From the IMG/VR virus record IMGVR_UViG_3300042309_000358, positions 1 to 40,662 of that record: a stretch of DNA of 40,662 bases; one strand, given 5' to 3'. The DNA comes from a virus. A model generated the notes under the pieces. The model had not been told where the DNA came from and did no database searches. It saw only the letters and a list, made by a program, of their open reading frames with translations. Made by a program: the position numbers and the translations under genes. Below are positions 1-40,662 of this stretch, in pieces. Positions within the stretch are counted from its first letter, which is position 1. Each line of letters opens with the position of its first letter.

Positions 1-2
1 GA

Positions 3-2651
3 TATGATGGAATTGAAGGATCTTCTATTATTGATGCTTCTCCGGGTAATCTAAATGGGCAGATTTCTTCATTCTTTAGATTACAATCTTCAATGGAAAA
101 TGTTCAAGAATTTCGTGTTGAATCTAATAATTATCCAGCAGAATATGGTACAGGAACTGGTGGTCAAATCACAATTGTAACTAAGTCTGGTGGTAATAAG
201 ATTCATGGTGGTGTTTTTGAATATCTTAGAAATAATGTATTAGATTCTAGAAATTTCTTTGATGCTGCTAAGAATCCTTTACGTCTAAATCAATTTGGTG
301 GCTCTGTTGGTGGTCCAGTAAAGCAAGATAAGACTTTTTGGTTTGCATCATATGAAGGTCTAAGACAGAGACAATCGGTTCCGTTTAGAGAAGCTGTTCC
401 ATCAGAAACAGCAAAAGCAAGAGCAGTTCCACAAGTTAGAAATCTTCTAGCACTTTATCCAGTTGGAAATATTCCAACAACAGATCCGAATGCTTCTATT
501 GTTGCTATTGATAGAAAACAGACTGTAGATGAAAATTCGTTTGGTCTAAGATTAGATTCAAAAATTTCAGATAATCTTTCTGGATATTTCCGTTACTTCA
601 GAGATAGTGGTAAGTCAATTCAACCACTAGGTGTTACTGGAAATTCTATTGATGTTACTGCGGTTCCACAAAATGCTGTAGCAAATGTTCAATGGATTAT
701 CTCACCACAGAAGATTAATGAAACCAAGATTGGATTAAATGCTTATAAAACAAGAGCATGGGGAACTGCACCAATTGTAAATAACTTTAATCCAGCAGAT
801 ATTTCAATTAATCTAACTGGTGGCGTTGCTTTATCTGGTATTACAACACAAGGTTCAAGCACAGGATTTGCTACTGCTGGTGGTCTAGTAAGATCAAATT
901 CTGCTACAAATGGTCGTGGACAACCTTATACTAATACTTCAATTACTTTGATTGATAATTTTTCATGGATTAATTCTTCTCATAATTTTAAGTTTGGTGG
1001 AGAATTAAGATTTATCCGTTTATTTACAGATCGTCTTGGTGGAACAACTTATAGTTTCTCAAACGTAGAAGATCTAATTAATAATCGACCACTTCAAATA
1101 CAATTCTTGGGTGATCTTTCTGCACCTTCTCCATTTAATAATAGAGCAACTGGAGAAAGAGAAATTACTCAGAATTATTTAATTGGTTATATACAAGATG
1201 AATGGAAAGCATCTTCTAACTTTACTGTTAATTATGGAATTAGATATGAATTCTATTCAGTTTTCAAGGAAAAGAGAAATCTATTAGTTAATTGGTCACC
1301 AGAAACAGGAAACATTTTACCAAATAATCTTCCTGTCTATCGTTCAAATAAAGATAATTTTTCGCCAAGATTATCTGGAACATGGAGTCCAAATTCTCTA
1401 AATGGTAAGACTGTATTTCGTGTAGGAACTGGTGTTTATTTTGGACCAGGACAACCAGAAGATCTTATCCAACCATTTGAATCTGATCGTGTTAGTAAGA
1501 CTCTAACTAATACAACTTATCCGATTAATCCAACTTCTATTATTGCTTCTTACAATATCAATGACCCAAATCTTCGTTTTCAACCAAGAGCTTATTCTTC
1601 GGGTTATAATATTCCGGAAACTGTTTATTCATATACAGCATCAGTTCAACAACAAATTAAAGATAATGTTTTAACTGTTGCGTATGTTGGTTCTCTTGGT
1701 AGAAATTTGTTCATTAGAACACTTGGAAATCTAATCACAGATGTAACTCCTACTGGAACTGTAAAGAGACAATTTGGTGATAGATTTGCTGAAGTTGATG
1801 TAAAAACATCAGGTGGTAATGATCATTATAATGCTTTACAGGCAACTCTAAACAGAAAAACGAAGAGCGGCCTAATTTATGGTGTATCATATACATGGGG
1901 AAGATCAATCGGTTCATCTGGTGGTTCAAATGAAACTGTAACTGTTGCAAATCCTTTCAATTGGAGAACCGATTATGGTAATAATGCAGCGGATATTCGT
2001 CACAATTTAAATATTGTTGGATTGTATGAATGGAAAACGTGGCAGATTGGTTCTGTTATCAATACCAGATCAGGTCTTCCTCTTGATCCATTAATCGTAA
2101 GAAACGACATAATCTTTCTTGACAAATCATCTGGATTGTACTATAATAGTTCTGTAGGGTCTAATTCTGTAGCTGTTATTAATGTTCCTGGTGGTGGACA
2201 AACAAGACAAATCCGCAGACCTGATTATGTATTAGGAGTTTCGTCATATATCAAAAATACTGATAAAACAATTTTCTTGAATCCTGCTGCTTTCTCAGTT
2301 CCGTTGCCTGGATATTTTGGAAACGCTTCTAGATACTCGTTGAGAGGTCCAATGCTTTTCCAAGCAGATCTAACTCTTCAGAAAAAGATTTATGCTAAAG
2401 ACAAATACAATTTAATTTTCAGAACAGAATTATATAACATCTTTAATAATGTAAATTTTACAAATCCTCCAGCACAATTACCAAATGCAATTCCATCCAG
2501 AATTGGTCAGTCTAATACACTACAACCCGGTCAATCTTACAATGATGTAACAAAGGGAGCTGTATTTGGAACGATACAATCAACACTTGATAAAACTGTT
2601 GGTCTAGGAACTTCAAGACAACTACAGTTAAGTCTAAGACTAAATTTTTAA
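3..2651 (+). CDS. TonB-dependent outer-membrane receptor, Oar/Acidobacteriota type (5' end outside window)
   Basis: The reading frame is open from base 3, so the start lies upstream; an internal ATG at 93 is not the true start. The visible part is about 880 residues. It begins in the plug domain, where YPAEYGTGTGGQ and VTKSGGN are typical of Oar-like TonB-dependent receptors, and continues into the beta-barrel. The C terminus (LQLSLRLNF) alternates hydrophobic residues and ends in Phe, the BAM outer-membrane signature. Family knowledge: these barrels import siderophores or large substrates and often serve as phage receptors. A full-length-looking receptor next to phage core genes is very unusual. 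Codon use is as AT-rich as the neighbouring phage genes, which suggests long residence. A decoy, superinfection-exclusion or nutrient-uptake role is inference. Confidence 0.85.
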   Translation, partial: YDGIEGSSIIDASPGNLNGQISSFFRLQSSMENVQEFRVESNNYPAEYGTGTGGQITIVTKSGGNKIHGGVFEYLRNNVLDSRNFFDAAKNPLRLNQFGGSVGGPVKQDKTFWFASYEGLRQRQSVPFREAVPSETAKARAVPQVRNLLALYPVGNIPTTDPNASIVAIDRKQTVDENSFGLRLDSKISDNLSGYFRYFRDSGKSIQPLGVTGNSIDVTAVPQNAVANVQWIISPQKINETKIGLNAYKTRAWGTAPIVNNFNPADISINLTGGVALSGITTQGSSTGFATAGGLVRSNSATNGRGQPYTNTSITLIDNFSWINSSHNFKFGGELRFIRLFTDRLGGTTYSFSNVEDLINNRPLQIQFLGDLSAPSPFNNRATGEREITQNYLIGYIQDEWKASSNFTVNYGIRYEFYSVFKEKRNLLVNWSPETGNILPNNLPVYRSNKDNFSPRLSGTWSPNSLNGKTVFRVGTGVYFGPGQPEDLIQPFESDRVSKTLTNTTYPINPTSIIASYNINDPNLRFQPRAYSSGYNIPETVYSYTASVQQQIKDNVLTVAYVGSLGRNLFIRTLGNLITDVTPTGTVKRQFGDRFAEVDVKTSGGNDHYNALQATLNRKTKSGLIYGVSYTWGRSIGSSGGSNETVTVANPFNWRTDYGNNAADIRHNLNIVGLYEWKTWQIGSVINTRSGLPLDPLIVRNDIIFLDKSSGLYYNSSVGSNSVAVINVPGGGQTRQIRRPDYVLGVSSYIKNTDKTIFLNPAAFSVPLPGYFGNASRYSLRGPMLFQADLTLQKKIYAKDKYNLIFRTELYNIFNNVNFTNPPAQLPNAIPSRIGQSNTLQPGQSYNDVTKGAVFGTIQSTLDKTVGLGTSRQLQLSLRLNF

Positions 2652-2699
2652 TTTTAGTGGTTATAGAATACATTCACTAAAAACCACAAGAAGGAATTC

Positions 2700-3350
2700 A
2701 TGATGAAATACAAAAACTATTGGAAAGAACAGATTGAAGATATTCTTTATATGCTTAAAGATAAGTATATTCTGGTATTGGATTGGGTTCGTTTCAGAAC
2801 ATGTAGAAGATATCATATCGTAAATACTGGGTTGGAGCCAGGTTATTATGACACCGACACTCGTATGTTACATGTTAATTTTAATCTTCTTGTTGATTTC
2901 GTTGAGATCGAAAAAGCATGGATGAATACATGGACTGATAGATCTAAGTATTCAAAATTATCTTGGTTCGACAAGAAATTTCGAAGATTTCGTTCTCCAG
3001 AAGATGGTATCGAATATTTGAATTGGAAGATTAATCAAACTGAATTAGTGCATCAAGCTAAAGCAGCAAAAGAAGTTCTAGATCTTTATACTTGGTGGAA
3101 AGAAACACGACCAAATAGACCAGATCCATATGTTGAAGCTAATTATTATGAAGTATTTAAAGGCAAAACTCTCAGAGATGATCTTGTTGAAGTCCAACGT
3201 GATGGAGAAACATATTATACTTTAAAACGGTCAACCAAACAAGAAAGACAAGTGTTTAAAACAATCACAAAGATTGAAGCTAAATATGATAAAGAAGACG
3301 AACAAATGTTAATTCGTCTTATTAAGATTAGACGATTTCTTTGGACATAG
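2700..3350 (+). CDS. Conserved phage protein of unknown function
   Basis: A 216-residue soluble protein starting at the first of two adjacent ATGs, after an AAGGA ribosome-binding site at 2691-2695. It is rich in aromatic and charged residues (YYDTDTRMLH near residue 49; SWFDKKFRRFRSPEDG near residue 88) and ends in a basic segment. The segment resembles a protein recurring in large myophages, from memory only, with no function known to me. It ends in TAG, showing that amber codons do terminate here. The next gene begins only 3 nt later. Confidence 0.75.
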   Translation: MMKYKNYWKEQIEDILYMLKDKYILVLDWVRFRTCRRYHIVNTGLEPGYYDTDTRMLHVNFNLLVDFVEIEKAWMNTWTDRSKYSKLSWFDKKFRRFRSPEDGIEYLNWKINQTELVHQAKAAKEVLDLYTWWKETRPNRPDPYVEANYYEVFKGKTLRDDLVEVQRDGETYYTLKRSTKQERQVFKTITKIEAKYDKEDEQMLIRLIKIRRFLWT

Positions 3351-3352
3351 AT

Positions 3353-3973
3353 ATGGATAAACAACTTATACAACCAATATTAGATGCATGTGTAGCTTGC
3401 GGTATTAAATGTGATTTTTTAAAAAAAGCGATAATATCCAATGCATATAAAGAGTGTGGTTTAATCCCAAAAGAAGAAAATCTAAATTATTGTAAAACAG
3501 ATAATTCTAGAATCAAATCTATATTTGGTTCTAGGGTTTATCGATTGTCAGATTCAGAATTGTCAAGAATAAAATGCAATCCACAAGAATTTGCTGAATT
3601 GATTTATGGAAATACCAATGTTATTGGTAGGGGAATGGGTAATGTTAATCCAGGAGATGGTTGGACTTATCGTGGGAGAGGATACATCCAATTAACTGGT
3701 AGATCAAATTATAAAACGTATGGTGATCTATGTGGATTCAATATTATCCAAGATCCAGATCTGTTGGTAACTGATAGAAATATTTCTGCAATTATTTCTG
3801 TTAAATTTGTATTGGTTGGATTATCTGGAAAAATACAATTCACAAATCAAGCCGATGCAGATAGAGCAGTAACACAAGTAATTGGTGGCAGAGGACTTAA
3901 TCTAGATTCCGGATATGGTGCGTCTCTGCTTGCAAAAGTAAATGACTTCTCATCTAAGATACAAATTACTTGA
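3353..3973 (+). CDS. GH19-family chitinase/lysozyme-like endolysin
   Basis: A 206-residue protein with the glycoside hydrolase family 19 fold. It has an early catalytic Glu region (NAYKECGL, residues 32-39) and the hallmark YRGRGYIQLTGRSNY near residue 107. GH19 enzymes in phages cut peptidoglycan for lysis. There is no signal peptide, so it would need a holin. ATG 3353 was chosen; an in-frame TTG at 3341 overlaps the upstream gene and has no better ribosome-binding site. A second GH19 domain lies at 22.2-22.6 kb in a much larger, probably virion-associated protein, so the two may act at lysis and entry respectively (inference). Confidence 0.85.
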   Translation: MDKQLIQPILDACVACGIKCDFLKKAIISNAYKECGLIPKEENLNYCKTDNSRIKSIFGSRVYRLSDSELSRIKCNPQEFAELIYGNTNVIGRGMGNVNPGDGWTYRGRGYIQLTGRSNYKTYGDLCGFNIIQDPDLLVTDRNISAIISVKFVLVGLSGKIQFTNQADADRAVTQVIGGRGLNLDSGYGASLLAKVNDFSSKIQIT

Positions 3974-3998
3974 CAAATAACAAATAATATAGTATAAT
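3970..3998 (+). promoter_or_regulatory. Consensus sigma70-type early promoter for DNA polymerase, leaderless
   Basis: TTGACA (3970-3975), a 17-nt spacer, and TATAAT (3993-3998). The ATG of the polymerase starts 7 nt later at 4006, where transcription would be expected to begin, and no Shine-Dalgarno precedes it. Confidence 0.8.
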
Positions 3999-4005
3999 TA
4001 GTAAT

Positions 4006-6519
4006 ATGAAATATTATACTAATGTTCAATCTTGGGGAAATACTTTATATGTTCGTTATGTTGAGGACAGGAAGCGAGAACAAGATAGGATAAATGATTT
4101 TCATCCTAGAATCTGGATTCCTGCCTCTTCACCAAATACAGTATCGGAATTTAAGAACTTAGATGAATATCCTGTTATTGAATTTGATGCTGGGAATGTA
4201 AAAGAAACAAGAGAATTTATCGCACGCAATAAGGATGTTGGTAATTTCTCAGTATATGGTAATATACAACCACAATATCAATGGATATCACAAAACACTA
4301 ACAGTGATATACAATGGAAAACCGAAGATATTGTGGTTGCATATATAGATATCGAATGTACTTGTGAGAATGGATTTCCTTCTATTTCAAATGCCATTGA
4401 AGAAATTAATGCCATTACAATTAAATTTTCTAATCTAGAGAAAAAGATTGTATTGGGATTTGATCATTTCACAGGAAATTTGACCGATGCGATATATCTT
4501 CCTTGTGAATCTGAAGAGATATTACTAGAGAAATTCTTGAAGGTTTGGAAATCGAATTATCCTGATGTTGTTTCGGGATGGCACGTTAAATTCTTCGATA
4601 TTCCCTATCTAATCAATAGAATTACACGTGTATTTGGTGAAGCCAAGGCAAAGAATCTTTCGCCATGGAAAATCTTACGTGAAGAGACTATTGAAATTAT
4701 GGGTAAGAAAGTCCAGACATATGATATGTTCGGTATCTCTGTTCTTGATTATCTAGATCTCTATAAGAAATTCACTTACTCTGCTCAGGAATCTTATAAA
4801 TTAGATTATATTGCTTCTGTTGAACTTGGTGAAAATAAATTAGATTATTCTGAGTATGGTTCTCTTCACCTTCTTTATAAAGAAGATTATAATAAATTTC
4901 TCGAATACAATGCGAAAGATGTGGATTTAGTTGTTTCTCTTGAAAATAAGATGAAATTAATCGAGTTGGCTATGACTATGGCTTATGACGCAAAAGTCAA
5001 TTTCGATGACGTATTCTCTCAAATTAGAATGTGGGATGTTATTATTTACAATCATCTACTTTCAAGAGGTTATGTTATTCCTGAAAGACAAGAATCAATT
5101 AAAGAAGAAATTGAAGGAGCTTATGTAAAAGAACCCAGACCTGGATTCTATAATTGGGTAGTTTCTTTCGATTTACAATCGCTGTACCCTCATCTTATTA
5201 TGGGCGGGAATTTTTCTCCGGACACAATTATAGATAAGATTATTCCTGGTATTTCTGTAGATAAATTGTTATCTAAGGAGATAGATCTATCAGATTTAAA
5301 GAAAAATAATTTCTCAATGTCTGCGACAGGACAATTGTATCGTAGAGATAAGGATGGATTTTTGACACAGCTCATGTCCTGGATGTTCGAACAACGTAAG
5401 ATTTATAAGTCAAAAATGATTCAAGCGGAAAAAGATTTAGAATCCGCAAATAAGACTGGTGAAGATACTAAGCAAATTCTGAATGATATCTCAAAGTATA
5501 AGAATCTGCAGATGGCTAAGAAGATTGCATTGAATTCAGCTTATGGTGCAATTGCCAATAGATATTTTAGATTCTCAGATAAGAGAATTGCAGAATCAAT
5601 TACTGTATCTGGCCAATTGGCTATTCGTTGGGTTTCTAATAGATTGAATGGATATCTAAGAAATATATTAAAAACGAATAAAGATTATGTTATCGCAATA
5701 GATACGGACTCGGCATATTTAGATCTTCAAGATCTAGTAAACAAATTCTTTCCCAATAAGACTAACGAACAGACAGTTGATCTTCTAGATAAAATATGCA
5801 AAGAACAACTTCAGAAAATAATTAATGATTCTTATGAAGATCTAGCTGATTATCTAAATTCATACTCACAGAAAATGATTATGAAGAGAGAATCGATCGC
5901 CGATCGTGGTATTTGGACGGCAAAGAAAAGATATATGTTAAATGTTTATGATTCAGAAGGAGTAAGATATTCAGAACCAAAAATGAAAATCATGGGTATT
6001 GAAGCTGTTAAATCTTCAACTCCAAAATTTTGTCGTGGTAAAATTAAAGAAGCAATTAAAATTATCATGAAATCGAATGAGTCTGATTTGCGTGAATATA
6101 TTGATAATGTAAAAAAAGAATTTCTTTCGCTTTCTCCAGAAGATATTGCATTTCCCAGAGGTGTTAATAATCTAAAAACATATTCATCTAATATTTCTAT
6201 CTATACAAAAGGAACTCCAATACATGTAAGAGGTTCACTTGTTTACAACAATCTCTTGAAAAAGAATGATCTTCTAAAGAAGTATACTGAGATCCACGAA
6301 GGAGAAAAGATTAAATTCTTGTATCTTAAAGAACCGAATATGATTCGAGAGAATATAATTTCTTTCAATTCAATTCTTCCTCCGGAACTTAACTTACATG
6401 AATTTATAGATTACAATTTACAATTTCACAAGACTTTTATAGAACCTATTTCTACTATTTTAGATGCAATTTCTTGGTCATTAGAAAACAAATCAACTCT
6501 TGATTCGTTTTTCGACTAA
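4006..6519 (+). CDS. 43: Family B replicative DNA polymerase (T4 gp43-like)
   Basis: 837 residues (T4 gp43 has 898). The 3'-5' exonuclease motifs are present: YIDIECTCENG (Exo I, about residue 112), GWHVKFFDIPYL (Exo II) and YNAKDVDL (Exo III). Polymerase motifs follow in order: A, SFDLQSLYPHL near 385; B, KKIALNSAYGAIANRY near 505; and C, AIDTDSAYL near 564. The thumb/palm segment has KKRYMLNVYD. This is the phage replicase, expected to work with a sliding clamp and the UvsX and helicase proteins encoded downstream. It has its own consensus promoter with the ATG at the predicted transcription start. All catalytic Asp/Glu residues appear intact. Confidence 0.97.
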   Translation: MKYYTNVQSWGNTLYVRYVEDRKREQDRINDFHPRIWIPASSPNTVSEFKNLDEYPVIEFDAGNVKETREFIARNKDVGNFSVYGNIQPQYQWISQNTNSDIQWKTEDIVVAYIDIECTCENGFPSISNAIEEINAITIKFSNLEKKIVLGFDHFTGNLTDAIYLPCESEEILLEKFLKVWKSNYPDVVSGWHVKFFDIPYLINRITRVFGEAKAKNLSPWKILREETIEIMGKKVQTYDMFGISVLDYLDLYKKFTYSAQESYKLDYIASVELGENKLDYSEYGSLHLLYKEDYNKFLEYNAKDVDLVVSLENKMKLIELAMTMAYDAKVNFDDVFSQIRMWDVIIYNHLLSRGYVIPERQESIKEEIEGAYVKEPRPGFYNWVVSFDLQSLYPHLIMGGNFSPDTIIDKIIPGISVDKLLSKEIDLSDLKKNNFSMSATGQLYRRDKDGFLTQLMSWMFEQRKIYKSKMIQAEKDLESANKTGEDTKQILNDISKYKNLQMAKKIALNSAYGAIANRYFRFSDKRIAESITVSGQLAIRWVSNRLNGYLRNILKTNKDYVIAIDTDSAYLDLQDLVNKFFPNKTNEQTVDLLDKICKEQLQKIINDSYEDLADYLNSYSQKMIMKRESIADRGIWTAKKRYMLNVYDSEGVRYSEPKMKIMGIEAVKSSTPKFCRGKIKEAIKIIMKSNESDLREYIDNVKKEFLSLSPEDIAFPRGVNNLKTYSSNISIYTKGTPIHVRGSLVYNNLLKKNDLLKKYTEIHEGEKIKFLYLKEPNMIRENIISFNSILPPELNLHEFIDYNLQFHKTFIEPISTILDAISWSLENKSTLDSFFD

Positions 6520-6565
6520 ATATTAAACACAGGTAGCTCCTGTATCAAACAGCAAAAGGAAACAA

Positions 6566-7606
6566 ATGAGTAAACTATTAGACAAATTACAAAAAGCAGG
6601 ATCTGTAAAAAACGCAGAGATCTTATCCGAATCATCGTTCTTCAATATTAAAGATTGCATTAGCACCGAACTTCCTATCTTAAATATTGCATTTTCTGGA
6701 GATCTGAATGGTGGTCTAGTTTCAGGTTTAACTGTAGTTGCCGGACAATCAAAGTCATACAAGACACTTCTTTCTCTTTATTGTATGAAGGCTTACTTTG
6801 ATAAGTATGAAGATTCCGTAGCACTTCTCTATGATTCTGAGTTTGGTATTACACCAGAATATCTTGAGATGTATGGAATCGACGCTTCTAGAATCATTCA
6901 TATTCCAATCGAACATATCGAACAACTTAAATTTGATATAGTCAAACGATTGAATGAAATACAACGTGGTGATAAAGTATTCGTCATGATTGATTCATTA
7001 GGATCGCTTTCTTCTAAGAAAGAAGTAGATGATGCTGTTGATGAAAAATCAGTTGCAGATATGACCAGAGCAAAATCGATTCGATCATTGTTGAGAATCA
7101 TTACTCCCCATCTTACTATGAAAGATATTCCTTGTCTTGTAATAAATCACGTTTATGCTACAATGGAGCTCTACTCTAAAGCCGTCGTTGGTGGTGGTAC
7201 ATCAGTGACATATTCTGCAAATCAGATTTTTATTGTAACACGCACACAAGAAAAAGATGGTACCGATCTAGTGGGTTATAATTTTACTATCAACATTGAG
7301 AAATCTAGATTCGTAAAAGAGAAGAGTAAATTAACATTTCAAGTTAAATTCAATGACGGAATTAGTAAATATTCTGGATTGATGGATCTCGCTTTGGAAT
7401 CGGGACATGTAATCAAACCAAAAAATGGATGGTACCAAAAAGTAGGAGAAGATAAGAATTATCGATTAGATGCCACAAATACTGAAGATTTTTGGGAATC
7501 TATTATGCAAGATAAAACTTTTCAAGATTATGTTATCTATAAATTTAAGTTATCTAATAAGATTGTAGAAGATGAAACAACGGAAGAATATGCAGAAGAG
7601 GACTAA
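6566..7606 (+). CDS. uvsX: UvsX/RecA-like recombinase
   Basis: 346 residues. The Walker A motif AGQSKSYKT (about residues 58-66) has the UvsX-specific form (T4 has GPSKSFKS) rather than the bacterial RecA sequence. Walker B is VFVMIDSLGSLSS near 140, and VINHVYATMELYSK follows near 192. The protein would polymerise on ssDNA and drive recombination-dependent replication. AAAGGAA precedes the ATG. A hairpin terminator overlaps the stop codon, so this is the end of the polymerase-uvsX unit. The C-terminal tail is acidic, as in UvsX/RecA. Confidence 0.92.
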   Translation: MSKLLDKLQKAGSVKNAEILSESSFFNIKDCISTELPILNIAFSGDLNGGLVSGLTVVAGQSKSYKTLLSLYCMKAYFDKYEDSVALLYDSEFGITPEYLEMYGIDASRIIHIPIEHIEQLKFDIVKRLNEIQRGDKVFVMIDSLGSLSSKKEVDDAVDEKSVADMTRAKSIRSLLRIITPHLTMKDIPCLVINHVYATMELYSKAVVGGGTSVTYSANQIFIVTRTQEKDGTDLVGYNFTINIEKSRFVKEKSKLTFQVKFNDGISKYSGLMDLALESGHVIKPKNGWYQKVGEDKNYRLDATNTEDFWESIMQDKTFQDYVIYKFKLSNKIVEDETTEEYAEED

Positions 7607-7620
7607 GTCCTCTTTCTTTT
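7597..7620 (+). terminator. Rho-independent terminator after uvsX
   Basis: AGAGGACT (7597-7604) is followed by its complement AGTCCTCT (7606-7613) and then TTCTTTT. The uvsX stop codon lies within the loop. Confidence 0.75.
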
Positions 7621-7630
7621 GGAGATATAA

Positions 7631-7969
7631 ATGAAAAATACTAAACAAAAAGAAGAATCATATAAGATAGTACCATTTTCAGATATGAAAGCATCGTTCT
7701 TTATTACAGAACACAACAATAACGAAAAGATATTATTGAGATTAGATGAAGGAAAACATAAAGAAACTATTATAGAAATAACAGATATAACTTGTGAAGA
7801 AGAAGATTCTTCTATATTGACGTTTGATATGACAGTTGTGTACTCTCCCAATAATGTATCCAGTAATGATAAAACTCTGATTCAAATTGTCAAGAAATTA
7901 ATTAAGAAGATATTAGAATATGCTATTTTGCATGCAAATGATTCCCAGTTGACTAATATTACAAAATAA
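7631..7969 (+). CDS. Small acidic protein of unknown function
   Basis: 112 residues. The start has a good ribosome-binding site (TTGGAGAT). I do not recognise a family. The protein has an acidic central stretch (CEEEDSS near residue 57) and a basic, predicted-helical patch (VKKLIKKILEYA near 89). It lies between the uvsX terminator and a new promoter at 7949, whose -35 element is inside the 3' end of this gene. Confidence 0.65.
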   Translation: MKNTKQKEESYKIVPFSDMKASFFITEHNNNEKILLRLDEGKHKETIIEITDITCEEEDSSILTFDMTVVYSPNNVSSNDKTLIQIVKKLIKKILEYAILHANDSQLTNITK

Positions 7970-7977
7970 GTTATAAT
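7949..7977 (+). promoter_or_regulatory. Sigma70-type promoter for the Ser-rich repeat ORFs, leaderless
   Basis: TTGACT (7949-7954), a 17-nt spacer, and TATAAT (7972-7977). The first repeat ORF begins with ATG 6 nt later. The position of this promoter identifies which of the two open frames through the repeats is likely to be used. Confidence 0.75.
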
Positions 7978-7983
7978 TGTAAT

Positions 7984-8190
7984 ATGATAAAGAAATCAAT
8001 TTACAAAAGAAATATTGGGTCTTGGTCTGGGTCTTGGTCTGGGTCTAGGTCTTGGTCTTGGTCTTGGTCTAGGTCTTGGTCTGGGTCTTGGTCTGGGTCT
8101 AGGTCTTGGTCTTGGTCTAGGTCTAGGTCTAGGTCTGGGTCTGGGTCTGGGTCTGGGTCTTGGTCTGGGTCTTGGTCTGGGTCTAACTAA
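7984..8190 (+). CDS. Ser-X dipeptide repeat ORF A
   Basis: 68 residues: a basic N terminus (MIKKSIYKRNIG) then alternating Ser and Trp/Gly/Arg, ending in GSN. It is encoded by a GGTCTN hexanucleotide array in which N is T, G or A. The ATG is 6 nt after a -10 box. The same N terminus recurs at 8195, 34748, 34995 and 35185. Whether it is translated is unproven; function unknown. The other open frame, (Gly-Leu)n, has no ATG start in this copy. Confidence 0.5.
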   Translation: MIKKSIYKRNIGSWSGSWSGSRSWSWSWSRSWSGSWSGSRSWSWSRSRSRSGSGSGSGSWSGSWSGSN

Positions 8191-8337
8191 AAATATGATA
8201 AAGAAATCAATTTACAAAAGAAATATTGGGTCTTGGTCTAGGTCTGGGTCTAGGTCTAGGTCTGGGTCTTGGTCTAGGTCTGAGTCTAGGTCTGAGTCTT
8301 GGTCTAGGTCTAGGTCTAGGTCTTGGTCTAGGTCTGG
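8018..8337 (+). repeat. GGTCTN hexanucleotide arrays (two blocks)
   Basis: Two tandem arrays (about 8018-8187 and 8230-8337) of GGTCTN, with N almost always T, G or A and never C. They are separated by a conserved segment holding a stop codon, an ATG and a MIKKSIYKRN coding sequence. A few units are GAGTCT. The first array contains higher-order repeats of the same N-pattern. The same arrays occur in the opposite orientation at 34.5-35.2 kb. Confidence 0.95.
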
Positions 8338-8344
8338 AAATTAA
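8195..8344 (+). CDS. Ser-X dipeptide repeat ORF B
   Basis: 49 residues with the same MIKKSIYKRNIG head as ORF A, followed by Ser-Arg/Gly/Trp/Glu dipeptides. The ATG comes 4 nt after the stop of ORF A, so it could be translationally coupled. There is no clear Shine-Dalgarno. The upstream (Gly-Leu)n frame of the first array runs into this frame without a stop, but it would need a TTG start. Confidence 0.45.
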   Translation: MIKKSIYKRNIGSWSRSGSRSRSGSWSRSESRSESWSRSRSRSWSRSGN

Positions 8345-8375
8345 TTATTCTAGATTATTCAAGATAAATGGAAAT

Positions 8376-8570
8376 ATGTTAACAACAAAAAGAAAATCTA
8401 TTAGATTGAGATTTAATTCCAAGAAGAGGTTCTTCTCCGGTCTCCATAGATGCGGAACCTCTTCGAGTATCTTCTTATCTTCTAAGTCTGGCCAATCTAA
8501 TCATTATCTATCATGGATTACCGACAGTAGATATCGATATGGTTCTAAATCCGGGACATCCAATTTATGA
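8376..8570 (+). CDS. Small basic Ser-rich ORF C (non-expanded relative of A/B)
   Basis: 64 residues beginning MLTTKRKSIRLRF, rich in Ser, Lys and Arg, and ending GTSNL. It lacks the hexanucleotide array, but its length, basic head, Ser-rich body and SN-type ending resemble ORFs A and B. Its stop overlaps the ATG of the next small ORF (ATGA). I see no known family. Confidence 0.4.
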   Translation: MLTTKRKSIRLRFNSKKRFFSGLHRCGTSSSIFLSSKSGQSNHYLSWITDSRYRYGSKSGTSNL

Positions 8571-8788
8571 TTCACAAATTAAGAAAGAAATCAGAATATA
8601 TATATTGGACTCGTTTATTTTCTGGATCATGGAGTGGAATTGGAAATTCACGCAGATCGGGATCCTGGTCTTGGTCCGGAGAGATACCCAAATCAGAATC
8701 TTGGTCTGCAAATTTATCTTCTTCAGGCTCAGGTTCAGACTCTAATTCTTGGTCGTTATCACAGGAGAAAACTAATTATGAAAATTGA
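8567..8788 (+). CDS. Small Ser-rich ORF D, degenerate WS/GS repeats
   Basis: 73 residues: MIHKLRKKSEYIYW, then SGSWSG, SGSWSWSG and SSSGSGSDSNSWS segments. It is coupled to ORF C through an ATGA overlap and itself overlaps the helicase start by 11 nt. It keeps Ser-Trp and Ser-Gly dipeptides without being a perfect DNA repeat, which is the best evidence that the Ser-X frame is the biologically used one. Confidence 0.5.
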   Translation: MIHKLRKKSEYIYWTRLFSGSWSGIGNSRRSGSWSWSGEIPKSESWSANLSSSGSGSDSNSWSLSQEKTNYEN

Positions 8789-10178
8789 ACATTTGGTTTT
8801 AAAGAATCTCTTACATAACGAAGAATATACTAGATCAGTATTACCCTTTCTAAAGTCTGAATATTTTTCAGATCATAATGATAGAAGTATATTTAAATTC
8901 ATTAATTCATTTGTCACAGAATATAATAAACAAGCTTCCGTAGAAGCTATTAAGATTATGACTTCTGAATCTAAGAAGATTAAAATTGAAGACTCAGAAG
9001 TAATATCTAATCTATTAGATTCTTGGTCGAAGAATGAGCAAACTGATTTAAAATTCTTGATCAAACAGACTGAATCATTTTGTAAAGAAAAATCATTGCA
9101 TAATGCAATCTTAGATTCTATTAAGATTATATCTGATGAAAAAGATACTAGAGATAAAGGTTCTATTCCTGAAATTCTTAAAGAAGCTCTTGCAATTACA
9201 TTCGATCCATCAGTTGGTCATGATTTTGTTTCTGATGCAGAAACAAGATTTGAATTTTATCATAAGAAAGAAGAGAGAATTCGTTTTGATATCCAGAATT
9301 TAAATCTTATTACTGGTGGAGGACTTCCGAGAAAAACTCTAAACTTAATTCTTGGTGGTGTTAATGCTGGAAAAACTTTGGCGATGTGTCATATGGCAGC
9401 TTCTAATGTTCTTGATGGTAAGAATGTTTTGTATATTACATGTGAAATGGCTGAAGAAAGAATCGCCGAGAGAATTGATGCGAATCTATTGGATATTACC
9501 TTAGATACTCTAAAACAAATTTCTAAGAAACAATTCTTATCACTAATTAATAAGTTAGAAAGTCGAACACCAGGCAAGTTGGTTATCAAGGAATATCCAA
9601 CTGGTTCAGCCAACGTATCACACTTCAGATATCTTCTACATGAACTTGCTCTAAAGAAGAAGTTTATTCCAGATATTATCTATATTGATTATTTGAATAT
9701 TTGTGCTTCTTCAAGAATTAAGAATAACGGTCAAGTAAATTCTTATATGTTGGTTAAGTCTATTGCTGAAGAAGTTCGTGGTCTTGCTGTAGAAGCTAAT
9801 CTTCCGATCGTATCCGCATCACAATTTACGAGATCTGGAGCGTCTGATTCTGATGCTGGTATGGGTGATATTGCAGAAAGTTTCGGCGTCGCCGCCACTT
9901 GCGATTTCATGATTGCTCTAATTAATACAGAAGAATTAGAAAAACTTGGTCAGTTGATGATTAAACAGTTGAAGAATAGATATAATGATGTGACTAAGAA
10001 TAAGAAATTCTTGGTTGGTATTGATAGATCTAAGATGAGATTATTTGATATCGGTGATATTCAGATTGATGGAGAAGGTGGTATTCAAGATCCTTATCAG
10101 GATAATAATTATGGTGAATTTGATTCAGGATATGGTTCTTCGAAATATAAGAAGAACTTCGATAATTTCAAATTCTAA
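8778..10178 (+). CDS. 41: Replicative DNA helicase (T4 gp41 / DnaB family)
   Basis: 466 residues (T4 gp41 has 475). ATG 8778 was chosen because AGGAG lies 10 nt upstream and the N terminus then matches the family; the frame is also open further upstream. RecA-like core motifs: Walker A GGVNAGKT (about 193-200), Walker B DIIYIDYLNI near 300, and sensor motif PIVSASQFTRSG near 345. It would form a hexamer unwinding DNA ahead of the polymerase. The 38 nt around its 3' end are duplicated at 11099-11136. Confidence 0.93.
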   Translation: MKIEHLVLKNLLHNEEYTRSVLPFLKSEYFSDHNDRSIFKFINSFVTEYNKQASVEAIKIMTSESKKIKIEDSEVISNLLDSWSKNEQTDLKFLIKQTESFCKEKSLHNAILDSIKIISDEKDTRDKGSIPEILKEALAITFDPSVGHDFVSDAETRFEFYHKKEERIRFDIQNLNLITGGGLPRKTLNLILGGVNAGKTLAMCHMAASNVLDGKNVLYITCEMAEERIAERIDANLLDITLDTLKQISKKQFLSLINKLESRTPGKLVIKEYPTGSANVSHFRYLLHELALKKKFIPDIIYIDYLNICASSRIKNNGQVNSYMLVKSIAEEVRGLAVEANLPIVSASQFTRSGASDSDAGMGDIAESFGVAATCDFMIALINTEELEKLGQLMIKQLKNRYNDVTKNKKFLVGIDRSKMRLFDIGDIQIDGEGGIQDPYQDNNYGEFDSGYGSSKYKKNFDNFKF

Positions 10179-10189
10179 TAAATATATGT

Positions 10190-11002
10190 ATGTTATTTAA
10201 AGAATTTTCTAATCATATAGTAGAATTACAGCGAAATCTTTCAATCACGAAAGATTTCGCTAAATCAACACGAGATTTTCCAAGTTCACAAGAATATGCA
10301 ACAATATATAGTGAATTTGACAAGCCTCTTTTGTTTAAAACAAAAGATGATATTATTATAGAAGTCAGATATTTTACAAAGGGGCCAGTAACATACATAA
10401 CTAATTGGGTTATGGTCAACAAGACCCCAAGATGTATTGGTATGTTGCATCTATACAAGAGACCAATATATAATCGGTACGGATATGATTTTTATGAGAT
10501 CATCAATTCATATTTGAAAACAGAATATATTGGAAAAGGAATTATGCCTGCAACATATATGGGATTGATAAAGAGGGGAATCAATCTTGCAGCATTAGAT
10601 ACTCAATCTGCTGGTGCAAGAAAGATGTGGAAGAATTTATATGGAAGAGAAGGAATCAAGATTTGGGCAATACTTGGCGTCAGATTATTTGTATCCAAAG
10701 AGTTACAAAGAACAAAAGATGATTTTATAGAATCTATTTCTTTGTCAGATAAACTTACTTCTATTCCAGAAAATCCTGATGAATTGTCTGCAGTGTTTAT
10801 GACTCCAGATGGAGTTGAATCCGTCGAATCTGTTTATGTTGACACGGAAGGATATGAAGAATATGAGTCTTTATTGATTATGACAAATACTAATTCCGAG
10901 TTAGATAACGATTTAGAATTAATGATGAATTATGAACAATTCTCTAATGAGAAGAATCTATTTAACGCACTTCAGAAAATGTTATTACAAATAAAGAAAT
11001 AG
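10190..11002 (+). CDS. GNAT-like acetyltransferase-fold phage protein
   Basis: 270 residues. The segment YIGKGIMPATYMGLIKRGI near 120, followed by DTQSAGARKMWKNLY, resembles the acetyl-CoA-binding region and C-terminal part of GNAT enzymes, though the Q/RxxGxG/A loop is imperfect. The C-terminal third is acidic and probably outside the fold. A substrate cannot be named. The gene follows the helicase by 11 nt, with an AATAAATA late-promoter-like sequence just before its start, and ends in TAG inside a strong terminator. Confidence 0.5.
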   Translation: MLFKEFSNHIVELQRNLSITKDFAKSTRDFPSSQEYATIYSEFDKPLLFKTKDDIIIEVRYFTKGPVTYITNWVMVNKTPRCIGMLHLYKRPIYNRYGYDFYEIINSYLKTEYIGKGIMPATYMGLIKRGINLAALDTQSAGARKMWKNLYGREGIKIWAILGVRLFVSKELQRTKDDFIESISLSDKLTSIPENPDELSAVFMTPDGVESVESVYVDTEGYEEYESLLIMTNTNSELDNDLELMMNYEQFSNEKNLFNALQKMLLQIKK

Positions 11003-11025
11003 GGGCCAGCGGCCCCTTTATTTTT
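11002..11025 (+). terminator. Rho-independent terminator
   Basis: GGGGCC-AGC-GGCCCC followed by TTTATTTTT; it begins within the stop codon of the GNAT-like gene. Confidence 0.9.
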
Positions 11026-11136
11026 CTAAGCGAATGAATTTCTTAAACTTATACCAATTAGAACTTTCATACAATTCGCAAGTACGGTGAGGATCTTCAT
11101 ATAAGAAGAACTTTGATAATTTCAAATTCTGATAAA
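11026..11136 (-). pseudogene. Possible gene remnant on the minus strand, overlapping a helicase 3'-end duplicate
   Basis: The minus strand holds an open frame without a start codon, with protein-like composition (CELYESSNWYKFKKFIRLEK at its end). The plus strand of its upstream part (11099-11136) is a 36/38 copy of the helicase 3' end (10145-10182). It may be debris left by homing or recombination. I recognise no family, and a chance ORF is possible. Confidence 0.3.
11099..11136 (+). repeat. Duplicate of helicase gene 3' end
   Basis: 38 nt identical at 36 positions to 10145-10182, which spans the last codons and stop of the helicase gene. It lies directly upstream of the late promoter of the GIY-YIG gene. 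Confidence 0.9.
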
Positions 11137-11155
11137 ATAGTCAAGAATATATTTT

Positions 11156-11228
11156 TATAAATAATTATGGGGAGAAAGTGTTCGCTTTCTCCCATCTGAA
11201 CACACAAACTACTTGGGAGGTAGCTTAT
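11156..11228 (+). promoter_or_regulatory. T4-type late promoter plus two-hairpin leader of the GIY-YIG gene
   Basis: TATAAATA (11156-11163) matches the T4 late promoter. Six nt later there is a hairpin, GGGAGAAAG/CTTTCTCCC (11170-11178 and 11185-11193), then a short CTAC/GTAG stem with the Shine-Dalgarno GGGAG in its loop, then the ATG. The HNH gene at 16.6 kb has the same architecture. T4 I-TevI is known to use a late promoter and a hairpin to restrict translation to late infection. Confidence 0.75.
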
Positions 11229-12035
11229 ATGTCTAAAACTATTTATAAAGACCCAGCCAGATTCTATGTCTATGCTTTTCTAAGAGAAGATGGGACTCCA
11301 TATTATATTGGAAAAGGTCAGGGTAACAGAGCCTGGTGTAAGAGACGATTTCGTCCTGTTGAATCTTCTAGAATATCTATTCTCTTCGAAAATCTGTCAG
11401 AATCAGAAGCCTTCGACGAAGAAATAAGACTAATACAGTTCTATGGTCGAAAAGATCTAGGAACAGGAATCCTGAGAAATAAGACCGATGGCGGGGAAGG
11501 GGTGTCTGGTTATAAATACACTCCGGAAGCACTAGACAAAAGGTCTGGAGAAAAGTCTCCTATGTATGGAAAAACTGGAGAAAAGTCTCCTAGGTATGGA
11601 AAGAACCACACTCCAGAAACCAAAGCCGAAATATCTGCTGCACTACTAGGTAAAAGAAAATCTGAAATTCACCGTAAGAAAATGGGTTTATCTAAATTGG
11701 GCAATACATATGTCGTCGGACAAAAAAGAACCGATAAACAGAAAAAAAATATGTCTGAATCTAAATTGGGTTCTAAAAATCCTTCTTTTAATAAAAAACA
11801 ATCTGAAGAAACGAAGAAAAAACGGTCCGCCTCTTTGATAGAAAATAAAAATAAGAAAAATAATAAGGGAGGGAAGTGGTATAATGATGGGACAAAAAAT
11901 ATATTTATTAAAGTAAAGGATCTAGAACATATCGACGATACAAATCATTTACTTATTCCAGGACGAATTATTAGTTTGAAACAAAAATCTCAAATGGTAG
12001 AAACTAGAAAAAATAATCGTCTTTCTCGTATTTAA
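11229..12035 (+). CDS. GIY-YIG homing endonuclease with NUMOD3 repeats
   Basis: 268 residues. The N-terminal nuclease has FYVYAF (residues 12-17) and PYYIGKG (24-30), the GIY-YIG core, with a following Arg-rich helix and a Glu-containing segment. Residues about 105-205 hold several NUMOD3-like DNA-binding repeats (GEKSPMYGK, GEKSPRYGK, GSKNPSFNK). A C-terminal module contains GGKWYNDGTKN, which also occurs in the HNH protein at 16.6 kb. It begins MSKTIY, as does that HNH protein. Its 3' end overlaps the RNA ligase gene tail-to-tail by 32 nt. Confidence 0.9.
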   Translation: MSKTIYKDPARFYVYAFLREDGTPYYIGKGQGNRAWCKRRFRPVESSRISILFENLSESEAFDEEIRLIQFYGRKDLGTGILRNKTDGGEGVSGYKYTPEALDKRSGEKSPMYGKTGEKSPRYGKNHTPETKAEISAALLGKRKSEIHRKKMGLSKLGNTYVVGQKRTDKQKKNMSESKLGSKNPSFNKKQSEETKKKRSASLIENKNKKNNKGGKWYNDGTKNIFIKVKDLEHIDDTNHLLIPGRIISLKQKSQMVETRKNNRLSRI

Positions 12036-13125
12036 CAAAGTCTAATATTTTTTCTAATTTTTTAATATCCATATTTTTAAAATAATCTATTGTATTTTTC
12101 AATTTATTATCTTTTTTCATAAAAAGGGCAGATGAAATATGTTTGTAGTATTGATTAACAGTTAAAGCAAATTCTTTCCTATCAATGATGTGTTTTGTCA
12201 TCGACCATCCATTGTCTATTTCTTGGCATAATAAATGAATAGACGCATCTAAATTATTAAATTCATTTCGAAATTCCGTATGATATGATAATAGCTCTTC
12301 CGAATCTCCTGATTTCCAAAGATTTAGTAAGCTGCGGCGAACGTTACCAGAATTCAGATGATGAATCAAAACATACTTCTCTGACTTAACTTTGATTCTA
12401 TTATAGTTCTTATCAACTAGAACGAAGCCTTCTTGTTTAGAAGGATCGAGTTCTTTTGCTGCAATTAAGATCTCATCGATAGTATTCATATCATATGATC
12501 GAACCACATCGAAGATATCTTTGTACAAAGAAACTGGAAACTCTTGACCAGTATTATTATCACGAACACCAATTAGAGTTAACTTGCCTTCGTTATTCAA
12601 CTGAGAAGTAACTACACGATTATACTTTGAAGTCAATTCAAACATATATGTATTTCTAGGATCTAGATCAGAAACAGAATACATTTGTTGTTTGAAGGTT
12701 TCCCAGAATAACTCAGCGAATGTGAACGAATTATCACCGATAGTACCATTCGCATCAGGAGAACCTTTGGTGGCAACATTCCATTTACCAAGATAATTGT
12801 ATAGGATCATTAATGATCCGTCAATCTTTTCTTGTGCTACAAAGGAAGACCAATCAAAGTTAACTTCAGTGACATTCTCGCCCCAATTAAAGAATCGATC
12901 GAAAGGACGAGCAACTACCGACCAAGAGGCATCACGATCCAGGATAATACCACGAGATTCTCGCACGATCGGATGATCTTTGATCTTCGAAGATTCAATC
13001 TGATCATAAGTGAATTGGTACAGATTTGGATATTGATTGTGTTGTTTAGAATACACACCATATTCGCTTGACAGACGAAGCCTATCGCCAAAATTCGTGT
13101 TCAGAAATTTTTGCAATTCTAGCAT
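12004..13125 (-). CDS. rnlA: T4 Rnl1-like RNA ligase
   Basis: 373 residues (T4 RnlA has 374). The nucleotidyl-lysine motif I is EKIDGSLM near residue 110. Motif Ia/III and IV elements are visible (ESRGIILDRD near 59, KQEGFVLVD near 228), and the Lys pair IKVKSEKY near 240 fits motif V. The enzyme seals tRNAs cut by host anticodon nucleases. The start lies inside the upstream peptidase gene (44-nt overlap), so translational coupling is likely. No Pnkp partner is visible in this window. Confidence 0.88.
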   Translation of the reverse strand: MLELQKFLNTNFGDRLRLSSEYGVYSKQHNQYPNLYQFTYDQIESSKIKDHPIVRESRGIILDRDASWSVVARPFDRFFNWGENVTEVNFDWSSFVAQEKIDGSLMILYNYLGKWNVATKGSPDANGTIGDNSFTFAELFWETFKQQMYSVSDLDPRNTYMFELTSKYNRVVTSQLNNEGKLTLIGVRDNNTGQEFPVSLYKDIFDVVRSYDMNTIDEILIAAKELDPSKQEGFVLVDKNYNRIKVKSEKYVLIHHLNSGNVRRSLLNLWKSGDSEELLSYHTEFRNEFNNLDASIHLLCQEIDNGWSMTKHIIDRKEFALTVNQYYKHISSALFMKKDNKLKNTIDYFKNMDIKKLEKILDFVKYEKDDYFF

Positions 13126-13489
13126 AACTACTCAAAGCCTCAACTTTCACCAGATCAAAACATTCCGGAATTTCGTTTTGTTCTAAGATAGATCCACCAT
13201 TATCCCAAGCATCTTCTTCAGTATGATCGTAACCATATTTATTCCAACAGATAACATGACCAATTTCGTGAATCAACACACATAATAGTAAATCGTAACG
13301 ATCATATGATTCGGTGTATAAATCTATTAGTGTCCAATCATCTTCAATAAATGCACACCCATCAACGAAGAAATCGATCTTCTCAAATAATGATTCTTGT
13401 TCTTCATTTACAAATATAGTAATATCCGATACATTCAATTTGGTTTTTGCATAATCACAATATTTGAGAAAGATCGATTCCCAGATCAT
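13082..13489 (-). CDS. Small zinc metallopeptidase-like protein (HEIGH motif)
   Basis: 135 residues. LIHEIGHVICWNKYG (about residues 72-86) is an HExxH zinc-peptidase motif, followed by an acidic segment (HTEEDAWDNGG) that could supply the third ligand. The size suits ImmA/IrrE- or SprT-like minimal gluzincins. A role in cleaving a host regulator is inference. It is coupled upstream to a short ORF by an ATGA overlap and downstream to the RNA ligase by overlapping frames. Confidence 0.6.
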   Translation of the reverse strand: MIWESIFLKYCDYAKTKLNVSDITIFVNEEQESLFEKIDFFVDGCAFIEDDWTLIDLYTESYDRYDLLLCVLIHEIGHVICWNKYGYDHTEEDAWDNGGSILEQNEIPECFDLVKVEALSSYARIAKISEHEFWR

Positions 13490-13584
13490 ATTTCGAAGTA
13501 TTTGGTCAAAAATAATGTTTGGCCCCAGCCACGTTCAGATTCGATTAAATCAACACGATATTTAATATTAATTGTTTGTTTTAT
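13486..13584 (-). CDS. Short conserved-looking ORF, start uncertain
   Basis: A minus-strand frame with the protein-like sequence KYRVDLIESERGWGQTLF ends in a TGA that overlaps the next gene's ATG (ATGA), as in coupled phage genes. There is no ATG, GTG or TTG in frame; an ATA at 13584 lies 7 nt after GGAG and is the best candidate start. The frame stays open a little further upstream, so it may be a truncated gene. The IESERGWGQ motif resembles small phage proteins I have seen before, without known function. Confidence 0.4.
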   Translation of the reverse strand: MKQTINIKYRVDLIESERGWGQTLFLTKYFEI

Positions 13585-13610
13585 TTCTTTCTCCGAAGAC
13601 GATGTCGATT

Positions 13611-14000
13611 CTACAGACCCAACAGTTCTTTTTCTTCTTTGGTTAACTTAGCAAGAGCAGCATAGATCTTTCGATTCTTCTCTTTCTCGTACTCTTCTTT
13701 CAGGCGAATTTCTTCGAGATAATCATTCATTCTTTGGATTTCGAAGATCACATCAAAATCATAATCATTCGGTAAGACAATCGGAAGAAAGAATGGAGAA
13801 TCATATACACGATCAGTGAAGGAATATACTGCTTCGTGCTTGTTTACTTCGTAATTAGGAAGCTTCGAGAAGATGAACACGAAATCCAAAAGGATGCTTG
13901 GATACTGTTTCTTCAATTCAAGCCATTCATTATCATTTCGAATTTGCTCTTCAAGAGCCAATCGTTCACGTTTTTCTTTAGCGGTTTCTCTCTTCTTCAT
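13611..14000 (-). CDS. Unknown charged phage protein, leaderless start
   Basis: 129 residues with strongly basic and acidic helical ends (MKKRETAKEKRER; EEYEKEKNRK near 107) around a hydrophobic middle. There is no family I recognise. The ATG lies 6 nt after a TATAAT box with no Shine-Dalgarno. It ends in TAG. Confidence 0.6.
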   Translation of the reverse strand: MKKRETAKEKRERLALEEQIRNDNEWLELKKQYPSILLDFVFIFSKLPNYEVNKHEAVYSFTDRVYDSPFFLPIVLPNDYDFDVIFEIQRMNDYLEEIRLKEEYEKEKNRKIYAALAKLTKEEKELLGL

Positions 14001-14006
14001 ATAACC

Positions 14007-14034
14007 ATTATACCTTATTGGAGATCCGAATCAA
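14007..14034 (-). promoter_or_regulatory. Leaderless sigma70-type promoter (minus strand)
   Basis: TTGATT (14029-14034 read on the minus strand), a 16-nt spacer, and TATAAT (14007-14012). The ATG of the 13611-14000 gene starts 6 nt later. It is divergent from the promoter at 14186. Confidence 0.7.
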
Positions 14035-14049
14035 AGTTTTTTGTAAATT

Positions 14050-14165
14050 ATATTCCGTTTAAAATGAATGACTTGCAACAAGTCATTGAAAACAAAGAGA
14101 ATATTCTTCGGAAGAATATCTCGTTTAGAATCAACGATTTACCGTAAGTTATTGAAAATAAAGAG
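14050..14165 (+). repeat. Tandem pair of roughly 50-nt hairpin-containing repeats between divergent promoters
   Basis: Two copies of a unit of the form GTTTA-AAT-A..hairpin..TTGAAAA-AAAGAGAATAT. Copy 1 holds GACTT-GCAAC-AAGTC and copy 2 holds GATTT-ACCGT-AAGTT; the arms differ but still pair. A third copy lies at 35976-36035. The 14001-14219 region is otherwise non-coding apart from the two promoters. Confidence 0.7.
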
Positions 14166-14185
14166 AATATAGTTCTGAAAAAACT

Positions 14186-14213
14186 TTGATTCAGACGAAG
14201 GATACGGTATACT
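14186..14213 (+). promoter_or_regulatory. Leaderless sigma70-type promoter
   Basis: TTGATT (14186-14191), a 16-nt spacer, and TATACT (14208-14213), 6 nt before the ATG at 14220. GGATACGGTATACT is shared with the promoter at 39212-39240. Confidence 0.7.
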
Positions 14214-14219
14214 GAATGT

Positions 14220-14315
14220 ATGGAAAAGCTTACTGCTGCTGAGTATCGCCAAATGGCTGCTCGCAATATCCAGGATCGTGAAGATTCTTTCGATCGGCCG
14301 GAAGCGAATCGATAA
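14220..14315 (+). CDS. 31-residue leaderless peptide
   Basis: MEKLTAAEYRQMAARNIQDR and a short charged tail. Its ATG lies at the predicted transcription start of the promoter at 14186-14213, and its stop overlaps the next ATG (TAATG), so it may be a coupled leader peptide. Function unknown. Confidence 0.5.
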   Translation: MEKLTAAEYRQMAARNIQDREDSFDRPEANR

Positions 14316-14689
14316 TGTCACAATCTAAACGAATAGAAGCATTAAAACAAAGAATGATTGTTGTTCTCAACAAAGAACAACATACAATTGATTCTATCAC
14401 ATCTGCGGGTGTTTGGGATGTATATTTTGAATTGAAATCTGGTTGCGCAACTGAAGATGAACAAAAGAATGCTGCAAACTTACTTGAAAAATATAACATC
14501 TTATTAAATATGCTCATAGAAGCAGATAAATTTAAAGAATCGATTACGTTCAACAAAGAAACAGATAAGTATGTTTATAGGGGAAACGAATACGATTCTT
14601 TATACAGTTGTATTCTTAAAGAAACACGAAATGCATTTGGATGTGGAACGTGGAATCATGTTAATGAGAATTTAGAAAAGGATCTATAG
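14315..14689 (+). CDS. Unknown phage protein
   Basis: 124 residues, mostly predicted helical, with a C-terminal FGCGTWNHVNENLEK. No motif is recognised. It is coupled to the upstream peptide through TAATG and ends in TAG; the phosphoesterase gene follows after 8 nt. Confidence 0.6.
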   Translation: MSQSKRIEALKQRMIVVLNKEQHTIDSITSAGVWDVYFELKSGCATEDEQKNAANLLEKYNILLNMLIEADKFKESITFNKETDKYVYRGNEYDSLYSCILKETRNAFGCGTWNHVNENLEKDL

Positions 14690-14697
14690 AGAAAATT

Positions 14698-15243
14698 ATG
14701 CCTTCAGTTTGGTTAATTAGTGACACCCACTTTGGTCACGAGAAAACATGTACAGTATTTAAGAGGGAAGACGGGTCACCGATGCGACCGTTCTCTTCGG
14801 CCGGAGAAATGGATGAATATATGGTTGAAGCTTGGAATGCAAGAGTCAAACCAAATGATAAGATCTATCATCTAGGCGATGTTGTCATTTCTAGAAAGAA
14901 CCTTAAAATTTTATCTAGACTGAATGGAGATAAGATCTTGATTCGTGGCAATCATGATATCTTCAAGTTGTCGGATTACACAGAATATTTTCGTGACATT
15001 CGTTCGTATCATGTGATGAATGGTATGATCTTGAGTCATATTCCAGTTCATAATGAATCGCTTGGTAGATTTGGATGTAATATTCATGGCCATCTCCACG
15101 TCAATAATATTCCAGATATTAGATATCATAATGTCTGCGTCGAACACACTGAGTATGCACCGATTCTTTTCGAAGAAGTCTGCGCTAAAATTAAATCAGA
15201 AGGCGGAACTGTCGGGTTCAAGTTGACTAGAACAATTGAATAA
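14698..15243 (+). CDS. Calcineurin-like metallophosphoesterase
   Basis: 181 residues with the full metallophosphoesterase signature in order: SDTHFGH (residues 8-14), HLGDVVIS (about 60), IRGNHD (about 81), LSHIPVH (about 104) and IHGHLH (about 122). Small phage enzymes of this type hydrolyse phosphomono- or diesters; the substrate cannot be told from sequence. The promoter of the next gene is embedded in its 3' end. Confidence 0.88.
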   Translation: MPSVWLISDTHFGHEKTCTVFKREDGSPMRPFSSAGEMDEYMVEAWNARVKPNDKIYHLGDVVISRKNLKILSRLNGDKILIRGNHDIFKLSDYTEYFRDIRSYHVMNGMILSHIPVHNESLGRFGCNIHGHLHVNNIPDIRYHNVCVEHTEYAPILFEEVCAKIKSEGGTVGFKLTRTIE

Positions 15244-15251
15244 GGTATAAT
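15223..15251 (+). promoter_or_regulatory. Leaderless sigma70-type promoter
   Basis: TTGACT (15223-15228), a 17-nt spacer, and TATAAT (15246-15251), 5 nt before the ATG at 15257. It lies inside the end of the phosphoesterase gene. Confidence 0.8.
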
Positions 15252-15256
15252 AAATT

Positions 15257-15652
15257 ATGGCAAAACCTTGGATTCACGCAGTATCTTCTGTTAAGAAGTT
15301 TGGTGGTGTTCCAGAAGATTATTTTGATATCCATAATCTGATGGATTCGTCGAAGGGTGCGATGTCAGATAATCGTCATCGTGCATTAACTCATAATTCT
15401 TGGTTTCTTTCAACTATCTTAGAAAAAATATTTGGGGTGAATATCAAAAATTCTGATGGTCGGAATGTATCTGTCAGGGATATTGGTGAGCAACATATCC
15501 TAGAGGATTTTGGTAATCGATATATTCCAAATGCTTCTGATTATTTGGAAGAAATGGAATATAAATCTTGGATGAATGCTGGTAAAGACACTGTTCCTTC
15601 TTCTCACAAGAAAATTGCAAAAACTGTAACTAATAAAATGAGGATTGATTAA
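15257..15652 (+). CDS. DUF6915-like phage protein
   Basis: 131 residues. HAVSSVKKFGGVPEDYFDIH near the N terminus, NRHRALTHNSW near 41, and a C-terminal IGEQHILEDFG resemble a small His-rich family widespread in phages, which I recall as DUF6915. Function unknown. Several His residues are spaced like a metal site, but that is inference. The start is leaderless. Confidence 0.65.
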   Translation: MAKPWIHAVSSVKKFGGVPEDYFDIHNLMDSSKGAMSDNRHRALTHNSWFLSTILEKIFGVNIKNSDGRNVSVRDIGEQHILEDFGNRYIPNASDYLEEMEYKSWMNAGKDTVPSSHKKIAKTVTNKMRID

Positions 15653-15653
15653 T

Positions 15654-16118
15654 ATGACTAAGAATGAATTTATTGCAAAGATTAATGAATTTAAGGTAAT
15701 TCGTGACGAACATATGAAGATGTTACGAGATAACGCAAAGAGTGTATTTGGTGATATCACAAAAGATATCTTCAATGACAATCCACAATTGAATTCATTT
15801 TCTTGGAATCAATATACACCTTATTTCAATGATGGTGACACTTGTGTATTTGGTGTTAATCGAGATTATTATAGATTCAATAACTCTTGTGATCATGTTG
15901 ATAACTGGACTTTGAATAACGAACAATATAGTAAAGAGATTGATCTTGAAGATCTTTCTTTCGATTCGATCGATTCAATAAAGAAGGCATATAATGAAGT
16001 AGACGAACTTCTATCTATGTTTGAAGATGAAGATCTTCGTCAAATGTTTGGTGATCACGCAGAGATTACTGTATATCGTAATGGTCAAATTGATGTGGAT
16101 GAATATTCACACGATTAA
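15654..16118 (+). CDS. Unknown acidic phage protein
   Basis: 154 residues. ATG 15654 was chosen (GAGGA upstream) over an in-frame TTG. The protein is acidic, with NRDYYRFNNSCDHVDNW near 66 and a C-terminal EITVYRNGQIDVDEYSHD that looks like a beta-hairpin. I recognise no function. Its end overlaps the start of the release-factor-like gene by 20 nt. Confidence 0.6.
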   Translation: MTKNEFIAKINEFKVIRDEHMKMLRDNAKSVFGDITKDIFNDNPQLNSFSWNQYTPYFNDGDTCVFGVNRDYYRFNNSCDHVDNWTLNNEQYSKEIDLEDLSFDSIDSIKKAYNEVDELLSMFEDEDLRQMFGDHAEITVYRNGQIDVDEYSHD

Positions 16119-16500
16119 CACACAGTGTACATTTGAATATTTCCTGACACCAGATCAAAAATTGAATGAGAATCCAGCTGGTGTCAGGTTAATACATTTA
16201 ACAACGGGTCTTGTTATAGATTCGTTTTCTACCAAAAATAGAATTACAAATAAGAATATTGCTATTGAGGAATTAGAAAAGAATATGGGCATTTTCAGTG
16301 AAACGGCAGAAGAGATGGTTTGGGAAACACAAGATACGATCATCAAACAAATCAAACAATCTATTCGTCAAGTTAAAAAACAATTAGCACATATTAAGAA
16401 ACATCCATCTGGTGATGATTTATATGATTTGGGATTTATTAAAGGGTTAGAAACTTGTATTGATGAATTGGAACAGATCAAAGATAAAATAAATGAATAA
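16099..16500 (+). CDS. Release-factor (RF-1 domain)-like protein lacking GGQ
   Basis: 133 residues. GVRLIHLTTGLVIDSFSTKN and the following NRITNKNIAIEELEK align by eye with the RF1/RF2/ArfB core just after GGQ (E. coli RF1 has IRITHLPTGIVVEC and NKAKAL). Here the expected GGQ position is occupied by LNENPAG, so peptidyl hydrolysis is unlikely. The C-terminal half (WETQDTIIKQIKQSIRQ and beyond) is a helical extension. Start ATG 16099; an in-frame ATG at 16093 is also possible. It lies immediately upstream of the tmRNA locus, suggesting a role in termination or rescue. Alternative: a degenerate, unrelated fold. Confidence 0.5.
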   Translation: MNIHTINTQCTFEYFLTPDQKLNENPAGVRLIHLTTGLVIDSFSTKNRITNKNIAIEELEKNMGIFSETAEEMVWETQDTIIKQIKQSIRQVKKQLAHIKKHPSGDDLYDLGFIKGLETCIDELEQIKDKINE

Positions 16501-16516
16501 ATAAGTTTTGATAGGT

Positions 16517-16563
16517 GTTGATCTGGATTGAATACGTTTCGGACCTGGGTTCGACTCCCAGCA
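16517..16563 (+). pseudogene. Disrupted tmRNA acceptor piece (copy A, canonical T-arm without acceptor end)
   Basis: GACCTGGG-TTCGACT-CCCAGCA forms a canonical T-arm and matches the 3' end of bacterial tmRNA (E. coli has TTTCGGACGCGGGTTCAACT). It breaks off before the acceptor strand, where the HNH element's late promoter begins. It is a diverged duplicate of 17300-17347: both start GTTGATC and both have GACCTGGG-N7-CCCAGCA at the same spacing. Confidence 0.65.
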
Positions 16564-16566
16564 TAA

Positions 16567-16635
16567 TATAAATAGTTGAGGGAAAGGTAGTCACATACCT
16601 TTCCCAAACAAAATACTAGAAGAGGACTCTAGCAT
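16567..16635 (+). promoter_or_regulatory. T4-type late promoter plus two-hairpin leader of the HNH gene
   Basis: TATAAATA (16567-16574), 5 nt, then the hairpin GGGAAAGGTA/TACCTTTCCC (16580-16589 and 16596-16605), then a CTAGA/TCTAG stem whose loop holds the Shine-Dalgarno GAGG. It has the same plan as the leader of the GIY-YIG gene at 11156-11228. Confidence 0.75.
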
Positions 16636-17295
16636 ATGTCAAAAACTATTTATCACATACATCACATCGTACCAAAACATATGGGTGGTACAAATGAATC
16701 ATCTAATCTGATTAAATTAACTGTAGAAGAACACGCAGAAGCACACAGACTACTTTACGAACAATATGGTCTGTGGCAAGATAAACTTGCTTGGCAAGGA
16801 TTATCTAAAATGATAGATAAACAAGAATTGATAAGTATTTTACAAAGTAATGCTGCTAAAGATAGGCTAGAGAAATATGGTAATCCTTTGATTGGAATAA
16901 AAACAAAAGGAAATTTTAAGTTAAATCCAGAGAATCACACAAAAGCGATCACATTAGCACAATCTAAAGAAGCCATTGTAAAACGCAAAAATACACTCAA
17001 AAAGATAAATCACCAAAAAGGTGAAAAAAATAGTCAATTCGGCAAACATATATATGTTCCAGCTAATATAACACAGCTGCCTAGTAATTCGGAATTGAAT
17101 TCAAATAAACACAAATTCAAAATAAATGAACAGCCATATGGCTGGATATTGATTTCTGAGTGGAGAGAATCAAGAAAAAATAAGTCTAATAGTGCTTATG
17201 GTAAGCATTGGTATAATGATGGCACAAATAATTATTTGATATTTGAGACTGAATCTTTTGGATTGGTGAGAGGAAGACTAATAAATAAAAATTGA
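16636..17295 (+). CDS. HNH homing endonuclease inserted in the tmRNA locus
   Basis: 219 residues. IHHIVPKHMGG (residues 8-18), SNLIKLT and EEHAEAHRLLY form a compact phage-type HNH nuclease. A middle NUMOD3-like repeat (GEKNSQFGK) and a C-terminal GKHWYNDGTNNYLI module follow; the latter is shared with the GIY-YIG protein at 11.2 kb, as is the MSKTIY N terminus. It is driven by a late promoter. It sits between two copies of the tmRNA acceptor-piece sequence, so it most likely homed into the tmRNA gene. Confidence 0.88.
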   Translation: MSKTIYHIHHIVPKHMGGTNESSNLIKLTVEEHAEAHRLLYEQYGLWQDKLAWQGLSKMIDKQELISILQSNAAKDRLEKYGNPLIGIKTKGNFKLNPENHTKAITLAQSKEAIVKRKNTLKKINHQKGEKNSQFGKHIYVPANITQLPSNSELNSNKHKFKINEQPYGWILISEWRESRKNKSNSAYGKHWYNDGTNNYLIFETESFGLVRGRLINKN

Positions 17296-17299
17296 AATC

Positions 17300-17610
17300 G
17301 TTGATCCGATTCAACAACTGTGCAAGACCTGGGGGCGGAACCCAGCAGGTCCACCAAAGTATACTCGCTCGACCTATGAAGTTGAGTCCTACACCAAACG
17401 TATGATATCTGCGGGGATATTGACAAAGAGTATACTTTGGTGGGCCTGAATCAGTATCGATTGGCAGGAATAGATGAGAGTAGATTTCTGGTAGACGACT
17501 ACCATAACAGCGTAAACTATAAACGCAAATACTAACGTATTAGTAATGTCTGCTGCTGCTTAAACAGCATAAGACTGGGTTCGCCGCCACCTGGAAACAG
17601 AAGGCGGCAT
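17300..17610 (+). ncRNA. ssrA: Circularly permuted (two-piece) tmRNA
   Basis: Gene order is acceptor piece, intervening segment, coding piece. The acceptor strand CAGGTCC-A-CCA ends at 17356. The mature coding piece starts GGGCCTG (17442-17448). The two acceptor strands pair over 7 bp with a G3-U70 wobble, the AlaRS identity element. The pairing continues perfectly for 16 bp into the intervening segment (arms about 17352-17367 and 17426-17441), as expected of a permuted precursor. The tag ORF is at 17525-17563: GCA resume codon, ANTNVLVMSAAA, then TAA. The stop lies in a TGCTG/CAGCA hairpin like helix 5 of known tmRNAs. A GC-rich hairpin (GCCGCC/GGCGGC) follows. Oddity: the T-loop reads GGCGGAA, not TTCRANY. 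No SmpB gene is seen, so host SmpB would be needed. Confidence 0.82.
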
Positions 17611-17623
17611 TTTCACATATACC

Positions 17624-17642
17624 AATAAATAGTTTCAGGAGG
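17624..17642 (+). promoter_or_regulatory. Possible late promoter and strong ribosome-binding site of the ClpA-like gene
   Basis: AATAAATA (17624-17631) is one mismatch from TATAAATA. AGGAGG (17637-17642) precedes two adjacent ATGs at 17646 and 17649; the second has the better spacing. Confidence 0.45.
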
Positions 17643-17648
17643 ATCATG

Positions 17649-18668
17649 ATGATCTTAAACTCTAGAAATCTGTCTGGACCAGCAAAAGAATTAGAAGATA
17701 AATTGAATAATGTTGTTGTTGGTCAAGAAAAAGCCATAAGAGAATTGGCGATATCTACACAAAAGTTCTATAATGGTTTATCTGATCCAACTCGACCTAT
17801 ATCTTCTTTCTTCTTTGCTGGTAAAACTGGTTGCGGGAAAACGAAAGTAGCAGAAGAATTGGCTAAGTTTTTTGGTGTTGATAGGTTTCTTAAAGTAAAT
17901 TGTGGTGAGTATCAACAATCTCATGAGCTTGCCAAATTAATTGGAGCTCCTCCTGGTTATATAGGACACTCGGAAACCAAAGCATTCTTCAACAAAAAAG
18001 ATGTAGAAGGAGTTGTTCCGAATGTCATTCTATTCGATGAGATTGAGAAAGCTACAGATTCTCTATTTAATCTACTTCTTTCTATATTAGATAAGGGAGA
18101 AATTAAATTGGGAAATAATGATTCTGTGAATTTCAGAAATTGTTTCATTATATTCACATCAAATATTGGTGTTGAGGAGTATGTGCAAAGATCTAAAACG
18201 ATAGGATTTGTTAACAAAGAGGTCGACGAAGAAGAAGAATTGTCTCTACTAGATAAATCGATGAGATCAAAATTTAGACCAGAATTCTTGAATAGAATTG
18301 ATGTGACAATTAAATTCGAAACATTAACACCAGAACATATGAAAAAGATTCTGGAACTACAGTTATCTGATATCCAATATAGAATATTATCGTCTAAGAT
18401 GAATCTAAAGAAAATCTTTTTTGTTATGGAAGATAAGACAAAAGACTGGTTGATAGAAAAAGGTTTTTCCGAAGAATATGGTGCAAGAAATTTGAAGAGA
18501 GTTATTTCTAGCAAAATTGAAATCCCGTTATCTTGCGTTCTTTCTGACGAACGATTACAATCCGGAGATGTTGTTCTTATAAAGATAGTAGAAGATCAGG
18601 AAGATTTACTCTTCGAAAAAACCAAAACCAACAAAATGAAAAAATATAATATATCTATGAATATTTAA
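17649..18668 (+). CDS. Single-ring ClpA-like AAA+ unfoldase with ClpP-docking IGF
   Basis: 339 residues corresponding to the D2 ring of ClpA/ClpB, without the N domain or D1. In order: VVGQEKAI near 24, Walker A GKTGCGKT near 58, pore loop APPGYIGH near 100, Walker B VILFDEIEKA near 126, sensor 1 IIFTSNIG near 167, arginine finger FRPEFLNRID near 209, and sensor 2 EYGARNLKRVI. Between sensor 1 and the Arg finger it has SKTIGF, at the place where ClpA carries its IGL ClpP-binding loop. This suggests docking to host ClpP. The gene starts 39 nt after the tmRNA, whose tagged products are Clp substrates. A purely remodelling role cannot be excluded. Confidence 0.85.
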   Translation: MILNSRNLSGPAKELEDKLNNVVVGQEKAIRELAISTQKFYNGLSDPTRPISSFFFAGKTGCGKTKVAEELAKFFGVDRFLKVNCGEYQQSHELAKLIGAPPGYIGHSETKAFFNKKDVEGVVPNVILFDEIEKATDSLFNLLLSILDKGEIKLGNNDSVNFRNCFIIFTSNIGVEEYVQRSKTIGFVNKEVDEEEELSLLDKSMRSKFRPEFLNRIDVTIKFETLTPEHMKKILELQLSDIQYRILSSKMNLKKIFFVMEDKTKDWLIEKGFSEEYGARNLKRVISSKIEIPLSCVLSDERLQSGDVVLIKIVEDQEDLLFEKTKTNKMKKYNISMNI

Positions 18669-20386
18669 TCTATAGATATCTTAGTGAAACCATTTACCTT
18701 AGAGAATCTATAGATTCTCTCAAATTTATCTTGAATTCCATCACTTCTATGCGAAATAACAAAGGTATTAGTTTGTTCTTTACTAGAAGATAAGATTTTC
18801 AAGAAATCATCAATACCCAGAGCATCCAATGATGAATCAAGAATTTCATCAAGAATCAACAAATTAGTATTTGCAGCATTCTTCATCTTTGAAATTTCTC
18901 TCCAAGTAAAAAGGATAGCAAGATCGATTCTTAATTTCTCGCCTTCAGAGAAGGAATGATAAGTAAAATTCTCTTTTGATTTATTCTTGATGACTTCATC
19001 GAAGTTTTCATCAAGTGAAAAGTTGACATAGAAGTCCATTAATTGTAGATACTTGTTGATAATCTTATTCATTACTGGAAGATAATGACGAATAATTTTC
19101 GTTTTGATTCCATCATCTTTCAAAAGAATTGCTGCAATGGATTGTAGGTGTTGTTGATTTAGAAGAGTATCACGTTCTTCATTCAGAGTTTCCAATTCCT
19201 GTTCTAAGATTGTCTTTTCTTCTTCGATCTTCTTTACATCTTCAATCTTCTTAACTCTTAAATCATTAATCTGTTTTGATAACTTACCGATATATTGTGT
19301 AATAGAATCAATTTCAAATTGTCTCTTTGTTATTTCTGTCTTTCTTTCTTTAATCTCTTCTATATTTTTGTTAATTTCTTCTATCTCGATAGATATACTA
19401 TTAATCTCAGAATTACAGGATGATATGGCATCATTATATTTGGTTAATTCTTTTTCTTTAGATGATAATGTAGTTGATTTAAATTCTTCTGGAATAGATT
19501 GTGTACAAGTTGGACAAGAATCATTTGTATTGAAGAATTTAATTTCTTTCGACAGATTCTTCATCTTTTCTTTAAAAGTTACAGAATAATGTGTAAGATT
19601 GGATATCTTAGAAGTAAGGGTACTGATTTTTGAATCATTAACAATGATCTCTTGAATCTCTTTATTCAATTTATCTATAGCCAATTCTTTTGCAATTACT
19701 TGCAATTCATTTCGTCTCATTTCAGCATCGATATCTGTGATTGATTTGTCAATATCTGATGTTGAATTCGAAATTAGATTCTTATGTATCTTCATCTTTT
19801 CTTTAGATAGATCTAGTTTATAAGAAGTTCCATTTATTTCTTCTTTTGTCTTAGACACTTTTGTTTTAAGAAGAGAATTCATCTTAGAGAAGATATCAAT
19901 ATCCAAAAGATTTTCAACGATATTTCTTCTATCTACTGGATTCAACTTCATAAATGGCATGTAAGTTGCGTTTCCAATAACGACAATCTGAGTGAATGTT
20001 TTATAATTCATCTTCAAGATATGATTTTCCAGTAATTCTTGATAATCTCTTGAGATTGCATTCTGATCTATTAACTTGTTATTTGTAAAGATTTCGAAAA
20101 TATTTGGTTTCATACCACGACGTATTAGGTATGAATCTTTATTGATTTTAAAGTTAATTTCAACAAGTAAATCTGAGTTATTTGTAGAATTAATTAGTTG
20201 TGGTTTGTTGATTTTTCTGAAAGGTTTACCGTATAGAACGAAAGTTAATGCGTCAAGAAAAGTTGATTTTCCTTCACCATTTTTTCCGATGCAGAGATTT
20301 GTTTTCACACCATTGAATATTATTTCATTAAATTTATTTCCGGTTGAAAGAATATTTTTATATTTCATTTTTTCAAATATAATCAT
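18665..20386 (-). CDS. 46: Recombination endonuclease subunit gp46 (SbcC/Rad50-like)
   Basis: 573 residues (T4 gp46 has 560). Walker A is GKNGEGKS (residues 34-41), flanked by a long coiled coil with a CPTC zinc hook near residue 290. The C-terminal ABC part has HSFSEGEKLRIDLA and LLILDEILDSSLDA (signature and Walker B). With gp47 it resects ends for recombination-dependent replication and host DNA breakdown. Its ATG overlaps the gp47 stop. It converges with the ClpA-like gene (4-nt overlap) over a short ATATCTAT/ATAGATAT inverted repeat. Confidence 0.93.
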   Translation of the reverse strand: MIIFEKMKYKNILSTGNKFNEIIFNGVKTNLCIGKNGEGKSTFLDALTFVLYGKPFRKINKPQLINSTNNSDLLVEINFKINKDSYLIRRGMKPNIFEIFTNNKLIDQNAISRDYQELLENHILKMNYKTFTQIVVIGNATYMPFMKLNPVDRRNIVENLLDIDIFSKMNSLLKTKVSKTKEEINGTSYKLDLSKEKMKIHKNLISNSTSDIDKSITDIDAEMRRNELQVIAKELAIDKLNKEIQEIIVNDSKISTLTSKISNLTHYSVTFKEKMKNLSKEIKFFNTNDSCPTCTQSIPEEFKSTTLSSKEKELTKYNDAISSCNSEINSISIEIEEINKNIEEIKERKTEITKRQFEIDSITQYIGKLSKQINDLRVKKIEDVKKIEEEKTILEQELETLNEERDTLLNQQHLQSIAAILLKDDGIKTKIIRHYLPVMNKIINKYLQLMDFYVNFSLDENFDEVIKNKSKENFTYHSFSEGEKLRIDLAILFTWREISKMKNAANTNLLILDEILDSSLDALGIDDFLKILSSSKEQTNTFVISHRSDGIQDKFERIYRFSKVNGFTKISID

Positions 20387-21441
20387 GATTTTATTGCCTC
20401 GGTATATAAATCTGATAATAATGTTTCTAATTCTCGCATTTTACTATCATCAGGTATTAAATCTACATAATCTTCGATAGAAGATTTTAGAAGAGAAAGA
20501 GTATCTTCTGATAGTGAAGCGACTTCTTCTGAATCTTCAATGTCTAGATATTGTTCAGCATAAACTACAGAATAAGGATTCGATTCTGTTAATCGATCAC
20601 AAAATCTATCGAAAAATACTGGGTTTGTTTTAGCTTTAATATAAACTTTAATGAAAGTCTTTGTTAATGAATTGTATTTTTTATCAGAATAAAGAACATC
20701 TTGAACCTTCTTTGCAGAAGAATCATCATAATATAATTTATTAAATAATTTATATGGGTTCTCAATGAAAGTCAATTCAGCTGTTTCTGTATCTAAGATA
20801 TGGAAACCTTTAACATCATCGACGTCATTAAACATCAAATCCCAAGGACATCCAAGATAATAGATATTTGACGAATCGTTCTTAGAATGAAAATGTCCTG
20901 AAAGAACTAGATCATAATTGTAGAAAATATCAGAAGACAAACCATGATCGCAGATTGCGCCCTTGAACATAGTATATCCTTTTACTTCAAGATGACCAAG
21001 AAGAATGTTAGCAGAAGATTTCGAAATCTTTTCTAATACGTCTTTCTTTTTATCTTCTGTAATCCAAGGAACGTATATTAAATTGTCTTCTTCATACACA
21101 TCATCAAATATGCGAATATTATCATAATCACTAAGCAATAGATTGGGAGAATTGACATCATTCGTATTCTTAAAATATGTATCATGATTCCCAATGATAA
21201 TATCCATTGTGGCTATATCCTGAATTCTATCAAAGAAAGAAGATCTAGCCCATGTTAGAGTATTGAAATTTACATATTTCCTTCTATCAAAACAATCTCC
21301 CAAGTGAATTATCTTGTCTATTCCTTTTTGTTCTATGGTCGGAAAGAAGACATTATCTAAGAATAAATCGAAATATTCATAGAATAGAGGAGAATCATTT
21401 TTGATACCGAAATGTGTGTCGGTGATAAGAGCTACAAACAT
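20383..21441 (-). CDS. 47: Recombination endonuclease subunit gp47 (SbcD/Mre11-like)
   Basis: 352 residues (T4 gp47 has 339). Metallophosphoesterase motifs are in order: LITDTHFG (4-11), IHLGDCFDRR (about 45), IIGNHDTY (about 83), LLGHLE (about 147) and LVLSGHFHSK (about 178). It is the nuclease partner of gp46. It overlaps gp46 by 4 nt and gp55 by 1 nt, giving the order 55-47-46 on the coding strand, as in T4. Confidence 0.93.
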   Translation of the reverse strand: MFVALITDTHFGIKNDSPLFYEYFDLFLDNVFFPTIEQKGIDKIIHLGDCFDRRKYVNFNTLTWARSSFFDRIQDIATMDIIIGNHDTYFKNTNDVNSPNLLLSDYDNIRIFDDVYEEDNLIYVPWITEDKKKDVLEKISKSSANILLGHLEVKGYTMFKGAICDHGLSSDIFYNYDLVLSGHFHSKNDSSNIYYLGCPWDLMFNDVDDVKGFHILDTETAELTFIENPYKLFNKLYYDDSSAKKVQDVLYSDKKYNSLTKTFIKVYIKAKTNPVFFDRFCDRLTESNPYSVVYAEQYLDIEDSEEVASLSEDTLSLLKSSIEDYVDLIPDDSKMRELETLLSDLYTEAIKS

Positions 21442-21977
21442 TATTCCATAAACTCCTCTAATTTAGTTAGACTCTCATCGAGAACCTTTATCTTCTTTCT
21501 TCTCAATATCTTTTCTTCATATTTTTCAATGATATGAATTGTGTTTTCATTCAGAACAGACTTATTAAGATTAACGAATTTTTTAGATTCCATCTTGTGA
21601 TCTGTGAATAAAGGAGAAGCTTCAAGAGATTTGAATTTGACATAAGTTTCTGTAGATTCTTTTTCAATTCTTCTTAAGAATGCGTACCAGATAATCTTAG
21701 AGAAATAACCAAATGCATTTTGTGAAGCTTCCTCATTAAAGTTATGAAGATATAATAGACAGTTTTCGACAGCATCACCTATCATATCTTCTCTAAATGT
21801 ATAACCTGAAAAATTCGGTCTTTTAGCAATATTCTCGGTAATCTTAAGAATGCATTCTCCAATATATTCAGGAACCCTGGGTTTCGGTAATCCAGTGTTT
21901 TCGGCTTCTGCAACAGACTGTTTATAGTTAACTAGTGCTTGTAGTAACTCTTGATTGTTGACGTATTCTTTTGACAT
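21441..21977 (-). CDS. 55: Late-transcription sigma factor gp55-like
   Basis: 178 residues (T4 gp55 has 185). ATG 21977 was chosen because GAGG lies 7 nt upstream; an ATG at 21986 has no ribosome-binding site. The segment with REDMIGDAVENCLLYLHNF, then NAFGYFSKIIWYAFLRRI, is the conserved region-2-like part of gp55 that recognises the TATAAATA -10 element and core RNA polymerase. Candidate target promoters are visible in this window (11156, 16567, 31087). Confidence 0.85.
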   Translation of the reverse strand: MSKEYVNNQELLQALVNYKQSVAEAENTGLPKPRVPEYIGECILKITENIAKRPNFSGYTFREDMIGDAVENCLLYLHNFNEEASQNAFGYFSKIIWYAFLRRIEKESTETYVKFKSLEASPLFTDHKMESKKFVNLNKSVLNENTIHIIEKYEEKILRRKKIKVLDESLTKLEEFME

Positions 21978-22009
21978 AAACCTCATTATGAATCATATGA
22001 TATAACTAT

Positions 22010-22038
22010 ATTATACCTTATTAAGTTGAAGAAAGCAA
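22010..22038 (-). promoter_or_regulatory. Sigma70-type promoter for the 55-47-46 operon
   Basis: Minus-strand TTGCTT (22033-22038), a 17-nt spacer, and TATAAT (22010-22015). It shares AATAAGGTATAAT with other promoters here. Transcription would start about 25 nt before the gp55 ATG, so this one has a normal leader. Confidence 0.7.
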
Positions 22039-22048
22039 TAACTTATTC

Positions 22049-22132
22049 TTATGATAAGTTTGCCCATTTACCTTTTGTTGGTTTAAGATCTGCAAATTTC
22101 TTTTCCGTTACGAACGATTTAAATGATTTCAT
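22049..22132 (-). CDS. 27-residue peptide with capsid-targeting-like N terminus
   Basis: Begins MKSFKSFVTEKKF and ends GKWANLS. The head matches the MK-T/S-F/Y-x-x-F-x-x-E pattern of T4 capsid-targeting sequences. It lies just downstream of the GH19 virion-type gene, in the same orientation. It could be a real internal head peptide or a remnant. Confidence 0.45.
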   Translation of the reverse strand: MKSFKSFVTEKKFADLKPTKGKWANLS

Positions 22133-22152
22133 ACTTACCATTTCCTATAAAA

Positions 22153-23472
22153 CTACTTTTTTGGTTTTCTTCTATCTATATGTTTTTCTTTACTAGATCC
22201 GGAGATTTGCTTAGTAACTTTCGAAACTGTATCTTTTGTTGCGAAAGATTTAACATTAGGTTTAACTCTCCATTTCCAATAAGCAATAGCAGTAGCAGCT
22301 GCAACACCAGGATACTTAGAAATCATATTAGGATTAGAAACAAGATCTAGATTTAATATCTTACCAATCTTCTCATAATTATACTTACCTGTTAATTGTA
22401 AGAAACCACGTCCTTTGAATTTCGCCCCATCACCTTTGGTATCGTTACCTAATTTTTTTCCTATTCTAGAATTCGGACCATATTTTAATTCAAATTTATT
22501 ATTAGAACCAATTTCTTCAAGCTTCGAGAAATCTAATGTTTCATGACTAGCTTGTGCAATAAAATGTTCTAACTCGTTTCCTTTTATTCCAGAAGCAATC
22601 GCCATCTTATTCAAAAGTTTCTTTCTTTCATCAGGAGTATCTGCTTTGACATTTAATAATATATTCTTTGTAGATTGTAGTTTGGGTAATTTATTGATTA
22701 CTGGTTTTCCTGTATCAGTATAAATTGCCTTACCATCAGGATAAACTGTTATTCTTTTTGCTTCTGCACCCTGCTCCCCCGAAGCGAATAGACCAGCAGC
22801 GAGCACAATATTCCTCAACCAATCCGAAAGACCTTCATCTAGAGATTCTTCTTTCATCTTAAGAACAGGTTTTCCCAGGGTAGATTCCTGGATTCTTCCA
22901 CTACCAATATCTCTAGTGTATGTAACTTCATCAATCATTTCAAGAGTTGGATCATTATATAATTTTCTCAAAAACACAACATCAGAAACAACAGGAAATT
23001 TTCCATTATATCTTTTAAATAAAATGTATTTCAACGCATCTGAAACTTCTATCCACCAACCCTCTTCATTAATCAATTCAACAATCTTTTCTACAGCATA
23101 CTGAGATGATTTAATTCTATTATGATATCTTCCATCATGTCCTATACCTTGTATCTTATTTCCAATCCAAGTTTCATCTGATCTATTTTTTCTATAGAAT
23201 ACTGTGGCTTCTGCATATGGATCTGAGTCTAGATTAATTACTTGCCAATCTGAAATTGTCGGTGGTTTTGTTGGATCTGTTTCATTCTTAATACCATTAA
23301 TTACATTATCTACAGTTTTAATAAATGAACCATATGGTGTGTCCTTATATGCTGTTTGAACTAGATCGAATAGATTTTCAGCATACTTTCTTCTTCTTTC
23401 AGTTGAGGCAATAATTTCCCATTTACCAATAGATAATTCGTTTTCAATAAGAAATTGTTTGAAGGATTTCAT
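22153..23472 (-). CDS. Capsid-targeted protein with C-terminal GH19 lysozyme domain
   Basis: 439 residues. N terminus MKSFKQFLIENELSIGKWE resembles a T4 capsid-targeting sequence with an LIE cleavage site. Residues about 20-210 form a domain with GNKIQGIGHDGRYHN and GWWIEVSDALKYILFK, seen in many large-phage proteins and of unknown function (GNAT-like at best). A hydrophobic stretch (NIVLAAGLFASG) follows near 230. The GH19 domain begins near 285 (QASHETLDF) and has KGRGFLQLTGKYNYEK near 370. A packaged peptidoglycan hydrolase is inference. It is adjacent to a holin-like gene. Confidence 0.7.
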   Translation of the reverse strand: MKSFKQFLIENELSIGKWEIIASTERRRKYAENLFDLVQTAYKDTPYGSFIKTVDNVINGIKNETDPTKPPTISDWQVINLDSDPYAEATVFYRKNRSDETWIGNKIQGIGHDGRYHNRIKSSQYAVEKIVELINEEGWWIEVSDALKYILFKRYNGKFPVVSDVVFLRKLYNDPTLEMIDEVTYTRDIGSGRIQESTLGKPVLKMKEESLDEGLSDWLRNIVLAAGLFASGEQGAEAKRITVYPDGKAIYTDTGKPVINKLPKLQSTKNILLNVKADTPDERKKLLNKMAIASGIKGNELEHFIAQASHETLDFSKLEEIGSNNKFELKYGPNSRIGKKLGNDTKGDGAKFKGRGFLQLTGKYNYEKIGKILNLDLVSNPNMISKYPGVAAATAIAYWKWRVKPNVKSFATKDTVSKVTKQISGSSKEKHIDRRKPKK

Positions 23473-23847
23473 TTAATTACTCTTTACAAAAGTAGAAACA
23501 ATATTCATCAATAGAGTTAAGAAAGATACACCACCAATTAACATCCACTTTGATTTTTCTAAATCAGTTAATCTTTCTTCTATAGTTTTTTTCTCGGAAG
23601 CAATTTGTTTTTTAACATCAGCAATTTCTTCCCAGATATACTTAGAATTCGTTTCCGAGTCAACTATTTTTTGTTGATGTTGTGTTGTGATGGTTGTTAT
23701 GTTATTAATCAACTCTTGAATTTTATCGTTTGTTGTGTCTAGTTTATCCACTACTTTTTGGAATTGTTGAATGTCTTTCTTGACAAGTTCTACTTGAACT
23801 TTAATTTCTTGGACGTCTTTTTCCATTTGTTCTAAACCCTTGTCCAT
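23473..23847 (-). CDS. XhlA/holin-like coiled-coil protein with C-terminal membrane anchor
   Basis: 124 residues: a long heptad-rich coiled coil (residues 5-98) and one predicted transmembrane segment, WMLIGGVSFLTLLMNIVSTF (about 101-120). This topology fits the XhlA-type membrane-associated lysis family. It sits directly upstream of the GH19 gene in the same operon, consistent with lysis or membrane anchoring. Ribosome-binding site AGGTG. Confidence 0.6.
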   Translation of the reverse strand: MDKGLEQMEKDVQEIKVQVELVKKDIQQFQKVVDKLDTTNDKIQELINNITTITTQHQQKIVDSETNSKYIWEEIADVKKQIASEKKTIEERLTDLEKSKWMLIGGVSFLTLLMNIVSTFVKSN

Positions 23848-23854
23848 AAAACAC

Positions 23855-24766
23855 CTATTTCAAATCCATTTTTCTTTTAAACATCTTAAATGTCATTGGT
23901 TTTGCATAAGTAGCAATATTTGCTGTTGAATTGGCGGGTGCATCTGATTCCTGCAGCTTCACCAATTTGGCAAGCAATTCTTGTAAAGAATTGCCACTAT
24001 CAATTGTTTCAAAATCATGAGTTTCGTTACGACCTTTTTTCTTTTTTATATAAAATTTGAATTGTTTAGTTCTGACATAATATAGAATATTCTTGTATCC
24101 TTTTTCAACAATAGAAGCAGGAACTGTGTTTGGACAATCAAAAACAAGGCGATCTAATGCCGTTTCTACATAGAAACGAATATAATTCAATTTATATGCT
24201 GCGTCATAACTAGAAATTGATTTTTGTTGTTTTTTTAATACATCTATGTGTGAATACTCATTATAAGAGTACCTCATCTTTTCTGTTGGAAGAAGAAGAG
24301 AACCATCAGGCTTAATCCAACCCCAAAAATTATAATTTAGAGGTTCTACTTCTTCATGAGAAAGAACGATATCAAAATCTGGAGGAAATAGAAGAGGAAT
24401 TATGTTTTCGTTTGCTTCTGCATTATAAGAAATGGTTATGTGCGGTTTATAAGTTTCGTAATCATAAGAAGCGCCAGAATCTATTGCTGATTTATGAATT
24501 GTTTCGAGATCTTTCGATTCCACTTCAATAACCAAAGCCCGACCATATGTTGCTATAGAAAATTCTTTATGATCTAATCTGATATTGTTCTTTTCGGAAG
24601 GAATTATTTCTTGTTCTGGATCGACCTTTGAATAAGTTGTTGTGATATGAAAATCTTCATCTTCAACAGGTTCTATAACATTGTTATCTTTTATCCATTC
24701 AGATAATTTCTTTGTCGAATCTTCAGTTAATTTGAAACTTCCGTAAACGCCTTCTAATAACATCAT
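23855..24766 (-). CDS. Acb1-like 2H phosphoesterase fused to a phage GWI-type domain
   Basis: 303 residues. Two H-x-T motifs of the 2H superfamily are visible: FHITTTYS (H40, T42) and KPHITISYN (H109, T111), 69 residues apart. As I recall, this matches the H44/H113 spacing of the T4 anti-CBASS nuclease Acb1; YDYETYKPHITISYN followed by LSHEEVEPLNYNFW also fits that family. Residues about 148-270 form a second domain starting WGWIKPDGS, which recurs in the 27537-29843 protein. Near the C terminus KPMTFKMFKRKM resembles a capsid-targeting head. Degradation of cyclic-oligonucleotide signals is inference. Confidence 0.7.
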   Translation of the reverse strand: MMLLEGVYGSFKLTEDSTKKLSEWIKDNNVIEPVEDEDFHITTTYSKVDPEQEIIPSEKNNIRLDHKEFSIATYGRALVIEVESKDLETIHKSAIDSGASYDYETYKPHITISYNAEANENIIPLLFPPDFDIVLSHEEVEPLNYNFWGWIKPDGSLLLPTEKMRYSYNEYSHIDVLKKQQKSISSYDAAYKLNYIRFYVETALDRLVFDCPNTVPASIVEKGYKNILYYVRTKQFKFYIKKKKGRNETHDFETIDSGNSLQELLAKLVKLQESDAPANSTANIATYAKPMTFKMFKRKMDLK

Positions 24767-25152
24767 AGTTCCTTTAATTTTTCTAATAGATTATTGTCTA
24801 TAGATATTGATGATAGAGTAATCGTTTTTCCCGTTATTCCTCTAATTTCTGGAGGCATCAAAGACAAATAGATCAAGATTGTTGCTAATGCATTCCACGA
24901 AGATTCAGAAAACACAACGAATAAGATCTTAGCAGTTGCTTCTCCAGGAAAAACATTCTGTATACAAATAATATGATTTAACAAAATACGAATATTTATA
25001 CTCTTGTTATTTAGATATTTATATAAAATCGTCTTCAGATATTTGATTCGAAGATAATCCTCTTCAAATTCTAAAGACGAAGCGCAGCCAGGATTTTGGT
25101 AAACACTGGCTGCATATAATTTAATATTGTCTTTTGTTAAATTTAGAATCAT
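24763..25152 (-). CDS. Conserved T4-like phage protein (DUF7207-like)
   Basis: 129 residues. LYAASVYQNPGCASSLEFEED, then ILLNHIICIQNVF and ILIYLSLMPPEI, match a helical family common in T4-like and jumbo phages, which I recall as DUF7207. Function unknown. It overlaps its neighbours on both sides, so it is translated within a tightly packed operon. Confidence 0.6.
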   Translation of the reverse strand: MILNLTKDNIKLYAASVYQNPGCASSLEFEEDYLRIKYLKTILYKYLNNKSINIRILLNHIICIQNVFPGEATAKILFVVFSESSWNALATILIYLSLMPPEIRGITGKTITLSSISIDNNLLEKLKEL

Positions 25153-25439
25153 TAAATGGTTGATTGTAACTTCAACGAGAAATTCTTTTGAGAAAAACCA
25201 GCTGATTCTTCATTATCAGATATCAATATAATGTCATTACCATCTATGATTACCTGGTAATCTTTATATGTTCCTATAACAGGATTATCTGTTTCCACAC
25301 CAGCAAATGCATCAAAATCTGATTTAGAAAAATCTTCAAACTTAGTTTCCTTTAAGATATCTGCAAGAGTTGTATCTTGTCCCATCAAGAAGGTACCTTC
25401 GTTGAGGACTTCCATATATGCTTTAGTAAATGAATTCAT
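25152..25439 (-). CDS. Small unknown virion-cluster protein
   Basis: 95 residues. The N terminus MNSFTKAYMEVLNEG resembles a capsid-targeting sequence with an LNE cleavage site. The rest (YKDYQVIIDGNDIILISDNE near 57) looks like a small beta-rich domain. No family is recognised. AAGGGAA precedes the start. Confidence 0.55.
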   Translation of the reverse strand: MNSFTKAYMEVLNEGTFLMGQDTTLADILKETKFEDFSKSDFDAFAGVETDNPVIGTYKDYQVIIDGNDIILISDNEESAGFSQKNFSLKLQSTI

Positions 25440-25448
25440 GTTATTCCC

Positions 25449-26102
25449 TTATTTAGTTGTATCTGTTACTTCAATAGGATTAATTGAGTGAACTACATAC
25501 AAAGGCATTTCTTCTGAAACAATCTTCTCAACTTCTTCTACTGAGTTTGCGTGGATAATCGAAGATAAGAATCTTCTTGTGGTTGGTTTGAATAAGATGA
25601 CGTTAAAGACTTTACCAGTTTCAAATTCTTCTTCTAGATTATCTTCCATTTCGTCTTCGGCTTCCTCGCCATCTTCTTTCTCTACTTCAAATTCAACGTC
25701 AGTCAATGCAACTGCTTCTCCATCTTCGAAGTAAACCATAATTTCAGCAGAAACTGTTACACCAGATTCTCCTTCAGAAATGGAACATTTTAAAACCATA
25801 TCTCCTTCCAATTCATCTTCTACCGTTTCGTCTGCAGAAAATACTGAAAGAACTGCATTTTCGCCGTCAATTGAATCTAAAGGAATCTCGCCATCTTCAA
25901 GATTATCAAATGACAAACCGATAGTTCCTAATAGAGATTTAATTTCGCTCTCAGCTTCTTCTAGATTTGCAAAAGGAGTTGTTGATAAGATCTCCAATCC
26001 ATTTATAACATCATTAATAATATTTAATTCAGATAACTTTACCGATTCATTTGTTTCTTGTTCTTCTTTGAATGTTTCATTAAATTCTTTGAATGTTTTC
26101 AT
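25449..26102 (-). CDS. Possible internal-start product of the acidic head protein
   Basis: An in-frame ATG at 26102, 4-5 nt after a strong Shine-Dalgarno (GAGGA), opens a 217-residue product with its own capsid-targeting-like N terminus, MKTFKEFNETFKEE. Either the long gene is a fusion of two packaged proteins, or both forms are made. Confidence 0.4.
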   Translation of the reverse strand: MKTFKEFNETFKEEQETNESVKLSELNIINDVINGLEILSTTPFANLEEAESEIKSLLGTIGLSFDNLEDGEIPLDSIDGENAVLSVFSADETVEDELEGDMVLKCSISEGESGVTVSAEIMVYFEDGEAVALTDVEFEVEKEDGEEAEDEMEDNLEEEFETGKVFNVILFKPTTRRFLSSIIHANSVEEVEKIVSEEMPLYVVHSINPIEVTDTTK

Positions 26103-27497
26103 TTCTTCCTCTTCCGAATTAATATTAGTTATAGTTCCATCCCAAGAATCGAAACCTTCTAACCAAGCTTCTTTTGTGAAGTAGTGTCTTGAATATGATT
26201 CAGGGACTTCTTTTCCCTTACCTTCTTCGGCAGCTTTCTTTCCAGCACATGATGCTTCATCAAGATCTTTCTTTGTTGGAAGAATTCCTTTCATTTCTTT
26301 CATGACGTTGATTCTAATTCTATTATATAGAGTAGGATCTTTCTTGATATAAGAAATTAATCTATCCAATAAATCAAATAGAAGATTTCTTAAATAAGGA
26401 ACTGTTCCAGCTGCTTTCTTATTCGAAAGAGCTTTCTTTGCTCTATTGTATAGCTTCTGATCAACAAGACCAAGTTTCAAAAGCATATCTAACTTAACAT
26501 CGACACCTTCTTCTGTAGGCGGCTTCTTCTTTGATTTCTTCTTTGCTTCAAGAATAACAGATTCAGAAACTGAAGCAGCTGTTGCATTCTTTGTAACTAG
26601 AGTTGCTAGATTTCTATTTGTAACTAATACATCAACTAAATCAAATAGAAGATCCACTAGAGCTCTTTGATCTAAATCGGCAGTTGTCTTTGATTCATCT
26701 GAACCAGTTTTAATATAATCAGTTAGAGCTGCAATTACTCTATTTCTATCTGTACTTGTATTTGCATATTTGTAAATTAATCTTGGTTTGATTATTGTAT
26801 TAAGTACTGCCAATTTCTTCTTCGTTTCAGGATCAGTTACAGGCTTATCATCTTTCTTTGGTTCTTCTTTTTCTTTAGAATCTGATCCAACAGCTTTCAT
26901 AATTGCTTGTGCCAATGATTCTAAGTCATATGCTTTATCTTTAATACCAATCGATTTCCCATTCAATGAAACTTTTACTGCGCCAGATTCCGAATTCCAG
27001 TCTACAGATAACTTATCGCCATTTATATCAAATTCTTTACCAATTAACTCTTTTGTATCTGTTGGAATATTATATAGAACATCTGCCAAATCATCTTGTG
27101 TAACTTCTTCAGACATAGGATAATCTTGAAGAATTCCTTCTACTGCACTACGTAGAGCTTCCGGATTAGTTACAACACCAGAAATTTCAATTTTCTTTCC
27201 GTCTACTTCTACAGAAGCTTTTGATCCATCCCAATTAACAATTACAATATTGTTCTTGGTTTGAATCATATAATCTTCTAATTTATCTACATCTAGTGGA
27301 ATTGAATCGACAATCTCTTTAATTTCTGAATCAGAAATCTGTTCTGCAATCAGAGAAGCTAGAATTAAATTCTTAGATAGAATATCTATTGATTCAATTA
27401 AATTCGTCTCATCTACGCCAAAGATCTTGAATTCTTCAGTCAATAAAGAATTATTTTGGATATTGATTTCGTTTCTTATTTGTGAAAAAGTTTTCAT
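25449..27497 (-). CDS. Large acidic capsid-targeted protein with internal duplication
   Basis: 682 residues, very acidic and Lys/Glu-rich. It begins MKTFSQIRNEINIQNN (capsid-targeting-like, with LTEE at 19-22). Two related segments near 55-115 and 125-195 share the pattern of a short helix, then VxVNWDGSxASVxVDGKxI-type hairpins. Residues about 465-480 contain a second capsid-targeting-like head, MKTFKEFNETFKEE, preceded in the DNA by GAGGAAGAA, so a 217-residue product may start at 26102. Probably an internal head or core protein; specific function unknown. Confidence 0.6.
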   Translation of the reverse strand: MKTFSQIRNEINIQNNSLLTEEFKIFGVDETNLIESIDILSKNLILASLIAEQISDSEIKEIVDSIPLDVDKLEDYMIQTKNNIVIVNWDGSKASVEVDGKKIEISGVVTNPEALRSAVEGILQDYPMSEEVTQDDLADVLYNIPTDTKELIGKEFDINGDKLSVDWNSESGAVKVSLNGKSIGIKDKAYDLESLAQAIMKAVGSDSKEKEEPKKDDKPVTDPETKKKLAVLNTIIKPRLIYKYANTSTDRNRVIAALTDYIKTGSDESKTTADLDQRALVDLLFDLVDVLVTNRNLATLVTKNATAASVSESVILEAKKKSKKKPPTEEGVDVKLDMLLKLGLVDQKLYNRAKKALSNKKAAGTVPYLRNLLFDLLDRLISYIKKDPTLYNRIRINVMKEMKGILPTKKDLDEASCAGKKAAEEGKGKEVPESYSRHYFTKEAWLEGFDSWDGTITNINSEEEEMKTFKEFNETFKEEQETNESVKLSELNIINDVINGLEILSTTPFANLEEAESEIKSLLGTIGLSFDNLEDGEIPLDSIDGENAVLSVFSADETVEDELEGDMVLKCSISEGESGVTVSAEIMVYFEDGEAVALTDVEFEVEKEDGEEAEDEMEDNLEEEFETGKVFNVILFKPTTRRFLSSIIHANSVEEVEKIVSEEMPLYVVHSINPIEVTDTTK

Positions 27498-27536
27498 TTT
27501 CTTTCCTTATCTTTATTTATTTAAATGCTTGAAGAA

Positions 27537-29843
27537 TTAAATCTGTCTTAGTCTTTTCTTGGCTTTCGTTTCAGAAGATGGACCACCCATCTTCTTACCT
27601 TTTTCAGAAAATACGAAACAAATCTTCTTACCAGTCTTCTTACTGCATCTGATAGTTTCAGAAATAATTTCTACTGATTCTTGTGTAGAATCGGTCCCCG
27701 TGCTCCTTGAGGAAGGCGTCCACCTGGGAGCGGACGAGCGGGCTGATGCTATGGCCCGTGTTCTCGGAGATGAGGAAGATGGACGGGGTGCCTTTGGCTT
27801 TGTAGAAGTTGGGCGTGCCTTCGGAGGGGTAGCCTTCGGATCTATCAAATTTTTGTCTAATATATATTTAATTTGTTCGAAAACTTCTGGTACCTCATCA
27901 CTACCAGGATACATATCTTTGATAATTTGATTCTTTTCTGAATCATTTCTAGCTTCTTTATACATTTGTCTAATCATTGAAGCAGAATCAACTTGTTTAC
28001 CTGCAATCTTAAAATCTACCGTTGGTGCAATAAAGATATATCCTTTTGATTCAAATGGTTCGACATTTTCACCAGTCCATTCTGCAAAGTATCCTGGTGT
28101 ACCATCTTTCTTTGTGTAAGAGATTCTATCTGGATCTTTTCCAGAAATAGCAAAGATAACTATCGTATTCTTTTTATCATATTTCCGTGTAATCTCTGTA
28201 GCAACATATGGAATCTTTACTTCAACGAATGATTTCTCAGGAACTCCTAGTTGACTTGCTAGATATTTTTTATCTTCAAATGAAAATGGTCTTTCGGTTT
28301 GTTCGTTTGTTGAAGCAACATATACATCTGCATCTGGAAATTTCTTTTTGATTGCAGTATAAACCGAATAATGGCCTTTATGGAATGGATGGAAACCACC
28401 TGGAAATATGACAACTTTCTTCATCTGCGTTTCTTCTTGAATCTTTTCTTCCGAATAATTGTAGTAATCAAATATTGCTTCTGCGTTATGAGTAGAAACT
28501 GAGATCTTATCTTGAATCCATGCAGGAATTTCTGACTGATTCTGGATAATATTCAAGGTATCTGTAGATAGATCTATAATTTTCTTTAATTGTCCAGAAA
28601 TCATTTCTATTTCGTAATCTTGATCTTCTTTTATTCCAAATACCTTAGATAGCTCTAACATGAATTCGTTCCTCGTTCTAGATTGTATAAATTTTCTAGG
28701 CAAATCAAATGAAATATATGACGAATCTTTATGTTTATTTACAATATTTTCTATAGATCTATACATCTTTATCGTTTTAATCAATTTCTTTGTATTGAAA
28801 AATAAAACAAATTCAGAATTGCTGTATTCAACTACCCAACGAATCCAACCTTGTTTTGTTGCATCAGTTTCTGTTGGCCTATCGCCCAAATTATATTCAG
28901 GTTGTTTTTCTGTTAATCTTCTTAGAATAGATGTATGTGTTCTATCATGCTCTTCTGGATATTGAATATTTCCACGATCATCAATCCAGCCCCAATCAAA
29001 ATATTGTGGTATAAAATGAGCTTCTTGTAGATACTTTCTTGCTTTCTTCGCGAGATCTGCATCTGGCCCATACCAAGTCTTTCCTTTTGTTAGGAACGAA
29101 TTGACTCTTGCAAATGCCCAAGCAGATTGTGTTGCACCTGGTCTGTGTCCTGTAACCCAAGCAGCCATACCACGATTATAAACTCGCTTCAAGATAGAAT
29201 AAGGAACACCAGAAGCTTTTGCTTTCTTTTGAAGCGCCTTGATTGATCTGGATTCACTGATTTCGTCATATTCTTCTTGTACTTTTGATTTATATTGTTT
29301 TAACCACGATAGAGCTTTAGATGAAGGACCTTCATATTCATCATCATTATACTTACTAAGTAAGATTAATATATCATCTCCCATCGGAATATTTTTCCAT
29401 GCTTTTATAACAGAATCAATTTTTGCACGACCTGGTATGGTTATTATTGAGGTTAATCCATAGACATCCTTCAAAATAGCATATCTTGAATAGTTCGAAT
29501 TTTTCCCATTTAGATCGTATTCTTTTTCTAACCCAAGTCTGACAAGAAATGATGCATGATTCAAATTATCACTACTTTTATATTCATCGCCAGAAATAAC
29601 TTTACCAGTTGGAGAAATAATACCCCATTTTAGATAAGGAGCTTCATTATGTACTGCTTCATACATTTCTCTATACTTCTTATTATATTGCGATGGTCTT
29701 GTCTCAGACTTCGCATCTCCAGGAACTTTTTCCGCACGATCATACTCATCTTTAGTGAACGGATAAGAACCAAGTTTCTTCCAGAATGTTTTTCTTTTAG
29801 TAGCTGTAGACTTAGATAGACGTGCGAAATATTTCTTAGACAT
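27537..29843 (-). CDS. Multidomain protein with NMNAT-like nucleotidyltransferase domain
   Basis: 768 residues from ATG 29843 (GGAAAG upstream). Order: a basic N-terminal domain; GIISPTGKVIS (GWI-type domain, first copy) near 70; a helical domain with NRGMAAWVTGHRPGATQ near 225; GWIDDRGNIQYP (second copy) near 290; and a cytidylyltransferase-like domain, VVIFPGGFHPFHKGHYSVY, near 485 with the HxGH-type motif of NMNAT/NadM enzymes. A low-complexity Pro/Ser/Arg linker follows, encoded by a GC-rich insert at 27691-27838, then a conserved Lys-rich tail. The nucleotidyltransferase could complete NAD+ synthesis with the NAMPT at 36.4 kb; its substrate is not proven. Confidence 0.7.
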   Translation of the reverse strand: MSKKYFARLSKSTATKRKTFWKKLGSYPFTKDEYDRAEKVPGDAKSETRPSQYNKKYREMYEAVHNEAPYLKWGIISPTGKVISGDEYKSSDNLNHASFLVRLGLEKEYDLNGKNSNYSRYAILKDVYGLTSIITIPGRAKIDSVIKAWKNIPMGDDILILLSKYNDDEYEGPSSKALSWLKQYKSKVQEEYDEISESRSIKALQKKAKASGVPYSILKRVYNRGMAAWVTGHRPGATQSAWAFARVNSFLTKGKTWYGPDADLAKKARKYLQEAHFIPQYFDWGWIDDRGNIQYPEEHDRTHTSILRRLTEKQPEYNLGDRPTETDATKQGWIRWVVEYSNSEFVLFFNTKKLIKTIKMYRSIENIVNKHKDSSYISFDLPRKFIQSRTRNEFMLELSKVFGIKEDQDYEIEMISGQLKKIIDLSTDTLNIIQNQSEIPAWIQDKISVSTHNAEAIFDYYNYSEEKIQEETQMKKVVIFPGGFHPFHKGHYSVYTAIKKKFPDADVYVASTNEQTERPFSFEDKKYLASQLGVPEKSFVEVKIPYVATEITRKYDKKNTIVIFAISGKDPDRISYTKKDGTPGYFAEWTGENVEPFESKGYIFIAPTVDFKIAGKQVDSASMIRQMYKEARNDSEKNQIIKDMYPGSDEVPEVFEQIKYILDKNLIDPKATPPKARPTSTKPKAPRPSSSSPRTRAIASARSSAPRWTPSSRSTGTDSTQESVEIISETIRCSKKTGKKICFVFSEKGKKMGGPSSETKAKKRLRQI
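27691..27838 (-). mobile_element. GC-rich foreign gene fragment inserted in the nucleotidyltransferase gene
   Basis: About 148-150 nt of strikingly GC-rich DNA in an AT-rich genome. In the minus-strand frame not used by the phage gene, it encodes about 50 residues with GC-ending codons, including NTGHSISPLVRSQVDAFLK, which looks like the C terminus of a bacterial alpha/beta-hydrolase (catalytic GH). In the phage frame it becomes a Pro/Ser/Arg-rich linker and does not interrupt the ORF. Confidence 0.75.
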
Positions 29844-29844
29844 A

Positions 29845-30837
29845 TTACTTTCCAAATGTAGATTCTAATCCACGAAGAATAAACGATCCAGTTATTTTGT
29901 ATAAAGAATTATCAGATCTTCTTATGACGATTCCTTCTTGACCTTTAAGATCGCCTAGATCTGAAGTTGAACTATTAAGAATTTCATCACCAAGGCGAAT
30001 AGTTGCAATATAAACTAGATAATCTGTAAGTTGTTTCTCAGTAAGATCTTTCTTATCTGAGTTCATAATTTGGATGAATTTTGCTCTTGTAATTAGAGGA
30101 GTCTTAAATGTCAGATTAGATAACCATTCTCCAAGCGTTTTAGTTTGTTCGTTTAGAGTAATCTCTTCTGATAAAACCTTGGTTAAATCAGGGTTCTCTT
30201 TGAATGTTACACCAACATTACCGAGAACTTTAAATCCAAAAGCTTTTGCAACTTCATCTAATTTCTTGATAAGAGAAGCCATTGTTGTTTGATCGAATGA
30301 AATATTGGAAGCTACTCTTGATGTAACAACGCCAGTCTTTGGATTTGTCTTATTAACCTTAATTTCTTTTAATCCATGGATTGCTAAGAAATTATCGATT
30401 CCTTCATATTGAACAACATTAGTCTTACCTTCAACATACTCAGTATTGAATAAGATATTAGGATTATTTAAAAGACCAAGTTTCTCCAATTCTGGCTTAA
30501 TTTTCGGATAAGCTGTGTCAAAAATGTCAATTATCTTCTTTCCTTTTTCAACAAATCCATGTCCTTGTCCAAATCTATCTTCCAAATCTTCTGGACGAAT
30601 TCCTTTAATATCCAAAGGCTTTGCCGAACCACGATCTAGAACAAATTTTCCTTCAACCAAACGAAGTGAAGCATTGATTCCATCTATCTTAACAGATGTC
30701 TTACCAGAATTGATGAATTTGATTGCTTCCTTAAATACTCCAATCAATTCTTTTCCAGTTGAAGATATGTCAAAAACATGCGCCATGTGGCCCCCGACGC
30801 CACCTTCTAGTATAAGAAAAGATTTAAAAGATAACAT
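29845..30837 (-). CDS. Capsid-targeted nucleotidyltransferase/ligase-like protein
   Basis: 330 residues. N terminus MLSFKSFLILEGGVGGHMAH looks like a capsid-targeting head with an ILE-GG processing site. SVKIDGINASLRL near 48 has the KxDG motif of covalent nucleotidyltransferases (RNA/DNA ligases, capping enzymes). GQEGIVIRR near 303 resembles motif IV and YKITGSF motif V. The central part matches a family recurrent in large phages. RNA or DNA end sealing is inference; a degenerate enzyme is possible. It is coupled to the upstream gene by TAATG. Confidence 0.6.
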   Translation of the reverse strand: MLSFKSFLILEGGVGGHMAHVFDISSTGKELIGVFKEAIKFINSGKTSVKIDGINASLRLVEGKFVLDRGSAKPLDIKGIRPEDLEDRFGQGHGFVEKGKKIIDIFDTAYPKIKPELEKLGLLNNPNILFNTEYVEGKTNVVQYEGIDNFLAIHGLKEIKVNKTNPKTGVVTSRVASNISFDQTTMASLIKKLDEVAKAFGFKVLGNVGVTFKENPDLTKVLSEEITLNEQTKTLGEWLSNLTFKTPLITRAKFIQIMNSDKKDLTEKQLTDYLVYIATIRLGDEILNSSTSDLGDLKGQEGIVIRRSDNSLYKITGSFILRGLESTFGK

Positions 30838-31067
30838 TACTGTTCCTCTACGGGTTTTATACCGTCGATTGTGAATTCTAATTTATATCCCTTGTCCTTG
30901 GTTTTTTTTGATTGTGATATTGCTTCTTTGATAGCATCAGAAATAAGTTTTGGTGTTATTTGTTTCTTCAATTCTTGAGACAATTTATTATTATTTTTAA
31001 AATGTTTTAGATAATAATTATTAAGATTTCGATCATTAGGATTGGTTGCTGAATTAATTGTGAACAT
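30837..31067 (-). CDS. Small basic protein under a late promoter
   Basis: 76 residues, basic and helical (LSQELKKQITPKLISDAIKE), with a C-terminal strand YKLEFTIDGIKPVEEQ. Unknown family. TTGGAG precedes the ATG, and a TATAAATA late promoter lies just upstream, making this the first gene of the 31-22 kb late cluster. Confidence 0.6.
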   Translation of the reverse strand: MFTINSATNPNDRNLNNYYLKHFKNNNKLSQELKKQITPKLISDAIKEAISQSKKTKDKGYKLEFTIDGIKPVEEQ

Positions 31068-31086
31068 GACTATTATACTCCAAGAG

Positions 31087-31094
31087 TATTTATA
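31087..31094 (-). promoter_or_regulatory. T4-type late promoter
   Basis: Minus-strand TATAAATA followed by CTC, 20 nt before the ATG at 31067. It abuts the U-tract of the terminator of the preceding gene, so termination and late initiation are stacked. Confidence 0.75.
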
Positions 31095-31127
31095 AAAAAA
31101 TGAAACGGGAGATTTTACTCTCCCGTT
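31094..31127 (-). terminator. Rho-independent terminator
   Basis: Minus strand AACGGGAGA/TCTCCCGTT stem (31119-31127 and 31104-31112) followed by TCATTTTTTT. It overlaps the last codons of the amber-containing gene. Confidence 0.8.
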
Positions 31128-31369
31128 ATATAAGCATTATCTAGATAGTCTATTGTCAAAGTACAATTTTTGATTTTGATAGATCCTTTTGTATGAGGAT
31201 TATCAGGAGTTTCTTTTGTGCTCCATGGTAGAGCACAATCTACATGCTTCACATAATAAGTTTCACCTTTTGCTTTGATCGACCACATTGGAATGGAAGG
31301 ATCTTCAAGATGTTTCTTATTGAAGTGAAAAATCAAATATTCACACTTAATTTTAGTCTTCTATGTCAT
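31115..31369 (-). CDS. Small conserved phage protein with in-frame amber codon at position 3
   Basis: The frame starting at ATG 31369, after AGAGGAA at 31373-31379, reads Met-Thr-TAG, then KTKIKCEYLIFHFNKKHLED and on to the stop at 31115. The body (IPMWSIKAKGETYYVKHVDC, STKETPDNPHTKGSI) belongs to a phage family of unknown function whose members, as I recall, also begin close to a KxKxKCEYL segment. Without suppression, translation would have to start at a TTG at 31336, which has no ribosome-binding site. A candidate suppressor tRNA (CUA) lies 17 nt upstream on the same strand. Recent nonsense mutation is the alternative. Confidence 0.7.
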
Positions 31370-31386
31370 ATATTCCTCTTTTAATT

Positions 31387-31461
31387 TGGTGCGCTTGGAG
31401 AGAATCGAACTCTCATCTCGAAGGTTTAGAATCTTCTACATTACCATTATGCTACAAGCGC
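31387..31461 (-). tRNA. Candidate amber-suppressor tRNA (anticodon CUA)
   Basis: 75 nt including an encoded CCA. The 7-bp acceptor stem (GCGCTTG/CAAGCGC) is perfect, with A73. The D-arm is GCAT-AATGGTA-ATGT and the T-arm GAGAG-TTCGATT-CTCTC is canonical. The anticodon arm is GAAGA-TTCTAAA-CCTTC, which puts CUA at positions 34-36 with U33 and A37; one A31-C39 mismatch closes the loop. Shifting the loop to read UCU (Arg) destroys the stem. It lies between rIIB and the amber-interrupted gene. The amino acid inserted cannot be inferred. Confidence 0.75.
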
Positions 31462-31469
31462 AATATCTT

Positions 31470-32231
31470 TTACCCAACTTCAATCCAGATACCAATACCA
31501 TTATCTTGTACTGGCTCTTGGAAAGCATCCTTAGGATTCGTTTCGGCTCCAAGTTCTCCGATAACTTCATAACGGCAGCATCGACCCTTAGAATCATTAT
31601 AATCTGCAGGAATTGAAACCACATCACGTGGATTAATCTTCAAGATCATAATTCGTTCACCAGAGAAATGCTTTAGATATTCTTCAGAACAGAAATGTAA
31701 ACCGCTGGAACAAGTTCGATCCTTGTCGTCGTCTACTTTATTTCGTTCCATCTGAACGATCTTGCCTACTGAATTATCGAATGTTCCGCTATGTACGTCT
31801 TTATAATCAGAACGGACACGCTTGTAAGCAAGGAAACAACCATCTGAAGTAATAGGCATTTTCCCCTTTTCCAAGAAACCATACAGTTCGTTAACTGCAC
31901 GCTTCGATGGATTCTTCATTAGATTCTCCATAAATAGAACCATCGGTTCAATTGGAAATCCTTCTTGGAACATAGAAACAATCTTATCTGATAAATAATT
32001 AGTGAACTCCTCATCCTTCCAGAAGATCTTGTCACCTTGGATTGAGATATTCCCAGCACCATACTTCAGAATGGCTTTCTTTGGTTCAATGAGATCCTTC
32101 ACAGTATCCCAATCGCTTGTCTTGATGGCATCTACAATCTTGTTATAAGAAAGATGTTGTTTGTTGATTGTATGAGTCTTCGACCCAATCACAATAATAA
32201 TGTTAGAACCTTGAATTAAGTAAGGGAACAT
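31470..32231 (-). CDS. rIIB: rIIB-like protein
   Basis: 253 residues (T4 rIIB has 312). The conserved middle is clear: IEPKKAILKYGAGNISIQGD near 48, PMVLFMENLMKNPSKRAVNE near 95, and LAYKRVRSDYKDVHSGTFDN near 132. TCSSGLHFCSEEYL and VVSIPADYND follow. With rIIA it affects lysis timing and exclusion in T4; the mechanism is unresolved. Its start overlaps the end of rIIA by 16 nt. Confidence 0.9.
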   Translation of the reverse strand: MFPYLIQGSNIIIVIGSKTHTINKQHLSYNKIVDAIKTSDWDTVKDLIEPKKAILKYGAGNISIQGDKIFWKDEEFTNYLSDKIVSMFQEGFPIEPMVLFMENLMKNPSKRAVNELYGFLEKGKMPITSDGCFLAYKRVRSDYKDVHSGTFDNSVGKIVQMERNKVDDDKDRTCSSGLHFCSEEYLKHFSGERIMILKINPRDVVSIPADYNDSKGRCCRYEVIGELGAETNPKDAFQEPVQDNGIGIWIEVG

Positions 32232-34441
32232 GTTAACTCCTTTTTCTGATCGTCAATTAAATTAATGTATCCTGCAAATACATCATATCTATTTTTGTCT
32301 GTTTCAAACAAATAAGAATCAATATCAACCATATAACGTAATAATGGATATCTATTTAAAATTGTTTGCACTTTAGTTTCTGCCGCCAACTGGAATTCCT
32401 TTAATTCTTTATAGATATTATCGTTGGAATATATATTCGCCAACATCATATAGGAATTAATTGAACCTGGTTTGTTGTTTTTCGAATTATTTGTTATATT
32501 GAATTCTTGAACAACTTTCTTGAATGGAGAATTATCATTCAATTTATCCAATATATTTTTATTATACTTGAATTTATTGATGCAGTCAATATTCAAATCT
32601 GCATAAATTCGATTCTTAATGGATTCTTTTTCGGATTGTAATTTATCGATAATAACACGTTCAATATTTATCCAATTTGGATAATTCGAAAGTGATTCAA
32701 TATCCCCTTTTCTGATTCCATAAATAGTCATACGTGAACCAATCGGTCCAAAAAAACCACATTCTTTCAATAATTTATAGACTCCTTTAAAGTCAGTAGT
32801 GTAATTTGAAATAACATTATACCCAGAAAGAGGAATATAATACATGGTATTCGTCGTGTTATTTAGATCTTGTAATTTACCACATTCTTTCCAAGTATAA
32901 TTTGGATTGTAATATTTTCTATTATCTTCTTGTATTTTAACAACTGTTACATCTTTGGTTCTCTTTTTCTTTTCCAATTCCGGAAGGGTAGAAACATTTA
33001 TGATAATATCATCTGGTGGATTACTTATTGACTTGAAGAATTCTTCAAGATTCATATCTTTATCTTTATCGATTTTCTGTAAAAGGATAAATTTCTTTAT
33101 CTTGTGTCCTGTTTCTAGATTATCGATATATCGTTTACATCTTTCTCCAGCACCAATAGTCGTATCATTAATAATGAACTTGTATTTTGAACATGTTTGA
33201 TACATATTAATGCCAGAGTTATTTAGATCATATCTTCTAGTTCTTCCAGAATACGAATCCTTTTCGAAAGAATTAATTGAAATATTGAATTCAGAACACT
33301 TTTCTCGCGAAATAGAAATTACATTGTAATAGATTTCATGTAAATTATTGTATTTGTTAATTGCGACAACATTTAAGTTATTATTATTTACATATTCTGT
33401 CACAGTCATCTTCCAAATAGGAAGAGAATTTTTATTAACTAAGAAATCTGCAAGAAACCAAGAATTATGATTGTGTTGTTTAGCTTGTTCATCTAGAATA
33501 CAGTACAATGAATCACTTAACTTTTGAAGTTTATTCTTGATTGAAGAAATAGTCAACGGAGTGTAAGCCAAACCTTCTCGAGAAGCTTGGAAATCTAATT
33601 CTCCAATATTGAATTCCATTACAAGATTATTGGATAGTAAAGAATGCAGTTTATCCGTTAAATTCGTTTTTGCGTTTGGAACATCAATAGGATAACAGAT
33701 ATTTCCCATCAGAGCTTTACTAGTACCATAACCTCTTGTAGATAATACATGAATTCCTGGTATGATATTCTGTTCTTCGTAATTCTTTTCTCTTTTAACG
33801 ACGTAATCGAAAGATAATGTATACTCTCTATTACCGGAGATATTTGGTTGTGTCTCGAACCAGATAAATACGTTAGGAGCTTCTGTGACAAACTTAACGA
33901 TATCGTCTTGGTTATCTACTGAAAATTTAATCTCAACGCCGTTCGGTTCTGTCGTATCAGAAACTCCCATAGACGCAATGGAAGGGATGCCATGTTCATT
34001 CACGAACGCACTAAAAATCCAACACTTACCGTTCTTAATCGTAGTGATGCTGAAGTTTTCAGTATAACTGAATGGTGATTTGGAACCAAGTCCAAGTGCA
34101 CCAACGAATTCATTCGAATGCGTTTTCGTTGATTCGAAATAAGTTGTATAGATAGATTTCACTTGTGTGTCATCTAGACCAGTTCCATAATCACGAATAG
34201 AGAACCATGGTTCAATACGATTAGGAAGGTGTACGTCAAACGGAATATCCTTCTTTCCTGCTGCCACATGCGAATCATAAGCATTACAAGAAAGTTCTCG
34301 AATAATCGCTTTAATCTTATTTGCATATAAACCAGAACTTAAAATCGAGAATGCTTTCGAAGAATTCTTGATTTTAAATTCATCTGTTCTATCAATAGAA
34401 GAAAGAACAACATTATTATCAGGAGAATGTGAAATAATCAT
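32216..34441 (-). CDS. rIIA: rIIA-like GHKL ATPase protein
   Basis: 741 residues (T4 rIIA has 725). The N-terminal GHKL ATP-binding fold has RELSCNAYDSH (N-box, near residue 48), RDYGTGLDD (G1, near 82) and GALGLGSKSPF (G2, near 112). The rest is the family's membrane-associated C-terminal part. The ATG follows AAGG; a TATAAT box and a TTGTATACAA palindrome (operator-like) lie about 30 nt upstream. Confidence 0.9.
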   Translation of the reverse strand: MIISHSPDNNVVLSSIDRTDEFKIKNSSKAFSILSSGLYANKIKAIIRELSCNAYDSHVAAGKKDIPFDVHLPNRIEPWFSIRDYGTGLDDTQVKSIYTTYFESTKTHSNEFVGALGLGSKSPFSYTENFSITTIKNGKCWIFSAFVNEHGIPSIASMGVSDTTEPNGVEIKFSVDNQDDIVKFVTEAPNVFIWFETQPNISGNREYTLSFDYVVKREKNYEEQNIIPGIHVLSTRGYGTSKALMGNICYPIDVPNAKTNLTDKLHSLLSNNLVMEFNIGELDFQASREGLAYTPLTISSIKNKLQKLSDSLYCILDEQAKQHNHNSWFLADFLVNKNSLPIWKMTVTEYVNNNNLNVVAINKYNNLHEIYYNVISISREKCSEFNISINSFEKDSYSGRTRRYDLNNSGINMYQTCSKYKFIINDTTIGAGERCKRYIDNLETGHKIKKFILLQKIDKDKDMNLEEFFKSISNPPDDIIINVSTLPELEKKKRTKDVTVVKIQEDNRKYYNPNYTWKECGKLQDLNNTTNTMYYIPLSGYNVISNYTTDFKGVYKLLKECGFFGPIGSRMTIYGIRKGDIESLSNYPNWINIERVIIDKLQSEKESIKNRIYADLNIDCINKFKYNKNILDKLNDNSPFKKVVQEFNITNNSKNNKPGSINSYMMLANIYSNDNIYKELKEFQLAAETKVQTILNRYPLLRYMVDIDSYLFETDKNRYDVFAGYINLIDDQKKELTCSLT

Positions 34442-34523
34442 TATTAATAACCTTGTCAGTTGTATACAATTATACTACATTGATCAAATAATTCTTTTGT
34501 AAATTGATTTCTTTATCATATTT

Positions 34524-34748
34524 TTAGTTAGACCCAGACCTAGACCCAGACCTAGACCTAGACCAAGACCCAGACTCAGACCCAGACCAAGACCAAGACC
34601 CAGACCCAGACCAAGACCTAGACCCAGACCAAGACTCAGACCAAGACCAAGACCAAGACCAAGACCCAGACTCAGACCAAGACCTAGACCCAGACTCAGA
34701 CCCAGACCTAGACCAAATAATTCTTTTGTAAATTGATTTCTTTATCAT
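34524..34748 (-). CDS. Ser-X dipeptide repeat ORF (minus copy 3)
   Basis: 74 residues: MIKKSIYKRIIW, then Ser alternating with Arg, Gly, Glu and Trp, ending GSN. It follows the stop of the previous repeat ORF by 4 nt (TAA-AAAT-ATG). It has the same architecture as the ORFs at 7984 and 8195, in inverted orientation. Translation is unproven. Confidence 0.45.
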   Translation of the reverse strand: MIKKSIYKRIIWSRSGSESGSRSWSESGSWSWSWSWSESWSGSRSWSGSGSWSWSGSESGSWSRSRSGSRSGSN

Positions 34749-35156
34749 ATTTTTAGTTAGACCCAGACCTAAACCTAAACCTAGACCTAGACCCAGACCT
34801 AAACCTAGACCTAGACCTAGACCCAGACCCAGACCTAGACCAAGACTCAGACCAAGACCTAGACCAAGACCCAGACTCAGACCTAGACTCAGACCCAGAC
34901 CAAGACCAAGACTCAGACCTAGACTCAGACCCAGACCTAGACCCAGACCTAGACCAAGACCCAATATTTCTTTTGTAAATTGATTTCTTTATCATATTTT
35001 TAGTTAGACCTAGACCAAGACCAAGACCCAGACCCAGACCCAGACCTAGACTCAGACCTAGACCTAGACTCAGACCTAGACCTAGACTCAGACCAAGACC
35101 CAGACCAAGACCCAGACCAAGACCAAGACCTAGACCCAGACCAAGACCTAGACCCA
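34528..35156 (-). repeat. GGTCTN hexanucleotide arrays, inverted copy (three blocks)
   Basis: Three arrays (about 34528-34713, 34759-34967 and 35008-35156), read as GGTCTN on the minus strand, separated by a conserved segment of about 45 nt that encodes MIKKSIYKRN. Units vary at N (T, G, A) with occasional GAGTCT and GGTTTA. They are inverted relative to the arrays at 8.0-8.3 kb. Confidence 0.95.
34753..34995 (-). CDS. Ser-X dipeptide repeat ORF (minus copy 2)
   Basis: 80 residues with the MIKKSIYKRNIG head and a Ser-X body that includes three Phe substitutions from GGTTTA units. In the (Gly-Leu) frame those same changes are silent, so the DNA alone does not settle which frame is selected. 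Confidence 0.45.
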   Translation of the reverse strand: MIKKSIYKRNIGSWSRSGSRSGSESRSESWSWSGSESRSESGSWSRSWSESWSRSGSGSRSRSRFRSGSRSRFRFRSGSN

Positions 35157-35185
35157 ATATTTCTTTTGTAAATTGATTTCTTCAT
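35000..35185 (-). CDS. Ser-X dipeptide repeat ORF (minus copy 1)
   Basis: 61 residues: MKKSIYKRNIGS head (one residue shorter), then Ser-Trp/Gly/Arg/Glu dipeptides, ending RSN. Upstream, at 35186-35280, a non-repetitive relative can be read (KYVYKRTCKNIASRSGSN), without an ATG in frame. Confidence 0.45.
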   Translation of the reverse strand: MKKSIYKRNIGSRSWSGSRSWSWSGSWSGSWSESRSRSESRSRSESRSGSGSGSWSWSRSN

Positions 35186-35280
35186 GATGTAGGAGTCCAA
35201 GTTGCTACCGACCAACCAGATGAATTAGAACCAGATCTAGATGCAATATTTTTACAAGTTCTCTTGTAAACATATTTTTC
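35186..35280 (-). pseudogene. Non-expanded relative of the Ser-X ORFs, no clear start
   Basis: Minus-strand frame reading KYVYKRTCKNIASRSGSNSS and on to a TGA just before the next ORF. The KxxYKRxxxxIxSRSGS pattern parallels MIKKSIYKRNIGSRSWSGS. An ATG nearby (about 35276) is in another frame, so this looks frameshifted or starts at TTG. The DNA also carries the inverted repeat TTTACAAG/CTTGTAAA. Confidence 0.4.
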
Positions 35281-35286
35281 ATAGAA

Positions 35287-35321
35287 CAAATAAAAGGATG
35301 GGGGATTTTAAATCCCCCATC
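35287..35321 (-). terminator. Rho-independent terminator
   Basis: Minus-strand GATGGGGGATTT/AAATCCCCCATC palindrome (35297-35321) followed by CTTTTATTTG, just after the stop of the 35324-35590 gene. Confidence 0.88.
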
Positions 35322-35323
35322 AC

Positions 35324-35590
35324 TTAACCCTTCTTGCCGATGCCGAAAGACTCAATCGCAGAAGTCTGGATATACCAAGACTTGGTAGGAAGACTCTGAG
35401 CGTCCTTGTACTTCGCATCGCTGAACGGACCAGTCTCATAAACAATCTTCGCATCGTCTAGAAGGACACATGTATCGTTCACTCCAGTGAGTGTACCAGC
35501 ATAGATGTAGTTCGCACAGAACAACATCACATGCTCACCTAGAAGGGCAACCAAACCTTCGCCCTGTACTTCTGTAAGAATCTTCTTCAT
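35324..35590 (-). CDS. Conserved small phage protein of unknown function
   Basis: 88 residues. LTEVQGEGLVALLGEHVML and TGVNDTCVLLDDAKIVYETG, then KSWYIQTSAIESFG, form a compact, mostly beta domain that recurs in many unrelated phages, by memory without assigned function. It has a good ribosome-binding site (AAGGAG) and its own terminator. Confidence 0.7.
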   Translation of the reverse strand: MKKILTEVQGEGLVALLGEHVMLFCANYIYAGTLTGVNDTCVLLDDAKIVYETGPFSDAKYKDAQSLPTKSWYIQTSAIESFGIGKKG

Positions 35591-35695
35591 AATTATTTCT
35601 CCTTAGAATTATTTTACTAAATTGCGGTTTAGTCGTCAATCAAAATTAACTGCGACCATAAATTTCAGCAATACCACAACACCAAACAAAACAAC

Positions 35696-35926
35696 TTACT
35701 TCGTCCCGCCATAATAATATCGTCTCGTGTCATCAGGCTGTTCTTTGTATCCACAAATCTTTCCGTCTTTGACATTATTATATCCCTTGTAATTTCCTGA
35801 GTCGTGAAGAATCTGTTCAAGAACAGCAATCATGCCCCAGCGAGTATCGACAGAACACGTGGAAACATCTAAAATTCGATTCACAGTATCGACAACATCA
35901 GTCACCCGAACAGTTTTCCTTTTCAT
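35696..35926 (-). CDS. Small conserved phage protein, leaderless start
   Basis: 76 residues from ATG 35926 (MKRKTVRVTDVVDTVNRILD). The frame extends upstream through the promoter but the ATG 6 nt after TATAAT is preferred. RWGMIAVLEQILHDSGNYKGY and a C-terminal DDTRRYYYGG match a small phage family I have seen before, function unknown. No Shine-Dalgarno. Confidence 0.65.
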   Translation of the reverse strand: MKRKTVRVTDVVDTVNRILDVSTCSVDTRWGMIAVLEQILHDSGNYKGYNNVKDGKICGYKEQPDDTRRYYYGGTK

Positions 35927-35932
35927 AGAACC

Positions 35933-35961
35933 ATTATACCTTATCCATTCAACCGAAGCAA
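35933..35961 (-). promoter_or_regulatory. Leaderless sigma70-type promoter (minus strand)
   Basis: Minus-strand TTGCTT (35956-35961), a 17-nt spacer, and TATAAT (35933-35938), 6 nt before the ATG. It shares AAGGTATAATGGTT with the promoter at 14007-14034. Confidence 0.75.
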
Positions 35962-35975
35962 GTTTTTTTCGAAAG

Positions 35976-36055
35976 AATATTCTCTTTAGAATCAATAGTT
36001 TGCAGTAAGATATTGAAAATAAAGGAGATATTCTTTTTTTTTTTTATTTTTTCTA
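35976..36055 (+). repeat. Third copy of the 50-nt intergenic repeat, followed by a T-run
   Basis: TTTAGAATCAA, a short imperfect hairpin, and TATTGAAAATAAAG match the tandem copies at 14050-14165. Here too it lies between divergent promoters. It is followed by a run of 14 T (36036 onward) and TATTTTTT. Confidence 0.65.
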
Positions 36056-36062
36056 GAAAACC

Positions 36063-36091
36063 TTTACATGCTTGACTCAGTACGCTATAAT
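36063..36091 (+). promoter_or_regulatory. Sigma70-type promoter
   Basis: TTTACA (36063-36068), a 17-nt spacer, and TATAAT (36086-36091). A 9-codon leader ORF (MYRLKGILN) starts 4 nt later, ahead of the membrane-protein gene. Confidence 0.6.
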
Positions 36092-36126
36092 GGGTATGTA
36101 CCGATTGAAAGGAATATTAAACTGAA

Positions 36127-36327
36127 ATGGCTTCTGAAAAAAACTTCAATGTTTCGTTCTCTTTCAATCCGATGTTTGGACTACTATTCATCGGATTGAA
36201 ATTAACTGGTCACATTACCTGGTCTTGGCTTTGGGTACTCTCTCCTCTTTGGATTCCAGCCGCAATATTCCTTGGTTTGTTTTTGCTTGCTGGGTTCTTC
36301 CTGTTTTTGGCAACTATTTTTAAGTAA
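36127..36327 (+). CDS. Small two-helix membrane protein
   Basis: 66 residues with two predicted transmembrane segments (about 17-36 and 43-64) separated by WVLSPLWIP. Small phage membrane proteins with LKLTGxIxWSWxWVLSPLW are widespread and of unknown function (inner-membrane topology likely). GAAAGGAA lies about 12 nt upstream. Confidence 0.7.
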   Translation: MASEKNFNVSFSFNPMFGLLFIGLKLTGHITWSWLWVLSPLWIPAAIFLGLFLLAGFFLFLATIFK

Positions 36328-36330
36328 AGC

Positions 36331-36359
36331 TTGCTTTCTGATTCTATATTTAGTATAAT
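36331..36359 (+). promoter_or_regulatory. Sigma70-type promoter for the NAMPT operon
   Basis: TTGCTT (36331-36336), a 17-nt spacer, and TATAAT (36354-36359), about 20 nt before the NAMPT ATG, which has an AAAGG site. Confidence 0.75.
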
Positions 36360-36378
36360 GAATAAAGAAAGGTTAATT

Positions 36379-37854
36379 ATGAACACCATCCCAGTTCTCT
36401 TAGCAGACTTCTACAAGATTGATCACGTTCGCCAATATCCAGAAGGAGTGACACGAGTCTACTCAAATTGGACTGCACGAAAATCTCGTGTCCCTGGTAT
36501 TGAAAAAATTGTTGTTTTTGGACACCAGTATTTTCTACTTGATCTTCTGAAGGAATTCGATAATAGCTTTTTCTCTGTGCCTTGGATCGAAGTAGAAGCA
36601 GAATATGTCCGTGTAATCTCTAAAACTCTTGGAATTCAGAATCCCAAAACAGACCACATCAAGGCACTTCATGATGAAGGACGTCTTCCTATTAACATCT
36701 ACGCAATTCCGGAAGGATATTCGGTTAATATTGGAATTCCATCTCTTGTCATTTACAATACAGTCGACCACGCTTTCTGGCTTCCTAATTTCCTAGAAAC
36801 GATTCTTTCTCTATCTATTTGGAAACCATACACTTCGGCAACGACTGCTCTTGAATATCGTAAGATTGGTATGGAATGGGCACGAAAAGCAGGAGAGACT
36901 GATTTTGGTTTCATCGATTATCAATTCCACGATTTCTCCATGCGTGGTATGTCGTCTCTAGGTGATGCAGTAGCTTCTGGTATGGGTCACCTTCTATCGT
37001 TCAATGGAACTGATACTATCCCTGCTATTCTAGCAGCTGAGCATTATTATGATGCAAACATTGCTACGACAGGTTCTTCTGTTCCTGCTACAGAGCACTC
37101 TGTTATGTGTGCTGGTGGTAAAGAAGACGAATTTGAAACTTTCCGTCGTCTAGTTGAAGATATCTATCCAGAAGGAATCGTTTCGATCGTTTCTGATACT
37201 TGGGATCTGTGGACTGTTCTAACAGACTTCATGCCTCGTTTGAAAGATAAAATCATTGCTCGTAACGGTAAGATTGTTATTCGTCCTGATTCCGGTGATC
37301 CTGTTGAGATTGTACTAGGCAAGAATAATTCTAGCATTCAAGAACGAGGTAATGGACCAGCTGATCTTGGTGTCTTGGCTCTTCTGAAAGAAGTTTTTGG
37401 TTTGGATCATAATCGTATGATCAACAAAGCAGGTTGTATCTATGGTGATTCGATTACGTTGGATCGTGCACGCCAGATTCTATCTGGCATCGTTGAGAAA
37501 TTGAAGATCTCACCATATAATATGGTGTTTGGTGTCGGGTCATATACTTATGAGTATGTCACAAGAGACACTTTCGGATTCGCAATGAAGGCGACTGCTA
37601 TCGAAAAAGATGGAAAAATCATTCCTATCTTTAAGGATCCAAAGACTGATTCTGGAATGAAGAAATCTCGTAAAGGTATTCTTGCTGTCTACAAGGCTCC
37701 AGATTGGACTCCAGAAAATAACAACTGGATTTGTAAGGAAGAAGCGACTCTCGAAGAACTTGAAAATTGCGACTTGACTTGCATCTTGAAAGACGGTATA
37801 CTGAATAAAGTGAAGTTTGAAACCATTAAGGAGCGTGTTCGTGTCCAATCGTAA
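36379..37854 (+). CDS. nampt: Nicotinamide phosphoribosyltransferase
   Basis: 491 residues, the same length as human NAMPT. ATG 36379 has AAAGG upstream; the frame is open earlier but overlaps the promoter. Key segments: LLADFYKIDHVRQYPEG at the N terminus, YQFHDFSMRGMSSLGDAVAS near 182, ATEHSVM near 235, the PRPP-binding VIRPDSGDP near 305, and GVGSYTYEYVTRDTFGFAMK near 375. It converts nicotinamide plus PRPP to NMN. The adjacent PRPP synthetase and the NMNAT-like domain at 28.4 kb would complete NAD+ salvage, which phages use against NAD-depleting defences (known as NARP2). Confidence 0.93.
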   Translation: MNTIPVLLADFYKIDHVRQYPEGVTRVYSNWTARKSRVPGIEKIVVFGHQYFLLDLLKEFDNSFFSVPWIEVEAEYVRVISKTLGIQNPKTDHIKALHDEGRLPINIYAIPEGYSVNIGIPSLVIYNTVDHAFWLPNFLETILSLSIWKPYTSATTALEYRKIGMEWARKAGETDFGFIDYQFHDFSMRGMSSLGDAVASGMGHLLSFNGTDTIPAILAAEHYYDANIATTGSSVPATEHSVMCAGGKEDEFETFRRLVEDIYPEGIVSIVSDTWDLWTVLTDFMPRLKDKIIARNGKIVIRPDSGDPVEIVLGKNNSSIQERGNGPADLGVLALLKEVFGLDHNRMINKAGCIYGDSITLDRARQILSGIVEKLKISPYNMVFGVGSYTYEYVTRDTFGFAMKATAIEKDGKIIPIFKDPKTDSGMKKSRKGILAVYKAPDWTPENNNWICKEEATLEELENCDLTCILKDGILNKVKFETIKERVRVQS

Positions 37855-38701
37855 TGTATTGCGTATCGACGAAAATTCGTACGAGTGGTTTAAGTATCCA
37901 GGAGGCGAACTTCAGGTTCGCCTCAAACCCGAAACTATCAAAGCATTGACTTCGTGTTTTGGTGTTGTCTTAATTCATCGAATTAAGAATTCCGATGATG
38001 TAATGAAGTTGCTTCTGTTGCAAGATGCAATCAACGATATTACTTTGTCTATGCCATCCAATAATATTGCTGTTGTGATTCCTTATCTTCCATATTCAAG
38101 AGCCGATCGTCGCTTCGTAGAAGGAGATTGTCTCGGTAAGAAAGTTTTCTTGAATATCATTACCTGCGTCTGGCCATATGCAAAAATCTATACTTTAGAT
38201 TGTCATTCTAACAGGTTTGATTATGAGTATAAAGATATTCCGATTAATAAGATTATTCAAGAAATTCTTGTAACTGATCCTGAAGCAAATATTATCTTTC
38301 CGGATGAAGGTGCGAAGAATAGATATGCTGATATGCTTTCCGATAATCATCCGAAATATTACTGCAAAAAGAAACGTGATCCTGTTACTGGCAGATTTCT
38401 TGGTTTCGAAGTTCCAGCAATCAAAGACACGACACGAAATTCTTATATCATCGACGATATCTGTGATGGTGGTGGAACTTTCTTGGGTATTGCTGAAAAG
38501 TTGCAGATCCCAAATCTTCGGTTGTTTGTGACACACGGAATCTTCTCGAAAGGATTCGATGATCTATCGAAATACTTTGATAAGATCTACACAACAAATT
38601 CTTTCACAGAGTCTGGTATTTCTGATAATGTCGAAGTTATTGACGTTATTGATTGGATGGCTGAAATTGCGAAAGAAGAATTGGATAGTTTATATGTTTA
38701 A
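37841..38701 (+). CDS. prs: Ribose-phosphate pyrophosphokinase (PRPP synthetase)
   Basis: 286 residues from GTG 37841, which lies 7 nt after AAGGAG and overlaps the NAMPT end by 14 nt (coupling). AVVIPYLPYSRADRR near 80 is the PRPP-synthetase flexible-loop region, DCHSNRFDY and IFPDEGAKNRY follow, and YIIDDICDGGGTFLGIAEKL near 200 is the PRPP-binding loop. It supplies PRPP to NAMPT. The protein is shorter than bacterial Prs (about 315), as is usual in phages. Confidence 0.9.
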   Translation: MSNRNVLRIDENSYEWFKYPGGELQVRLKPETIKALTSCFGVVLIHRIKNSDDVMKLLLLQDAINDITLSMPSNNIAVVIPYLPYSRADRRFVEGDCLGKKVFLNIITCVWPYAKIYTLDCHSNRFDYEYKDIPINKIIQEILVTDPEANIIFPDEGAKNRYADMLSDNHPKYYCKKKRDPVTGRFLGFEVPAIKDTTRNSYIIDDICDGGGTFLGIAEKLQIPNLRLFVTHGIFSKGFDDLSKYFDKIYTTNSFTESGISDNVEVIDVIDWMAEIAKEELDSLYV

Positions 38702-39206
38702 TGTAATCAAACCTCCAACTAAGTTGACTGCAAAGCACCTTGAAAATATCACCATCTTTCTTGGTGGATCTATTGAGATGGGTATCGCTGATAATTGGCA
38801 AGACCGTGTAATCCAACATCTATCTCTTCATGAAGATGTTGTTGTTATGAATCCCCGTCGTGATGACTGGGATTCATCCTGGAGGCAGCATCCGGATGAT
38901 CCAAGATTTCACGAACAAGTGATGTGGGAATTGCGGTGTCAAGAAAATTCAGATATTAACTGTTATTATTTTGATCCGAATACTAAATCTCCTATTACGT
39001 TACTAGAATTAGGCTTATTCGGAAGATCGATCGGTAAATCCGGTCGAAAAACGATTGTGTATTGTACAGAAGATTTTTGGAGATATGGTAATGTCAAGAT
39101 GGTGTGTGATTATCTAAATGTCAAGATTGCGAGTAATTGGTTCGAATTCTTGAAAGAGATTGACGACTCGATCTACCGAACAAAATTAAAATATTTTAAT
39201 TTTTGA
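38694..39206 (+). CDS. Nucleoside 2-deoxyribosyltransferase-like protein
   Basis: 170 residues. ATG 38694 overlaps the end of the PRPP synthetase gene. IFLGGSIEMGIADNWQDRV near 18, VVMNPRRDDWDSSW near 45, and CYYFDPNTKSPITLLELGLFG near 87 match the nucleoside 2-deoxyribosyltransferase-like family (PF15891 type), with the catalytic Glu in the LLELG helix. It probably salvages or rearranges nucleosides, or removes bases from nucleotides in NAD metabolism; the substrate is unknown. Confidence 0.8.
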   Translation: MFNVIKPPTKLTAKHLENITIFLGGSIEMGIADNWQDRVIQHLSLHEDVVVMNPRRDDWDSSWRQHPDDPRFHEQVMWELRCQENSDINCYYFDPNTKSPITLLELGLFGRSIGKSGRKTIVYCTEDFWRYGNVKMVCDYLNVKIASNWFEFLKEIDDSIYRTKLKYFNF

Positions 39207-39211
39207 TGAGC

Positions 39212-39240
39212 TTGACTTTACCCGTCGGATACGGTATACT
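39212..39240 (+). promoter_or_regulatory. Leaderless sigma70-type promoter
   Basis: TTGACT (39212-39217), a 17-nt spacer, and TATACT (39235-39240), 6 nt before the ATG at 39247. It shares GGATACGGTATACT with the promoter at 14186-14213. Confidence 0.8.
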
Positions 39241-39246
39241 TAATGT

Positions 39247-39666
39247 ATGGAATCTGAGCTGAAGATCTCTAGAGTCTTTTCTCTCCTCAAACAAATAGCG
39301 ATAGCTAATCCGAAAGTTTCTGGCGCTAAACTTGCTGCCGCTATTGTTTACAAAAACAAGATAGTTTCGGTTGGAGTAAATTCTATGAAATCATCTCCAC
39401 TCCAAGCTAAATATGCAACAAACAAAGATCTGTCTATCTATCTACACGCAGAGATATCTGCAATTAAGAATGCATTGAGACAAATAGATGTAGAAGATTT
39501 CAAGAAAGTTAGTCTATATGTTTGTCGTGTTAAGTATGATATTTTGACTAATAGTATAGTCTATGGGTTGGCGAAACCTTGTTCTGGTTGTATGCGGGCA
39601 ATATTTGAATTTGATATCAAGAAAGTATATTATACTCTTGAAACAGAAGGTTGGGATCAATTGTGA
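39247..39666 (+). CDS. dCMP/cytidine deaminase-like zinc enzyme
   Basis: 139 residues with the CDA-fold zinc signature: LHAEISAIKNAL near 60 (His ligand and catalytic Glu) and KPCSGCMRAIFEF near 117 (two Cys ligands). It is short compared with T4 dCMP deaminase (193). It could feed dUMP to dTMP synthesis; other deaminase substrates are possible. Leaderless start. Confidence 0.82.
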   Translation: MESELKISRVFSLLKQIAIANPKVSGAKLAAAIVYKNKIVSVGVNSMKSSPLQAKYATNKDLSIYLHAEISAIKNALRQIDVEDFKKVSLYVCRVKYDILTNSIVYGLAKPCSGCMRAIFEFDIKKVYYTLETEGWDQL

Positions 39667-40577
39667 TTTATCCTGGATATTGTTGCATTAATCTTACTCT
39701 CCAGAAATCATTAGGACTTACTTCTAATAGAACCATGCGCAAAGATACATTCCTCACAAAAGGAATAGATTATGCGTCGGATCTTATTGTTCAGAACGTG
39801 TCAGATCTACTCAGGATTGTAGATTGGAATGGCCAGAATAAGATTAAGAATTTCCGCATGTCTTCCGAGATGTTTCCTTGGGCTTCAGAATATGTATTCG
39901 AAGATCTTCCTGATTGGTCGAAAATTAAAAGCATCCTACAAGATATTGGGTCTTTGGCAAAATATTATGATATGAGATTATCATTTCATCCTGGTCCATT
40001 TGTTAAGTTGGGATCGATGAAAGAGAATGTTGTTCTAAATTCGATCAAAGATTTAGAGATTCACAATTCTATCATGAATCATATGGGTCTTGAGGCCAGT
40101 GAATTTTATCCAATTAATATCCATGTTGGAATGTCTTATTCCGAAGAGACTTCCGATCGATTCTGTGCAAACTTTGGAAGATTATCTGATAGTATGAAGA
40201 AGAGACTTGTTGTGGAGAATGATGATAAACAATCGTCATATTCTACATCTCATCTATTCTTGGATATTCACTCGAAGATTGGAATTCCTCTGACGTTTGA
40301 CTTCTTCCATCATTCGTTATATAATGGTAATGAATATGAATTAACTGAAGAAGAAGCATTCGATATGGCTTTCTCTACTTGGAAAGAGGTTCCTCTATTC
40401 CATTATTCAGAATCAAAAGCGATTCATGAAGGAATTGTATGTAATCGAACTGCTCACTCTGATTATATTAATTCGCTTCCTGATGATTATGGAAAAGATT
40501 TCTATCTTGATCTAGAAACAAAAGCAAAAGATTTGGCTCTAATGAAAATTCTTAAGGAGAGTAATTATGCTAGTTAA
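39663..40577 (+). CDS. uvdE: UV damage endonuclease (UvdE/UvsE)
   Basis: 304 residues from GTG 39663, which overlaps the stop of the deaminase gene. The TIM-barrel UVDE family is clear: YPGYCCINLTL at the N terminus, RMSSEMFPWAS near 66, DMRLSFHPGPFVKL near 104, NIHVGMSYS near 155, VVENDD near 186, and TFDFFHHSLYN near 215; these supply the metal-binding His/Glu/Asp residues. It nicks next to UV photoproducts and other lesions. Confidence 0.92.
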   Translation: MIYPGYCCINLTLQKSLGLTSNRTMRKDTFLTKGIDYASDLIVQNVSDLLRIVDWNGQNKIKNFRMSSEMFPWASEYVFEDLPDWSKIKSILQDIGSLAKYYDMRLSFHPGPFVKLGSMKENVVLNSIKDLEIHNSIMNHMGLEASEFYPINIHVGMSYSEETSDRFCANFGRLSDSMKKRLVVENDDKQSSYSTSHLFLDIHSKIGIPLTFDFFHHSLYNGNEYELTEEEAFDMAFSTWKEVPLFHYSESKAIHEGIVCNRTAHSDYINSLPDDYGKDFYLDLETKAKDLALMKILKESNYAS

Positions 40578-40662
40578 GTTCTCTAATGATTGTTTTTCGA
40601 TTTACACAACCGATAATCCTTCGGTTCGAATCAAGACTAATGAAGAATCTTTTGATGAGATC
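40567..40662 (+). CDS. Start of an unidentified gene (truncated by window end)
   Basis: ATG 40567 follows AAGGAG and overlaps the uvdE end by 11 nt. Only 32 codons are visible (MLVKFSNDCFSIYTTDNPSV and beyond), too few to assign. Confidence 0.6.
   Translation, partial: MLVKFSNDCFSIYTTDNPSVRIKTNEESFDEI

Follow-up and report, generated by a model that had tools for sequence, protein, structure and literature searches.

In large phages, the modules of a protein family that is otherwise unnamed, labelled here FHFN after its motif FHFNKKHLED, carry an in-frame stop codon close to the start of a reading frame together with a phage tRNA whose anticodon matches that stop. Comparison between phages shows this gate, the matching tRNA, their co-variation and their restriction to the module. 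It is very likely that the stop is read by the phage suppressor tRNA; readthrough and charging of the tRNA are inferred, and there are no protein, ribosome-profiling or reporter data. One such module lies in a stretch of viral DNA of 40,662 nucleotides, referred to as the window, for which the original prediction had proposed a self-contained recoding unit consisting of a CUA tRNA and a gene with an early amber codon.

Layout of the locus in the window

A single tRNA was called by ARAGORN in the window, with anticodon CUA, at 31387–31461 on the minus strand. It matches Rfam RF00005 with 64 bits (E 2e-15), has its CCA encoded and contains an A31.C39 mismatch in the anticodon stem. The minus strand behind it reads ...GCGCACCA-AATTAAAAGAGGAATAT-ATG-ACA-TAG-AAG ACT AAA..., with the ATG at 31369–31367 and the TAG at 31363–31361. 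The spacer between tRNA and ATG is 17 nt long and contains a Shine-Dalgarno-like AGAGGAA (31373–31379, minus); the amber gate ATG-ACA-TAG itself (31361–31369, minus) is kept by relatives. Past the TAG, the frame stays open through to a TAA at 31117–31115 and encodes an FHFN domain protein of 81 codons (KTKIKCEYLIFHFNKKHLEDPSIPMW..., 31115–31360, minus), and a strong terminator-like hairpin, AACGGGAGAGTAAAATCTCCCGTT with a T run (31104–31127, minus), closes the unit. Directly upstream of the tRNA, with 8 bases between its stop codon and the tRNA, lies a rIIB-like gene (31470–32231, minus; PHROG 609, E 1.7e-83), which is overlapped by a rIIA-like gene (32216–34441, minus; PHROG 612, E 5e-124). 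The tRNA and the gated gene thus follow one another on the same strand, with a single terminator, and would probably share one transcript (rIIA-rIIB-tRNA-FHFN-terminator).

A second contig of 89 kb (L002) has the same TAG and tRNA and is 99.9% identical to the window over 8.5 kb, with identity falling to 96% beyond. The window TAG is therefore not a sequencing error, and the gate recurs in hundreds of further contigs, which excludes chance. The alignment of the two contigs also revealed similar blocks (85–88%) in opposite orientation at about 34485–35156 and at 7981–8337 of the window. At one contig end, 93–2651 on the plus strand encodes an 852-aa outer-membrane beta-barrel or TonB-receptor-like protein (PF25183, 434 bits), which is unusual for a phage, and this stretch is possibly host-derived or chimeric.

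Direct gates in the FHFN family

The family was assembled from 225 phage loci, gathered in a search with the post-TAG sequence, in two further searches and from isolates, which gave 132 distinct sequences (70-residue cores) in 58 clusters at 80% identity. As the first query held only the sequence after the TAG, this search was not biased towards TAG; it matched 80 phage contigs, 77 of which had an in-frame TAG soon after an ATG preceded by a Shine-Dalgarno sequence. In the whole set, 115 of the 132 distinct sequences have an in-frame TAG 1–9 codons past the ATG and directly before the conserved protein (ATG, 0–8 further codons, TAG, I/V-E-x-x-C...FHFNKKHLED). The stop is codon 3 in 87 of these 115 direct cases, and the frame before and after it is identical in all of them. 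The codons before the stop are variable (TCA, GCA, ACA, TCG, AAA and others), but the TAG is constant.

An explanation without readthrough would regard the two-codon reading frame as a minigene or leader, with translation restarting at the codon after the TAG or further in. ATT, a rare start codon, does follow the TAG in 84 of 115 direct cases, and in 68 of 115 at least one ATG, GTG or TTG lies past the TAG but ahead of the motif. However, AAA, AAG, ACT or AAC follows in 10 cases, the window included, and the Shine-Dalgarno spacing suits the upstream ATG. A restart would also leave the linked suppressor tRNA and the switch to TGA and UCA described below unexplained, so that this alternative is very unlikely. 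Relatives starting at the TTG (31336 in the window) would likewise have refuted the original prediction, but most of them carry TAG as codon 3, and in 47 of 115 the stretch from the TAG to the motif lacks ATG, GTG and TTG altogether.

A or G follows the gate in 115 of 115 direct cases, whereas the commonest base behind a natural TAG stop is T (p 8e-17 for A). A U in this +4 position is known to lower readthrough (PMC5289835). The purine at the gate is partly due to the conserved next codon (Ile). Within 120 nt upstream, the late-promoter core TAAATA was found in 63 of 115 direct cases compared with about 7% expected, which could fit late expression, though this was judged by motif only.

Reassignment of TAG throughout the genome (code 15), caught by chance at one gene, was considered as well, since TAG-recoding phages with CUA tRNAs are known (PMC13037316; PMC10607447). 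It is all but excluded, because these genomes use TAG as a normal stop and no second gated gene proved to be conserved. With a simple gene caller, TAG ends 8 of 43 genes in the window, for which the original prediction had given at least five such genes and inferred that recoding is not global, and it ends 58 of 1047 genes in seven contigs (about 1.8 Mb) plus the window. In the same seven contigs and the window, the FHFN gene is nearly the sole reading frame per genome behind a leader of Shine-Dalgarno sequence, ATG and stop. Backup stops behind natural TAG stops were not enriched, and the cost of a suppressor tRNA reading these stops, itself inferred, is not explained by the switch model. A partial scan of the database for one form of the gate yielded at least 22 reading frames of at least 50 codons, of which 16 were FHFN, one PTH2 (peptidyl-tRNA hydrolase), one a homing endonuclease and four chance-like.

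The clearest second gated reading frame is homing-endonuclease-like with NUMOD3; in one contig, its insertion site is the gate itself. Such NUMOD3-containing frames (MA-TAG-IEYS...) were observed at 5417–6082 of contig L387 and at 38815–39474 of contig G005, where they end at the TAG of the FHFN gate; thus, the position of the mobile gene coincides with the gate. In the window, a further gated candidate (16003–16500) was dropped, as its start lies inside the upstream gene. A weak RF-1 (release factor) domain match is found at 16021–16500 on the plus strand (E 1.4e-6, below the curated cut-off), and a GGQ motif is absent from the matched part.

Little can be said about the protein itself. No convincing match was obtained in Pfam, PHROGs or PDB sequences, and the family was not found in the cellular genomes searched. 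The window protein is predicted with confidence to be all-beta (pLDDT 89.8). This model gave no match to PDB folds at E ≤ 0.001 and only weak ones above it, such as the C-terminal part of BipA (E 0.03); from a viral fold library came one family member and some small phage proteins similar to a portion of the model. A second domain of about 100 residues occurs in most relatives but not in the window copy, and in one contig (L061) an apparent second copy of the C-terminal domain lies downstream of the gene in a different frame. Residues from about 25 to 50 (PMW...GxTYYVNH...PW) resemble a WW-domain pattern; profile matches to NEDD4-type WW domains were not significant (E 0.2). In Rhizobium phage RHph_I1_18, the gated gene is unannotated, because gene callers stop at the TAG.

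Suppressor tRNAs and relocated gates

Taking whole contigs, a matching tRNA was present for 108 of 115 direct and 14 of 17 relocated gates, about 122 of 132 in total; this count includes two contigs (L276 and L310) in which the match was not verified base by base. About 10 gated contigs have no matching tRNA in the available sequence; most of them are short, and one has 150 kb. A scanner run over the 225 loci found a CTA tRNA in 169, and no TCA or TTA tRNAs. In contig L018, the tRNA is located about 50 kb from the gated gene.

Alignment of 43 distinct CUA tRNAs close to the FHFN gene showed strong covariation of the stems, with 92.5% of stem cells paired and none of 500 shuffles as high. The anticodon is invariant, and the 7-base loop YTCTAAA occurs in 40 of 43. 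Pair 31-39 is non-Watson-Crick in 34 of 43 suppressor tRNAs versus 24 of 355 other tRNAs from the same loci (p 2e-25). Since the cloverleaf is ordinary, the label Pyl that ARAGORN gives rests on the anticodon alone; an aberrant tRNA-Pyl fold together with PylRS would mark a pyrrolysine system. Acceptor stems vary between clades, and the isotype could not be derived from the nearest tRNA body, which was uninformative. A covariance model recovered additional CUA tRNAs that ARAGORN had missed (among them those of L003, L029, L034 and L059) or labelled Arg (the upstream suppressor-like tRNAs of L005, L006 and L010, called Arg(TCT)). Thus, phage suppressor tRNAs are probably undercounted.

In the remaining 17 of 132 sequences, FHFN starts without a stop and the gate sits elsewhere in the module: 14 gates are on a co-operonic PTH2 and three on a leader reading frame before a terminator. 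Nine sequences forming one clade (L299 to L321) have the gate on the PTH2 gene that immediately precedes FHFN (MT-TAG-INNQKLRVV in L299); for one member, L310, which is nearly identical to L309, it was not read directly. In L066 and L323, the gated gene is PTH2-like and the first of three. Sinorhizobium phage Phosso (MKY-TAG-VEEKLR) and L319 have an amber gate on PTH2, and their FHFN is fused to another domain. Agrobacterium phage Atu_ph07 has a TGA gate on PTH2 (MIGEHF-TGA-INYEELG). Read from after the stop, the PTH2 assignments (PF01981) are supported with E 3e-20 for Phosso, 2e-20 for Atu_ph07 and 3e-7 for L307, and only weakly for L066 (E 0.016). The window module contains no PTH2. Amber leaders were also noticed on the PTH2 of L349 (LR756500; MK-TAG-INNHK) and L324 (MKS-TAG-NAEKTW), so PTH2 gates are perhaps wider than the FHFN family; the PTH2 of phage XacN1 was rejected as a gated gene, as no gate is present. 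On the family tree, the position of the gate requires about seven changes.

In L053, L061 and L251, an amber leader frame is followed by a terminator hairpin (-17 to -21 kcal/mol) and then the gene. Readthrough would take the ribosome across this hairpin. These three cases are weaker, L061 being the weakest, and remain no more than a possibility, as they were found by hand after the fact. L053 has an additional TAG between its two domains.

A role of the inserted residue, with the tRNA placing a particular amino acid near the N-terminus, would agree with the nearly fixed position of the stop directly before the conserved domain (115 of 132). Against it, the gate relocates to other genes and to leaders, the residues before the stop vary (S, A, T, K, QQ) and so do the acceptor stems of the tRNAs by clade. 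This explanation is considered very unlikely.

The stop and the anticodon change together. Atu_ph07, with its TGA gate, encodes a tRNA with anticodon UCA (430713–430787), also with a C.A mismatch at 31-39, which had been reported earlier without a specific target (PMC6102473), whereas the related Phosso combines a TAG gate with a CUA tRNA. Though only one case, this pairing of TGA/UCA against TAG/CUA is the strongest single argument for decoding, and likewise for the view that the gate depends neither on one given release factor nor on one given stop.

In summary of the original prediction, the CUA tRNA, the ATG-ACA-TAG frame after AGAGGAA with its positions and the conserved phage protein right after the TAG were all confirmed. 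The proposal of a self-contained recoding unit withstood each of the objections it had raised, including another isotype of the tRNA, since ARAGORN and structure agree on CUA. It needed correction in three respects: the gate belongs to phage modules throughout the family and is not confined to a single locus; the stop can be opal, with a UCA tRNA; and PTH2 or a leader can carry the gate in place of FHFN. Synthesis of the protein only after the tRNA has accumulated is still an inference.

Proposed switch and related systems

In the favoured model, ribosomes would end after a very short peptide as long as charged suppressor tRNA is lacking. As the tRNA accumulates, some ribosomes would insert an amino acid at the stop and go on to complete the protein. 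In phages other than that of the window, the gated gene often lies behind a T4-type late promoter motif, with the tRNA upstream or in a tRNA array. Output would require both the mRNA and accumulated charged tRNA, that is, a coherent feed-forward switch, and the module would therefore be off under leaky or early transcription. This purpose is favoured only by a narrow margin, with the timing inferred and promoters judged by motif. Because the gated FHFN gene occurs alone or in an operon with PTH2, its product probably acts on translation; this is a likely but inferred role for a protein without recognisable family or fold.

The main rival is a sensor instead of a timer, which differs in purpose alone, as the gate would operate alike. 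Here, the gate would report the state of suppressor tRNA or of termination, for example tRNA cleavage by host defences, low charging or a shortage of release factor, and the module would respond, e.g., by clearing peptidyl-tRNA. The sharing of the gate with PTH2 in several lineages and the RF-1 domain match in a window reading frame speak for it, and its logic resembles the autoregulation of release factor 2. However, amber and opal gates interchange. Since no single bacterial release factor recognises both of these stops, the gate is unlikely to sense a specific one, and direct evidence for a stress signal is missing. A sensor is possible.

Returning to the feed-forward switch, several known systems are related. 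In code 15 crAss-like and huge phages, a phage-borne CUA tRNA reads TAG as an amino acid, as is inferred for the FHFN module, but there many genes have internal TAGs, whereas in FHFN phages TAG is a stop and only one module has one early stop. Borges et al. 2022 reportedly proposed a link of phage TAG recoding to the timing of late genes. Release factor 2 (prfB) uses an early in-frame stop as a control point. It does so by a +1 frameshift without a suppressor tRNA, whereas the FHFN gate keeps the frame, thus not meeting the criterion of a programmed frameshift of this type (product in the other frame), and has its tRNA encoded. In pyrrolysine and selenocysteine decoding, a dedicated tRNA reads a stop codon in few genes. 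There, a special residue is placed inside enzymes, whereas the FHFN gate is in the first codons and moves between genes. Also related is a synthetic feed-forward 'leak dampener', in which an early stop, amber or opal, is opened by a co-regulated suppressor tRNA; in mutagenic genes, amber codons directly followed the start codon (PMC7969014). That circuit was engineered in E. coli; the FHFN gate occurs in nature, is carried and conserved by phages and comes with a tRNA family of its own. A single-module stop gate was not found described in the open-access literature searched, with subscription papers and preprints outside this search.

The jumbo phages XacN1, RsoM2USA and Atu_ph07 have the same kind of suppressor tRNA, and Atu_ph07 belongs to the FHFN family. 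Their papers named no specific target, and an in silico readthrough search for targets of jumbo-phage suppressor tRNAs found none (PMC5852040); the gated PTH2 described here is the likely target in Atu_ph07. Thus, suppressor tRNAs of standard-code jumbo phages, which had no known target, now have a specific and conserved one. In a bolder reading, which is likely to be correct, this is a natural kind of switch, its pair kept across about 60 lineages, with a gate that is mobile and changes from amber to opal with the anticodon; that it also acts on a transcription terminator in some phages is conceivable. The finding suggests that evolution built a tRNA feed-forward circuit of the kind synthetic biologists designed, provides a natural set of matched stop and suppressor pairs and draws attention to a phage protein of uncharacterised function with a link to peptidyl-tRNA hydrolase. 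The gate is present in cultured phages, so the idea can be tested directly.
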